Assembly: GCF_033110965.1 (NCBI RefSeq)
Contig: NZ_CP137003.1
Span: forward strand, 310,001 to 374,000
Reading direction: 5' to 3'
Source: Raineyella sp. LH-20
Lineage (GTDB): Bacteria; Actinomycetota; Actinomycetes; Propionibacteriales; Propionibacteriaceae
DNA length: 64,000 nucleotides
The translations under genes and the position numbers were made by a program. Positions within the stretch are counted from its first letter, which is position 1, and every line of letters starts with the position of its first letter. Below are positions 1 to 64,000 of the stretch, one piece after another. Under the pieces are notes generated by a model that was not told the DNA's origin, ran no database searches, and saw only the letters and a list, made by a program, of their open reading frames with translations.

Positions 1-810
<810 letters not shown>

Positions 811-922
811 TGTCGGTGCGCGCCGACCTCGACGCGCACCGCCGACCGGCGGGATCGTCCCGGGACGAGCGGTCCCCGGGACGCTCCCGCCGGACCACGG
901 ACCGGCCCGTAAATTGGGCCTC

Positions 923-1360
923 ATGCCCACCACCCCCGATGACGCCCGCCGACGCCCCGGCAACGACCACCGGCCCCTCGGTGACCGGTCCCCTGCGGAC
1001 TTGGTCGGCCGCGGGATCGGCCGGGCCAAGCTGTTCCGTGAGATCAGCCTGTGGGTGGTGGCGCTGCTGTCCGCCACGGCCGGCGCGGTCGCCATGCAGC
1101 TGACCAACAGCTGGGGCTGGTCGCTGGCGGCCTTCGCCGTCGTCGTCGCCGCGACGATGCTTCTGAGGTCCGTCCTCATCCGGCGGTGGACCGACCGGTC
1201 GCAGCAGCGCGCGGTCGAGGCGATGGTCGCCGACCAACTCGCCAAGGACGCCGAGGCGGCCCGGCTGCGCGCCGAACGTGCCGCCCACGACCACCCCACG
1301 GCCCGCCGTACCCGGCGCAAGCCGCAGGCCAACCCGTACCGACGCAAGGGCGACCGGTGA
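923..1360 (+). CDS. Small two-helix membrane protein, function unknown
   Basis: I do not recognise a named family. The ATG at 923 gives 145 residues; a TTG at 914 in the same frame would add three. A polar N-terminus of about 40 residues is followed by two hydrophobic helices (about residues 40-60 and 65-85) joined by a short turn with SWGW, then a charged, Ala/Arg-rich tail that may be helical and ends in basic residues. This looks like a small inner-membrane protein with a cytoplasmic tail. Its stop codon overlaps the GTG start of trmB (GTGA), so the two are probably co-translated. Confidence 0.6.
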   Translation: MPTTPDDARRRPGNDHRPLGDRSPADLVGRGIGRAKLFREISLWVVALLSATAGAVAMQLTNSWGWSLAAFAVVVAATMLLRSVLIRRWTDRSQQRAVEAMVADQLAKDAEAARLRAERAAHDHPTARRTRRKPQANPYRRKGDR

Positions 1361-2178
1361 CCGGGGCGGCGGCCCCGACGCCCCGGGTGCACCGCGACAT
1401 CGTCTCGTTCGTCCGGCGCAGCACCCGGATGAACGCCTCCCAGCTGCGCAACTGGGACGCTCACCACGCCGAGTGGGTGGTCCCGCTGGCCCACCGGGCG
1501 ACCAGCACCTCCGTCGCGCCCGGGCAGCTGTTCGCCCCGGAGGCGATCTGGGGGCGTACGGCGCCGTTGTGGGTGGAGATCGGCACCGGCAACGGCGAGG
1601 CGTGTGCCGCGATCGCCGCCCGCCACCCGGAGGTCAACTACCTGGGCTTCGAGGTGTTCACGCCGGCGATGGCCAGCGCGCTGGGGATGATCGCCCGCGC
1701 CGGGCTGACGAACGTCCGCCTCGCCGAGGTCGACGGCGTCGACGCGCTGCGGCACTGGATCCCGGCCGGCAGCGTCGACCGGATCCTCACCTTCTTCCCC
1801 GATCCCTGGCACAAGGCCCGCCATCACAAGCGCCGCCTGGTCAGCCCGGCCACCGCCGCCCTGGTCGCCTCCCGGCTGCGGCCCGGCGGCAGCTGGCACC
1901 TGGCGACCGACTGGCCCGACTACGCCGAGCACATGCGCGAGGTGCTCGACGGGCGCCGCGACCTGGTCAATCCCCACCTCGCATCGGCCGGCTCCGGGGA
2001 CCGCGAGTCCACGGATCTCCGCTTCGTTGCCGGGGACGGTCGTGGGGACGGTTGGGCCCCGCGCCCGGACGCCCGGCCGCTGACCCGGTTCGAACAGCGC
2101 GGACTGGCCGCCGGCCGGCCGATCCGCGACCTGGTCTACGTCCGTACGGACGCGCCGGTCGAGGACGCCGATGTCTGA
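1357..2178 (+). CDS. trmB: tRNA (guanine-N7)-methyltransferase TrmB
   Basis: TrmB uses S-adenosylmethionine to make m7G46 in the variable loop of tRNA. The GTG at 1357 overlaps the preceding stop codon and gives 273 residues, near the family length with a short extra N-terminus. Family marks are the SAM-binding loop WVEIGTGNGE, the segment NYLGFEVFTPAM, the substrate motif FFPDPWHKARHHKRR and the later TDWPDYAEHM. The C-terminal LTRFEQRGLAAGRPIRDLVY matches the usual TKFE-R-RLG ending. It overlaps the start of truA by 8 bases, so a translationally coupled RNA-modification operon is likely. Confidence 0.94.
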   Translation: MTGAAAPTPRVHRDIVSFVRRSTRMNASQLRNWDAHHAEWVVPLAHRATSTSVAPGQLFAPEAIWGRTAPLWVEIGTGNGEACAAIAARHPEVNYLGFEVFTPAMASALGMIARAGLTNVRLAEVDGVDALRHWIPAGSVDRILTFFPDPWHKARHHKRRLVSPATAALVASRLRPGGSWHLATDWPDYAEHMREVLDGRRDLVNPHLASAGSGDRESTDLRFVAGDGRGDGWAPRPDARPLTRFEQRGLAAGRPIRDLVYVRTDAPVEDADV

Positions 2179-3097
2179 GTCCCCCGCGCCCGGCACCACC
2201 CGATGGCGGCTGGACATCGCCTATGACGGCACCGAATTCAGTGGCTGGGCGGCCCAGCCGGATCGTCGTACGGTCCAGGGCGAGTTGGAGCACCGGATCG
2301 GCCAGGTGCTGCGCCTGCCCGCCGCCCCCACGCTGACCGTCGCCGGGCGCACCGATGCGGGCGTGCACGCCCGCGGCCAGGTGGCCCACGTCGACCTGCC
2401 CGACGACGCCCCGGTGGACACCCTGGCGCGCCGGCTGCGGCGGGTGCTGCCGGCCGACCTGGTGGTCCGTGGCGTACGCCCCGCCCCCGAGGGTTTCGAT
2501 GCCCGGTTCGCCGCCCGGTGGCGGCGCTACGTCTACCGGCTGGTCGATGAGGCGGGTTTCGCCGATCCGCTGCTGCGAGGTCACGTCGCCCGCATCCGCG
2601 GCACACTCGACCTGGATGAGCTCACCGCGGCGGGCCGCGAACTGCTCGGTCTGCGGGACTTCGCCGCCTTCTGCAAGCCGCGCGAGGGCGCCACCACGAT
2701 CCGTACGCTGCTCGACTGCACGCCGCGGCGCCGGTCGGGCGACGGGACGGTGGAGATCACCGTACGGGCCGACGCGTTCTGCCACTCGATGGTGCGCTCC
2801 CTGGTCGGGGCGCTGTCCGCGGTCGCCACCGGGCAGCGTGATCTGGTCTGGCTGCGTGCGGTCCGCGACGCGCCGACCCGCCAGTCCTCGATCCAGGTGA
2901 TGCCGGCGCACGGGCTGACCCTGGAGGAGGTCGGCTATCCGCCCGACGACGAGCTGGCCGCCCGCGCGGCCGCGGCCCGCGCGGTGCGGGTGCTGCCCCC
3001 AACGGCACAACAGACCCCGGCCGGCCCCCCGCCGCCCCGGCCGGTCCCGACGACCCCCTCCCCTTTGCTCCCGGACGGAGACTGCGACTGTGTCTGA
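2171..3097 (+). CDS. truA: tRNA pseudouridine(38-40) synthase TruA
   Basis: TruA converts uridines 38-40 of the tRNA anticodon arm to pseudouridine. The 308-residue protein has the catalytic motif GRTDAGVHA with the nucleophilic Asp at residue 62, the early strand DIAYDGTEFSGW, and the conserved RWRRYVYRL and FCHSMVRSLVGAL segments. The last 45 or so residues are Pro/Ala-rich and beyond the conserved fold. In many bacteria truA follows rplQ directly; here it is on the opposite strand, about 2.3 kb away across the sod-rplQ gap. It overlaps both trmB upstream and the methyltransferase downstream. Confidence 0.95.
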   Translation: MSESPAPGTTRWRLDIAYDGTEFSGWAAQPDRRTVQGELEHRIGQVLRLPAAPTLTVAGRTDAGVHARGQVAHVDLPDDAPVDTLARRLRRVLPADLVVRGVRPAPEGFDARFAARWRRYVYRLVDEAGFADPLLRGHVARIRGTLDLDELTAAGRELLGLRDFAAFCKPREGATTIRTLLDCTPRRRSGDGTVEITVRADAFCHSMVRSLVGALSAVATGQRDLVWLRAVRDAPTRQSSIQVMPAHGLTLEEVGYPPDDELAARAAAARAVRVLPPTAQQTPAGPPPPRPVPTTPSPLLPDGDCDCV

Positions 3098-3710
3098 CGA
3101 ACCGCTGGACCACTACTTCGCCACTCCGCACGGCGAGGAGCATCGCCGGACTATCCGGATCACCGTCCGTGGCCGCGAAGTGGCCCTGCAGACAGCCAAC
3201 GGGGTGTTCTCCGGCAGCCGGCTGGACCCGGCCACCGCCGTCCTGCTCAAGGAGGTGTCCCCGCCCGGGCCGCAGGTCCGCCGGGTCGCCGACGTCGGCT
3301 GCGGCTACGGCCCGATCGCCCTGACCCTGGCCCTCGACTGTCCCTGGCTGACCGTCGACGCGGTGGACACCAACGAACGGGCCTTGGCCCTGACCCGCGA
3401 CAACGCCGCCGCGCTCGGGGTGGCCGACCGGGTACGTACGTTCACCCCGGAGGGCACCGACCCGACAGCGACGTACGACGAGATCTGGTCCAACCCGCCG
3501 ATCCGGATCGGCAAGGAGGCGCTGCACGACCTCCTGACGACCTGGCTGGCCCGGCTCGCTCCGGACGGCCGGGCGGTGCTGGTGGCCGGAAAGAACCTCG
3601 GCGCGGACAGTCTGCAGCGCTGGCTGGGTGAGCAGGGCTGGCCGACCGAGCGGCTGGCCAGCTCGAAGGGATTCCGGGTGCTGGAGAGTCGTCGCGGCAA
3701 GAACCATTGA
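3090..3710 (+). CDS. RsmC-like class I methyltransferase (16S rRNA G1207 type)
   Basis: This is a 206-residue SAM-dependent methyltransferase of the MTS (methyltransferase small) family, the catalytic half of RsmC. The GTG start at 3090 overlaps the end of truA by 8 bases. The SAM-binding motif is VADVGCGYGPIALTLAL, and the substrate motif is SNPPIRIGKEALHDLL, the N-P-P-[FYIL] signature of N-methylation of guanine or adenine bases. RsmC of enterobacteria has an extra N-terminal lobe; this single-domain form is usual in Gram-positive bacteria. Position after trmB and truA supports an RNA target; the exact base is inferred. Confidence 0.82.
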   Translation: MSDEPLDHYFATPHGEEHRRTIRITVRGREVALQTANGVFSGSRLDPATAVLLKEVSPPGPQVRRVADVGCGYGPIALTLALDCPWLTVDAVDTNERALALTRDNAAALGVADRVRTFTPEGTDPTATYDEIWSNPPIRIGKEALHDLLTTWLARLAPDGRAVLVAGKNLGADSLQRWLGEQGWPTERLASSKGFRVLESRRGKNH

Positions 3711-3734
3711 CCCAGCGGTACACGTCGATAAGGT
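3707..3734 (+). promoter_or_regulatory. Probable sod promoter (TTGACC-N16-TAAGGT)
   Basis: A -35 box TTGACC at 3707-3712 and a -10 box TAAGGT at 3729-3734 are separated by 16 bases. The -35 box overlaps the TGA stop of the methyltransferase gene (3708-3710). It lies about 50 bp before the superoxide dismutase ATG, which has a good ribosome binding site (GAAGGAG) 5 bases upstream. The fit to the vegetative sigma consensus is visible; use in vivo is inferred. Confidence 0.5.
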
Positions 3735-3787
3735 GAGAGGGTCGTTACCCGCCAATGGACGGCGTTCTGCCGCGTGAAGGAGCAAAT

Positions 3788-4381
3788 ATGAGCTACCAGC
3801 TGCCCGATCTCCCGTACGACTACAACGCCTTGGCCCCGGCCATCGTCCCGGAGATCATGGAGCTGCACCACGACAAGCACCACGCCACCTACGTGAAGGG
3901 CGCCAACACCGCGCTCGAGCAGCTGGCCGATGCCCGCGACAAGGGCAACTTCGGCGTCATCAACAAGCTGGAGAAGGACCTCGCCTTCAACCTCGGCGGC
4001 CACTTCAACCACTCGGTCTTCTGGACCAACATGGCGCCGGGCGGCTCCGAGCCGACCGGCGACATCAAGTCCGCGCTGGACACGAAGTTCGGCGGCCTGG
4101 ACTCCTTCAAGAAGGAGTTCTCCGCGGTGGCGCTGGGCATCCAGGGCTCCGGCTGGGCTGTCCTCGGCTACGACGCCCTCTCCCAGGACCTGCGGGTCTA
4201 CCAGGTCTTCGACCACCAGGGCAACCTGCCGGTCGGCCAGACCCCGCTGCTGCTGCTCGACATGTGGGAGCACGCCTTCTACCTGCAGTACAAGAACGTC
4301 AAGGCGGACTTCGTGAACGCCTGGTGGGACGTCGTCAACTGGGACAACGTGAACGAGCGCCTGACCAAGGCCACCGCCTGA
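3788..4381 (+). CDS. sodA: Superoxide dismutase, Fe/Mn family
   Basis: This enzyme dismutates superoxide to oxygen and hydrogen peroxide in the cytoplasm. The ATG at 3788 follows GAAGGAG and gives 197 residues, the usual length; a longer frame from 3755 adds 11 residues but lacks that site. Metal ligands are visible: His27 (ELHHDKHHATYV), His75 (GGHFNHSVFW), and the Asp and His of LDMWEHAFYLQY. Fe and Mn enzymes cannot be told apart reliably by eye; in Propionibacterium freudenreichii the single enzyme is cambialistic and accepts either metal. It has its own probable promoter and ends at a strong hairpin, so it is likely monocistronic. Confidence 0.96.
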   Translation: MSYQLPDLPYDYNALAPAIVPEIMELHHDKHHATYVKGANTALEQLADARDKGNFGVINKLEKDLAFNLGGHFNHSVFWTNMAPGGSEPTGDIKSALDTKFGGLDSFKKEFSAVALGIQGSGWAVLGYDALSQDLRVYQVFDHQGNLPVGQTPLLLLDMWEHAFYLQYKNVKADFVNAWWDVVNWDNVNERLTKATA

Positions 4382-4400
4382 TCACAGCAGCCACGGGTCA

Positions 4401-4465
4401 GGCACTGCTTGATCACGGCACCGCTTGATCTTGATCACGGCACCACTGATCGGCACCGCTTGATC
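4401..4465. repeat. Short imperfect repeats after sod (TTGATCACGGCACC)
   Basis: Three related units of 16-18 bp lie here: TTGATCACGGCACCGC at 4409-4424, TTGATCACGGCACCAC at 4431-4446, and a variant GATCGGCACCGCTTGATC at 4448-4465. They fill the space between the sod stop codon and its terminator. Function is unknown. Confidence 0.6.
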
Positions 4466-4499
4466 GCAGCTCCCAGGTCGGAGCCTGCGTCGTACGTCC

Positions 4500-4535
4500 G
4501 AAAGGGTGGGTCTCCACAGGGAGGCCCACCCTTTC
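4500..4535 (+). terminator. Terminator hairpin downstream of sod
   Basis: A 15-bp stem (4500-4514 with 4521-4535, one G-T wobble) closes a six-base loop. There is no T-run, which is common for actinobacterial terminators. It sits about 120 bp after the sod stop codon. Confidence 0.75.
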
Positions 4536-4630
4536 GGCGCGTCCTGCGGTGCCGCCGCGGTGCCCGCACGCCGCCCTGCCCATCCACGCCCGTATCTCCC
4601 CGCGCTGCGGGCGCGACAGTGGACCTGACC

Positions 4631-4672
<42 letters not shown>

Positions 4673-4914
4673 ATCGCCCCCCGCGTTGCGGGCGATGATG
4701 GGGTGCTCCTCAAGCACCTTTGGTCGGCTCTACGTTTCGCCCACGCAAAGGTGCGCGTCATTCAGCAATCATGCGTGGGCACAACGCAGAGCTGTGGCTT
4801 CGTGCGTGAGGCGACCCAGGGTTTCGGGGACGGATCGCGAGAATCCGGGCGTACGGCGGCGCGCGGAGCAGCTGAACGTCGAGCGGCCGACGCTGAGCCG
4901 ATAGGCGCTCCCGA

Positions 4915-4956
4915 CACCGGGCACCGGACACCGGGCACCGGGCACCGGGCACCGGC
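4915..4956. repeat. Six tandem copies of heptamer CACCGGG
   Basis: Exactly six 7-bp units follow one another; the second ends CACCGGA and the sixth CACCGGC, the others are CACCGGG. No coding role is apparent. Confidence 0.85.
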
Positions 4957-5004
4957 AGGGCAGGTCATCGACCGGCGCCGATACCGCTGCGACGCCGCGA
5001 CGGC

Positions 5005-5374
5005 ACCCTGGCGTTCCCGCCGGAAGACACCCTGGCGTTCCCCGGAAGACACCCTGGCGTTCCCGCCGGAAGACACCTGGCGTTCCCGCGGGAACGCAAC
5101 CGGGCAGAACCCGGGCACAACACCTCCCGCAGCGTTCCCGCGGGAACGTCATCAGACATGATCCGGGCATCGTCAGCCGCCATCCGGGAGCATTCGGGCA
5201 TGACCTGAACGTCGGCCGCCCAACCGAACGTTCCCGTGACACGTGGCGTTCCTCCGGGACGTGGCCTTCCTGCAGGGATCCGGCGGTTCCGAACGGACGT
5301 GGCCTTCCTGCAGGGATCCGGCGGTTCCGTACGGATGTGGCGGTCCGTGAGATCGTGCGTTCCCGCGGGAACGC
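5005..5374. repeat. Cluster of CGTTCC..GGAACG palindromic elements
   Basis: A perfect 16-bp palindrome, CGTTCCCGCGGGAACG, occurs three times (5081-5096, 5133-5148, 5358-5373). Just before the first are three imperfect versions inside a tandem array of 22-24 bp units (5005-5028, 5029-5050, 5051-5074). Further degenerate forms lie near 5229 and 5247. About eight related sites thus fall in 370 bp. The spacing is irregular after the array, unlike CRISPR. It could be a REP-like element family or a protein-binding cluster. Confidence 0.8.
5257..5332. repeat. 38-bp tandem duplication
   Basis: Bases 5257-5294 and 5295-5332 are adjacent copies that differ at one position near the end (GAAC versus GTAC). 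Each contains a PstI-like CTGCAG and a BamHI-like GGATCC site. The second copy creates a CCGTACGG motif. Confidence 0.85.
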
Positions 5375-5376
5375 CA

Positions 5377-5409
5377 CAGGGCGTGGAAGGGAAGCCCTTC
5401 CACGCCCTG
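5377..5409 (-). terminator. Terminator hairpin of the alpha operon, after rplQ
   Basis: A perfect 15-bp stem (5377-5391 pairing with 5395-5409) closes a three-base AAG loop. It lies 30 bp beyond the rplQ stop codon and may work in both directions, shielding the repeat region. Confidence 0.85.
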
Positions 5410-5438
5410 TCGACGTACGTACCTGAGTCGGTCTCCGA

Positions 5439-5960
5439 TCAGGCCTTCTCGTCGGCCTTCGGCTCGGTAGCCTCGACGGTCTCCTCGACCTCAGCCTCAG
5501 TGACCTCAGCCTCAGTCGCCTCAGCCTCGGTGGCCTCGGCGAGCGCCGCCTTGATCTCCTCGGCGGACTCGGTGGTGGCCTGCGCGGCGGCCTTCGGGGT
5601 CACCTTCTCGGTGATCACTTCGATCTTGGCCATCGGGGCGTTGTCGCCCTGACGGTTGCCGATCTTGGTGATGCGGGTGTAGCCGCCGTCGCGACCCTCC
5701 ATCGCCGGAGCGATCTCGGTGAACAGCACGTGCACGACGCTCGGGTCGGTGATGGTCTTCAGCACCACGCGGCGGGCGTGCAGGTCGCCCCGCTTGGCCT
5801 TGGTGATCATCTTCTCGGCCAGCGGACGGACCCGCTTGGCCTTGGCCTCGGTGGTCACGACTGCGCCGTGCTCGAACAGCTGGCTGGCCAGGTTGGCCAG
5901 GATGATGCGCTCGTGCGAGGCGCTGCCGCCCAGACGGGGGCCCTTGGTGGGGGTAGGCAT
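5439..5960 (-). CDS. rplQ: 50S ribosomal protein L17
   Basis: L17 is a large-subunit protein near the exit-tunnel side. The conserved core is residues 1-120 ([42 protein letters not shown]-like segment, RRGDNAPM-like end). The 173-residue protein then carries a tail of about 50 residues made almost only of Ala, Glu, Thr and Val (repeats of TEAE and TEAEV), which is acidic and unusual next to the basic core. Such tails occur in several actinobacterial L17 proteins; this one is repetitive at DNA level too. It is the last gene of the alpha operon. Confidence 0.97.
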
Positions 5961-6017
5961 TCTTGTCTCTCCAGTTCAATCAGAAGCGGTGCCCGGGACT
6001 CTCGTACGGAGCGGAGC

Positions 6018-7040
6018 TCAGTACTGCTCGGTCTCCGCGAAGTCGGTGTCCTCGTCCTCGTCGTCGCTCCCCGCACCGGCGTAGGTGTAGGGGTCGAAAC
6101 CGGGGGCGCTGTCCTTGAGCGCCAGGCCCATGGTGGCCAGCTGCTGCTTGACCTCGTCGATGGACTTGGAGCCGAAGTTGCGGATGTCGAGCAGGTCCTG
6201 CTCGGACCGCGAGATGAGCTCACCCACGGTGTGGATGCCCTCACGACGCAGGCAGTTGTAGGAACGCACCGAGAGGTTGAGGTCCTCGACCGGCAGGGCC
6301 AGGTCGGTGGCGTACTGGTCGTCCACCGGCGACGGGCCGATCTCGACGCCCTCGGCCTCGACGTTGAGCTCCCGGAACAGGCCGAACAGCTCGACGAGCG
6401 TACGGCCGGCAGACGCGACCGCGTCCCGCGGGGTGATCGACTGCTTGGTCTCCACGTCGACGACGAGCCGATCGAAGTCGGTCCGCTGCTCGACGCGGGT
6501 GGCCTCCACCTTGTAGCTGACCTTCAGCACCGGGGAGTAGATCGAGTCGACCGGGATCCGGCCGATCTCGTGCTCGGTCTCCTTGTTCTGGTCCGACGAC
6601 ACGTAGCCGCGGCCGCGCTCGACCACGAACTCCATGTCGATGGCGCCGTCACGGTTGAGCGTGGCGATGTGCAGGTCGGGGTTGTGCACCTCGACACCGG
6701 CCGGGGGCTGGATGTCGGCGGCGGTCACCTCACCGGCACCGGCCTTGCGCAGGTACATGACGACCGGCTCGTCCTCCTCCGAGGTGAGCACGAGGCCCTT
6801 CAGGTTGAGGATGATCTCGGTGACGTCCTCGACGACCCCGGGAAGGGTGGAGAACTCGTGCAGGTTCCCGTCGATCTTGATGCTGGTCAGCGCAGCACCG
6901 GGGATCGAGGAGAGCAGCGTACGCCGCAGCGAGTTGCCGAGGGTGTAACCGAAGCCGGGCTCGAGGGGCTCGATGACGAACCGCGAACGGTGCTCGTCGA
7001 GGACCTCTTCGCTCAAGGTCGGGCGCTGTGCGATCAGCAT
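6018..7040 (-). CDS. rpoA: RNA polymerase alpha subunit
   Basis: The alpha dimer is the scaffold for polymerase assembly and its C-terminal domain contacts UP elements and activators. At 340 residues it is full length. The N-terminal domain shows [25 protein letters not shown], the dimer and beta-contact region; the C-terminal domain (about 255-320) has [29 protein letters not shown], the DNA-binding helix-hairpin-helix part. An acidic linker-like tail ([11 protein letters not shown]) ends the protein. It lies 184 bp after rpsD, with strong hairpins in between, and 57 bp before rplQ. Confidence 0.98.
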
Positions 7041-7184
7041 GGTGTGTTCCTTTCCGCGTCCACCACTATTTGAAGACGCGATCCGCGCATCGCAAGGACA
7101 CGATCCGCGTGGGGCGACGGCCGGGTGCCGTACGTCCCCAGGGGTGGGAGAGCCACCCGGATGGGCACTCTCCCGGGGTGAACC

Positions 7185-7218
7185 CGACCGGAGGGGCGCA
7201 GGTCCGCCCCTCCGGTCG
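7185..7218 (-). terminator. Strong hairpin between rpsD and rpoA
   Basis: A perfect 14-bp stem (7185-7198 with 7205-7218) and a six-base loop begins just 6 bases after the rpsD stop. A second, weaker pairing (GGGAGAG at about 7147 with CTCTCCC at about 7168) lies further along. Since rpoA and rplQ follow, this would be a partial terminator, an mRNA end-stabiliser or a control element rather than a full stop. Confidence 0.7.
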
Positions 7219-7224
7219 ATGGGA

Positions 7225-7830
7225 TCACTTCGAGTAGAGCTCGACGATCAGCTGCTCCTGCACGTCGACCGTGATCTGCTCACGGGTCGGCAGCTGGTGC
7301 ACGAAGATCTTCATCTGGTTCGGGCGCGACTCGAGCCAGGCCGGCACGGAGCGCTCGGCGTGGGTCTCGCGGGCGACCACGAACGGGTCGATGTTGAGCG
7401 ACTTCTCCTTGACCTGGATGATGTCGTGGTCGGTCACGCGGTACGACGGGATGTTGACCTTCTTGCCGTTCACCAGGAAGTGCCCGTGGTTGACGAGCTG
7501 ACGGGCCTGGCGGCGGGTCGAGGCGAACCCGGCGCGGTACACGACGTTGTCGAGACGCGACTCGAGGATGCGCAGCAGGTTGTCACCGGTACGGCCGGGC
7601 TGGCGGTTGGCCTCCTCGTAGTAGCGGGAGAACTGCTTCTCCAGCACGCCGTAGGCGAAACGCGCCTTCTGCTTCTCGCGCAGCTGCAGCGAGTACTCCG
7701 AGTCCTTGGTACGGCCGCGGCCGTGCACGCCCGGAGGGTACGGGCGGCGCTCGAACGCCTTGTCGTTGCCGACGAGGTCAGTCCCGAGACGACGGGACTT
7801 CTTGGTCATGGGGCCGGTGTAACGGGCCAT
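7225..7830 (-). CDS. rpsD: 30S ribosomal protein S4
   Basis: S4 starts 30S assembly by binding the 5' domain of 16S rRNA. The 201-residue protein has the S4 N-terminal domain ([20 protein letters not shown]) and the S4 RNA-binding domain ([41 protein letters not shown]). It lacks the four-Cys zinc motif found in some S4 proteins. In several bacteria S4 represses its own operon; the hairpins just after it are a possible site, which is inference. Confidence 0.98.
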
Positions 7831-7861
7831 TCTTGTTCAGTCCTTTGCTAGTTCGTTCGGG

Positions 7862-8263
7862 TCAGACGCGGCGGCGCTTCGGCGGGCGGCAGCCGTTGTG
7901 CGGGACGGGGGTCACGTCGGAGATCGGACCGATCTCCAGACCGATGGCGCCCAGCGAACGGATCGCGGTCTCACGACCGGAACCCGGACCCTTGACGAAC
8001 ACGTCGACGCGCTTCAGGCCGTGCTCCATGGCACGACGACCGGCCGCCTCGGCGGCCATCTGAGCGGCGTACGGGGTGGACTTGCGGGAACCCTTGAACC
8101 CGACGGTGCCGGCGGAGGCCCAGGAGATGACCTGGCCGGCCGGATCGGTGATCGAGATGATCGTGTTGTTGAAGGTCGACTTGATGTGGGCCTGGCCGGC
8201 GACCACATTCTTCTTTTCCTTGCGGCGCACCTTCTTGCCGGTGCTACGGCCTGCAGTAGCCAT
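7862..8263 (-). CDS. rpsK: 30S ribosomal protein S11
   Basis: S11 lines the platform near the mRNA exit. The 133-residue sequence has [39 protein letters not shown] and the C-terminal [19 protein letters not shown]-type ending. An early run of Lys and Arg forms the basic tail. It lies 31 bp before rpsD and 55 bp after rpsM. Confidence 0.98.
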
Positions 8264-8318
8264 GAGTGTGTTTCTGCTCCTCGAAGAGTCTGTCAGTCAG
8301 TGAGCGAGGAAGTGAGGG

Positions 8319-8687
8319 TCACTTCTTCTTGCCGGCGACGGGCTTGCGCTTGCCCTTGCGCTGACGCGCGTTGGTGCGGGTGCGCTGGCCTCGGACCGGC
8401 AGACCGCTGCGGTGACGACGACCCTGGTAGGAGCCGATCTCGATCTTGCGGCGGATGTCGGCAGCGACCTCGCGGCGGAGGTCACCTTCGGTCTGGTAGT
8501 TGGCCTCGATGAAGTCACGCAGGACGACCAGGTCGTCCTCGGTGAGCTCATGGACGCGCTTGTCGCCCGAGATGCCGGTGGCGGCGAGGGTCTCGAGCGC
8601 GCGGGTGTGGCCGATGCCGTAGATGTAGGTGAGGGCGACCTCGAGGCGCTTCTCGCGCGGCAGGTCGACACCGATCAGGCGTGCCAT
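8319..8687 (-). CDS. rpsM: 30S ribosomal protein S13
   Basis: S13 sits in the head of the small subunit and contacts the P-site tRNA and bridge B1. The 122 residues start [26 protein letters not shown] and include the conserved [22 protein letters not shown] near the C-terminus, which is strongly basic. It is separated from the upstream rpmJ by an unusually long gap of 387 bp. Confidence 0.98.
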
Positions 8688-9074
8688 GTGGCGGGTTCCT
8701 TTCCCGTGGGACGGACGACGGAACGGGTCTCCCGACCCGCATGACCTCCGTGGTCCGCGAAGGTGTGTGGCGTGAAGCGTCCCTGTCCGCCTGGTCCTTG
8801 ATGCTCGATCCCAGGAAATTCGCGGCAGGGCCTCGGCCTTCGTCCGAGGGTGGATCCGAAACGTACGTACGTCGCGGGGTTGCGTTCACACTGACTGGGT
8901 CCCCACCCGCCGGCGGCCCGGTGAGTGGAGTATTCGATTGTCCTGCCCGGCCGGCAAGCGGTCCGGAGCTGGTTGTTGTCCCGGACCGTGGTCCGGCGAA
9001 GTGCCCCTGCGTGGTGACCCGGGGGGCCGCCGTGGCGGGAGCGGTGAGGCGAGGCGTCGAGGCGTTGCCGGGCG
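8688..9074 (-). other. 387-bp gap between rpmJ and rpsM
   Basis: No gene is visible. In most actinobacteria rpmJ and rpsM are nearly adjacent. The gap has a doubled palindrome ACGTACGTACGT (about 8862-8873), and a G/C inverted element near 8900-8925. It could hold a second promoter for rpsM-rplQ, or the remains of a rearrangement. I see no convincing -35/-10 pair. Confidence 0.5.
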
Positions 9075-9188
9075 TCAGCCCTGGCGCTGCTTGTGGCGCG
9101 GGTTCTCGCAGATCACCATCACGCGACCGTGCCGGCGGATGACCTTGCACTTGTCGCAGATCTTCTTGACGCTCGGCTGAACCTTCAT
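9075..9188 (-). CDS. rpmJ: 50S ribosomal protein L36
   Basis: A 37-residue protein starting [21 protein letters not shown]. It carries the zinc-binding residues of the C+ form: Cys-X2-Cys (CDKC), a later Cys ([12 protein letters not shown]) and His. In many actinobacteria a C- paralogue is used under zinc limitation; none is seen in this window. The frame is open upstream to 9347 but the family start is unambiguous. Confidence 0.97.
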
Positions 9189-9258
9189 CGATCGTCTTTC
9201 TGAATCGGCGCAGGGCGTGGCCCGTCGACGGACCGCGCCCGACTGTGGATGGATGGGT

Positions 9259-9277
9259 GGGTGGGCCGGGCCCACCC
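9259..9277 (-). terminator. Hairpin just after infA
   Basis: An 8-bp GC-only stem apart from one T-A pair (9259-9266 with 9270-9277) and a 3-base loop begins 5 bases after the infA stop codon. It could attenuate transcription between infA and rpmJ or stabilise the infA mRNA. Confidence 0.45.
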
Positions 9278-9282
9278 GTGTG

Positions 9283-9504
9283 TCACTTGTGTCGGTAGAC
9301 GATGCGCCCGCGGTTGAGGTCGTACGCGGAAACCTCGACGACGACACGGTCGCTCGGCAGGATGCGGATGTAGTGCTGTCGCATCTTGCCGCTGATGGTG
9401 GCCAGCACCTTGTGGCCGTTGGACAACTCGACCCGGAACATCGCGTTGGGCAGAGCCTCCACGACGGTGCCCTCGAGCTCGAGAACGCCTTCCTTCTTTG
9501 CCAT
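9283..9504 (-). CDS. infA: Translation initiation factor IF-1
   Basis: IF-1 binds the 30S A site during initiation. The ATG at 9504 gives 73 residues beginning [27 protein letters not shown], an OB fold with the standard [27 protein letters not shown] ending. A longer open frame reaches 9573 but has no family similarity there. It is the first gene of the alpha operon; in many relatives it follows map directly, whereas here map lies 11 kb upstream. Confidence 0.97.
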
Positions 9505-9579
9505 GATCCTCACATCGTCGACTCCGCCCCCACCGATTAGTGGGCGCGTCGGTGCACCGACACAGGTGACCAAGGAGTC

Positions 9580-9609
9580 ACTCTACCCGGCGCGGCAAGG
9601 ATTGCCCAA
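9580..9609 (-). promoter_or_regulatory. Possible infA promoter (TTGGGC-N18-TAGAGT)
   Basis: On the minus strand a -35-like TTGGGC (9604-9609) and a -10-like TAGAGT (9580-9585) are 18 bases apart, about 75 bp before the infA ATG. The -10 fits the actinobacterial TANNNT pattern. The operon needs a promoter here since the gene upstream ends about 150 bp away. Confidence 0.45.
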
Positions 9610-9690
9610 ATCACGATCGGGCGCCGGAACGATCAGGGGGAGGCCCCACCGACCCCACAGCACAGCGGGCCGACGGCTCACTCCGCGGAT

Positions 9691-9758
9691 CGGCTCAGCG
9701 GCCCCGGCGGTCCACTCCGCCGATCGGCTCAGCGGCCCCGGCGGTCCACTCCGCCGAT
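9691..9758. repeat. 34-bp perfect tandem duplication
   Basis: Bases 9691-9724 and 9725-9758 are identical. Partial copies flank them (about 9671-9690 and 9759-9770, the latter running into the end of the next gene). The unit has the inverted pair CGGCGG/CCGCCG. It lies between the end of the di-iron gene and the infA promoter. Confidence 0.85.
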
Positions 9759-9762
9759 CGAT

Positions 9763-10701
9763 TCAGCGGACCGCCACCAGCGAGGCGGCCTCCGGGCGTT
9801 CCACCAGCGGATGGCCCTCGAGGTCGTAGCGGGCAGGCAGGGTCGAGAGCCCCTTCTCCCGGTAGAGCTCGACCGACTCCCGCATGCTCGCGAGCATGTA
9901 CGGCGGGAATTCCATCCCGTGCCGGTTGGCCCAGACGACGCGCGCCTCGAGCCGGCCGATCTCGCGGGCGTACGCCTCGAGGTCGCGGTCCAGATCGAAG
10001 GTGACCATCAGCCCACCGATGTCGCGCTTGTACGCCTCGTCACCGTTCGTGCCGACCATGGTGTACGAGGCGGTGCGCAGCTGCTGGACCAGCCACTTCT
10101 GCCAGGGCCGCAGCCGCGCGGCGAGCAGCTCGGCGGACATCCGGTAGTAGGCGAAGTGGCCCGGCTCCTGACGCTTGATCGGGTGGATCACCGACTCGGC
10201 GATGGCCTCCTCACCGATCTCCTTCAGCCCGGCGGTGAAACTGTTGTAGGCGAGCACCGCCTGGCGTTCGGTCGACGCGCCGGTGAGGTAGAACAGCATC
10301 CGGGAGACGTCCTGGATCGGCCGCCAGTGCGCCAGCGCCCCGAGCAGGCGGATGGTCCAGGTGAACGTCAACTGCGGGGTGGACGGCGGCAGTCCGACGT
10401 CGGTGGACAACCGGTCGAGGATGAGCCCGTGCTGGATCTCCTGCGGTTGCCAGACGTCCTGGTAGAAGAGGCGGTCGGTCTCCTCGACCCCGGGGATCAG
10501 CGTGAGGATCTCCAGGACGTTGCGGTCCACCTCGAGCTCGACCCGGGCGAGGTAGTTCAGCACGTGCCCGAAACGGGAGCGGACCTGGTCCGGATCATGC
10601 ACCGTACGATCGACCGATGACAACGGGATCGGTGGGTACAACTCGCCTAGCCGCTTCACATGGTCCCGGATCTTGCCCGGCGTGATCTGCTTCTTGGGCA
10701 C
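9763..10701 (-). CDS. Ferritin-like di-iron protein (acyl-ACP desaturase-like), function unknown
   Basis: The GTG at 10701 gives 312 residues beginning VPKKQITPGKIRDHVKRLGELYPP; an ATG at 10791 would add 30 residues without clear family character. Two E-X-X-H motifs, EIQH at 88-91 and EPGH at 179-182, plus earlier Glu residues in RVELEVD (54-59) and GEEAIAES (163-170), form the pattern of a four-helix di-iron carboxylate protein. The segment around the first motif (VWQPQEIQHGLIL) resembles the acyl-ACP desaturase group. No signal peptide or transmembrane helix is seen. It could oxidise a fatty acyl or other hydrophobic substrate, but no substrate can be assigned. It stands alone in its operon. 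Confidence 0.65.
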   Translation of the reverse strand: MPKKQITPGKIRDHVKRLGELYPPIPLSSVDRTVHDPDQVRSRFGHVLNYLARVELEVDRNVLEILTLIPGVEETDRLFYQDVWQPQEIQHGLILDRLSTDVGLPPSTPQLTFTWTIRLLGALAHWRPIQDVSRMLFYLTGASTERQAVLAYNSFTAGLKEIGEEAIAESVIHPIKRQEPGHFAYYRMSAELLAARLRPWQKWLVQQLRTASYTMVGTNGDEAYKRDIGGLMVTFDLDRDLEAYAREIGRLEARVVWANRHGMEFPPYMLASMRESVELYREKGLSTLPARYDLEGHPLVERPEAASLVAVR

Positions 10702-10850
10702 GCTCCGATGATATGGACGATCCGCCCGGACCGGTAACCCCGGTGCTGCCCCGCGCACCGGGCCGCCGACGGGGTACCGAGGTTTACGCACTCCGCGTGC
10801 TCAGCGGGCCCGCGCGCTCCCGTGCTTCGAGGCTCCAAGGCCCCGCGTGC

Positions 10851-11228
10851 TCAGAGCGCGATCAGCAGCACCAGCAGGACGATCAGCACCAGCAGCGCAC
10901 CCCCACCGATCGCCAGCACCAGCAGGCCCGCGCGGCCGGGGCCGGTGATCTCGGCGAGTTCGCCGGGCTTGTTCGGCGCGGTCGAGGCGACGATCGCCGG
11001 CTCGTGGTAGGTCGGCACGGCGCCCACCGCCTCGACGACCGGCACCAGTTCGCCGAGGGTCCGGGCGGAGAACACCCGGTCCAGCGCGGCGTGGTAGGCG
11101 TCGTCGTCCAGCCTGCCGTCGGTGTAGGCCGCGTTGACCCGGGCGGTGAGGTCCTCCCGCTCCTGGTCGGGCACCGGCTTGTCCGGCTCGGAGCGGTAGC
11201 GGTACGGCACGGGCAGGTTGCTGCTCAT
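10851..11228 (-). CDS. DUF1707 domain protein with C-terminal membrane anchor
   Basis: The 125 residues include a DUF1707 domain at about 22-70 (QEREDLTARVNAAYTDGRL.. and FSARTLGEL), a short helical module common in actinobacterial membrane proteins of unknown function. The last 25 residues are one hydrophobic helix (LLVLAIGGGALLVLIVLL) ending almost at the C-terminus, so it is tail-anchored with the domain in the cytoplasm. It is divergently transcribed from yaaA across a 66-bp gap. Confidence 0.75.
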   Translation of the reverse strand: MSSNLPVPYRYRSEPDKPVPDQEREDLTARVNAAYTDGRLDDDAYHAALDRVFSARTLGELVPVVEAVGAVPTYHEPAIVASTAPNKPGELAEITGPGRAGLLVLAIGGGALLVLIVLLVLLIAL

Positions 11229-11294
11229 GGCCCCAGACTAGCCGGGCGCCGGGACGCCGACCGGCCGGTCGCGGCACGCTGGCATGCTGGGCCG

Positions 11295-12035
11295 GTGCTG
11301 ATCCTGCTGCCCCCCTCGGAGACCAAGACCCCGCGGGCCCACGGCGCCCCGACGACGCTGGAGTCGCTCTCCTTCCCGGGGCTCACCGCGGCCCGGCGTA
11401 CGGTGCTGACCGCGTTGGCGCGGACCTCCGCGACACCGGACGCGCTCCGGGTGCTCGGCGTCCCGGCCTCGCTGGCGGCGGAGGTGGAGCGCAACACGAC
11501 GGTGCTGGACTCCCCCGCCACGCCCGCCGGACGGCTCTACTCCGGGGTGCTCTACGACGCGCTCGACCTGGCCACGCTCACCGGCCCGGCCCGTCGCCGG
11601 GCCAACTCCTGGCTGGTGGTGGTGTCCGCGGCGTACGGCGCGCTGCGGATGACCGACCGGGTCGGCGGCTACCGGCTGGCGATGGACGTCGACCTGCCCG
11701 GGGTCGGCCGGCTGGGTCCGTGGTGGCGGGAGCAGCTGGCCGGGGAGCTGACCGCCGTCGCCGGCCAGGGACTGGTGGTGGACTGCCGCTCCACCACCTA
11801 TCTGCCGGCCTGGCACCCGTCCGGAGCGGTGGCCCGGCGCTGGGTCCGGGTCCAGGTGCCCGGGGCGAGCCACCACGCCAAACACACCCGCGGCCTGGTC
11901 GCCCGACACCTGTGCCGCGAGGGCTCGGCGGCCCGCACCCCCGCCGCGCTGGCCGCCGGCCTGGCCGACGCGTTCGACGTACGGCTCGATCCGCCGGCCC
12001 GGCCCGGCCGGGCGTGGGAGCTGCAGGTCAGCTGA
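11295..12035 (+). CDS. yaaA: Peroxide stress protein YaaA (DUF328/UPF0246)
   Basis: YaaA limits free iron and protects DNA and proteins during peroxide stress; its biochemical action is debated, with a DNA-binding fold reported. The GTG at 11295 gives 246 residues beginning VLILLPPSETKTPR, the typical start of the family. Further marks are LYSGVLYDALD, SAAYGALRMTDRVGGYRLAMD and SHHAKHTRGLVARHL. The longer frame to 10713 is a by-product of GC-rich DNA. Its last 8 bases overlap the last 8 of the convergent PPi-PEPCK-like gene. Confidence 0.85.
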   Translation: MLILLPPSETKTPRAHGAPTTLESLSFPGLTAARRTVLTALARTSATPDALRVLGVPASLAAEVERNTTVLDSPATPAGRLYSGVLYDALDLATLTGPARRRANSWLVVVSAAYGALRMTDRVGGYRLAMDVDLPGVGRLGPWWREQLAGELTAVAGQGLVVDCRSTTYLPAWHPSGAVARRWVRVQVPGASHHAKHTRGLVARHLCREGSAARTPAALAAGLADAFDVRLDPPARPGRAWELQVS

Positions 12036-15000
12036 GCTGTGGCTGCAGACCGAGCTCGCCGACCAGCCCGGCGCGGTAGTCGGCCGACGAGATCCGGGCC
12101 AGCTCGGCGCGGGTCCGGGCCAGGCGGTCGGTCAGCCCCAGCCGTTCGGTCACCTCAGCCGCATGGGCTCCGGCGACGAAACCGGCCAGGTGCTCCACCG
12201 CCGCCGTGCCGCGCCGCACCCGGGCGGCCTGCTGGGCGTCGAGTCGGGCGGCGTACCAGTCGCTGGCGAGCACGTTCTCCCGGCGGAACAGGTCGCGGAC
12301 CGCAGGATCGTCCAGGCGATGGCCGTCGGCGGTGGCACCGTACGCCATGATCTCCAGCACCGCCCGCAGCGGCGGACAGGCCAGGTCGGCGGTCCCGTCG
12401 GCGAAGTAAGCCGCGGCGACCCGCTGGTGGGTGCGCACGATGGTGTCCACGCTCTCCGCGAAGACGGCCGGATCCTGCAACTCGGGACGCAGCATCTCGT
12501 CGGTGAACACCACGTCGGGGTGCATGAAGATCCGCCCGAAGTACGCGGTGGCGAAGCGCTTCGTCATCCGGTAGCCGAGCCGGCCGGCCAGCACCGTACG
12601 TCCCTCGACCTCGAGATCGCCGACCTTCTCCAGCAGACCGTTCGCGATCAGGCTCGACGCATCCCGCTCGGCAGGACTCATCCGGGAGAAGACCTCGGGC
12701 ACCAGCAGGCTGATGTCGTGGTCGACCCGCACCCGCGGCCCGAGGTAGCCGGCACAGGACAGCCAGCCGTCGTAGCCGGTGAGGACGTACGACAGCAGCG
12801 CCGCGTTGAGGTCGTACACGGCGGGCAGCGCGTTGAACGGCCCCTTGGTGAGCGCCCCCTCCGAGCCGGCCCCGGTGGTGGACGGCGACTTGCCGGTCAT
12901 CGAGCTGATGAACTCCATGAACAGCTCGGGCAGTTCGAGGTAGTGCAGCGGGTTGAACGCGCACAGCGGCGGGACGCCAGGCTCCGGCGGGTTGTTGCGG
13001 CGGCCGGCGGCGACCAGGTCGACCGGCACCGGGACCGGCCGGGAGCTGGGGATCCGGCGCCACAGGTGGACGGCGAGGTCGGCGATCGCGGTCGCGCCGG
13101 GATCGGCGATGTCGGGGCGCACCTGCAGGTAGCGCGGGTTCTTCGACGGCTTGCCGTCGACCAGCCGGGGCTGCGCGGAGCAGACCCACCAGTCCGGGCC
13201 CTGCTCGTCGGCCTGGTCGGCGACCCGGCTGATCAGTGCCTGCACCGGGGCACTGAAGGTGCTGAACCCGACCGCGTCATCGCGCAGTTCCCGGGCGTCA
13301 TGGTGGTCCAGCGGCTGGAAATTGGACAGGAAGGTGTCGTGACCGGCGATGTCGCGCTCGGCCTGCTTGTCGTAGCCGCGGTGGATGGCGTCGTCGGGAC
13401 GCTGGAAGAGCAGCCGCTCACAGTTGGCGACGACCTTGCGGGACAGCTCGCCGGGCACTCCCAGCGCCGCGGCGGGCAGCACGGTGCTGGCGGTGATGTC
13501 GTCCTCGGTCTGCACCTTGACCGCCGGGCTGAAGTCCGGGCGCAGGCTGAACAGCCGCCAGGAGCCGTCCTGGTCGAAGCCGACCCGCAGCATGTTGACG
13601 ACGACCTTGTCACCGTCCAGGCGCAGGGCATTGCCGGAGCGGCCGTTCATGATGCCGACGCTGAAGTGGCGCCGCCAGTCAGCGCCCCATTCCGGCCGGT
13701 AGGAGCGCTTCACGACGAAGACCAGCTCCTTGATGTGCTGCGGGATCGCCCGCAGCCAGTCGTTGTACTCCGCGGTGTAGTCCTCGCTCGGGGTGAGCAG
13801 CTTGATGACGCTGCCCATGCTGCGCCGGTCGCTGAGCACCTCGCGGTGGTCGGTCCCCCGGCGGGCCGGGTCGGCGAACCGGTCGGTGTAGTCACCGGCC
13901 AGGATCGACGCGACGGTCTCGATGTCCTGATCGAAGTCCTTGACGTACGCGTTGCCGTAGACGAACGCGTCGGTGATCGCCTTGGAGATCTCCGACTTGC
14001 CGCCGCCCGACACGGTGCTCGGCTTGTGACAGGCGGTCGAGCCGGCGGCGGTGCCGATCAGGCTCCACTGGGTCGGGTCGGTGTCGGACTGCGCCATCCG
14101 CACCCGGTAGCCGTGCGGCCCGAGGTACGTACGGTCGGCCCGCAGCGGGATCGCGGACCGGCCGCCGTGGCCGTCAGCCCAGGAGACCGACCGGTCGCGG
14201 ATGCTGAACAGCGCCCGGCCCGGGACGAGCACGACCGACGGGTCGGCCGGGTCCACGGCGTGGCCCTCGGGCTGACGGACGAAGCGGCCCTCCTCGCGGG
14301 CGAGGACGTCATCGAGGCGCCAGTCGTCGCCGGCGAGCTTGTCGTAGTACTCCTGCCCCTCGAGGTAGCTGGGGAAGACCAGCGCGCCGCCGGAGTGTTC
14401 CTCCTCGGCGCCGCCGACCAGATTGGCCGAGTAGCCGATCTGGGTCTTCACCTCCTTCTTGCAGTACCCGAAGTAGTTGTCCGCGATCACCGTGACGATC
14501 ACCCCGGCCGCGGTCCGGGCGCAGACCTTGAACGCCTTGCCGCCGTTGTAGCGCTCGTCCTCGGTGCGCCAGCACTGCCCGTCGCGGCGCTCACGCTCGG
14601 TGGCCTGGTCCCAGTGCGGCAGACCAAGGTCTCTCTTGGTCACCTCGACCAGGTGCGGGGCGAGGATGACGCAGCCGGTGGTGCCGGTCCAGTGCTCCGG
14701 GTCGAGGGCGGCGTCGTTCTCGGGGAGCTGCGGGTCGCCGGCGTTGCCGAAGATGCCCTCGACGAAGTCGAGATTGCTGACCAGCCCGCCGGGCACCAGG
14801 AACCGCACCTCCATGGTGCGGGCCGGCGCGACGCCGGGCACTGCGGGGACCACCAGCGGACGCAGCAGCAAGGAGACGAAGGTCCGCGCCGGATGGTCGG
14901 AGCCGGCCGTCCAGGGCACCTCGAGCGCCTCGGCCGGCGGCCGCAGGGCCAGCTCCAGGAGGCGGGCGAAGACGTCGGTGCGGACGCTGATCTTGTCGTC

Positions 15001-15438
15001 GGGGATCGGCAGACCGCCCTGGGCGATGTGGAAGACGCCGGCGGTGGTGCGCCGGTCGTTGACCGGGTTGTGCAGCACCCCATTGGCCAGCCGGTAGCTG
15101 TGGACGTACGCGGAGGTGAAGGAGTCGCCGTCCTGGGGCAGCGACAGGCCACGGGCGAGACCGGGCTGGTCGAGGACCAGGGTGTTCACCGGCAGCGTGG
15201 GCCGCACCGGGGCGTCGGCCAGGAAGTCGTCGAGGAACGACTGGATCCGCCCGTCGACCGGGCAGAGCCGATCGGTGAGCCGGCGGCCGAGCTCCCGCTG
15301 CCGGGCCAGCAGCGGCGCGACGAGGCGGGTCTCCGCGCCGCCCGCACTGCCCTCGGCCACCGGGAGGCCGAGCAGGGCGAGGCGCACGTTGATCGCGGCA
15401 TGCACGTCAGAAGTCACCATGAGACCCATTCTGGCCAT
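12028..15438 (-). CDS. PPi-type phosphoenolpyruvate carboxykinase
   Basis: By recall of the family, this 1136-residue protein matches the large PPi-dependent PEPCK of Propionibacterium freudenreichii and Entamoeba, which converts PEP, CO2 and phosphate to oxaloacetate and pyrophosphate (reversible). It is about twice the size of ATP or GTP PEPCK and is not alignable with them by eye except at a few motifs. Visible landmarks are YFGYCKKEVKTQIGYSANL (about 318-336) and the glycine-rich loop VSGGGKSEISKAI (about 470-482), a P-loop-like site. The ATG at 15438 is one of three close ATGs (15429, 15420). It lies 124 bp after the ABC transporter genes. In propionibacteria the enzyme links glycolysis to the succinate-propionate route. 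Confidence 0.8.
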   Translation of the reverse strand: MARMGLMVTSDVHAAINVRLALLGLPVAEGSAGGAETRLVAPLLARQRELGRRLTDRLCPVDGRIQSFLDDFLADAPVRPTLPVNTLVLDQPGLARGLSLPQDGDSFTSAYVHSYRLANGVLHNPVNDRRTTAGVFHIAQGGLPIPDDKISVRTDVFARLLELALRPPAEALEVPWTAGSDHPARTFVSLLLRPLVVPAVPGVAPARTMEVRFLVPGGLVSNLDFVEGIFGNAGDPQLPENDAALDPEHWTGTTGCVILAPHLVEVTKRDLGLPHWDQATERERRDGQCWRTEDERYNGGKAFKVCARTAAGVIVTVIADNYFGYCKKEVKTQIGYSANLVGGAEEEHSGGALVFPSYLEGQEYYDKLAGDDWRLDDVLAREEGRFVRQPEGHAVDPADPSVVLVPGRALFSIRDRSVSWADGHGGRSAIPLRADRTYLGPHGYRVRMAQSDTDPTQWSLIGTAAGSTACHKPSTVSGGGKSEISKAITDAFVYGNAYVKDFDQDIETVASILAGDYTDRFADPARRGTDHREVLSDRRSMGSVIKLLTPSEDYTAEYNDWLRAIPQHIKELVFVVKRSYRPEWGADWRRHFSVGIMNGRSGNALRLDGDKVVVNMLRVGFDQDGSWRLFSLRPDFSPAVKVQTEDDITASTVLPAAALGVPGELSRKVVANCERLLFQRPDDAIHRGYDKQAERDIAGHDTFLSNFQPLDHHDARELRDDAVGFSTFSAPVQALISRVADQADEQGPDWWVCSAQPRLVDGKPSKNPRYLQVRPDIADPGATAIADLAVHLWRRIPSSRPVPVPVDLVAAGRRNNPPEPGVPPLCAFNPLHYLELPELFMEFISSMTGKSPSTTGAGSEGALTKGPFNALPAVYDLNAALLSYVLTGYDGWLSCAGYLGPRVRVDHDISLLVPEVFSRMSPAERDASSLIANGLLEKVGDLEVEGRTVLAGRLGYRMTKRFATAYFGRIFMHPDVVFTDEMLRPELQDPAVFAESVDTIVRTHQRVAAAYFADGTADLACPPLRAVLEIMAYGATADGHRLDDPAVRDLFRRENVLASDWYAARLDAQQAARVRRGTAAVEHLAGFVAGAHAAEVTERLGLTDRLARTRAELARISSADYRAGLVGELGLQPQLS

Positions 15439-15526
15439 CCGTCCCGGAGCCCAGCGGGCACCCCGACAGCATGGTCAGACCACCGTCGGCGTAGAGTACG
15501 CCTCCGTCGTCCGGCTGTCCGGTCGT

Positions 15527-15586
15527 CCGAGCAACGTACGGATCAGCCGAGCAACGTACGGATCAGCCGAGCAGCGTACGGTCGCT
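15527..15586. repeat. Three 20-bp tandem repeats with CGTACG core
   Basis: CCGAGCAACGTACGGATCAG stands at 15527-15546 and again at 15547-15566; a third, diverged copy follows at 15567-15586 (CCGAGCAGCGTACGGTCGCT). The third copy and part of the second encode the last residues of the ABC ATPase, so the array probably grew outwards from the gene's 3' end. Confidence 0.85.
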
Positions 15587-16378
15587 GAGCGCCTCGGTGG
15601 CGCCCCGCACCTTGCCGAACTCACTGAGCAGGTCCGGCACGGTCGCCTTCGCCTTCTCCGCGGCGTCGATCTCGAAGATCACTTCGCCCTCGTGCATCAT
15701 GATCAGCCGGTTGCCGAGCTGCAGCGCCTGCTCCATGTTGTGGGTGACCATCAACGCGGTCAGGCCGTGCCGCTTGACCGCTTCCCCGGTGAGCCGGGTG
15801 ACCAGCGCGGCCCGCTGCGGGTCGAGCGCGGCGGTGTGCTCGTCCAGCAGCAGGATCTCGGGCTCGCTGAAGGTCGCCATCAGCAGCGACAGCGCCTGGC
15901 GCTGACCACCGGACAGCATCCCCACCCGGACCCCGAGCCGGTCCTCCAGGCCGAGCTCGAGCGTGGCGAGCTCCTCACGGAATCGCTTCCGCTTGCGGGC
16001 CGAGACCCCACGGCCGAGACCGCGGCGCCTGCCCCGGGAGAGCGCCATCGCCAGGTTCTGCTCGATGGTCATGTGCGGCGAGGTGCCCGCCATCGGGTCC
16101 TGGAAGACCCGGCTGATGTCACGGGCCCGCTGGAAATCGGCCAGCCGGGAGACTTCGTGGCCGTCGATCCGGATGCTGCCCGCCTCCGGCCGATGCACGC
16201 CGGCGATGACGTTGAGCAGGGTCGACTTGCCGGCGCCGTTGGAGCCGATGATGGTGACGAAGTCACCCTCCCGCAGGGTGAGCGAGACCGCCTTCAGGGC
16301 GACCCGCTCATTGACGGTGTGCGGGTAGAAGACCTTGGTGACGTTCGTCAGCTCGAGCTTCGACTGAGGGGCGGTCAT
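15563..16378 (-). CDS. ABC transporter ATP-binding protein (TrpZ-like, COG1101)
   Basis: This 271-residue ATPase powers the importer encoded with the two genes upstream. The ATG at 16378 overlaps the permease stop codon by 4 bases. Walker A is GSNGAGKST at 45-53, the signature is LSGGQRQ, and Walker B is ILLLDEHTAALDP. The C-terminal switch His is in VTHNMEQALQLG. The set ATPase-permease-lipoprotein with this order and sequence type corresponds to uncharacterised or amino-acid (tryptophan/tyrosine) importers such as streptococcal TrpXYZ. The substrate here is not known. Confidence 0.9.
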   Translation of the reverse strand: MTAPQSKLELTNVTKVFYPHTVNERVALKAVSLTLREGDFVTIIGSNGAGKSTLLNVIAGVHRPEAGSIRIDGHEVSRLADFQRARDISRVFQDPMAGTSPHMTIEQNLAMALSRGRRRGLGRGVSARKRKRFREELATLELGLEDRLGVRVGMLSGGQRQALSLLMATFSEPEILLLDEHTAALDPQRAALVTRLTGEAVKRHGLTALMVTHNMEQALQLGNRLIMMHEGEVIFEIDAAEKAKATVPDLLSEFGKVRGATEALSDRTLLG

Positions 16379-17346
16379 CGCGCGTTCTCCTGTCCGGCAT
16401 CCGTCGTGTGCTCGCCGGTCGTGGCGGCGACGGCGGCGGCCCCCTCGCCGTACGGCTCGGTCAGCTTCTGCAGGCGCTCCTGGCGTCGGGCGCCGATCCG
16501 GCGGACCACGTCCCAGCGCGGCAGCAGCAGCGCGATCACGACGAGCACCGCGGAGATCAGCTTCATGTCGTTCGGGTTGAAGCCGATCATCAGCGCCAAC
16601 TGGATGACCAGCCGGTAGATCACCGAGCCGATCACCGCCGCCGAGGCGGCGATGAGGACCGTACGCTGCCCGAAGATCGCCTGGCCGATGATCACCGACG
16701 CCAAGCCGGCGACGATCAGGCCGATCCCCATGCCGATGTCCGCGAAGCCCTGGTACTGGGCGATCAGCGCCCCGCAGAGGGCGACCAGCCCGTTGGACAG
16801 CGCCAGGCCGACGATCTTCATCGCATCGGTGTTCACCCCCAGCGAGCGGATCATCGCCTGGTTGTCGCCGGTCGCCTGCATGGCCAGGCCGAAGTCGGTC
16901 GACAGCAGCCAGATCAGCAGGGCGGTCAGCACCGCCGCGACGGCCAGGAAGATCAGCACCGAGACCGGCGTGCCGAGCACCTTGGCCTCCCGCAGCGGGG
17001 TGACGATCGTGTCGGCCCGCAGCAGCGGGACGTTCGCCTTGCCCATGATCCGCAGGTTGATCGAGTACAGCGCGATCTGGGTCAGGATCCCGGCCAGCAG
17101 CGGGTTGATCCCGCCCTTGGCGTGCAGCACGCCGGTGATCGCGCCTGCGGCGAGGCCGACCAGGATCGCCGCCGCGGTGGCCAGCCACGGGTTCACCCCG
17201 GCGACGATCAGCGCGGCGGTGGTCGCCGCACCACTGGTGAACGACCCGTCGACCGTCAGGTCGGCGAAGTCGAGGATCCGGAAGGAGATATAGACCCCCA
17301 AGGCCATCACGGCGAAGATGAACCCCAGGTCCAGGGCGACGATCAT
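16375..17346 (-). CDS. ABC transporter permease (TrpY-like, COG4120)
   Basis: A 323-residue integral membrane protein with about eight or nine hydrophobic segments, starting MIVALDLGFIFAVMALGVYISFRILDFADLTVDGSFTSGAA. The DLTVDGSF and LAxGLAAGAITGVLHAKG-type segments are typical of the branched-chain/TrpY permease superfamily (BPD_transp_2). It would form the homodimeric channel driven by the ATPase. The C-terminal 50 residues are polar and cytoplasmic. It is separated from the binding-protein gene by 66 bp and overlaps the ATPase start. Confidence 0.88.
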   Translation of the reverse strand: MIVALDLGFIFAVMALGVYISFRILDFADLTVDGSFTSGAATTAALIVAGVNPWLATAAAILVGLAAGAITGVLHAKGGINPLLAGILTQIALYSINLRIMGKANVPLLRADTIVTPLREAKVLGTPVSVLIFLAVAAVLTALLIWLLSTDFGLAMQATGDNQAMIRSLGVNTDAMKIVGLALSNGLVALCGALIAQYQGFADIGMGIGLIVAGLASVIIGQAIFGQRTVLIAASAAVIGSVIYRLVIQLALMIGFNPNDMKLISAVLVVIALLLPRWDVVRRIGARRQERLQKLTEPYGEGAAAVAATTGEHTTDAGQENAR

Positions 17347-17412
17347 GCGCCCTCCTCCTTCATGTGCGGATCGCGCCCGTCGTACGTGGCGATCCTCGTG
17401 GACGGAACGATG

Positions 17413-18402
17413 TCAGTAGGTCTGAGCGGCCTGCTTGGCCAGGTCGTCGGGGATGGTGACGCCCATCCGCTCAGCGGCCGCCTTGTTGATGACGAGCTGC
17501 ACGTCGGACTGCGACTCGACCGGCATGGTGGCCGGCTTGGCACCGGTGGTGAGGATCTTCACCGCCATCTGGCCGGTCTGGTAGCCGAGCTTGGTGTAGT
17601 CGATGCCGTACGTCGCGACCGTGCCGCGCTTGACGGAGTCGCCCTCACCGGCGATCACCGGGATCTTCCGGGTCTCCCCGACCTGGATCACCGATTCCAG
17701 CGCGGAGACCACGACATTGTCGGTCGGGACATAGATGGCGTCGACCCCGGCGAGCGACTGCGCGCCCTGCTGCACCTCGGCGGAGTTGGAGACCGCGACC
17801 TCCTTGACGGTCAGCCCCTGCTGGGCGGCCGCCTCGCGGGCCAGCTTCACCTGGACTGCCGAGTTGACCTCGCCGGAGCTGTAGATGATGCCGACGGTGG
17901 CGGCCTGCGGCCGCAGCTGCTTGACCAGGCCGATCTGCTTGGCGACCGGGTTGAGGTCGGTGGTGCCGGTGACGTTGCCGCCCGGCGCGTCGAGGGAGGT
18001 CACCAGCTGCGCGGACACCGGGTCGGTGACCGCGGTGAAGAGGATCGGGGTGTCGGCGATCGCCTGGGCCGCGGCCTGCGCGGTCGGCGTGGCGATGGCG
18101 AGCACCAGGTCCTTCTTGTCCGAGGCGAACTTGGTGGCGATCGAGGTCGCGGTCGCCTGGTCGCCCTGGGCGTTCTGCTCGTCGTAGTCGACCGTCAGCC
18201 CGGCGTCGGCGAGGGCCTTCTTGAACCCCTCGCGCGAGGCGTCGAGCGACGGGTGCGAGACGATCTGGGTGATCCCGATCGTGTAGGTCTTGCTGGCCGA
18301 CGACTGGGCGCCGGCACCCGAGCCGGCCGAATTGCCACAGGCTGCGAGGAACATCGAGGCGGCGGCGATCGCGCCGAGCACCCCGAGACGGGCTGACTTC
18401 AT
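17413..18402 (-). CDS. ABC transporter substrate-binding lipoprotein (TrpX-like, COG2984)
   Basis: The binding protein of the importer encoded downstream. The ATG at 18402 gives 329 residues with a lipoprotein signal peptide: basic MKSARLG, hydrophobic core, lipobox LAAC with Cys22 as the lipidated residue, followed by a Ser/Gly/Ala linker. The mature part is a two-lobed fold of the ABC_sub_bind family (TYTIGITQIVSHPSLDASREGFK, ILFTAVTDPVSAQLV, YVPTDNVVVSALESVI). Relatives include TrpX and other aromatic amino-acid or unknown-ligand binders. The ligand cannot be read from the sequence. Confidence 0.9.
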   Translation of the reverse strand: MKSARLGVLGAIAAASMFLAACGNSAGSGAGAQSSASKTYTIGITQIVSHPSLDASREGFKKALADAGLTVDYDEQNAQGDQATATSIATKFASDKKDLVLAIATPTAQAAAQAIADTPILFTAVTDPVSAQLVTSLDAPGGNVTGTTDLNPVAKQIGLVKQLRPQAATVGIIYSSGEVNSAVQVKLAREAAAQQGLTVKEVAVSNSAEVQQGAQSLAGVDAIYVPTDNVVVSALESVIQVGETRKIPVIAGEGDSVKRGTVATYGIDYTKLGYQTGQMAVKILTTGAKPATMPVESQSDVQLVINKAAAERMGVTIPDDLAKQAAQTY

Positions 18403-18592
18403 CGGTTGAGTCCTTTCCTCTCCGACGCGGCGTCGCGCCGGCGGTGTCCACTGCCGGCTCATTCTGCCTCGCCGACGCCCCCGGTCCCGGCCGGTAAGAC
18501 GGTCCCGACGGTACCAATCACGTGACGAACCGCCGGCACACGGTCCCACGGACGGCTCGACCGTCCTCCGGGCGTGTCCGACGGCACAGGTA

Positions 18593-18626
18593 TTGATATT
18601 CGTGATGTCTTGCATAAGATCGCAAG
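18593..18626 (+). promoter_or_regulatory. Promoter with overlapping inverted repeat, between DUF4395 gene and ABC operon
   Basis: A -35 box TTGATA (18593-18598) and a -10 box TAAGAT (18615-18620) are 16 bases apart, followed 37 bp later by the ATG of the DUF4395 gene. The inverted repeat CTTGC...GCAAG (18609-18626) encloses the -10 box, the usual place for a repressor. The segment is markedly AT-rich against its surroundings. The divergent ABC operon starts 190 bp away and could share control. Confidence 0.55.
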
Positions 18627-18657
18627 TAGTCCGTTCACCCTCCCGAAGGTCGCCCCC

Positions 18658-19209
18658 ATGGCCCGCCGCGCCCATCCCGCCCACACCGCCCGTACCTCCA
18701 CGGCTCCTGCCGCCGGCACCGGCCGGCCGTCCGACCCTGCCGGCACGTCCGGGGCCGAGACCCCGACTCCGGTCCGGATCGACCCCCGCGGCCCGCGGTT
18801 CGGGGCGATCATCACCTCGGTGCTGCTAGCCGTCACGCTCCTGCTGGGCCCCACCTGGGGCCTGGTCCCGCTGGGCATCCAGACGCTCGCCTTCATCGGC
18901 GGCTCCGTGTTCGGCCTGTCCCGCCAGCCCTGGGGCTGGATCTACCGCGCCTGGGTCCGGCCGCGGCTGGGCCCGCCGGCCGAGCTGGAGGACGAGGCAC
19001 CGCCGCGCTTCGCCCAGACGGTCGGGCTGGTCTTCGCCGTGCTCGCACTGGTCGGTGCACTGACCGGCCTCGCTCCGCTGTTCTGGGCCGCGACCGGCGT
19101 CGCGTTCATCGCCGCCTTCCTCAACGCCGCGTTCGACTTCTGTCTCGGCTGCGAGACGTACCTGCTGGTGCAGCGATTGCGCGCCCGTACGCCGCACCCG
19201 TCGGTCTGA
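18658..19209 (+). CDS. DUF4395 membrane protein
   Basis: The 183-residue protein belongs to DUF4395. After a Thr/Ala/Pro-rich leader of 40 residues come IDPRGPRFGAIITSVLLAVTLLLG, the family's N-terminal signature, and about four transmembrane segments. The C-terminal FNAAFDFCLGCETYLL-type motif carries two Cys three residues apart (FCLGCE), which could be redox active at the membrane. DUF4395 genes are often next to thioredoxin or rhodanese genes; here a membrane-anchored thioredoxin follows, so the pair probably moves reducing equivalents or sulfur. The specific role is unknown. Confidence 0.85.
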   Translation: MARRAHPAHTARTSTAPAAGTGRPSDPAGTSGAETPTPVRIDPRGPRFGAIITSVLLAVTLLLGPTWGLVPLGIQTLAFIGGSVFGLSRQPWGWIYRAWVRPRLGPPAELEDEAPPRFAQTVGLVFAVLALVGALTGLAPLFWAATGVAFIAAFLNAAFDFCLGCETYLLVQRLRARTPHPSV

Positions 19210-19292
19210 CGGCGGCTCCGTCCCCCAGGTCCCCACCTTCGTTCCGCACTCCGCCCGCTCCTCCACGCCCCCCATCCCGACAGGACCCCTCT

Positions 19293-19730
19293 GTGACCGG
19301 CCTCATCATCCTTCTCGTCGCGCTGGCGGCGGCCACCGCCTTCGGTCTGTACCGGCGGGCCACCGACGGCCGCTCCCGCTCCACCACCGGAGCCCGGCGA
19401 CCGCGGCTCAGCTCCGACGACCTCGGCACCGACCTCGGTGCCTCGCGGACCTTCGTCCAGTTCTCCTCGTCGGTGTGCACGCCGTGCCGCCGGACCCGTA
19501 CGTTGCTGGAGTCGGTGGCCGCGGAGCGCCCGGAGCTGGCGTACGTCGACCTGGACGCCGAGAGCCGGCTCGATCTCGTCGAACGGTTCGGGGTGCTGCG
19601 GACGCCGACCGTCCTGGTGCTCGACGCCGACGGCACGGTGGCCCATCGGATCGTGGGCCAGCCGCGCCGCGCCGAGGTGCTGGCCCTGCTCGAGCCGGCC
19701 GACACCCTGCTGGCTGCGGCCAGCCGGTAG
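19293..19730 (+). CDS. Membrane-anchored thioredoxin-like protein
   Basis: The GTG at 19293 starts a 145-residue protein. Residues 3-20 form one hydrophobic helix, then a basic linker, then a thioredoxin fold with the active-site CTPC at 62-65 (FSSSVCTPCRRTRTLLE) and the cis-Pro in LRTPTVLVLDADG. With positively charged residues after the helix, the domain is likely on the inner face if the N-terminus is outside; the orientation is uncertain. It follows the DUF4395 gene by 83 bp on the same strand and is likely its partner. Confidence 0.85.
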   Translation: MTGLIILLVALAAATAFGLYRRATDGRSRSTTGARRPRLSSDDLGTDLGASRTFVQFSSSVCTPCRRTRTLLESVAAERPELAYVDLDAESRLDLVERFGVLRTPTVLVLDADGTVAHRIVGQPRRAEVLALLEPADTLLAAASR

Positions 19731-19817
19731 CCGCCGCCGACCCGCGGCCGGTGGGTAGCGGGCCGGCGTCCACGGCCGTCGGGCCCGGTCAGCGGCGCCC
19801 ACGGCCGTCGGGCCCGA

Positions 19818-20696
19818 TCAGTCCGGCGGCGCGGCGTCCAGGACGTGCAGGTCCAGTTCGATGTCCAACAGGGCCTCCGCGGCGTGGGGGTGCGGCTCCC
19901 CGCCCGACCCCAGCTCGCGGAGCGTACGGTGCAGTTCCGCCAGACAGGCCACCGCCTCGGCCCGACGCCCCAGCTGGGCCGCCAGCCGGGCGTACGACAG
20001 ACCGGCCTCCAGCCCGATCGCCCCGTGCCGCCCACCCGGGCCGCCGGACCAGCGGCAGAGCCCGGACAGGCCGGCGAGGGTCTCCTGCCACACCGCGATC
20101 GGGCGGGTCCGGCTGACTCCGTGGCCGGACAGGGCGGGCACCAGAGTGCGGTAGCTCTGAGCGGCGCGCAGCGGACCGAACCGGGCCCGTTCCCCGCCGC
20201 AGCGCACCATCCACCCGGCGAATCGGGAGCGGATCGCCAGACCGTCCTCATCGGTCGGCGACAGCCAGACGACCGCCGGTTCGAGGACCTTACCGAGCCG
20301 ACGGGGCGCAGCCCCGCCCGCGGCGTACTGGCGCGCCACGTACCACAGCGCGGTCACCTCCGCGGGGTCGCGCACCGGCTTGTCCTCCAGGACCGCGGCC
20401 AGCGCCCAGCAGGCCTCGCGAGCCAGCGAGTCGTCGGGGTCGATCTGGTACGACCCGTCGGAGCGGTGCGCGATCAGTGTCCGCAGTCGGTCGATGAGCT
20501 CCATCACCTCGAGCGGTGACGGCTCGGGCGGCATCTCGCGGCCGAGGTGCTCGGCTGCCCGGAACGGCCGCGGCCGCCACGGGTCGTCGTGCCGGCCGGG
20601 GTCGTGCCGGCCGGGGTCGTCGTCTCGGGACACGGGGCCTCCCCGGGGATCCGGCCCGCCCAGCTGCCTGCGGGCCATGTCCCGCCAGTGTGCCAT
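19818..20696 (-). CDS. Conserved hypothetical protein, helical, unknown function
   Basis: I do not recognise a family. The ATG at 20696 (alternative ATG 20678) gives 292 residues. The first 55 are Arg/Asp/Pro-rich and look disordered, with a short repeat DPGRHDPGRHDD. The rest is rich in Ala, Leu and Arg with several helix pairs (LAREACWALAAVLED, LSYARLAAQLGRRAEAVACLAELHRTLREL) that resemble a TPR-type solenoid. No signal peptide or membrane helix. It lies 45 bp after map on the same strand and could be its last operon partner. Confidence 0.55.
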   Translation of the reverse strand: MAHWRDMARRQLGGPDPRGGPVSRDDDPGRHDPGRHDDPWRPRPFRAAEHLGREMPPEPSPLEVMELIDRLRTLIAHRSDGSYQIDPDDSLAREACWALAAVLEDKPVRDPAEVTALWYVARQYAAGGAAPRRLGKVLEPAVVWLSPTDEDGLAIRSRFAGWMVRCGGERARFGPLRAAQSYRTLVPALSGHGVSRTRPIAVWQETLAGLSGLCRWSGGPGGRHGAIGLEAGLSYARLAAQLGRRAEAVACLAELHRTLRELGSGGEPHPHAAEALLDIELDLHVLDAAPPD

Positions 20697-20741
20697 CCGG
20701 TCGGTACCTGCACCAGACTGCGGCTGACCGGAGGCGCCGGG

Positions 20742-21587
20742 TCAGTCGGCCAGCGGACCGAACGGCACGCCGAAGCGGCCGAGCATCTCCTCGCCGCCAT
20801 CGGGAGCGGTCAGCACCCACAGGCCCTTCGGTGTGCAGGTGACGGTGTGCTCCCAATGCGAAGCCGCGCTGCCGTCGAGGGTGACGACGGTCCAGTCGTC
20901 GTCGAGCACCGCGTTGTCAGGCGATCCCAGGGTGATCATCGGCTCGACGCAGAACGCCATCCCCCGGCTGATCCGCGGGCCCTTGCCGGCCCGGCCGTAG
21001 TTCGGCACGTCCGGCGGCTGGTGCATCTCGGTGCCGATGCCATGTCCGACGTACTCCCGGACGATGCCGTACGATCCGGCGGCCTCGACGTACGCCTCGA
21101 CGGCGGCGCCGATGTCACCGATCCGGCCGTTGAGGCGAGCGGCGGCGATGCCCGCCCACATCGCTCCCTCAGTGACGTCGCTGAGCGCCTGCCGATCGGC
21201 GACCGGGGTGCCGACCTGCACGGTCCGCGCAGAGTCGCCGTGCCAGCCGCCGAGGATCGCGCCACCGTCGACCGACAGCGTGTCGCCGTCCTGCAGTGCA
21301 TAGTCGGTGGGCATCCCGTGGACGATCACCTCGTTGACCGACAGGCACACGACGCCCTTGAAGCCGCCCTGGCCGCGGGAGTCGGCGCCGTACTCCAGGA
21401 AGTTGGACTCCGCACCGTGGCGGGCCAGTGTCTCCCGGCCGATCCGATCCAGCTCACGCAGGGTGACGCCCGGGCGGGCCTGCGAGGTGATGGTGTCGAG
21501 CAGGTCGGCGACGACCAGCCCGGCCCGGCGCATCAGCCGGAGTTGCTCGTCGGTCTTCAGCTCGATGCCACGACTGCCGCGGAACAC
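20742..21587 (-). CDS. map: Methionine aminopeptidase, type I
   Basis: MAP removes the initiator methionine from new proteins. The GTG at 21587 directly follows the adk TGA (TGAGTG), with GAGAAGG inside the end of adk as ribosome binding site, so translation is coupled. All five metal ligands are seen: Asp107 (SVDGG), Asp118 (HGDSART), His182 (VGHGIG), Glu215 (CVEPM) and Glu246 (HWEHT), plus His90. At 281 residues it is of usual length with a slightly long N-terminus. Confidence 0.97.
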   Translation of the reverse strand: MFRGSRGIELKTDEQLRLMRRAGLVVADLLDTITSQARPGVTLRELDRIGRETLARHGAESNFLEYGADSRGQGGFKGVVCLSVNEVIVHGMPTDYALQDGDTLSVDGGAILGGWHGDSARTVQVGTPVADRQALSDVTEGAMWAGIAAARLNGRIGDIGAAVEAYVEAAGSYGIVREYVGHGIGTEMHQPPDVPNYGRAGKGPRISRGMAFCVEPMITLGSPDNAVLDDDWTVVTLDGSAASHWEHTVTCTPKGLWVLTAPDGGEEMLGRFGVPFGPLAD

Positions 21588-22160
21588 TCAGGCCTTCTCT
21601 GCGACGAGCGCGTCGGCGATCCGCTGGCCGACCTCGTCGATGGTGCCGAGTCCGTCGACCTCGACCAGCAGCCCGCGCTCCGCGTACGTCGCCAGCAGCG
21701 GGGCGGTCTCCTCGTCGTAGACCCGCAGACGGGTCCGGATGGTCTCCTCGTTGTCGTCGGCCCGGCCCTCGATCTCGGCCCGCTTCAGCAGCCGGCCGAC
21801 CACCTCGTCGGTGTCCGCGGTGAGGGAGATGACAGCATCGAGCTGCACGCCGAGCTCGGTCAGCATCCCGTCGAGCGCCGCCACCTGGGCGAGGGTGCGC
21901 GGGTAGCCGTCGAGCAGGAACCCGCCGGCGGCGTCCTGCTCGGCGAGCCGGTTGCGGACCAGCCCGTTGGTGATGTCGTCGCCGACATAGCCGCCGGACG
22001 CCATGATCTCCTTGACCTTCAGGCCGAGCGGGGTCTCGTTCTTCACGTTCGACCGGAAGATGTCGCCGGTGGAGATCGCCGGGATCTCGTAGCGAGCGGC
22101 GATGCCCTTCGCCTGCGTACCCTTGCCCGCCCCGGGCGGACCCATGATCAGGAGCCTCAT
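21588..22160 (-). CDS. adk: Adenylate kinase
   Basis: Adenylate kinase balances AMP, ADP and ATP. The ATG at 22160 overlaps the secY stop by 4 bases and gives 190 residues, the short form without the extended LID that carries the zinc motif. Features are the P-loop [10 protein letters not shown] (7-16), the AMP-binding [22 protein letters not shown], and [20 protein letters not shown] in the core. The order secY-adk-map is standard. Confidence 0.97.
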
Positions 22161-23461
22161 CGTAGGAACCCTTCGTAGTTGTGCTGCTGGAGCTTGGATT
22201 CGATCTGTTTGATGGTGTCCAGGCCGACGCCCACGATGATCAACAGCGAGGTGCCGCCGAACGGGAAGTTCTGGTTGGCCTGGAACAGGATGAACGCCAC
22301 CGAGGGGATCAGGGCGATCAGCGCCAGGTAGATCGACCCTGGCGCGGTCAGTCGGCTGAGCACGTACGAGAGGTACTTCTCCGTCGGCCGCCCGGCGCGG
22401 ATGCCGGGGATGAATCCGCCGTACTTCTTCATGTTGTCGGCGATCTCCTCGGTGTTGAAGGTGATCGCGACGTAGAAGTAGGCGAAGAAGATGATCAGCA
22501 CGGCGTACGTGATGACGTAGACCGGGTGCGACATCGAGCCGAAGTACTTGCTGACCCACTGGGCGGCCGGTCCGTCCGGCCGGAAGGTCGAGAACAGCAC
22601 CGGCAGGTAGAGCATCGACGAGGCGAAGATGACCGGGATGACGCCGGCCTGGTTCACCTTGACCGGGATGTAGGTGGAGGTGCCGCCGCGCAGCTTGCCG
22701 CCGATCATCTTCTTGGCGTACTGCACGCCGATCCGCCGCTGGCCCTGCTCGATGAAGACCACGGCGGCCATCACCGCGAGGCCGACCAGGATCACCAGGC
22801 CCATCACCACCCAGCCCTGCGAGCCGGGGCGGGACTGGCGCACCGACGCCAGGCCGTTGGGGAACTGGGCGGCGACCGAGGTGAAGATCAGCACGGACAT
22901 GCCGTTGCCGACGCCCTTCTCGGTGATCAGCTCGCCGAGCCACATCACCAGGCTGGTGCCGGCCGTCATCGTCAGGATCATCACGATGATCGGGAACAGT
23001 CCGGTGTTGTAGACTAGGCCGGTGCAGCCGGGGATCAGCTGGTCGTTGACCGCGAGGGTGACGAACGCGGTCGACTGCATGATCGCCAGCAGGATCGTCA
23101 GGTAGCGGGTGTACTGGGTGATCTTCTCCTGGCCCTGGCCGCCCTCCTTGCGCAGCGCCTCCAACCGCGGGATGACCACGGTGAGCAGCTGCAGGATGAT
23201 CGACGAGGTGATGTACGGCATCACGCCGAGGGCGAAGACCGCCAGCTTCAGCAGTGCCCCACCGGAGAACATGTTCAGCATCGAGGCGAACCCTGCGGCC
23301 CCACCGCTGGCCAGTGCCCGACAGGTGTCGACCTGCTGGACGTTGACGTTCGGGATGGGGATGGCCGATCCGAGTCGGAAGATGACGATGATCCCCAGCG
23401 AGAAGAGGATCTTGTTCCGAAGATCGGGTGTCCGGAAGGCATTGGTGAATGCGGAGAGCAC
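22157..23461 (-). CDS. secY: Protein translocase channel subunit SecY
   Basis: SecY forms the pore of the SecYEG translocon in the cytoplasmic membrane. The GTG at 23461 gives 434 residues with ten transmembrane helices, starting [31 protein letters not shown]. The cytoplasmic loop [32 protein letters not shown] and the C-terminal [14 protein letters not shown] are typical. It stands alone from the spc operon by 804 bp of repeat-rich DNA and has its own probable promoter. Confidence 0.97.
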
Positions 23462-23559
23462 CGTGCCCCTCTCTTGTACGACGACGACACGCCCGGGGAG
23501 GCCCGGTCCAGGCCGGGACCACCCGCGTGGACATCACACCCACATAGGCGTGCTCAGTG

Positions 23560-23568
23560 ACTGTAGCA
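23560..23568 (-). promoter_or_regulatory. Possible extended -10 promoter of secY (TGCTACAGT)
   Basis: TGCTACAGT on the minus strand has the TGN extension and a TANNNT box, about 100 bp before the secY GTG. There is no good -35 at the usual distance. A promoter is expected here because a strong terminator follows the upstream gene rplO. Confidence 0.3.
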
Positions 23569-23769
23569 GTCTTGTCCGCGCAACCGACGAGGGCAAACCG
23601 GGCGCGATACGAAAGGCCGACCACGCCAAGGGATTCATCCCACACCATGGGATTCACCCCGGCATCCCGCCGACAGGACCGCGCGGGTCCGCCGAACACG
23701 ACCATCCCAGGCTCTCGGCCCCGAACCCGAAGACCGTCGGCTCGCTCGGACACCGACTCAACGACCGAG

Positions 23770-23847
23770 GACTCACTGCCGATACCGACGACTCACTGCC
23801 GACACCGACGACTCTCACCGACGCCGACGACTCTCGCCAACACCGAT
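23770..23847. repeat. Four tandem units of 19-20 bp (GACTCACTGCCGATACCGAC type)
   Basis: Units at 23770-23789, 23790-23809, 23810-23828 and 23829-23847 begin with GACTC and end with CCGA(C/T). The first two differ by one base and are 20 bp; the last two are 19 bp and more diverged. Confidence 0.8.
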
Positions 23848-23902
23848 CTACGGCAAAAACCCCGACCGTATTCGGCCGTACACGATCGGGGTTACCGGGG
23901 AA

Positions 23903-23940
23903 CGTCGGGGTACGTAAGCGCCGTCGGGGTACGTAAGCGC
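23903..23940. repeat. Two perfect 19-bp tandem repeats with GTACGT core
   Basis: CGTCGGGGTACGTAAGCGC at 23903-23921 is repeated exactly at 23922-23940. Confidence 0.85.
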
Positions 23941-24000
23941 CGTGCCAGGACGACGCCACAGGCGTGGGTGCCGTAGGAGGACAGCGCCCCCTGATTGGCC

Positions 24001-24100
24001 ACGCACGTGAACGCCGTCAGCCGTACGTGAGCACCGTCAGCCGTACGTGAACGCCGTCAGCCGTACGTGAGCACCGTCAGCCGTACGTGAGCACCGTCCA
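24001..24100. repeat. Five 20-bp tandem repeats with CGTACG core
   Basis: Five units of exactly 20 bp begin at 24001, 24021, 24041, 24061 and 24081. Two forms are mixed: CCGTACGTGAGCACCGTCAG and CCGTACGTGAACGCCGTCAG; the first (ACGC-) and last (-CCA) units are diverged at the ends. There are no spacers, so this is not a CRISPR array. Confidence 0.9.
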
Positions 24101-24195
24101 TGCCGTCACCCAGCACACGGGCGCCCCGCAGCGTCCCCCGTCATCAGTCACCCGTCCGGCGGCATCAGGGGAAGCCGCCTCGACGGACGACGCAA

Positions 24196-24223
24196 CAGGG
24201 CGGCTCCTGACGGAGCCGCCCTG
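24196..24223 (-). terminator. Terminator after rplO, end of S10-spc operon
   Basis: A perfect 12-bp stem (24196-24207 with 24212-24223) closes a four-base loop, 43 bp beyond the rplO stop codon. Confidence 0.85.
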
Positions 24224-24265
24224 GTGCAGGCGCGTCTGAGGGACGCGCCCGTTGTCCAGCGAAGA

Positions 24266-24706
24266 TCAGCGGGTCGCGGCGGTGCCGCCGGCGCCCTCGA
24301 TCTTCTCCTTGGCCGAGGCCGAGTACTTGTCGACGGTGACCTGCAGCTTGACCGACAGTTCGCCGGAGCCGAGGATCTTCACCGGCCAGCCGTCGCGGAC
24401 GGCGCCCTTGGCGACCAGGTCGTCGACGGTGACCTCGCCACCCTCCGGGTAGAGGGCGACGAGCTTGTCCAGGTTCACCACCTGGTACTCGACACGGAAC
24501 GGGTTCTTGAAGCCGCGCAGCTTCGGGACCCGCATGTGCATCGGCATCTGGCCACCCTCGAAGTTCTCCGGGGTGTTCTTGCGTGCGCCGGTGCCCTTGG
24601 TGCCACGGCCCGAGGTCTTGCCCTTCGAACCCTCACCACGACCGATACGGATCCGGTCCCGCTTGGAGCCGGGTGCCGGCTGGAGATCATGCAGCTTGAT
24701 CGCCAT
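24266..24706 (-). CDS. rplO: 50S ribosomal protein L15
   Basis: L15 is a late-assembly protein of the large subunit. The 146 residues begin [42 protein letters not shown], the Gly/Arg-rich extension that threads into 23S rRNA, followed by the globular part ([22 protein letters not shown]). It is the last gene of the S10-spc transcription unit, 2 bp after rpmD and just ahead of a strong terminator. Confidence 0.98.
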
Positions 24707-24708
24707 GG

Positions 24709-24900
24709 TCAGTCAACCTCCTCGACGGTCTCGACGGTCACCAGGTGGCGAACCGCACGGACCATGCCACGGATCGCCGGGTTGTCGGGCTGCTCGACCG
24801 TCTGGCCGATCTTCCGCAGTCCGAGGCCGCGCAGGGTCTTGCCCATCTGCGGCTTCTCGCCGACGACACCCTTGATCTGGGTGATCTGCAGCTTCGCCAT
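24709..24900 (-). CDS. rpmD: 50S ribosomal protein L30
   Basis: A 63-residue protein with the L30 fold: [35 protein letters not shown], then [19 protein letters not shown]. The start codon overlaps the rpsE stop by one base. Confidence 0.97.
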
Positions 24901-25508
24901 CAGGAAGCCACCTCCTGCTTCGCCTCGTCACGGGCCCGCAGCAGCGCGGCCGGGGCCACGTCCTGCACGGCCTTGGTGCGGCGCTTGGCGACGTCCTCGG
25001 GCTCCTCGAGCATCTTCAGCGCGGCCTCGGTGGCGTGCACCACGTTGATCGCGTTCGGCGAGCCGAGCGACTTCGCCAGCACGTCGGCGATGCCGGCGCA
25101 CTCGAGCACGGCGCGGACGGCGCCACCGGCGATCACACCGGTACCGGGAGCGGCCGGGCGCAGCATGACCACGCCGGCGGCCTTCTCGCCCTGGACCGGG
25201 TGCGGGATCGTCTTCTGGATGCGCGGGACGCGGAAGAAGTTCTTCTTCGCCTCCTCGACACCCTTGGCGATCGCCGCCGGCACCTCCTTGGCCTTGCCGT
25301 AGCCGATGCCGACCGTGCCGTCACCGTCGCCCACCACGACCAGCGCAGTGAAGCTGAAGCGGCGGCCGCCCTTGACGACCTTGGCAACGCGGTTGATGGT
25401 CACCACGCGCTCGATGAACTGGTTCTTGTCCTCGGTGTTCCGGCCCCGACGATCGTCACGGCCGCGACGCTCGCCACGGCCGCCACTGCGGCCCTGGTTC
25501 TCACTCAT
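24900..25508 (-). CDS. rpsE: 30S ribosomal protein S5
   Basis: S5 takes part in decoding fidelity at the mRNA entry channel. Of 202 residues the first 28 are a Gly/Arg-rich actinobacterial extension ([18 protein letters not shown]). The S5 N-terminal domain follows ([34 protein letters not shown], the loop where spectinomycin resistance changes occur, here unaltered by eye) and the C-terminal domain [29 protein letters not shown]. It lies 27 bp after rplR. Confidence 0.98.
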
Positions 25509-25535
25509 CGCTTTCCTTTTCCTCTCGTCGTACGG

Positions 25536-25919
25536 TCAGAAGTCCAGACCGGCCTCGCGCGCACCGTCGGCGAGCGCAGCGACACGACCCTGGTACTTGT
25601 AGCCGGCGCGGTCGAAGACGACCTGCTCGACCCCCGCGGACTTCGCCCGCTCGGCGACGAGTGCCCCGACCTTGCGGGCCTTGGCGGACTTGTCGCCGTC
25701 GAAGGTGCGCAGGTCGGCTTCCATCGTCGACGCCGATGCGAGCGTACGCCCCTGGGTGTCGTCGATCACCTGCACGAACATGTGCTTGGCGGACCGGGAC
25801 ACGACCAGACGGGGACGGTCGGCGGAGCCGAAGATCTTCTTGCGGCCGCGCACCTGGCGGCGCTGCTTGGACGCAGCCTTCGGCGCGGTGTTCTTGTTGT
25901 GCGTCAGGGAGATGCCCAT
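25536..25919 (-). CDS. rplR: 50S ribosomal protein L18
   Basis: L18 binds 5S rRNA together with L5. The ATG at 25919 gives 127 residues starting [11 protein letters not shown]; a GTG two codons earlier (25925), overlapping the rplF stop, is the alternative. Family segments are [31 protein letters not shown] and [28 protein letters not shown]. Confidence 0.97.
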
Positions 25920-25921
25920 CG

Positions 25922-26464
25922 TCACTTACCTGCCTTTCCGGCCTTGCGCCGGACGTGCTCGCCCTCGTAGCGGACGCCCTTGCCCTTGTAGGGCTCGGGC
26001 TTGCGGATCTTGCGGATGTTGGCGGCGACCTCGCCCACCAGCTGCTTGTCGATGCCCTGCACCGCGAAGTGCGTCGGGTTCTCGACGGTGAAGGTGATGC
26101 CCTCCGGGGCGTCGACGATCACCGGGTGGGAGAAGCCCAGGGCGAACTCCAGCTGGGTCGGGCCCTTGGCCTGGACGCGGTAACCGACACCCTGGATCTC
26201 GAGCTTCTTGACGTAGCCCTCGGTGACACCGAGGACCATGTTGTTGACGAGGGTGCGGGTCAGGCCGTGCAGGGAGCGGTTGAGACGCTCGTCGTTCGGA
26301 CGCGCGACGACCAGCTCGCCGGCCTCGTTGCGGCTGACGGTGATCGGCTCAGCCACGTGGTGCTCCAGCGAGCCCTTCGGACCCTTGACCGTGACCTGCT
26401 GGCCGTCGAGGGTGACCTCAACGCCGGACGGGACGGTGATCGGGAGCCTTCCGATTCGGGACAT
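25922..26464 (-). CDS. rplF: 50S ribosomal protein L6
   Basis: L6 stands near the factor-binding site. The 180 residues form two repeats of the L6 fold; [17 protein letters not shown] is the start, and [24 protein letters not shown] and [25 protein letters not shown] mark the second domain and the C-terminus. Confidence 0.98.
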
Positions 26465-26491
26465 GGTGTTCTCTCCTCTCGGTCTCGTCCG

Positions 26492-26899
26492 TCACCACAC
26501 GTAGGCGAGGACTTCCCCACCCACGCTCTTGGCCTTGGCCTCACGGTCGGTCAGCAGACCCTGCGAGGTGGAGATGATGGCGATGCCCAGGCCCCCGAGG
26601 ACCTTCGGCAGGTTGGTCGACTTGGCGTAGACCCGCAGACCCGGCTTGGAGATGCGGCGGACGCCGGCGATGGAACGCTCGCGCTCCTCGCCGTACTTCA
26701 GGGTCACGGTCAGGGTCTTGCCGACCTCGCCCTCGGCGGGCTCGGCGACCGCGTAGTCGGCGATGTAGCCCTCCTGCTTGAGGATCTCGGCGATGCCCGC
26801 CTTGATCTTCGAGTGGGGCATCGACGCCTCGTCGTGGTACGCCTGGTTGGCGTTACGCAGACGCGTCAGCATGTCTGCGATCGGATCGGTCATGCTCAT
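26492..26899 (-). CDS. rpsH: 30S ribosomal protein S8
   Basis: S8 binds 16S rRNA helix 21 and in E. coli represses the spc operon by binding its mRNA. The 135 residues start [23 protein letters not shown] and end with the conserved [27 protein letters not shown]. The first ATG (26899) is preferred over a second two codons on, because of the distance to GAGG upstream. A 162-bp gap with a strong hairpin separates it from rpsN, a possible control site. Confidence 0.98.
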
Positions 26900-27007
26900 G
26901 GCTCAGGAAGCCTCTTTCTCACTGCGGTTTCCGGGACTGCGCCCCGGACCTGCGGCGTTGGAAGTTGAAAATCGTGGGTTGCGATGCGATGCGGGCCGGT
27001 GGCCCCA

Positions 27008-27055
27008 CGTACGCGGCGCCCGCCCGCTGGTCACAGCGGGAGCGCACCGCGTACG
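27008..27055 (-). promoter_or_regulatory. Long hairpin between rpsN and rpsH
   Basis: Two nested stems are visible: CGTACGCGG (27008-27016) with CCGCGTACG (27047-27055), and CCCGCT (27023-27028) with AGCGGG (27035-27040). It begins 6 bases after the rpsN stop codon in an otherwise tightly packed operon. It may be a regulatory or processing structure; no T-run follows. Confidence 0.55.
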
Positions 27056-27061
27056 CGCGGC

Positions 27062-27247
27062 TCACCAGGACGACTTGGTGACGCCGGGCAGCTCGCCCTT
27101 GTGCGCCATGTCCCGCAGGCACACGCGGCACAGGCCGAACTTGCGGTACACCGAGTGCGGCCGGCCGCACTTCTGGCAGCGGGTGTAGGCCCGGACGCCG
27201 AACTTCGGCTTGCGGGACTGCTTGACCTTAAGACCGGTCTTTGCCAT
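27062..27247 (-). CDS. rpsN: 30S ribosomal protein S14, zinc-binding type Z
   Basis: A 61-residue S14 of the short, zinc-dependent form: [20 protein letters not shown] supplies the four Cys ligands (CX2C-X12-CX2C). Many actinobacteria also carry a longer zinc-free S14 elsewhere for zinc limitation; none is in this window. It lies 7 bp after rplE. Confidence 0.97.
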
Positions 27248-27254
27248 CAGTCAC

Positions 27255-27884
27255 TCACTTCTTCCCACGGGAGTAGCGCGGGCCCTTGGCCTTGGCCTTG
27301 GCCTTCTTCGGGTTGTCGTTGAAGGGGAAGCCGAGCTGCTTGAGCAGCGCGCGGCCCTCTTCGTCGTTGGCCGCCGAGGTGACGACGGTGATGTCCATGC
27401 CACGGGTGCGGTCGATCTTGTCCTGATCGATCTCGTGGAACATCACCTGCTCGGTGAGACCGAAGGTGTAGTTGCCCTTGCCGTCGAACTGCCACTGGTT
27501 GAGCCCGCGGAAGTCGCGGATCCGGGGCAGCGCCAGGGTCAGCAGCCGGTCGAGGAACTCCCACATCCGGTCGCCCCGCAGGGTGACGTGGGCGCCGATC
27601 GCCTGGCCCTCGCGGAGCTTGAACTGGGCGATCGACTTGCGGGCGTTGGTGACCTGCGGCTTCTGACCGGTGATCGCGGTCAGGTCCTTGAGCGCACCGT
27701 CCATCACCTTCGAGTCACGGGCGGCGTCGCCGACACCCATGTTCACGGTGATCTTCACCAGCCCGGGGATCAGCATCGGGTTGGCGTAGTGGAACTGCTC
27801 CTGGAGCGCCGGGGCGATCTCCTCGCGGTACTTCGCCTTCAGCCGCGGCGCCACGACGGTGGACTCGGTAGCGGTCTGCGACAT
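27255..27884 (-). CDS. rplE: 50S ribosomal protein L5
   Basis: L5 binds 5S rRNA and forms bridge B1b with S13. The 209 residues include [63 protein letters not shown] and the ending [27 protein letters not shown] basic Lys-rich tail ([19 protein letters not shown]) of about 20 residues goes beyond the usual E. coli length. Confidence 0.98.
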
Positions 27885-28261
27885 CAGAACTCCTCCCCGG
27901 TCGCCTTGGCGATGCGGACGCTGCGGTAGGCCTCGTACGTCGAGCCGTCAGCGCGGGTCTTGGTGACCTTCTCGCGCTTGTGACCGACGCGGGTGACGAC
28001 CTCGACACCGTCCTTCTTCACGACGGGCTGCACGTTCGAGACGTGGATCGGCGCCTCGGACGACACGATGCCGCCCTTCTCGACCCGGCCGCCGGCCTGG
28101 CGGTCGGTCAGGTGGCGCTTGACGATGTTGACACCCTCGACGGTGACCCGCTCGCGGGCCGGGTCGACGGCGATGATCTCGCCGACGGTGCCCTTGTCCT
28201 TGCCGGAGATGACCTTGACGCGGTCACCCTTCTTGACGTTGAGCTTCTTCTGGGCTGCCAT
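27884..28261 (-). CDS. rplX: 50S ribosomal protein L24
   Basis: L24 starts 50S assembly near the tunnel exit. The 125 residues carry a KOW domain at the start ([26 protein letters not shown]) and the [29 protein letters not shown] segment. It overlaps rplE by one base (TGATG) and lies 1 bp after rplN. Confidence 0.97.
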
Positions 28262-28262
28262 C

Positions 28263-28631
28263 TCAGATCACCTCCGGAGCGAGCGAGATGATGCGCATGA
28301 ACTTCTTGTCACGCAGCTCACGGCCGACCGGGCCGAAGATACGGGTGCCGCGGGGCTCCCCGTCGTTCTTCAGGATGACGGCGGCGTTCTCGTCGAACTT
28401 GATGTACGAGCCGTCGGGGCGACGGGTCTCCTTGACGGTACGGACCACGACGGCCTTGACGACCTCACCCTTCTTGACGTTCCCACCCGGGATGGCGTCC
28501 TTCACGGTGCAGACGATGGTGTCGCCGAGGCCGGCGTAGCGACGACCGGAGCCGCCGAGAACACGGATGCAAAGCAGCTCCTTCGCACCAGTGTTGTCGG
28601 CGACCTTCAGTCGCGACTCCTGCTGGATCAT
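28263..28631 (-). CDS. rplN: 50S ribosomal protein L14
   Basis: L14 forms intersubunit bridges with 16S rRNA. The 122 residues begin [27 protein letters not shown] and include [24 protein letters not shown] at the end, with no unusual features. It lies 64 bp after rpsQ. Confidence 0.98.
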
Positions 28632-28695
28632 CTTCTATCTCCTGGTTGTCCCACCGGTTCCCCCGTTGCCGAGGGCCTGGTGGAACTCGATGTGG

Positions 28696-28983
28696 TTACT
28701 TGGCCTTCTCGACGATCTCGACGAGGCGCCAACGCTTCGTACGCGAGGTGGGACGGGTCTCCATGATCCGAACGCGGTCACCGATGCCGGCCTCGTTGTT
28801 CTCGTCGTGGGCCTTGTATCGCGCGGTCTGACGCATCACCTTGCCGTAGAGGGAGTGCTTCTTGCGCTCCTCGACGGTCACGACGATGGTCTTCTGCATC
28901 TTGTCGCTGACGACGTAACCGGTCAGCACCTTGCGGCGACCGCGCTCAACGGCGTCGGCCGCGGTCTGGTTCTGGTCGCTCAT
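28696..28983 (-). CDS. rpsQ: 30S ribosomal protein S17
   Basis: An OB-fold protein binding the 16S 5' domain. The 95 residues include [45 protein letters not shown] and [28 protein letters not shown]. An N-terminal extension of about 13 residues precedes the core. Its start overlaps the rpmC stop by 4 bases. Confidence 0.97.
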
Positions 28984-29273
28984 GCGTCTGCCTTCTCATC
29001 CTTCTCGGCTCGGTTCGTCGCAACGGCCTCATCGGCCGGGTCCGCCGCAGCCTGGTCCGGGTCGTCCACGATCCCGAGGTTGCGTTCCTGCAGCACCGTG
29101 TAGATCCGGGCGATGTCCTTGCGGACCTCGCGCAGCCGGCCCTGCGACTCGAGCTGGCCGGTCGCGTGCTGGAAGCGGAGGTTGAAGAGCTCCTTCTTCA
29201 GCTCCACGACCTTCTCGTTCAGGGCCTCGCGGCTCATCTGGCGCAGATCGGCTGCGCTGGTGGTCTTCGCCAT
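28980..29273 (-). CDS. rpmC: 50S ribosomal protein L29
   Basis: L29 is a coiled two-helix protein at the tunnel exit, docking site for nascent-chain factors. The core is [42 protein letters not shown]...[14 protein letters not shown] (about 66 residues). A further 30-residue acidic Ala/Asp/Glu tail makes it 97 residues, longer than the usual 65-80. Overlaps both neighbours. Confidence 0.97.
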
Positions 29274-29692
29274 CAGTTCTCACCTGCCTCGCGCTTGATG
29301 AAGCGCGCCTTCATCGGGAGCTTGTGGATCGCCAGGCGCATGGCCTCGCGCGCCACCTCCTCCGGAACACCGGCGAGCTCGAACATCACGGCACCGGCCT
29401 TGACGTTCGCGATCCACCACTCCGGGGTGCCCTTGCCGGAACCCATGCGGGACTCGGCGGGGTGCTTGGTCATCGGACGGTCCGGGTAGATGTTGATCCA
29501 GACCTTGCCGCCACGCTTGATGTGACGGGTCATGGCGATACGAGCGGACTCGATCTGCCGGTTGGTGACGTAGGCGTTGGACAGGGCCTGGATGCCGTAG
29601 TCACCGAAGGCGAGCTCGGTGCCACCCTTGGCGGCGCCGGAGCGCCCCGGGTGGTGCTGCTTGCGGTACTTCACTCGACGGGGGATCAGCAT
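29273..29692 (-). CDS. rplP: 50S ribosomal protein L16
   Basis: L16 helps place tRNA in the A and P sites. The 139 residues begin [19 protein letters not shown] and contain the conserved [29 protein letters not shown] loop, whose Arg (in the MGSGKG region) is a hydroxylation site in E. coli. It lies 5 bp after rpsC. Confidence 0.98.
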
Positions 29693-29697
29693 GGCTA

Positions 29698-30510
29698 TCA
29701 GGCTCCTGCGTTCTCGGTCGCGGAGGCAGCCTCGCCCTGCGGGGCGTTGTGGGCTGCCGCAGCATCCTGGCGACGACGGCCACCGCGGTCGGGACGATCC
29801 CCACGGCCACGGCCACCGCGCGCCGGGCGCTGGCGCTGGTTGGCGTTCTGACGGGCGGCCTTCTGGGCGGCCCGCTCGGCGCGGGTCCCGGACACGTCAC
29901 CCTTGTAGATCCACACCTTCACACCGATCCGGCCGAAGGTCGTACGGGCCTCGTAGAAGCCGTAGTCGACATCGGCACGCAGGGTGTGCAGCGGCACGCG
30001 ACCCTCGCGGTAGAACTCCGAGCGGCTCATCTCGGCGCCGCCGAGACGACCGGAGCACTGGATCCGGATGCCCTTGGCACCGGCCCGCATGGCCGACTGC
30101 TGCGCCTTGCGCATCGCGCGGCGGAAGGCCACGCGGGCGCCGAGCTGCTCGGCCACGCCCTGGGCGACCAGCTGGGCATCGGTGTCGGGGTCCTTGACCT
30201 CGAGGATGTTCAGCTGCACCTGCTTGCCGGTCAGCTTCTCCAGCTGGCCACGGACGCGCTCCGCCTCGGCGCCGTTACGGCCGATGACGATGCCCGGACG
30301 GGCGGCGTACAGGTAGATGGTCACCCGCTCCGAACGACGCTCGATCTCCACATTGGAGATGCCGGCGCGCTCGAGGTTCGAGTGGATCCAGTCGCGGATC
30401 TTGGTGTCCTCGCCGACGAAATCGGCGTACTGCTTGTCGGCGTACCAGCGGCTCACGTGGTCGGTCGTGATACCGAGGCGGAAGCCGTTCGGGTTGATCT
30501 TCTGACCCAT
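29698..30510 (-). CDS. rpsC: 30S ribosomal protein S3
   Basis: S3 lines the mRNA entry and has helicase activity with S4 and S5. The 270 residues have the start [24 protein letters not shown], a KH domain with the GXXG loop in [17 protein letters not shown], and the C-terminal domain [26 protein letters not shown]-like region. An extra C-terminal tail of about 55 residues is Arg/Gly-rich ([18 protein letters not shown]) and then Ala-rich, a frequent actinobacterial extension. Confidence 0.98.
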
Positions 30511-30512
30511 GC

Positions 30513-30935
30513 TCAGGCCTCCTTCTTCTGCGACTCGGTGGCCTTCGAGCGGGGCTCGACGACAACGGTGATGTGGCTGGAACGCTTCAGGATGCGGCTG
30601 GCCGACCCCTTGGCCCGGGGACGGATCCGACGCATCGTCATGCCCTCGTCGACGAACGCCTGGGAGATGTACAGGTCGTTGCGACGCAGGCCGTCGGTGT
30701 TCTCCGCGTTGGCGGCGGCCGAGGCCACCACCTTGAAGACCGGCTGGGCGGCCGCCTGCGGGGCGAACTTCAGGGTGTCCAGGGCGGTGTCGACGTCCAT
30801 GCCGCGGACCATGTCCACCACGCGGCGGACCTTCTGCGCGGACATCCGCACCTGCTTCGCGATCGCGTAGTTACCGGGGCGATCGCCGAGCAGGGCCGCG
30901 CGACGGCTCGGCCGTGCCTTGTCAGTGTTGCTCAT
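30513..30935 (-). CDS. rplV: 50S ribosomal protein L22
   Basis: L22's beta-hairpin lines the exit tunnel next to the macrolide site. The 140 residues include [61 protein letters not shown] and the hairpin [27 protein letters not shown], intact by eye. A 14-residue N-terminal extension ([14 protein letters not shown]) is present. 2 bp before rpsC. Confidence 0.98.
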
Positions 30936-30956
30936 TGGCTCTCAACTTCCTCGGTC

Positions 30957-31238
30957 TCAGCGACGACGCGACTTGCGGTCGTCCTTGATGTGGCCCTTGA
31001 ACGTACGGGTGGGCGCGAACTCACCCAGCTTGTGGCCGACCATGGCGTCGGTGATGAACACCGGCACGTGCTTACGACCGTCGTGCACCGCGATGGTGTG
31101 CCCGATCATGTCCGGCAGGATCATCGAGCGGCGCGACCAGGTCTTGATGACGGTCTTGGTGCCCTTCTCGTTCTGCGCGTCCACCTTCTTCCACAGGTGG
31201 TCGTCGACGAAGGGGCCCTTCTTCAGACTGCGAGGCAT
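30957..31238 (-). CDS. rpsS: 30S ribosomal protein S19
   Basis: A 93-residue small-subunit head protein that works with S13. Starts [38 protein letters not shown] and includes [39 protein letters not shown], all standard. 21 bp from both neighbours. Confidence 0.98.
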
Positions 31239-31259
31239 GTTCTACCTTCCCTTCCTCGA

Positions 31260-32096
<837 letters not shown>

Positions 32097-32130
32097 AGGA
32101 TGCGTTCCTTGTCTCAGCGAGGAGCCCCGG

Positions 32131-32442
32131 TCAGTCGACCGAGCCTCCGAAGATGTCGATGCGCTGGCCGTCGGCGACCGTGACGATCGCACGCTTGGTG
32201 TCGGGGCGCTTGCCGGTGCCGAACTTGGTCCGACGGGTCTTGCCCTGACGGTTGATCGTGTTCACCGCGGTGACCTTGACCCCGAAGACCTTCTCCACCG
32301 CGATCTTGATCTCGGTCTTGTTGGCGTCCGGCTCGACCAGGAAGGTGTACTTGTTCTGGTCGATCAGGCTGTAGCTCTTTTCGGAGACGACCGGGGCGAT
32401 CAGCACGTCGTGGTGCACCCGGATCTTCAGCGGCTCGTTCAC
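32131..32442 (-). CDS. rplW: 50S ribosomal protein L23
   Basis: L23 docks trigger factor and SRP at the tunnel exit. The 103 residues have [55 protein letters not shown] followed by [25 protein letters not shown]. Its start overlaps the rplD stop by 4 bases. Confidence 0.98.
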
Positions 32443-33110
32443 TTCTGCTCCTCCTCGACCTGAGCGGTCTCCGGCTCGGCACCACGGGTGCCGACGAAGG
32501 CTTCCAGGGCGGCCGTGGTGAACACCACGTCGTCAGCGTTCAGCACGTCGTACGCGTTCAGCTGGTCGGGGACCAGCAGGTGCACGCCGACGGCGTTGCG
32601 CAGGCTCAGCCGGGTGATCTCCTCGTCGCGGGTGACCACGACGAGCACCTTGCGGGCCTCCGACACGGTGGCCAGGGACGCCACGGCGGTCTTGGTGGAC
32701 GGCTTCTCGGCCACCCCCAGGCCGGTCACGACGCGCAGGTTGCCGTCGCGGAAGCGGTCGGTCAGCGAGCCGTAGAGCGCGGCCGCGATCATCTTCTTCG
32801 GGGTCCGCTGGGCGTACGAGCGCGGCTGCGGGCCGTGCACGACGCCACCGCCGGTCCACTGGGGAGCGCGGATCGAGCCCTGACGGGCGCGGCCGGTGCC
32901 CTTCTGGCGCCACGGCTTCTTGCCGCCGCCGGCGACCTCACCGCGGGTCTTGACCTTGTGGGTGCCCTGACGGGCAGCGGCCAGCTGGGCGGTCACGACC
33001 TGGTGGATCAGCGCGATGTTCGGCTCGACGTCGAAGATCTCGGCGGGGAGATCAGCGGTGCCGGCCTTCTTGCCCTGGGCGTCCAGGACGTCGATGGTCA
33101 GGGTGCTCAT
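32439..33110 (-). CDS. rplD: 50S ribosomal protein L4
   Basis: L4's long loop reaches the exit tunnel; in E. coli L4 also represses the S10 operon. The 223 residues include the loop [35 protein letters not shown], intact by eye, and the globular domain. Starts 4 bases inside the end of rplC (ATGA). Confidence 0.98.
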
Positions 33111-33778
33111 GCGGCCTTCCCTTCCTTGGCAGCCTTCTTGTTGGCGCTGCGGAGGACGACCAGGCCACCCTTGGTGCCGGGGATGGCGCCCTTGACCAGG
33201 ATGAGGCCCTTCTCGACGTCGACAGCGTGGACCGTGAGGTTCTGCACGGTCTGCTTGTCCACACCCATCCGACCGGCCATCCGCAGACCGCGGAAGACAC
33301 GCCCCGGGGTGGAGCAGCCGCCGATGGAACCCGGCGAGCGGTGCTTGCGGTGGACACCGTGTCCGGCGCCCAGACCCTTGAAGCCGTGCCGCTTCATGAC
33401 ACCGGCGGTGCCGTGGCCCCGGGTGATGCCGGTGACGTCGACGTACTCACCGTCGGCGAACACGTCGGCGAGCAGCTCCTGGCCGACCGCGTACTCGGCG
33501 GCGTCGGTGGTCCGCAGCTCCATCAGGTGCCGGCGCGGCGTCACACCGGCCTTCTCGAAGTGCCCGGCCATCGGCTTGGTGACCTTGGTGGGCTTGACCG
33601 CGCCGAACCCGAGCTGGACGGCGGAGTAGCCGTCGGCCTCGGGGGTGCGGACCTGGGTCACCACACAGGGACCGGCCTGGATGACGGTCACCGGGACGAT
33701 CTTGTTGTCGGCGTCCCAGACCTGGGTCATGCCGAGCTTGGTGCCCAGCAGCCCCTTCACCTTGCGTTCAGTGCTCAT
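33107..33778 (-). CDS. rplC: 50S ribosomal protein L3
   Basis: L3 nucleates 50S assembly near the peptidyl-transferase centre. The 223 residues start [22 protein letters not shown] and include [52 protein letters not shown], the loop that approaches the active site. A Lys-rich ending. 14 bp after rpsJ. Confidence 0.98.
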
Positions 33779-33792
33779 GATTCAGACGTCCC

Positions 33793-34101
33793 TCAGAGCT
33801 TGATCTCGATGTCGACACCGGCGGGCAGGTCGAGGCGCATGAGCGAGTCGACCGTCTTCGGCGTCGGATCGATGATGTCGATGAGCCGCTTGTGCGTACG
33901 CATCTCGAAGTGCTCGCGGCTGTCCTTGTACTTGTGCGGCGAACGGATCACACAGAACACGTTCTTCTCCGTGGGCAGCGGCACCGGGCCGGCAACCTGG
34001 GCACCAGTCCGCGTCACCGTGTCGACGATCTTGCGCGCCGAGGAGTCGATGACCTCGTGGTCATAGGCCTTCAGCCTGATGCGGATCTTTTGTCCCGCCA
34101 C
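33793..34101 (-). CDS. rpsJ: 30S ribosomal protein S10 (NusE)
   Basis: S10 belongs to the 30S head and doubles as NusE in transcription antitermination. The 102 residues run [76 protein letters not shown], of standard length. It is the first gene of the S10-spc operon; tuf, normally just upstream, is 17 kb away. Confidence 0.98.
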
Positions 34102-34660
34102 AGTTCGTCCTTCTTCTCGTGCTTCGGCGGCCGCTCGGGTGAGCAGTACCGGTCTCCGTCACTCCCCGCCCAGCCTGATCGAAAGACCCGCACGATCACG
34201 ACGATCGAGCGGCCCACGCGGTCGGGCGTGTCGCGCATCCGGGACAGAACAGGACCCAAGTCTCCCCTGGTTCCTGATGCGTGTCCCGGGTCTGACGCCT
34301 CGTGCTCCGGGAGTCGATGCTGCGCATCACCAGATGCCGGCATCCCCGGAGCCCGAGCCGCACCCGCGAACGCGGCGGCCGGACAGCGCATGCCATCACC
34401 CATTACCCTGGGCCCCTCGTACGGGACCGACTCCCACCTCACCCGCCGGACGAACCGGTCGGCGACTCTGCGTGGAGACCCTATGGAATGTAGATGACAC
34501 CTGCTGCCCTGTCGGAGCAACCCCACTATGTTGTCATCTCTTGCCGGATCCGGCAAATTGTGCCGGCGGGCAGGACCAGCCGACGCCGCCGAGCGCGCGG
34601 TCGGGCGGGACCCACGGACGGCGTCGGGCGCGCCACCGTCGCCAGGATAGGGTCGACATC
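34102..34660. promoter_or_regulatory. 559-bp divergent intergenic region between rpsJ and serB
   Basis: The S10 operon leader and promoter must lie here. A perfect 16-bp palindrome, TTGCCGGATCCGGCAA, stands at 34541-34556, and GATGACA/TGTCATC form a wide inverted pair (34493-34499 and 34532-34538). I cannot point to one convincing -35/-10 pair for either strand. Open frames crossing the region on both strands have no family character. Confidence 0.5.
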
Positions 34661-35533
34661 GTGCAGCAGCGCCCCTCCGTGCCCCAGCGTCTGGCCCTGG
34701 TCAGCGACGCCGAGATCCCCGCGGACGCCGTGGCGGCGGCACGGGCCCTGTTCCCCGGCCCCAGCGGCGTACGTCACCGCACGGAGGCCGCCTGGCAGGC
34801 GGTCTACCTCGAGGGCGAGGCCCCGGCCCCGATCGACGTCCGCCCGGTCACCACCCGCTACGACCTGTCCGGCGCGGTCGTCCACGGCCCGCTGCTGGAC
34901 GGCCCGCACCTGGTGGTGATGGACGTCGACTCGACCTTCATCACCAGCGAAGTGATCGAGGAGATCGCCGAGGCCGCCGGATCGCGCGACGAGGTGGCCC
35001 GGGTGACCGAGCAGGCGATGCGTGGCGAGATCGACTTCGCCGAGAGCCTCGCCGCCCGGGTGGCTACCCTGGCCGGAGTGCCGGCCACCGTGCTCACCGA
35101 TGTCGCGGCCCGGGTGCACTACACCCCCGGTGCCGAACAGCTGGTCCGTACGGTGCAGGGCCGCGGCGGACACGTCGGACTGGTCTCCGGCGGCTTCATC
35201 GAGATCGTCGCCCCGCTCGCCGCTCGGCTTGACATCGACCTCGTCCGGGCGAACCGGCTCGAGGTCGACGCGGACGGCCGACTCACCGGTCGCACCGTCG
35301 GTGAGGTGGTCGACCGCCGGGTCAAGGAGCGCGAGCTCGGGGCGTACGCCGCCGCGGTCGGCGCCGACCCGCAGCGTACGGTCGCGATGGGTGACGGCGC
35401 CAACGACCTGGCGATGATCTCCGCCGCGGCGCTCGGGGTGGCCTTCTGCGCCAAGCCGGTCGTCCGGGCGCAGGCCCCGGCCCAGATCACCTTCCACCGC
35501 CTGGACGCTCTGTGCGGCCTGCTGGACATCTGA
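34661..35533 (+). CDS. serB: Phosphoserine phosphatase SerB
   Basis: SerB removes phosphate from phosphoserine in the last step of serine synthesis. The GTG at 34661 gives 290 residues. HAD motifs are DVDSTFI with Asp88 as nucleophile and Asp90 as general acid, VSGGFIEIV with Ser as motif II, the Lys of RRVKERE, and AMGDGANDLAM as the metal-binding motif. Residues 1-80 form a partial ACT-like N-terminal domain, as in other actinobacteria. Beginning of the accessory block; it ends at an 11-bp inverted repeat that could terminate transcription. Confidence 0.92.
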   Translation: MQQRPSVPQRLALVSDAEIPADAVAAARALFPGPSGVRHRTEAAWQAVYLEGEAPAPIDVRPVTTRYDLSGAVVHGPLLDGPHLVVMDVDSTFITSEVIEEIAEAAGSRDEVARVTEQAMRGEIDFAESLAARVATLAGVPATVLTDVAARVHYTPGAEQLVRTVQGRGGHVGLVSGGFIEIVAPLAARLDIDLVRANRLEVDADGRLTGRTVGEVVDRRVKERELGAYAAAVGADPQRTVAMGDGANDLAMISAAALGVAFCAKPVVRAQAPAQITFHRLDALCGLLDI

Positions 35534-35585
35534 TCTGCTGGACAGCTGACCCGCCGGACAGCTGACCCGCTGGACAGCAGATCAG
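35530..35585 (+). terminator. Inverted repeat after serB containing a 15-bp tandem repeat
   Basis: CTGATCTGCTG (35530-35540) pairs with CAGCAGATCAG (35575-35585). The loop holds near-repeats of GGACAGCTGACCCG(C/T). It begins at the serB stop codon, so it may be a terminator, though the loop is long. Confidence 0.5.
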
Positions 35586-35651
35586 GACAGACGCTGTGTT
35601 TGTGACCCCGACCACGCGACACCGGACGGTCACACGGCCTAGAGTCCCCTC

Positions 35652-36308
35652 ATGGAAGCAGTGCCGTACGACGCCATCATCCTGGCCGGTGGCCGGGCAC
35701 GCCGTCTCGACGGCATCTCCAAGCCCGACCTGAAGCTGGCCGGCAGCCGGCTGCTGGACCACTCGTTGGCGGCCACCGCTCCTGCCCGGCGACGCGTGGT
35801 GGTCGGCCCGCCGTCGCTGCGGATCCCCCCCACCGTGCTGCACACCCAGGAGTGTCCGGCGCACGGCGGCCCGGTGGCGGGCATCGACGCCGGCCTCCAC
35901 GCGCTGGACCGGCACCGACGACGGACCTCCACGGACCGACTCGTTCTCGTCCTGGCTTGTGACATCCCACACGTCGCGACCGCTGTACCGCGTCTCCTGG
36001 CGGCCTGTCTGTCCCCCGCGTCCGGTCCGCTCGACGGGGCCTATCTGATCGACGCCGACGGCCGGGCCCAGTGGCTGGCGGGGGTCTACCGGTCGGGCGC
36101 GCTGCGGCGGGCACTCGACCGGCTCGCCGCCGACGGCGGTGTCCGCGATGCCTCGGTCCGCCGGCTCACGGCACCCCTGGACCTCCTGCCGGTGCCGGTC
36201 GAGGGCACCGAAGCAGCGGATGTCGACACCTGGGCCGACCACGCCCACCTCGAGTCCGTGATGACCGCCGGATCCTCGATCCTGACGGCCCCACCCCGGG
36301 AGCACTGA
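35652..36308 (+). CDS. mobA: Molybdenum cofactor guanylyltransferase, MobA-like
   Basis: MobA links GMP to molybdopterin to form the bis-MGD cofactor that NarG needs. The 218-residue protein shows the nucleotidyltransferase loop ILAGGRARRLDGISKPDL (about 10-27), a variant of LAGGxSxRMGxDK in which Ser-Lys replaces Asp-Lys, and VLVLACDIPHV for the metal-binding Asp. Upstream of narK by 164 bp on the same strand, which supports a role in nitrate reductase cofactor assembly. The family also includes IspD- and CTP-type relatives; MobA is the best fit by context. Confidence 0.82.
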   Translation: MEAVPYDAIILAGGRARRLDGISKPDLKLAGSRLLDHSLAATAPARRRVVVGPPSLRIPPTVLHTQECPAHGGPVAGIDAGLHALDRHRRRTSTDRLVLVLACDIPHVATAVPRLLAACLSPASGPLDGAYLIDADGRAQWLAGVYRSGALRRALDRLAADGGVRDASVRRLTAPLDLLPVPVEGTEAADVDTWADHAHLESVMTAGSSILTAPPREH

Positions 36309-36340
36309 CCCCGACGTCCCCCGTCCGCCCGACCCCCTGA

Positions 36341-36390
36341 CGCAGATCACACAATAAATTCGGTTTTCCGCTGGAAAATAGGTCGCGTTT
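36341..36390 (+). promoter_or_regulatory. AT-rich narK upstream region with 6-3-6 inverted repeat
   Basis: This 50-bp island is AT-rich in GC-rich surroundings. It contains GATCACACAATAAATTC and then TTTTCC-GCT-GGAAAA (36364-36378), a perfect inverted repeat. It lies 95 bp before the narK ATG. Regulation of nar genes by oxygen and nitrate is known in many bacteria, but this repeat is not the classical FNR site TTGAT-N4-ATCAA. Confidence 0.55.
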
Positions 36391-36472
36391 CCACCACGAT
36401 GACCGGTAGGTGCCCCCGGCACCTACCACAGCACCCACACCGCATTTATCAGCACCAAGCGTGAGGACACCC

Positions 36473-37807
36473 ATGGCCGTCGAGAGCGCCCTGGCACGAG
36501 ACCTTTCCAACTGGGACCCGAACCGTGAGGAGACCTGGGACAACCGCCTGGCCTGGCGGACCCTGTGGATCACGACCTACTCGCTGATCCTGGCCTTCTG
36601 CACCTGGTACATCGTCTCCACCGTGGCTCCGCAGCTCAACAACGTCGGATTCCACCTGACCAAGGAGCAGCTCTACTGGCTCACCTCGATGCCCGGCCTG
36701 GCCGCCGGCATCATCCGGCTGATCTGGATGTTCCTGCCGCCGATCCTGGGCACCCGCAAGCTGGTCACCATCTCCTCACTGCTGTTGCTCATCCCGATGC
36801 TGGGCTGGACGTTCGCGGTGCGCGATTCCAGCACCTCGTACGGCACACTGCTGCTGCTCGCTTTCGCCTGTGGCATCGGCGGCGGCATCTTCTCCGGCTA
36901 CATGCCCTCCACCGGCTACTTCTTCCCCAAGAAGCGGGCGGGCACCGCGTTGGGCATCCAGGCCGGCATCGGCAACTTCGGCATGTCGATCATCCAGGTG
37001 CTCGGCCCGTGGGTGATGGGCTTCGGCCTTTTCGGCACGGCCTTCCTCACCCCGCAGGAGGCGGCCGGGCACCCGATCTGGCTGCACAACGTGGGCCTGG
37101 TGCTGGTGCCCTGGGTGGTCCTCGCCGCGGTGCTGGCGTTCTTCTTCCTCCGCGATGTGCCGATCAAGGCCAACATCCGCCAGCAGATCGACATCTTCGG
37201 CAACAGGAACACCTGGTTCCTGATGCTGATCTACCTGATGACCTTCGGCGCGTTCTCCGGGTTCGCCGCCCAGTTCGCCCTGCTGCTCAACAACACGTAC
37301 GGCATCACGTCGAAGTTCGTCCCGTCCGGCGGTGACGTCACCGGGCTGGTCGCCGGCGCCGCGTACGCCTTCCTGCCGCCGCTGATCGCCTCCGCGGTCC
37401 GGGTGGCCTGGGGGCCGCTGTGCGACCGGTTCGGCGGGGCGGTCTGGACCTTCGTCTCCGGCGTCGGGATGACCGTGTCGATCCTGGTGGCCGCGGCCTT
37501 CCTCAACCCCACCTCGCCCGACCAGTACAAGGGATTCCTGTGGGCGATGTTCGCGATGTTCTTCTTCGCGGGCATCGGCAACGCCGGCACGTTCAAGCAG
37601 ATGCCGATGATCATGCCGCCACGCCAGGCGGGTGGGGTGATCGGCTTCACCGCGGCGATCGCCTCCTTCGGCCCGTTCATCGTCGGCGTGGCGCTGGCCA
37701 ACCTGGCCAACCAGGCGTTCTTCATCGGCTGCGGGATCTTCTTCCTCTTCTGCACCGTCCTCACCTGGGTGATGTACGCCCGTCCGAAGGCACCCTTCCC
37801 CGGCTGA
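36473..37807 (+). CDS. narK: Nitrate/nitrite transporter NarK (MFS)
   Basis: NarK moves nitrate in and nitrite out across the cytoplasmic membrane. The ATG at 36473 follows GTGAGGA and gives 444 residues with twelve predicted helices. Family marks include the RxxW segment (GIIRLIWMFLPPILGTRK), the Gly-rich nitrate signature GIGGGIFSGYMPSTGYFFPKK with GIQAGIGNFG, and FAGIGNAGTFKQMPMI in the C-terminal half. It precedes narG by 52 bp on the same strand. Confidence 0.93.
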   Translation: MAVESALARDLSNWDPNREETWDNRLAWRTLWITTYSLILAFCTWYIVSTVAPQLNNVGFHLTKEQLYWLTSMPGLAAGIIRLIWMFLPPILGTRKLVTISSLLLLIPMLGWTFAVRDSSTSYGTLLLLAFACGIGGGIFSGYMPSTGYFFPKKRAGTALGIQAGIGNFGMSIIQVLGPWVMGFGLFGTAFLTPQEAAGHPIWLHNVGLVLVPWVVLAAVLAFFFLRDVPIKANIRQQIDIFGNRNTWFLMLIYLMTFGAFSGFAAQFALLLNNTYGITSKFVPSGGDVTGLVAGAAYAFLPPLIASAVRVAWGPLCDRFGGAVWTFVSGVGMTVSILVAAAFLNPTSPDQYKGFLWAMFAMFFFAGIGNAGTFKQMPMIMPPRQAGGVIGFTAAIASFGPFIVGVALANLANQAFFIGCGIFFLFCTVLTWVMYARPKAPFPG

Positions 37808-37859
37808 TCCGACCCCGGCAGCTCCCCGTCGATCCGCGCACCGCTGCGAAAGGACTCCC

Positions 37860-40800
37860 ATGACGACCCCTGCTTCTCCCGGAGGCCCCGCATCTCCCGA
37901 AGGCCCCGCATCTCCCGGAGGCGCCGCTTCTCCCGGCCGCGCCGCTTCTCCCGGCCCCGCATCTCCCGGAGGCGAGCCCGGGCACGCCGCCCAGCCGCTC
38001 AGCGACGACAACGGTCTGCTCGGGCTCGGCACCTTCTTCCGCCGCGGCATCGCTTCCGCCGACAAGCGCCAACTCTTCCTCACCGGTGGCCGGGAGGGTG
38101 ACGTCTTCTACCGCGACCGCTGGTCGCACGACAAGGTCGTACGGTCGACCCATGGGGTGAACTGCACCGGCTCGTGCTCGTGGAAGGTCTACGTCAAGGA
38201 CGGCATCATCACCTGGGAGGCGCAGCAGACCGACTATCCCGACACCGGCCCGGACCTGCCCGACTACGAGCCGCGCGGCTGTCCCCGCGGCGCAGCGTTC
38301 AGCTGGTACACCTACTCCCCCACCCGGGTGCGCTACCCGTACGCCCGCTCGGTGCTGTTGCGGCTGTGGAACGAGGCGAAGGCGGCCCACCCGGACCCGG
38401 TGGACGCCTGGGAGTCGATCGTCGAGGACCCGCAGAAGGCCCGGGCGTACAAGTCACAGCGCGGCAAGGGCGGGCTGGTCCGGATCAGCTGGGAGACGGC
38501 GAACGAGATCTCCGCCGCGGCGCACGTCTACACGATCAAGCGTTACGGGCCCGACCGGCTGGCCGGCTTCTCCGTCATCCCGGCGATGAGCCAGGTGTCG
38601 TACGGTGCCGGCACCCGCTTCTACTCGCTGCTCGGCGGCACCATCCTGTCGTTCTACGACTGGTACGCCGACCTGCCGATGGCCTCCCCGCAGGTCTTCG
38701 GCGACCAGACCGACGTCCCGGAGTCGGGCGACTGGTACAACAGCTCCTACCTGATGATGTGGGGCTCGAACGTCCCGGTGACCCGTACGCCGGACGCGCA
38801 CTTCATGACGGAGGTGCGCTACCGCGGCACCAAGGTGGTCTCGGTCTCCCCTGACTACGCCGACAACACGAAGTTCGCCGACGAGTGGATGGCGATCCAT
38901 CCGGGCACCGACGGGGCGCTCGGGCTGGCGATGGGCCACGTCATCCTGCGCGACTTCCACGTCGCCGAGCGCACCCCGTACTTCCTCGACTACCTGACGA
39001 AGTACACCGACTCCCCCTTCCTGGTGTCTCTGGAGGAGTACACCGCCCCGGACGGCACGGAGCGGACAGCGCCCGGGGCGAGGGCGTACGTCCCGGGCAA
39101 GTTCCTCACCGCCGAGGACCTGCCCGGGCACGCCGAGGAGGAGAACGCCGCGTTCCGTACGGTCCTCCTCGACCGTGACGGCACCCCACGGGTGCCGAAC
39201 GGCTCGCTCGGGCACCGCTTCGGGGCGTCCGGCGCCGGCCGGTGGAACCTCGACCTCGGTGACATCGACCCGCTGTTGTCGCTCCTCGACGGTGAAACGT
39301 ACGAGCCCGTCGAGCTGCTGCTCGCCCGCTTCGATGCGGTGCCGGCGGCCGGGGACGAGGACGGCCAGCACCTGGGCGGCGCGGCCGTGCACCGCCGCGG
39401 CGTCCCGGCCCGTCGGGTCGGCGACCGGCTGGTCACCACCGTCTACGACCTGATGCTGGCGCAGTACGGCGTGCAGCGCGCGGGCCTGCCCGGTGTCTGG
39501 CCGGACGGTGAGGATGACGAGGACGCGGTCGGCACGCCGGCCTGGGCGGAGTCGATCACCGGGGTGCCGGCAGCACAGATCACCCGGGTCGCCCGGGAGT
39601 TCGCCCGCAACGCCGCCGACAGTGGCGGCCGATCAATGATCCTGATGGGCGCCGGGACGAACCACTACTTCCACTCCGACACCATCTACCGGACGATGAT
39701 CGCGCTGGTGATGATGTGCGGCTGCCAGGGCCGCAACGGCGGCGGCTGGGCGCACTACGTCGGCCAGGAGAAGGTCCGCCCGATCACCGGCTTCCAGCAG
39801 TACGCCTTCGCGTTGGACTGGCAGCGGCCGACCCGGCACATGACGACCGCCTCGTACTGGTACCTGGCCACCGACCAGTGGCGCTACGACGGGTTGCCGG
39901 CGGACGCACTGCTCTCCCCGCTGGCCGGTGACCGGCTGCGTGGCCGGACCACCGCCGACACCCTGATGGAGGCGAACAAACGCGGCTGGATGCCGTCCTA
40001 CCCGACCTTCGACCGCAGTTCCCTGCAGCTGACCGACGATGCGGCCGCCGCCGGGATGGCGGCGCCGGCGTACGTCGTCGACCAGCTGCAGAAGGGCGAG
40101 CTGCACTTCGCCTGCGAGGACCCGGACAACCCGGAGAACTTCCCGCGGGTGGTCACCAACTGGCGGACCAACCTGATCGGCTCCTCGGCCAAGGGCGCGG
40201 AGTACTTCCACAAGCACCTGCTCGGCGCCACGAACGCGGTCCGGGCGGCCGAGTGCGGGCCGGACCGGCGCCCGCTCGACATGGTGTGGCGGGACGAGGC
40301 GGCGACCGGCAAGGTCGACCTGTTCGTCACGATGGACTTCCGGATGACCTCGACGACGCTGCACTCCGACCTGGTCCTGCCGGCGGCGACCTGGTACGAG
40401 AAGCACGACATCTCGACCACCGACATGCACCCGTTCATCCACTCCTTCAACCCGGCGATCGCGCCGCCGTGGGAGTCGCGGACCGACTACGAGGTGTTCC
40501 GGGAGCTCGCCGGCGCGGTCTCCGAGCTGGCGAGGACCCACCTCGGCACCCGTCGCGACCTGCTCGCGGCACCGCTGAACCACGACACCCCGGACGCGAT
40601 GGGGATGCCGCACGGCGCGACGAAGCCGTACGCCGAGACGCCGATGGTGCCCGGGGTGACGATGCCGAAGCTGATCACCGTCGAGCGGGACTACACCGCG
40701 ATCCGGGCCAAGTTCGACACCATCGGGCCGCTGCCGGAGAAGGCCGGGATGGCGATCAAGGGGGTGCTGCTGCATCCCGAGCAGGAGATCGCCGAGCTGG

Positions 40801-41741
40801 CACGGATGAACGGCGTCGCCCGCACCGGGCCGTGCGCCGGCCGGCCGCTGGTCGACACCGATGTCAAGGCGGCCGAGATGATCCTGCGACTGTCCGGCAC
40901 CTCGAACGGGCACCTGGCCACCCAGGGCTTCGAGACGCTGGAGCAGCGCACCGGCACCCGGCTCTCCGATCTGGCGGCCGAGAACGAGGGCCGGCGGATC
41001 ACCTTCGCCGACACCGCCCAGCAGCCCCAGCCGGTGATCACGTCCCCGGAGTGGTCCGGCTCGGAGACCGGCGGGCGGCGCTACTCGGCTTTCGTGCAGA
41101 ACGTCGAGCGGGACAAGCCGTGGCACACGCTGACCGGCCGGATGCACTTCTTCCTCGACCACGACTGGATGGCCGATCTCGGCGAGAACCTGCCGACCTT
41201 CAAGCCGCCGCTGGACATGCACCGGCTCTTCGGCGACGCGAAGCTCGGCTCCGCGGTGCCCTCGGGCGCCGCGTCCGGCGGCGTCGAGGTCGGGGTGCGC
41301 TACCTCACCCCGCACAACAAGTGGTCGATCCACTCCGAATACCAGGACAACCTCTACATGCTCTCGCTGAGCCGGGGTGGCCCCAACATCTGGATGTCCC
41401 CGGCGGACGCGGCGAAGATCGGGGTCAAGGACAACGACTGGGTCGAGTCGTACAACCGCAACGGCGTCGTGGTCGCCCGCGCGGTCGTCTCCCACCGGAT
41501 GCCGGAGGGGACGGTCTTCCTGCACCACGCCACCGAGCGGACCGTCGACGTGCCCCGGTCGGAGACCTCCGGCACCCGCGGCGGCATCCACAACGCCCTG
41601 ACCCGGGTGTTGATGAAACCGACCCACCTGATCGGCGGCTACGCCCAGCACGCGTACGCCTTCAACTACGTCGGTCCGACCGGCAACCAGCGCGACGAGG
41701 TCACCGTCATCCGTCGCCGCAGCCAGGAGGTGCAGTACTGA
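37860..41741 (+). CDS. narG: Respiratory nitrate reductase alpha subunit NarG
   Basis: NarG holds the Mo-bisMGD site that reduces nitrate to nitrite at the cytoplasmic face. At 1293 residues it is of full length plus an unusual N-terminus: residues 1-45 are repeats of ASPGGP-type units (Ala, Ser, Pro, Gly). The mature part has the FS0 ligands His-Cys (STHGVNCTGSCSWKVYVKDG ... RGCPRGA), and SYLMMWGSNVPVTRTPDAHF with the Asp that ligates Mo. No cleavable signal peptide is expected. The C-terminal segment (HNKWSIHSEYQDNL, MPEGTVFLHHATERTV) matches the cofactor-binding domain. It ends TGATG, overlapping narH by one base. Confidence 0.97.
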   Translation: MTTPASPGGPASPEGPASPGGAASPGRAASPGPASPGGEPGHAAQPLSDDNGLLGLGTFFRRGIASADKRQLFLTGGREGDVFYRDRWSHDKVVRSTHGVNCTGSCSWKVYVKDGIITWEAQQTDYPDTGPDLPDYEPRGCPRGAAFSWYTYSPTRVRYPYARSVLLRLWNEAKAAHPDPVDAWESIVEDPQKARAYKSQRGKGGLVRISWETANEISAAAHVYTIKRYGPDRLAGFSVIPAMSQVSYGAGTRFYSLLGGTILSFYDWYADLPMASPQVFGDQTDVPESGDWYNSSYLMMWGSNVPVTRTPDAHFMTEVRYRGTKVVSVSPDYADNTKFADEWMAIHPGTDGALGLAMGHVILRDFHVAERTPYFLDYLTKYTDSPFLVSLEEYTAPDGTERTAPGARAYVPGKFLTAEDLPGHAEEENAAFRTVLLDRDGTPRVPNGSLGHRFGASGAGRWNLDLGDIDPLLSLLDGETYEPVELLLARFDAVPAAGDEDGQHLGGAAVHRRGVPARRVGDRLVTTVYDLMLAQYGVQRAGLPGVWPDGEDDEDAVGTPAWAESITGVPAAQITRVAREFARNAADSGGRSMILMGAGTNHYFHSDTIYRTMIALVMMCGCQGRNGGGWAHYVGQEKVRPITGFQQYAFALDWQRPTRHMTTASYWYLATDQWRYDGLPADALLSPLAGDRLRGRTTADTLMEANKRGWMPSYPTFDRSSLQLTDDAAAAGMAAPAYVVDQLQKGELHFACEDPDNPENFPRVVTNWRTNLIGSSAKGAEYFHKHLLGATNAVRAAECGPDRRPLDMVWRDEAATGKVDLFVTMDFRMTSTTLHSDLVLPAATWYEKHDISTTDMHPFIHSFNPAIAPPWESRTDYEVFRELAGAVSELARTHLGTRRDLLAAPLNHDTPDAMGMPHGATKPYAETPMVPGVTMPKLITVERDYTAIRAKFDTIGPLPEKAGMAIKGVLLHPEQEIAELARMNGVARTGPCAGRPLVDTDVKAAEMILRLSGTSNGHLATQGFETLEQRTGTRLSDLAAENEGRRITFADTAQQPQPVITSPEWSGSETGGRRYSAFVQNVERDKPWHTLTGRMHFFLDHDWMADLGENLPTFKPPLDMHRLFGDAKLGSAVPSGAASGGVEVGVRYLTPHNKWSIHSEYQDNLYMLSLSRGGPNIWMSPADAAKIGVKDNDWVESYNRNGVVVARAVVSHRMPEGTVFLHHATERTVDVPRSETSGTRGGIHNALTRVLMKPTHLIGGYAQHAYAFNYVGPTGNQRDEVTVIRRRSQEVQY

Positions 41742-43375
41742 TGCGGATCATGGCCCAGATGGCGATGGTGATGAACCTCGACAAGTGCATCGGGTGCCAC
41801 ACGTGTTCGGTCACCTGCAAGCAGGCGTGGACGAACCGGTCGGGCCTGGAGTACGTCTGGTTCAACAACGTCGAGACCCGCCCCGGTCTCGGCTACCCCC
41901 GGACGTACGAGGACCAGGAGCGGTGGAAGGGCGGCTGGGTGCGGCTGCCGAACGGCCGGATCCGGCCCCGTGCCGGCGGCCGGCTGCGCAAGCTGGCGAC
42001 GATCTTCTACAACCCTGACCTGCCGCGGATCGCCGACTACTACGAGCCGTGGACGTACGACTACGACATGCTGTTGCGGGCTCCGGCGGACTCTCCGCAC
42101 GTCCCGGTCGCCCGGCCGCGCTCGCTGATCACCGGCGAGGAGATGAAGATCTCCTGGTCGGCCAACTGGGACGACGACCTCGCCGGCTCGCAGGAGATCG
42201 CCGTCAACGACCCGATCCTGGCGAAGATGAACGAGGAGGTCCGGCTCGAGTACGAGAAGACCTTCATGTTCTACCTGCCGCGGATCTGCGAGCACTGCCT
42301 CAACCCGTCGTGCGTCGCCTCCTGCCCGTCCGGCGCGATGTACAAGCGGGTGGAGGACGGCATCGTGCTGGTCGACCAGGACCAGTGCCGGGGCTGGCGG
42401 ATGTGCGTGTCCGGCTGCCCGTACAAGAAGGTCTACTTCAACCACCGCACCGGCAAGGCGGAGAAGTGCACCCTCTGCTACCCGCGCCTGGAGGAGGGGC
42501 TGCCGACGGTCTGTTCGGAGACCTGCGTCGGACGGCTGCGCTACCTCGGCATCGTGCTGTACGACGCCGACAGGGTCACTGCGGCGGCCTCGGTCGAGGA
42601 CGAGCACGACCTGCTCGAGGCGCAACGTCGCTGCTTCCTCGATCCGCACGATCCGGCGGTGCAGCGGGCCGCGGCGGCGGCCGGGATCCCGCACGACTGG
42701 ATCGAGGCGGCGCAGCGCTCGCCGGTCTGGCGGCTGATCCACGACTACGAGGTGGCGCTGCCGCTGCACCCGGAGTACCGCACGCTGCCGATGGTCTGGT
42801 ACGTCCCGCCGCTGTCGCCGATCGTCGACGAGGTGTCCCGGACGGGCAACGACGCGGAGGACCACCAGGTGCTGCTCACCGCGCTGTCGACGATGCGGAT
42901 CCCGCTGGCCTACCTGGCCGAGTTGTTCACCGCGGGCGACACCCGGCCGGTAGAGCTGGCGCTGCGCCGGCTCGCCGCGATGCGCTCGTACATGCGCGAC
43001 CTCACCCTCGGCGGGCAGCCGCAGGAGGAGATCGCCGCCGCGGTCGGGACGACCGGGCAGGAGCTCGAGGACATGTACCGGCTGCTCGCCATCGCCGACT
43101 ACGACGAGCGCTACGTCATCCCCAGCACGCACGGGGAGATCGGCCGGGCGATGGCCGAGGTCGATCCGATGGGCTGCTCGTTGGACGGCCCCGAGGGGAT
43201 CGGCATGAACGGTCCGGGCCTGGCCGCGGCGGGGCACGCGCACGGCGCGGCGCGGACGACGGAGGGGCCCGGCGGGGCACGGCGGGTCCGGCTCGCCCTC
43301 AGCCGCCGCGACGACCTCGACGGCTATCCCGGCCAGCACCCCGGACGGCCCGGTCTCGCCGGAGGTGCGCGGTGA
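41741..43375 (+). CDS. narH: Respiratory nitrate reductase beta subunit NarH
   Basis: NarH passes electrons from NarI to NarG through four iron-sulfur clusters. The ATG at 41741 gives 544 residues. Cys clusters are visible in order: NLDKCIGCHTCSVTCKQAW (cluster 1), CEHCLNPSCVASCPSGAM, CRGWRMCVSGCPYKKVYFNH (Trp in place of one Cys, as expected for the 3Fe-4S cluster) and CTLCYPRLEEGLPTVCSETCVGR. The last 45 residues (AHGAARTTEGPGG...) go beyond the conserved fold and are Gly/Arg-rich. Stop overlaps the GTG of narJ. Confidence 0.97.
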   Translation: MRIMAQMAMVMNLDKCIGCHTCSVTCKQAWTNRSGLEYVWFNNVETRPGLGYPRTYEDQERWKGGWVRLPNGRIRPRAGGRLRKLATIFYNPDLPRIADYYEPWTYDYDMLLRAPADSPHVPVARPRSLITGEEMKISWSANWDDDLAGSQEIAVNDPILAKMNEEVRLEYEKTFMFYLPRICEHCLNPSCVASCPSGAMYKRVEDGIVLVDQDQCRGWRMCVSGCPYKKVYFNHRTGKAEKCTLCYPRLEEGLPTVCSETCVGRLRYLGIVLYDADRVTAAASVEDEHDLLEAQRRCFLDPHDPAVQRAAAAAGIPHDWIEAAQRSPVWRLIHDYEVALPLHPEYRTLPMVWYVPPLSPIVDEVSRTGNDAEDHQVLLTALSTMRIPLAYLAELFTAGDTRPVELALRRLAAMRSYMRDLTLGGQPQEEIAAAVGTTGQELEDMYRLLAIADYDERYVIPSTHGEIGRAMAEVDPMGCSLDGPEGIGMNGPGLAAAGHAHGAARTTEGPGGARRVRLALSRRDDLDGYPGQHPGRPGLAGGAR

Positions 43376-44094
43376 GTCTCCCCGGTATCGGACGCGGCGG
43401 CTTCCTCGGCCGACCCCGCCAGACGCCCCGGCCGCCGGTCCCGCACACCGCGCGGCAGCGAGCCGTCACCCACATGGCCGCCGCGGTGCTGCTCGGCTAT
43501 CCCGACGCGGACACCGTGGCCAAGTACCCGGCGATCGCCGCCGAACTGCCGACCCTGCCCGCCCCGTTGGCGGACCGCCTCGACACCTTCCTGGCGCACG
43601 CCGAGCACGTCGGGGCCGACCGGCTGGCCCAGGCGTACGTCGAGACCTTCGACCTCAAGCGGAAGTGCTCGCTCTACCTGTCGTACTTCCTCACCGGCGA
43701 CACCCGCAAGCGCGGCACCGCCCTGGTGACGTTCCTCGAGGTGTACCGGGCCGCGGGCTTCGAGTTCGATGCCCGGGAGCTGCCCGACTTCCTGCCCGTG
43801 GTGTTGGAGTTCTCCGCGCTCGGTGACCCCGAGTTGGCCGGGGTGCTGCTCAGCTCGCACCGGGAGGGCCTGGAGGTGCTGCGGGAGGCCCTCGCGGCGA
43901 CGGGCAGCCCGTGGACCGGGGTGGTCGAGGCCGTCACCCTCACCCTGCCGCACGTCGACGAGCGGACTCGTCGACGCACCCTCGATCTGATCGCCGGCGG
44001 CCCGCCGGCCGAGATGGTCGGCGCGGACGCCCTGGGACCGGGCGAGCCGCTGGTCGTCCCCCCACCGACCCTTCCCAGGAGTGATCGATCATGA
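43372..44094 (+). CDS. narJ: Nitrate reductase assembly chaperone NarJ
   Basis: NarJ binds the N-terminus of apo-NarG and helps insert the Mo cofactor and FS0. The GTG at 43372 overlaps the narH stop (GTGA) and gives 240 residues. The family segment KRKCSLYLSYFLTGDTRKRGTALVTFLEVYRAAGFE lies at about 100-135, and ELPDFLPVVLEFSALGD follows. An N-terminal extension of 35 residues is basic and Pro-rich. Its stop overlaps the narI start by 4 bases. Confidence 0.95.
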   Translation: MSLPGIGRGGFLGRPRQTPRPPVPHTARQRAVTHMAAAVLLGYPDADTVAKYPAIAAELPTLPAPLADRLDTFLAHAEHVGADRLAQAYVETFDLKRKCSLYLSYFLTGDTRKRGTALVTFLEVYRAAGFEFDARELPDFLPVVLEFSALGDPELAGVLLSSHREGLEVLREALAATGSPWTGVVEAVTLTLPHVDERTRRRTLDLIAGGPPAEMVGADALGPGEPLVVPPPTLPRSDRS

Positions 44095-44891
44095 GCACCC
44101 TCGACGCGATGCTGTGGATCGCCTACCCGTACGTCTGCCTCACCATGCTGGTCGTCGGCACCGTCTGGCGCTGGCGGCACGACAAGTTCGGCTGGACCAC
44201 CCGCTCCTCGGAGCTGTACGAGAGCCGGATGCTGCGGCTCGGCTCGCCGCTGTTCCACTACGGCATCCTCGCCGTCGCCGCCGGCCACCTGCTGGGCCTG
44301 GTCATCCCGAAGACCTGGACCGAGGCGATCGGCCTGCACGAAGGGGCCTACCACCTGATCGCCACCCTCGGCGGCGGGCTGGCCGGTCTGGCCGCCGGGG
44401 TCGGTCTCGTCCTGCTCATCGTCCGGCGGCGCTTCGTGCACGGCGTCTTCCAGGCCACCACCCGCAACGACAAGGTCATGTACGTGTTGCTGGCGCTGCC
44501 GGTGCTGCTCGGCATCGTCGCGACGCTGCTGCACCAGGTGTTCGGCAGCGGTGAGGGCTACGACTACCGCGAGACCATCTCGCCGTGGCTGCGGTCGCTG
44601 TTCGTCCTGCAGCCACGTGCCGCGCTGATGGCGGACGTGCCGCTGGCGTTCCAACTGCACGTGATCGCGGCGTTCCTGCTCTTCGCGGTGTGGCCTTACA
44701 CCCGGCTGGTGCACGCCTTCTCGGTGCCGCTGGGCTACCCGACCCGGCCGTACATCGTCTATCGCTCCCGCGCCGCCGATCCGGTGATCCGGCGGCCCGA
44801 CCGCGGCTGGGAACCGATCGTCGGCCCGGTGTCGCTGGACCGTTCCCGCGGCGGCGCCGTGCATCCGGAGCAGGAACAGCGACGCCGCTGA
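44091..44891 (+). CDS. narI: Respiratory nitrate reductase gamma subunit NarI
   Basis: NarI is the di-heme cytochrome b that oxidises menaquinol and anchors NarGH to the membrane. The 266 residues have five transmembrane helices. Heme-ligand His candidates are in SPLFHYGILAVAAGHLLGL and in the pair LAFQLHVIAAFLLFAVWPYTRLVHAFSVP. The last 50 residues are polar and cytoplasmic. Fourth gene of the narGHJI operon, all joined by overlaps of 1-4 bases. Confidence 0.96.
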   Translation: MSTLDAMLWIAYPYVCLTMLVVGTVWRWRHDKFGWTTRSSELYESRMLRLGSPLFHYGILAVAAGHLLGLVIPKTWTEAIGLHEGAYHLIATLGGGLAGLAAGVGLVLLIVRRRFVHGVFQATTRNDKVMYVLLALPVLLGIVATLLHQVFGSGEGYDYRETISPWLRSLFVLQPRAALMADVPLAFQLHVIAAFLLFAVWPYTRLVHAFSVPLGYPTRPYIVYRSRAADPVIRRPDRGWEPIVGPVSLDRSRGGAVHPEQEQRRR

Positions 44892-44918
44892 TCACCCGGA
44901 CCGATTACCCTGGGGGGT

Positions 44919-45482
44919 ATGTCACGCCACCTGTATCTGATGCGCCACGGCCAGGTCGAGGCCGACTCGCCCGCCTCGGACAAGCAGCGCCCGCTCAGCG
45001 CGCTCGGCCGGCAACAGGCCGTCGACGCCGGCGCGCTGCTGGCCGACCGCGGCATCGGCGTGGTGATGAGCTCCACCGCCGAGCGCTGCCGGCAGACCGT
45101 CGCCGGACTGGACCTGCCCGGTGCGCCGCGGCTGGAGTTCCAGGAGGCGCTCTATCTGGCCGATGTCGAGACGCTGCTGGAGCGGATCGGTGAGATCGAG
45201 GACGAGGTGACCGCGCTGCTGGTGGTCGGTCACTCCCCCGGTCTGCCGGCGCTGGCCGCCGAGCTGTCGTACGACGCCGACCACGGCGACGCCGACGCCC
45301 AACGCTGTGCCTTCCCGGTGTCCTCAGTCACCGAGATCGAGGTGCCCGGCAGCTGGTCCTCCCTGGCCGAGGGCGACCGGGAGGGCGTACGCCTCGTCGG
45401 CACCGTCGGAGCTTCCGGGGCGTACGGAGCTTCCGGGGCGTACGGAGCTTCCGGAGCGTACGGGGCGCCCGCGAGCTGCTGA
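44919..45482 (+). CDS. SixA-like histidine phosphatase with C-terminal repeat
   Basis: The histidine phosphatase core is residues 1-155: LYLMRHGQVEAD with the catalytic RHG at 9-11, MSSTAERCRQTVAGL, and VVGHSPGLPALAAEL with the second His. Family members such as SixA dephosphorylate phosphohistidine in proteins; the substrate here is unknown. The last 24 residues are three tandem copies of GASGAY and a partial fourth, from a perfect or near-perfect 18-bp DNA repeat. The tail looks unstructured and could vary in length. It lies 27 bp after narI and may be in the same operon; the CDF gene converges on it, 9 bp away. Confidence 0.87.
   Translation: MSRHLYLMRHGQVEADSPASDKQRPLSALGRQQAVDAGALLADRGIGVVMSSTAERCRQTVAGLDLPGAPRLEFQEALYLADVETLLERIGEIEDEVTALLVVGHSPGLPALAAELSYDADHGDADAQRCAFPVSSVTEIEVPGSWSSLAEGDREGVRLVGTVGASGAYGASGAYGASGAYGAPASC
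45408..45461. repeat. Three 18-bp in-frame tandem repeats with GCGTACGGA core
   Basis: Units GGAGCTTCCGGGGCGTAC at 45408-45425 and 45426-45443 are identical; the third (45444-45461) differs at one base. They encode the GASGAY repeats of the phosphatase C-terminus. Confidence 0.9.
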
Positions 45483-45491
45483 CCCGGCCGG

Positions 45492-46442
45492 TCAGGCGCC
45501 GGGCGCGACCGGCTTGTCCGGCAGCGGCTCTTCGGAGACGTCGTGCGAGGAGTGTGACTGGACGTGGACGTACACGTCACTGGCGTGCAGCTCTGCGGCG
45601 ATCGCCGCCTTGACCTCCTCGGCGAGCGCCCGGGCCCGGCCGACCGTCCACTCGTCCGGGACGCACATGAAGGTGTGCACCAGGGCGAGCTGGCCCTGCT
45701 GGACGGTCTGGTTGGCCAGGAAGTGCACCGGCTCCCGGGCGGCGAAGACGGCTTCCACCGCCCGGATCCGCGCGACGTCCTCCGCGTCGAGGGACGAGCT
45801 GAGCAGCAGCGTCCCGGAACGGCGCAACAGCCCCCAGCCGGTGATCAGGATGTTGCCGCCGACCAGGATCGCGACGATCGGGTCGAGCGGCTGCCAGTGG
45901 GTCAGGGCGACCAGCCCGATGCCGACCAGCACGCCGGCCGAGGTCCAGACATCGGTCATCAGGTGTCGGCCGTCCGCCTCCAGAGCGATCGACCGATGGC
46001 GGCGGCCGGCCCTGCGCAGCACCAGGGAGACGACCAGGTTGACCAGCGAGGCACCGGTGGACAGCAGCAGGCCGACGCCGAGCTGTTCGACCGGCTGCGG
46101 GTGGATCAGCCGCTGCACCGCGGTGTAGATGATCAGCGTCGCGGCCACCAGGATCATCGAGCCCTCGGCGAGGGAGGAGAAGTACTCCGCCTTGCCGTGG
46201 CCGAAGGGGTGCCCTTCGTCGGCGGGCTTCGCCGCCAGCCGCAGTGCCCACACGCCGATCAGGGCCGCGGCGAGGTTGACCATCGACTCCATGGCGTCGG
46301 ACAGCAGGCCGACCGATCCGGTCAGCACCGCGGCGCCGCCCTTGATCGCCATCGTGGCCAGGGCGGCGGCCACGGACAGCCACATGAAGCGGCGGAGGAT
46401 GCGTGTGTCGACGATCTGCCCGGCGGTCACAGGGGTGCTCAT
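45492..46442 (-). CDS. Cation diffusion facilitator (CDF) family transporter
   Basis: CDF proteins export divalent metals (zinc, cobalt, manganese or iron) against protons. The 316 residues contain six transmembrane helices. The metal-site motif of helix II is SDAMES (a DxxxS/D variant), helix V has ADGRHLMTDVWTS with the H-x3-D pair, and HPFGHGKAEYFSSLAEG follows the second helix. The C-terminal cytoplasmic domain (about 210-300) is the dimerisation fold, with a His-rich HVQSHSSHD near the end. The metal is not predictable by eye. Confidence 0.9.
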   Translation of the reverse strand: MSTPVTAGQIVDTRILRRFMWLSVAAALATMAIKGGAAVLTGSVGLLSDAMESMVNLAAALIGVWALRLAAKPADEGHPFGHGKAEYFSSLAEGSMILVAATLIIYTAVQRLIHPQPVEQLGVGLLLSTGASLVNLVVSLVLRRAGRRHRSIALEADGRHLMTDVWTSAGVLVGIGLVALTHWQPLDPIVAILVGGNILITGWGLLRRSGTLLLSSSLDAEDVARIRAVEAVFAAREPVHFLANQTVQQGQLALVHTFMCVPDEWTVGRARALAEEVKAAIAAELHASDVYVHVQSHSSHDVSEEPLPDKPVAPGA

Positions 46443-46552
46443 GGGGTGCGAGAGTAGCCGCCGTACGGCCGTCCCGGTAGCGAGGGAAGGCTCGCGGAAG
46501 ACAGGTGAGGCTCAGGCAACCCGCCCCCGAGGTGCGTCGACGACCGGAGTCC

Positions 46553-47395
46553 TCAGTGCCCGAAGCGGAGCGGGTCGAGCAGGTCGGCCTGCGGATCCTC
46601 CAGCGCCCCGATCGCGGCCATCTGGTCCGGCGACAGGGTGAAGTCGAAGACCGCGAGGTTCTCCTGCTGGCGGCGCGGATCGGCGGACTTCGGCACCGCC
46701 ACGACGCCCTGCTGGACCTCCCACCGCAGCACCACCTGGGCGGTCGTCCGCCCCAGCGTCCGGGCGGCGTCCTGCACCGCGGCCGACGCCATCAGCGCGT
46801 CGCGGTGGTCGCGGCCGAGCGGGCTCCAGGCCTCGGTCACGATCCCGTGCTCGCGGTGGATCGCGACCAGGTCCCGGCGCGGCCGGGTCGGGTCCAGCTC
46901 GACCTGGTTGACCTCCGGCACGTACCCGTGCGCGAACAGGTCGGAGAGGAACGGCGCGGTGAAGTTCGAGGTGCCGATCCCCCGGGTCAGCCCGGCCTGC
47001 TGGACCGCCAGCAGCCCCTCGTACGCCTCCAGGTAACGGCCCTGGTCCGGGTTGGGCCAATGGATCAGCAGCAGATCGACGTAGTCGAGGCCCATCCGCT
47101 CCAGCGCCGCCTCGAGGGCCGGCCGGACCAGATCGCGGCCATGCCACTTCCGGTTGAACTTGGTGGTGACGAAGACGTCCTCGCGGGCGACCGACGCCTG
47201 CCGCACCCCCGCCCCCACCGCGGCCTCGTTCTCGTAATTCTCTGCCGTATCGAGAAGCCGGTAGCCGCTCTCCAGCGCGGTGACGACCGCCTCGGTGCAC
47301 GCCGCGCCGGTCATCGGCCAGGTGCCGAGCCCGAGCAGCGGGATGGCACCTCCGCTGCGGAGCGGGGTGGTCGGGGCGAGCTGTGCAGCGGCCAT
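46553..47395 (-). CDS. Aldo/keto reductase, 2,5-diketo-D-gluconate reductase type
   Basis: An NADPH-dependent reductase of the AKR5 group. The 280 residues have the catalytic tetrad Asp49, Tyr54, Lys79 and His112 (DTAENYENE, TTKFN and LLIHWPNP). The C-terminal VVAVPKSADPRRQQENLAVFDF binds the cofactor's 2'-phosphate through Lys and Arg. Substrate unknown. It is divergent from treY across 94 bp. Confidence 0.92.
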   Translation of the reverse strand: MAAAQLAPTTPLRSGGAIPLLGLGTWPMTGAACTEAVVTALESGYRLLDTAENYENEAAVGAGVRQASVAREDVFVTTKFNRKWHGRDLVRPALEAALERMGLDYVDLLLIHWPNPDQGRYLEAYEGLLAVQQAGLTRGIGTSNFTAPFLSDLFAHGYVPEVNQVELDPTRPRRDLVAIHREHGIVTEAWSPLGRDHRDALMASAAVQDAARTLGRTTAQVVLRWEVQQGVVAVPKSADPRRQQENLAVFDFTLSPDQMAAIGALEDPQADLLDPLRFGH

Positions 47396-47489
47396 GGATT
47401 CCTCCTCGACGGGGCGGGCATCGACGTCTCCACCCTATCCGGACTCCTCCGCCGGATAGTGTGAGGCAGGATCGGCGGAAGGACAACAC

Positions 47490-49763
47490 GTGCGTACCCC
47501 CACCTCGACCTACAGACTCCAGATCACCCGCGACTTCACCCTGCGGCAGGCCGCGGCGATGATCGACTACCTGCAGGACCTCGGGGTGGGTGCGCTCTAT
47601 CTGTCCCCACTGCTCGCGTCGACCGCCGGCTCCGAGCACGGCTACGACTGCGTCGACCCGACCCGGATCGATCCACACCGCGGCGGCGAGCAGGCCTGGG
47701 CCGCTCTCGTCGAGGCCGCCCACGCGGCTGGGATCGGGATCGTCGTCGACATCGTCCCCAACCATCTCGGCATCGCCGAGCCGGACCAGAACCCGAGCTG
47801 GTGGAGCGTGCTGCGCGAGGGCCGCGAGTCCCCGTACGCCGCCTGGTACGACATCGACTGGGACCGGTTCCCCATCCTGCTGCCGGTGCTCGGCGAGGAC
47901 CGCGACGAGAACCTCACCCTCGTGGTGACCGACGACGGGGCGCAACTCGACTACTTCGGTCATCGGTACCCGGTCGCGGAGGGCACCTGGCAGCCGGGCG
48001 ACTCGGCGGCCGCCGTCCACGGGCGCCAGCACTACCGACTGATCTCGTGGCGCCGCGGCGACACCGACATCACCTACCGGCGCTTCTTCACCGTCACCAG
48101 CCTGGCCGGAGTCCACCAGGAGGACCCTGAGGTCTTCGCCGCCACCCACGCCCGGATCGCCCGGTGGATCGCCGACGGGCAGGTCGACGGGCTGCGGGTC
48201 GACCATCCGGACGGTCTGTGCGACCCCGGCGGCTACTTCGTCCGGCTGCGCGAGCTGGCCCCGGACGCCTGGATCGTCGGCGAGAAGATCCTGGAGCGCG
48301 GCGAGCACCTGCCGAGCTGGCCGATCCAGGGCACCAGCGGGTACGACGCGATGTTCGATGCCGGCGCGGTGTTCCTCGATCCGGCCGCCGAGAAGCAGTT
48401 CTCCCGGATCTACACCTCGATCACCGGCGACCAGGTCGGGATCGCCGACCACGTCCTGGAGGGCAAGCTCAACGCGGCGTACGAGTTGCTCGAGGCCGAG
48501 CGGCACCGGATCGCCCGGCTCGCCCCGGAGATCGAGACCGAACCACTGGAGTCGGCGCTGGCCGAGATCGCCGCCCGCTTCGAGGTGTACCGCTCCTACC
48601 TGCCGCAGGGCGACGGCTACCTGATCGCCGCCGAACGGGCCGCCGTCGCGGCCCGTCCCGACCTCGCCGAGGTGATCGGCGCGATCAGCGGTCGGCTGCA
48701 CGATCCTGTCGACGAGGTGGCCCAGCGGTTCCAGCAGCTCTGCGGTGCGGTGATGGCCAAGGGCGTCGAGGACACCGCCTACTATCGCTACTCCCGGTTC
48801 ATCGCCCTCAACGAGGTGGGGGGCGATCCGGGCACCTTCGGCATCGGGGTGGGCGAGTTCCACCGGCGGATGGCCCAGCGCCAGGCCCACTGGCCGCACT
48901 CGATGACGTCGCTGTCCACCCACGACACGAAGCGCAGCGAGGACGTCCGGGCCCGGCTCAACGTGCTGGCCGAGATCGGCGACATCTGGGGTCCGTTCGC
49001 CCAGGGGGTGGTGGAGCGGATGGACATCGCCAACCGGCCGCTGGCCTACCTGCTCGCCCAGACCTTCGTCGGGGCGGCGCCGATCGCGCGGGAACGCATG
49101 CAGGCGTACGCCACCAAGGCGATGCGCGAGGCCTCCGACCAGACCAGCTGGACCGATCCGAACGAGGAGTTCGAGCAGGAGGTGCACGCCGCGATCGACC
49201 GCGCGTACGACGACCCCGACACCGTCGAGCTGATGCGTACGCTGCTCGGGCTGGTCGCCCGCCCGGGCTGGTCGAACTCCTTGGGACAGAAGCTGGTCCA
49301 GCTGACCATGCCCGGGGTGCCCGACGTCTACCAGGGCACCGAGCTGTGGGACGAGTCGCTGGTGGACCCGGACAACCGCCGGCCGGTCGACTTCACCGCC
49401 TGCGCCGACCTGCTGCGCCGCACCCAGCCGCCACCGCTGGACGCCACCGGCGCGGCGAAGCTGTGGATCACCTCCCGGGCACTGCGGCTGCGCCGGGAGC
49501 GGCCCGACCTGTTCACCGGCTACGCGCCGGTCTGTGCCGAGGGGCCCGCGGCCGACCACCTGGTCGCGTTCGACCGCGGCGGCGCGATCACCCTGGCCAC
49601 CCGGCTGCCGTACGGCCTGACCCATCAGGGCGGTTGGCGTGACACGGTCCTGCACCTCGACGGGACGTATCGCGACCAGCTGCAGGGGCTGGAGTGGTCG
49701 GGTACCGTCGCACTCGCAGACATCCTCGTCGACTACCCGGTGGGCCTGCTGGTCCGGCAGTGA
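47490..49763 (+). CDS. treY: Malto-oligosyltrehalose synthase TreY
   Basis: TreY rearranges the reducing-end glucose of malto-oligosaccharides into a trehalose unit, released by TreZ. The GTG at 47490 follows GGAAGGA and gives 757 residues of GH13 type. Catalytic-region motifs are DIVPNHLGIAEPDQNPSWW, VDGLRVDHPDGLCDP (nucleophile Asp), IVGEKILERGE (acid/base Glu) and TSLSTHDTKRSEDVRARL (transition-state Asp). The initial RTPTSTYRLQI segment is the TreY signature. The usual partners treZ and treX are not in the window. Confidence 0.94.
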   Translation: MRTPTSTYRLQITRDFTLRQAAAMIDYLQDLGVGALYLSPLLASTAGSEHGYDCVDPTRIDPHRGGEQAWAALVEAAHAAGIGIVVDIVPNHLGIAEPDQNPSWWSVLREGRESPYAAWYDIDWDRFPILLPVLGEDRDENLTLVVTDDGAQLDYFGHRYPVAEGTWQPGDSAAAVHGRQHYRLISWRRGDTDITYRRFFTVTSLAGVHQEDPEVFAATHARIARWIADGQVDGLRVDHPDGLCDPGGYFVRLRELAPDAWIVGEKILERGEHLPSWPIQGTSGYDAMFDAGAVFLDPAAEKQFSRIYTSITGDQVGIADHVLEGKLNAAYELLEAERHRIARLAPEIETEPLESALAEIAARFEVYRSYLPQGDGYLIAAERAAVAARPDLAEVIGAISGRLHDPVDEVAQRFQQLCGAVMAKGVEDTAYYRYSRFIALNEVGGDPGTFGIGVGEFHRRMAQRQAHWPHSMTSLSTHDTKRSEDVRARLNVLAEIGDIWGPFAQGVVERMDIANRPLAYLLAQTFVGAAPIARERMQAYATKAMREASDQTSWTDPNEEFEQEVHAAIDRAYDDPDTVELMRTLLGLVARPGWSNSLGQKLVQLTMPGVPDVYQGTELWDESLVDPDNRRPVDFTACADLLRRTQPPPLDATGAAKLWITSRALRLRRERPDLFTGYAPVCAEGPAADHLVAFDRGGAITLATRLPYGLTHQGGWRDTVLHLDGTYRDQLQGLEWSGTVALADILVDYPVGLLVRQ

Positions 49764-49807
49764 CCGCGGGCCTGCCGGTCCGCACCGTACGGACGGCCGA
49801 CCCGCCT

Positions 49808-49847
49808 GAAACGTACGGGGACCGAGAGAAACGTACGGGGACCGAGA
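49808..49847. repeat. Two perfect 20-bp tandem repeats with CGTACG core
   Basis: GAAACGTACGGGGACCGAGA at 49808-49827 is repeated exactly at 49828-49847, between treY and the next gene. Its end partly supplies the purine-rich sequence ahead of the ATG at 49859. Confidence 0.9.
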
Positions 49848-49858
49848 AAGAGGCCGAC

Positions 49859-50578
49859 ATGACGCTGCGCGTGGACATCTGGTCCGACATCGCCTGTCCC
49901 TGGTGCTACATCGGCAAGCGGCGATTCGACGCCGCACTGGCGGCGTTCACCCACCGCAACGATGTCCGGGTCACCTGGCGCTCCTACCAGCTGGATCCCG
50001 ACCTGCCGGAGCGCTACGACGGCAGCGAGGCGGAGTACCTCGCCGACGTCAAGGGGATGACGGCCGACCAGGTGCAGGAGATGCTGGCGGTGGTCGGCGA
50101 GCAGGCGGCCACCGTCGGACTGACGTACGACTGGGACCGGCTCGTCCCGGCCAACTCGCTGCGCGGCCACCAGCTGCTGCACCTCGCGCGCCGCACCGCC
50201 GGCATCGACGTCGGCGCGGTGAAGGACGACCTGCTGGCGGCGCACTTCGTCCGCGGCGAGGCGATCAGCGATCCCGACGTGCTGGTGGCGATCGGCGTAC
50301 GCCACGGGCTGACCGAGGGCGCGGTCCGCGCTGCGCTGGACGACGATGCGGTCCGCGCCGAAGTGCTCGCCGATTTCCGCACCGCCCGGTCGATCGGGGT
50401 CACCGGGGTGCCGTTCTTCGTGCTGGAGGACAAGTACGCCATCTCCGGCGCACAGCCCACCGAACTGTTCGCCCAGGCGCTGCAGAAGGTGTGGGAGGAG
50501 AGCCGTCCGGCACCGCGCAACTTCATCACCCTGGACACCGGTGACGCCCCCGCCTGCGGGCCGGAGGGCTGCGACTGA
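49859..50578 (+). CDS. FrnE-like DsbA-family oxidoreductase
   Basis: The ATG at 49859 gives 239 residues. After MTLRVDIWSDIACPWCYIGKRRFDAAL comes the thioredoxin-type active site CPWC (13-16) and the long helical insertion of the DsbA fold. The cis-Pro is in GVTGVPFFVLEDKYAISGAQP, the FrnE/2-hydroxychromene isomerase signature. No signal peptide, so it is cytoplasmic. The C-terminal CGPEGC adds a second Cys pair, as in Deinococcus FrnE, a cytoplasmic oxidoreductase for oxidative-stress defence. Exact substrate unknown. Confidence 0.9.
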   Translation: MTLRVDIWSDIACPWCYIGKRRFDAALAAFTHRNDVRVTWRSYQLDPDLPERYDGSEAEYLADVKGMTADQVQEMLAVVGEQAATVGLTYDWDRLVPANSLRGHQLLHLARRTAGIDVGAVKDDLLAAHFVRGEAISDPDVLVAIGVRHGLTEGAVRAALDDDAVRAEVLADFRTARSIGVTGVPFFVLEDKYAISGAQPTELFAQALQKVWEESRPAPRNFITLDTGDAPACGPEGCD

Positions 50579-50648
50579 TCCTCGTAGGGCGGTTGCCGCG
50601 GCTCCGCTGCGCCGCCACGGTCGATCCGTACCGGCGCGACCCCGCCGG

Positions 50649-51125
50649 TCAGTCTGCGATCAGCTCCCGGTCCGGGTGCGCGGACTGCCACCCGTCGATC
50701 GCCCGGGTCCAGTCCTCCCCGACGAAGGTGACGACCGACGCGGGGAACAGCGAGTCCTCCTCACGCAGCATGTGTTCGTGCAGTTCGGCCACCTGATCGG
50801 CGAAGGCCCTGCGGTGGGCGGCGTCGGTGACGTCGAGCGCTTGCAGGAAGCCGGCGAGCGCCCGGTGCTCCTCGACCAAGGGCCCGATGTAGTCGGCGAA
50901 GTCGTCAGGGTAGCGGTCGACCATCACCGCGAACAGGCCGCCCTCCTCCCCCTGCCAGTGCCCCTCCAACTCGACGGCCAGCCGGGCGATCTCATCACGG
51001 GCCTTGGCGTACTCCCCGGCGTCCATCGCCCGGCGTGCGCGGTCGGCGAGGTCGCGGGCGCTGTCGTGTTCCGCGTAGTAATCGCGGATCAGCGTCATGT
51101 CCTGGCAGCCGCAGTAGTTGCACAT
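50649..51125 (-). CDS. Hemerythrin-domain protein
   Basis: The ATG at 51125 gives 158 residues. The hemerythrin-like domain (10-145) has the expected His/Glu ligands: EHDSAR, GHWQGEEGGLF, VEEHRALAGFL and LHEHMLREEDSLFP. The first eight residues (MCNYCGCQ) carry three Cys in CNYCGC, which could bind metal or form a redox pair. Proteins of this type sense or store oxygen, nitric oxide or iron; near the nitrate genes a role against NO is plausible but unproven. The open frame extends to 51323 but with no domain. Confidence 0.88.
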   Translation of the reverse strand: MCNYCGCQDMTLIRDYYAEHDSARDLADRARRAMDAGEYAKARDEIARLAVELEGHWQGEEGGLFAVMVDRYPDDFADYIGPLVEEHRALAGFLQALDVTDAAHRRAFADQVAELHEHMLREEDSLFPASVVTFVGEDWTRAIDGWQSAHPDRELIAD

Positions 51126-51194
51126 GCGGCGATCCTCACACGGCCATTTCGTACGGTCAAGGATGGTTTTTCGGAGGCGGCGATCCCGGAGACG

Positions 51195-51229
51195 CAGGAG
51201 GCCCACCCCGTGACGGGGTGGGCCTCCTG
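51195..51229 (-). terminator. Terminator after tuf (bidirectional hairpin)
   Basis: A perfect 16-bp stem (51195-51210 with 51214-51229) closes a TGA loop, about 40 bp beyond the tuf stop codon on the minus strand. It marks the end of the str operon and separates tuf from the hemerythrin gene. Confidence 0.9.
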
Positions 51230-51270
51230 GTGCGTCGAGCAGTGCCTGGTGGGGCGGCGTACGCCTCAGA

Positions 51271-52461
<1,191 letters not shown>

Positions 52462-52559
52462 TGGGGCTCCTTCTTGATGGTCGCCTCACTGGTTGCGAGG
52501 CGCGCGTTGATTACTACCGGTCTGACGCTTTGCCGGGTCTCCCGAGGGTGACCCGGCCA

Positions 52560-52588
52560 AGTTTTCTGCACCGGCGCCGCATAGTCAA
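52560..52588 (-). promoter_or_regulatory. Probable tuf promoter (TTGACT-N17-AAAACT)
   Basis: TTGACT (52583-52588) and AAAACT (52560-52565) on the minus strand are 17 bases apart, about 100 bp before the tuf ATG. A separate tuf promoter is common. Confidence 0.5.
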
Positions 52589-52644
52589 ACCGGAGCTATA
52601 CTACTCGGTCCATCCTATCCGGCGCCGGTCAGAGGATCAGGCGA

Positions 52645-54744
52645 TCACTCGCCGCCGCGGGCCTTCTGGATGACCTCTTCGGACACGTTCTTCGGGGTCT
52701 CGGCGTACGAGTGGAACTCCATCGAGTAGGAGGCCTGGCCCGAGGTCTTCGAGCGCAGGTCACCGACGTAGCCGAACATCTCCGACAGCGGGACCAGTGC
52801 GTGGACGACCTTGTTGCCGTGCTGGTCCTCCATCGACTGCACCTGGCCACGGCGGGCGTTCAGGTCACCGATGACGGTGCCCAGGTAGTCCTCCGGGGTG
52901 GTCACGTCGACGGCCATGATCGGCTCGAGCAGGACCGGGTTGGCCTTCTTGGCGGCCTCCTTGAAGGCCATCGAACCGGCGATCTTGAACGCGAGCTCGG
53001 AGGAGTCGACGTCGTGGTAGGCGCCGTCGACCAGGGTCACCTTGACGTCCTCGACCGGGTAGCCGGCGAGCACACCGAACTGCATGGCCTCCTGGATGCC
53101 GGCGTCGACCGACGGGATGTACTCCCGGGGGATGCGACCACCGGTGACGGCGTTGACGAACTCGTACCCGGAGCCCGGCTCCTGCGGCTCGACGTCGATG
53201 ATGACGCGACCGTACTGGCCCGAGCCACCGGACTGCTTCTTGTGGGTGTACTCGAACTTCTCGACCTTCTTGCGCAGCGACTCGCGGTAGGCCACCTGCG
53301 GCTTGCCGATGTTGGCCTCCACGTGGAACTCACGCTTCATCCGGTCGATCAGCACGTCCAGGTGGAGCTCGCCCATGCCGGCGATGATGGTCTGGCCGGT
53401 CTCCTCGTCGGTGTGCACCTGGAAGGTCGGGTCCTCCTCGGCAAGGCGCTGGATGGCGACGCCGAGCTTCTCCTGGTCGGCCTTCGAGTTCGGCTCGATG
53501 GCCTGCTCGATGACCGGGGCGGGGAAGGTCATCGACTCCAGCACGACCGGGTTGGCCGTATCGCACAGGGTGTCACCGGTGCCGGTGTCCTTCAGACCCA
53601 TCACGGCGACGATCTGGCCGGCGCCGATCGAGGCGATCTCCTCACGCTTGTTGGCGTGCATCTGGTAGATTTTGCCGATCCGCTCCTTCTTGCCCTTCAC
53701 CGAGTTGAGCACGGTGGAACCGGTATCCAGTCGGCCGGAGTAGACCCGGATGTAGGTCAGTCGGCCGAGGTGCGGGTCGGCGGCGATCTTGAAGGCCAGC
53801 ATGGCGAGCGGCTGGTCGTCGGCCGGGTGGCGCTCGATGACGACCGACTCGTCGCCGGGCTTGAAGCCCTCGATGGCCGGGATGTCGAGCGGCGACGGCA
53901 GGTAGTCGACGACTGCGTCGAGGAGCGGCTGGACGCCCTTGTTCTTGAAGGCGGTGCCCAGGAACACGGCGGTGATGGAGCTGGACAGCACGGCGCGGCG
54001 GACCGCGGCCTTCAGCTCGGCGACGGTGAACTCCTCGCCGCCGAGGTACTTCTCCATGAACTCCTCGTCGTTCTCCGCGACGACCTCGAGCAGCTCGGTG
54101 TGAGCGGCCTCAGCGGCCTCCCGCAGGTCGGCCGGGATCTCCTCGATCTCGTAGTCCTCGCCCACCTTGGTCTCGCCGCGCCACACCAGGGCGCGCATCT
54201 CGACCAGGTCGATGACGCCGTAGAAGTCGGACTCGGCGCCCAGCGGCAGCTGCATGACGGCGGCGGTCGCGTTCAGGCGGGTCCGGATGGTCTCGACGGC
54301 GTGGTCGAAGCTGGCGCCCGTACGGTCCATCTTGTTGACGAAGCAGATCCGCGGCACACCGTACTTGTCCGCCTGGCGCCACACGGTCATCGACTGCGGC
54401 TCGACACCGGCGACACCGTCGAAGACGGCCACCGCACCGTCGAGGACGCGCAGCGAGCGCTCCACCTCGACGGTGAAGTCGACGTGGCCGGGGGTGTCGA
54501 TGATGTTGATCTGGATGTCGTGCCAGTGGCAGGTGGTGGCAGCGGAGGTGATGGTGATGCCACGCTCCTGCTCCTGCTCCATCCAGTCCATCGTGGCGCC
54601 GCCCTCGTGCACCTCACCGATCTTGTAGTTGATACCGGTGTAGAACAGGATGCGCTCGGTGGTGGTGGTCTTACCAGCATCGATGTGCGCCATGATCCCG
54701 ATGTTGCGGACCTTGGCGAGGTCGGTTTCAATCTCGACAGCCAC
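52645..54744 (-). CDS. fusA: Elongation factor G
   Basis: EF-G drives translocation and, with RRF, ribosome recycling. The 699 residues are of full length with five domains. GTPase motifs are [15 protein letters not shown], the switch [31 protein letters not shown] and NKMDRTGA. The fusidic-acid contact region shows no obvious change by eye. It lies 237 bp after rpsG. Confidence 0.99.
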
Positions 54745-54981
54745 GAAGGGTACCTCTCGTCATGTGTGCGGTCTTCCGGGTTGACCGCACGTGGCGGCGT
54801 GACCGGTGGTCAGTGGATGGGTGGCCGACGCACGCCCCGACGGCGGCGCGGCCCGATGGGCGTGCGACACGCGACCCTGCACAGGGTACGGCGACGGGCG
54901 CCGACGATCCAACCCGGGCGGTACGAGGATGCGTACCGCCACAGCGGACCATCGGCGCCCGGCGCCGTGCAGCAAGGGGTG

Positions 54982-55452
54982 TCACCAACGGTAATGAGCG
55001 AAAGCCTTGTTGGCCTCGGCCATCTTGTGGGTGTCCTCGCGACGCTTCACCGAAGCGCCGAGGCCGTTGGAGGCGTCGAGGATCTCGTTCATCAGGCGCT
55101 CGGCCATCGTCTTCTCGCGGCGATCCCGGGAGAATCCGACCAGCCAGCGCAGCGCCAGCGTGGTGGCGCGGGCCGGCTTGACCTCGACCGGGACCTGGTA
55201 GGTGGCGCCGCCGACGCGGCGGGACTTCACCTCGAGAGAGGGCTTCACATTGTCCAGAGCGCGCTTCAGGGTCTGCACCGGGTCGACGCCGGTCTTGGCC
55301 CGGGTGCCCTCGAGAGCGGTGTAGACGATGTTCTGCGCGACGGACTTCTTGCCGTCCACCAGGATCTTGCTGACCAGCTGGCTCACCAGGGGAGAGCCGT
55401 AGACCGGATCGGCGGGCATCGGGCGACGGGGCGCGGGACCCTTACGAGGCAT
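54982..55452 (-). CDS. rpsG: 30S ribosomal protein S7
   Basis: S7 organises the 30S head at the exit site and in E. coli represses the str operon. The 156 residues start [48 protein letters not shown] and include [50 protein letters not shown]. Start overlaps the rpsL stop by one base. Confidence 0.98.
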
Positions 55453-55823
55453 TACTTCTCCTTCTTCGCACCGTAGCGGCTGCGGGCCTGCTTACGGTTC
55501 TTGACGCCCTGGGTGTCCAGCGAGCCGCGGATGATCTTGTAACGAACGCCCGGGAGGTCCTTCACACGACCGCCACGCACGAGCACCATCGAGTGCTCCT
55601 GGAGGTTGTGACCCACGCCCGGGATGTACGCCGTCACCTCGACACCGCTGGAGAGCCGCACACGGGCGACCTTCCGCAGCGCCGAGTTCGGCTTCTTCGG
55701 GGTGGTGGTGTAGACGCGGGTGCAGACGCCACGGCGCTGCGGAGAGCCCTTCAGGGCAGGCGTCTTGCTCTTCGTCGCCTTGTCGGTCCGGCCCTTGCGG
55801 ACCAGCTGCTGGATAGTTGGCAC
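55452..55823 (-). CDS. rpsL: 30S ribosomal protein S12
   Basis: S12 sits at the decoding centre. The GTG at 55823 gives 123 residues beginning [15 protein letters not shown], the family start; the longer frame to 55856 adds 11 residues that are not S12-like. Both streptomycin-contact regions, [16 protein letters not shown] and [17 protein letters not shown], keep the wild-type Lys residues by eye. First gene of the str operon, following a leader of about 350 nucleotides. Confidence 0.98.
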
Positions 55824-56172
55824 CGGCTGGTATCTCTTTCCGTTGGTCGGGCACACCCGGCGGTCGGGTGTGCCCTGATGTCGTACGACTCCTGGCGGGG
55901 TCAGATGACTCCTGGCTGCGACCCCCTACCGGCGAGGACGTACGCGCGGGAAAGACCCTTGCGCGACGTCGCCTCGTGGCGGCGGGACGACCGCATGTTC
56001 GCGGCTCTGCCGGCGGTTCCGAAAGCCTTCGGTGGCCGACACCGCGCACGGCGCGATACGGAACCTCACCCAGGTTGTTCACCACGATCGGCCGTGCCGG
56101 CCGATGGCCGACAGCCGATCACCCCGCGAGCGGGCGCTGCGACTGGTCCGGACAGGCCGGACACAGATAGCA
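55824..56172 (-). other. Long leader region upstream of rpsL
   Basis: About 350 bp separate the probable promoter from rpsL. No credible gene is seen on either strand. A 10-bp direct repeat GACTCCTGGC is present at about 55886 and 55906. It could be a mRNA leader with control function. Confidence 0.45.
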
Positions 56173-56201
56173 AGGCTACCGACTTTCCTGCCATCGGTCA
56201 A
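56173..56201 (-). promoter_or_regulatory. Probable str operon promoter (TTGACC-N17-TAGCCT)
   Basis: On the minus strand TTGACC (56196-56201) and TAGCCT (56173-56178) are 17 bases apart. It lies between the rpoC terminator and rpsL, where a promoter is needed. Confidence 0.55.
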
Positions 56202-56240
56202 AACACCTGCGCGGGCGGCACGTCACTCTACACGGAAACG

Positions 56241-56272
56241 CCGTGGGGGCGTCCTTCCGGACGCCCCCACGG
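56241..56272 (-). terminator. Terminator after rpoC
   Basis: A perfect 14-bp stem (56241-56254 with 56259-56272) closes a TTCC loop, 29 bp beyond the rpoC stop codon. Confidence 0.9.
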
Positions 56273-56301
56273 CGGTGCAGATCCCCTGTGACGGGCTCCG
56301 A

Positions 56302-60162
<3,861 letters not shown>

Positions 60163-60233
60163 GTTGTATCTCTTCCTCCCGCCTCGTCAGGCGGGCTGAT
60201 AGTCCTGAAAGAGTTGCTGGTGGGTGAGGGAAG

Positions 60234-63728
<3,495 letters not shown>

Positions 63729-64000
63729 CAGTTTGGTCCTTCCAGAACTGGCAGGCGATGTAGTGCCGATGCCACACGACCAGGGAAGGCGCCATCCACG
63801 CGGGCCCCTGTGGGGAAGGGGAAACTCACGCGGTACGGCATCAGGGCGGCAGGCGACAACAGGCAAACGCCGACACTACACGACCATGACAGAAAACGCA
63901 AACCCAGAAGAATAGCCCATCTCCGGTGCGCTGGCGCCCAGTTTACTCTCCCGCGTGTCGGCCTGCCAGCCTGACGGGGGTGAACACCGGGCGACGCGAG
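63729..64000 (-). other. Upstream region of rpoB to window end
   Basis: About 270 bp without a credible gene on either strand. It contains the rpoB promoter listed separately and a leader of about 140 bp. The gene beyond (rplL is often found here) is outside the window. Confidence 0.5.
63873..63901 (-). promoter_or_regulatory. Probable rpoBC promoter (TTGCGT-N17-TAGTGT)
   Basis: TTGCGT (63896-63901) and TAGTGT (63873-63878) on the minus strand are 17 bases apart, with a leader of about 140 bases to the TTG start. The spacing and TANNNT -10 fit vegetative promoters in this group. Confidence 0.6.

Follow-up and report, generated by a model that had tools for sequence, protein, structure and literature searches.

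A dispersed perfect palindrome in Raineyella and its association with one branch of DUF222-HNH nuclease genes

The window analysed in this work is a stretch of 64,000 nucleotides, bases 310001-374000 of the single-contig 3.63 Mb genome of Raineyella sp. LH-20. Two convergent genes enclose the gap studied here: an open reading frame on the plus strand at 3755-4381 (start at 3788 according to the gene caller), which from its sequence we take to be a sodA-like superoxide dismutase gene, and one on the minus strand at 5439-5960, found both as an open reading frame and by the gene caller, which from its sequence presumably encodes an rplQ-like ribosomal protein L17. The exact 16-mer CGTTCCCGCGGGAACG, a perfect palindrome, is found three times between them, at 5081-5096, 5133-5148 and 5358-5373. 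The first copy is the end of a 23-bp tandem array at 5004-5094 (3.9 copies, 91% matches), whose units are degenerate forms of the palindrome, and the third is located two bases from a terminator-like hairpin of rplQ (5376-5410, 16-base arms, 100% complementary in the predicted fold). A 38-bp direct repeat (5257-5341, 2.2 copies in the tandem-repeat call) carries degenerate half-palindromes. Further degenerate forms were found at 5012 and 5058 by a mismatch scan and by eye near 5036, 5229, 5247, 5286 and 5324, where the one at 5247-5262, CGTTCCTCCGGGACGT, also gave a partial inverted match. On the sodA side, a second terminator-like hairpin covers 4498-4537 (18-base arms, 94% complementary). 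Tandem arrays of a GGCGCG hexamer (4631-4670) and a CACCGGG heptamer (4915-4955) are present in the same gap.

An earlier note on this DNA had described three perfect 16-bp copies and about five degenerate ones within 370 bp of a convergent gap, with the first perfect copy closing an array of imperfect units of 22-24 bp. The exact copies, the mismatch scan and the forms seen by eye agree with this description, and the array was recovered with a unit of 23 bp. When up to three mismatches are allowed, eight matches are found in the window, against a mean of 1.58 in shuffled sequences (largest value 7, and eight reached in 0 of 100 shuffles). An Rfam scan of positions 4300-5500 of the window gave five weak matches with E-values up to 1, all far under the gathering score. 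Transcription termination, which the note had mentioned among possible functions, is unlikely as the main role of the palindromes at this site because both flanking genes have long hairpins of their own.

Searching the whole window genome for the 16-mer gave 32 exact copies, compared to none for a reversed control, and 49 matches against one when up to two mismatches were allowed. Three other genomes of the genus contain 4, 15 and 26 exact copies. In the genus genome G003, the same sodA-rplQ gap has an exact palindrome adjoining the rplQ terminator-like hairpin, together with two one-mismatch copies recognised by eye. The cluster in the window is thus a station of a genome-wide repeat, and not the purely local duplication that the note had considered as the alternative, since copies occur throughout the genome, in three relatives within the genus and in the same gap of G003.

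For a description of the repeat, 73 copies from three genomes (32, 15 and 26, respectively) were aligned. The copies sit in flanks of unrelated sequence, both intergenic and coding. Position -1 is a purine in 70 of the 73 copies and position +1 a pyrimidine in 70, and the next positions outward are G (44 copies) and C (52 copies). The consensus of the repeat is roughly the 20-mer GR-CGTTCCCGCGGGAACG-YC, and the constraint outside the 16 bases is confined to these neighbouring bases. At the RNA level, the folding energy of the 20-mer is -12.2 kcal/mol, and the first two exact copies of the window (copies 1 and 2) are able to pair with each other.

According to our own gene caller, on which every coding and intergenic count given here depends, 22 of the 73 copies are coding, 30 lie in tandem gaps, 15 in convergent gaps and 6 in divergent gaps, where 84% of the stretches is coding. 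The share of divergent gaps is 3 of 35 among palindrome-bearing gaps and 44 of 235 among other gaps, a weak difference. A 3' end is adjoined by 45 of the 51 intergenic copies, against 76% expected, and 12 of these 45 are found within 20 bp of the 3' end, against 12% expected. These counts suggest a mild preference for gene 3' ends; within the gaps, the distance to the 3' end is near random (mean rank 0.44 compared to 0.5).

Coding copies are translated as VPAGT or FPRER and, judged by eye, are mostly located in linkers or in protein tails. All 17 VPAGT peptides (17/17) are encoded by the palindrome, and the chance of such a codon choice is about 3e-5, for stretches that had been preselected for palindromes. 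In three species (L031, L071, L064), the exact palindrome occupies corresponding positions of a NifU-like gene, although GTT and GGA are rare codons there. Palindromes were also seen inside a ligD-type ligase gene (G000:C1 2846892, L038) and a gene of the impB/mucB/samB family, similar to DNA polymerase IV (G002:C1 1255006, L070). The coding copy at 917157, for which G003 has 14 of the 16 bases, looks like a point mutation of normal coding sequence. Some palindrome sites are common to different species though their flanks have diverged.

Direct repeats flanking the copies, as expected for target duplications, were no longer than random (5.72 compared to 5.72), with the single exception of one G003 copy framed by a 13-bp direct repeat. 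Compared to G003, the genus genome G000 is longer by about 30 bases at 924725 and by about 75 bases at 1486579, each time including a palindrome, and these are either insertions in one genome or deletions in the other. Together with the 13-bp repeat of G003, the extra palindrome-bearing bases of G000 provide supporting but thin evidence for mobility. The 16-mer was present in 16 of 393 genomes of a sample of the class and in 10 stretches of a viral collection.

In the search for a partner of the repeat, genes within 2.5 kb of copies were compared across taxa. DUF222-HNH genes were the family found under most taxon labels (10), followed by a different family with 9, and they were conspicuous for having copies within the gene itself, as in 10 of the 14 members listed. 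DUF222 is, by its Pfam name, a domain of unknown function. Both PF02720 and PF01844 were above the cut-off in all seven such genes of one set and in nine of ten of a second set; the exception, L184, is truncated by the end of the locus, with DUF222 alone visible. Among solved proteins, a group II intron maturase has an HNH similar to that of the DUF222-HNH proteins (E 4e-5), and the resemblance to Cas8-HNH, IscB and McrA is weaker. PADLOC and NCBIfam gave weak matches in the HNH region only. Within the genus, genes of one branch have the palindrome in the variable linker that separates DUF222 from HNH, and it is absent from the other DUF222 loci that were examined.

This branch was delimited by a cut at about 130 bits, against at most 87 bits for other DUF222 genes, a cut chosen after the gap was seen. 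In 97 genomes of the family, not picked by palindrome, the palindrome was present in 15 of 15 genomes with a branch gene and in 8 of 82 without one (Fisher p 3e-12, a test that treats as independent genomes that are not). Without the four genus genomes of the discovery, the numbers are 11 of 11 and 8 of 82. Copies inside the branch gene are included in these counts, and G013 and G027 have no copies other than such in-gene ones. At the level of loci, of which 30 were returned, the exact palindrome was found at 14 of 15 branch loci (11 of them inside the called gene) and at 0 of 15 other DUF222 loci. The fifteenth branch locus has a one-mismatch copy, giving 15 of 15 when one mismatch is allowed. 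Among the four genus genomes, the number of copies, in-gene copies counted, rises with the number of branch genes, from 4 copies with one gene and 15 with two to 26 and 32 with three.

Eight genomes of the family have the palindrome and no detected branch gene (G005, G007, G040, G041, G049, G064, G084 and G089), and in 12 stretches around their copies no DUF222-HNH gene was found. Low completeness is no explanation for the missing gene in G007 (99% complete, 4 copies), G040 (99%, 3 copies) and G041 (100%, 1 copy). In an empty-site comparison, a branch gene located at 1.474 Mb in G000 and at 1.811 Mb in G002 was absent from G003, and the junctions showed no palindrome or clear scar.

Beyond the family, a scan with the 20-mer gave at least 116 loci, of which the 80 listed (L124-L203), selected for holding the 20-mer, were considered. 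By record titles, these come from at least Geodermatophilaceae, Brachybacterium, Propionibacteriaceae, Gemmatimonadota, Vicinamibacteria and a few other bins. The 80 loci contain 104 copies. Of these, 28 are coding and 15 lie at locus ends; convergent gaps have 23, tandem gaps 32 and divergent gaps 6. A nuclease match at E 1e-20 was obtained in 32 of 41 palindrome-bearing genomes from which these loci come, a set that partly repeats members of the family (G513 and G524 have the same places as G027 and G032), and 15 of the 41 pass 130 bits in one stretch. The remaining 9 of 41, in a set consisting mostly of bins of unstated completeness, gave no nuclease match at this E-value. For 27 genomes of the class, 11 of them with a palindrome copy, the corresponding numbers are 13 and 3.

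In 8 of the 31 listed loci (L303, L305, L307, L309, L310, L311, L313 and L314), the nuclease gene is bracketed by copies upstream and downstream. Distances to the gene are 55 bp upstream and 3 bp downstream in L311, 55 and 7 bp in L307, and 448 bp upstream and 13 bp downstream in L310, which has an additional copy in the middle of the gene. L305 carries copies 503, 395, 259 and 52 bp upstream as well as 5 bp downstream. Branch genes with the palindrome inside were also found in Gemmatimonadota (L165) and Vicinamibacteria (L184), and a contig of the phage collection encodes a homologue with 38% protein identity, the gene of which contains the exact 16-mer.

A tree of 58 proteins, many from loci chosen for palindrome presence, contained a split (SH-aLRT 97, quick method) with 41 rows on one side, 36 of which bear a palindrome in the gene or within 520 bp, while the other side had 0 of 17. 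Proteins shorter than 330 amino acids and near-duplicates were left out of the tree, and L024 and L049, which are one gene, were both kept. The 36 rows comprise 34 with the main form of the palindrome and two with the form CGTTTCCGCGGAAACG; five of the 41 rows on the branch side have no palindrome within 520 bp. Branch genes without the 16-mer within 520 bp were noted in a genus of f17 and in two Modestobacter records (L292, L298, L290, L302), and these may use other palindromes.

The variant CGTTTCCGCGGAAACG was first met in DUF222 genes of G104 and G521, with two and four copies, respectively. It was found in 0 of the 40 other genomes of the 42 scanned, where G104 and G521 had been included on the basis of this sighting. 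The second copy in G104 lies in the linker of a protein that we labelled kinase-like. In G521 the variant coincides with a motif that is conserved in the protein, so that it may simply reflect ordinary coding, and this case is weak. Upstream of a homologue on a Rhodococcus plasmid, another symmetric variant, CGTCCCCGCGGGGACG, is located at 1314-1329 of L337, where the annotated start is at 1423.

The placement of the copies on the chromosome was counted with parS as the mark of the origin. After collapsing into clusters, 21 of 23 clusters in G000, 10 of 11 in G002 and 17 of 19 in G003 were in the origin half, and the largest palindrome-free voids were 1.1, 1.8 and 2.0 Mb, respectively (Rayleigh p at most 0.002). 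Two clusters of G000, an exception, are near the point opposite parS. Copies of G071, which belongs to another genus, are not centred on the origin, and 4 of its 11 clusters outside the gene are within 50 kb of its DUF222-HNH gene, compared to 0.27 expected. Within 100 kb of branch genes, 12 of 20 clusters were found in G000 against 2.7 expected (p 0.013, with a 200-kb jitter per site as null), 6 of 9 in G002 against 1.0 expected (p 0.018) and 5 of 16 in G003 against 2.4 expected, which is weak; in G043 the count near branch genes was 0 of 10. The neighbourhood of branch genes was favoured in three of the five genomes (G000, G002 and G071), using a test for which three window sizes were tried and the lengths of G071 (3,986,877) and G043 were rounded.

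The pairing of palindrome and DUF222-HNH gene suggests a previously unrecognised partnership of a repeat and an enzyme. We give about an even chance to the proposal that the palindrome is recognised by the nuclease, which would promote its spread or its maintenance. The cluster in the window would then be one old station of a dispersed repeat that belongs with the DUF222-HNH branch in the way that REPs belong with RAYT genes. A homodimer of the nuclease would most likely recognise the 16-20 bp palindrome, and the perfect symmetry, together with the existence of symmetric variants, agrees with recognition by a dimeric protein or with a hairpin formed in single strands. Nicking or cutting could lead to repair-coupled copying of the palindrome into tolerant places, such as intergenic regions, protein linkers and protein tails. 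The nuclease gene typically has the palindrome between DUF222 and HNH, in its flanks or in both, and would form one unit with it, and continued recognition would keep copies that otherwise decay, as may be the case for the 23-bp array in the window. This proposal builds on the repeat family and its symmetry, the tie to the gene branch, the carriage in and around the gene, the shared sites and the two symmetric variants; DNA binding and cutting by the nuclease, movement of the repeat and a possible gain for the host would be putative additions to these. The more far-reaching version is that, in at least three phyla, this branch of orphan nucleases supplies the enzyme of a selfish system which resembles a REPtron without being related to RAYTs, and that it recognises and spreads a perfect 16-20 bp palindrome also present within its own gene's reading frame; this version is tentative and in our judgement falls short of an even chance.

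Other explanations were weighed against a partnership with the nuclease. The palindrome could be the binding site of a chromosome-organising protein, acting in nucleoid occlusion or in an origin domain, with sites selected near the origin and rare near the terminus. The sites of Noc and SlmA are known to be selected around the origin and to be rare near the terminus, and our palindromes are similarly scarce in the half of the chromosome around the terminus in three genus genomes. The origin-half bias, the perfect symmetry and the sites kept in common by species with diverged flanks would all be expected for such a site. Copy numbers ranging from 0 to 32 among relatives are, however, ill-suited to a core cell-cycle site, G000 has two clusters opposite parS, G071 is not origin-centred, and the palindromes in and around DUF222-HNH genes would be left unexplained. 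A ParB-type search (PF02195) gave one strong match in each of the four genus genomes and a second, below the cut-off, in two of them, and on this count a ParB/Noc paralogue was rejected as the binding protein; in having no second full ParB, the genus differs from the Noc and SlmA case. From the idea of a partition or nucleoid factor in the earlier note the origin-half trend remains, and we regard a chromosome-organising site as improbable. It is equally improbable that the DUF222-HNH protein, or a regulator linked to it, uses the palindromes as operators for its own gene and neighbouring genes, with the dispersed copies as a regulon. Many loci have copies at distances of 15 to about 500 bp before a branch gene, which, together with the symmetric variant upstream of the Rhodococcus homologue, argues for operators, whereas the weak difference in divergent gaps, the 22 coding copies among 73 and the positions in the middle of genes or just past stop codons, which are poor places for operators, argue against them.

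A function at the RNA level, with copies acting as bidirectional hairpins, terminators or mRNA 3' ends, is very unlikely. The RNA fold of the 20-mer, the possible pairing of copies 1 and 2 and the mild 3'-end preference are in its favour, but longer hairpins are already present at both genes of the window, coding copies exist, and a terminator needs no exact sequence identity across phyla. Regulation or termination alone is disfavoured by the positions of the copies. There is also the explanation that the palindrome is a REP family moved by an overlooked Y1 tyrosine transposase (RAYT), for which the linkers of DUF222-HNH genes are tolerant targets. The tandem, convergent and intragenic placement is REP-like as far as passages of PMC3733652 describe it, and perfect palindromes also characterise another, second REP group mentioned in PMC8266576. 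Mere tolerance of the linkers fails because 14 of 15 branch loci carry the palindrome and 0 of 15 other DUF222 loci do, and copies are placed on both sides of DUF222-HNH genes at eight loci. A RAYT-driven family is for these reasons unlikely.

The proposed partnership with the nuclease has several features in common with REP/RAYT systems as presented in passages of PMC2817692 and PMC8266576: short palindromes are scattered over the genome, the gene for the enzyme has them in its flanks, and enzyme and repeat tend to be present together. In PMC2817692, the passages argue the link between RAYT and REP from the repeat-flanked gene, the correlation of gene and repeat, and coevolution. In our case the enzyme belongs to the HNH nucleases and carries DUF222, whereas in the systems of these passages it is an HUH tyrosine transposase, the IS200/IS605-like TnpA-REP. 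Furthermore, the 73 aligned copies have symmetric flank preferences only and are without the unpaired GTAG/CGTC tag described in the text excerpted from PMC3733652, copies occur within the enzyme's own reading frame, and there are tens of copies at most, where more than 100 are usual in the account of PMC2817692. A perfect palindrome is not a distinguishing feature, because the second group in the passages of PMC8266576 includes perfect-palindrome REPs. The missing tag and the unrelated enzyme set the palindrome apart from REP-RAYT, so that we do not class it as a member, although it may work like one. The suggestion of a REP family or a DNA-binding cluster in the earlier note is thereby retained in part: the family is dispersed and symmetric and has a mild 3'-end preference, but it has no GTAG/CGTC tag, 22 of 73 copies are coding, and the associated gene is a DUF222-HNH nuclease.

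Possible relatives are the CGTC REPs, including dRS3 of Neisseria and RPE-4/RPE-6 of Rickettsia, which in the passages of PMC3733652 share tandem and convergent gaps, intragenic copies and copies in DNA-repair genes, here the ligD-type and impB/mucB/samB-family genes. Those repeats are described in the same passages with an unpaired CGTC tag, a loop of 4-5 bases and mostly a CCA tail, whereas the CGTC of our 20-mer belongs to its symmetric stem and there is no conserved tail. For the CGTC REPs, the excerpted text knows no dedicated transposase and poses the question as open. Mycobacterial DUF222-HNH/REP13E12 elements have the same domain pair by name and are repeated in the genome, and the passages of PMC10589994 describe no palindrome link; this comparison is by description alone.

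In the literature searched (titles, beginnings of abstracts and passages), no report of a link between the palindrome and DUF222-HNH was found, nor were the 16-mer and its 12-base core, and by title none of the literature mentioning DUF222 was on its function. A palindrome tied to one branch of DUF222-HNH genes is a concrete candidate substrate for these genes. It also bears on the question raised in the passages of PMC3733652, which concerns a large class of palindromic repeats without a known mobilising enzyme. If true, the version with a REPtron-like system would give DUF222 proteins a first function and palindromic repeats a second route for colonising bacterial genomes.

A minor observation concerns the second branch gene of G002 (G002:C1 1810501-1811927, L073), which is apparently split between frames and in which the palindrome of the linker is intact.
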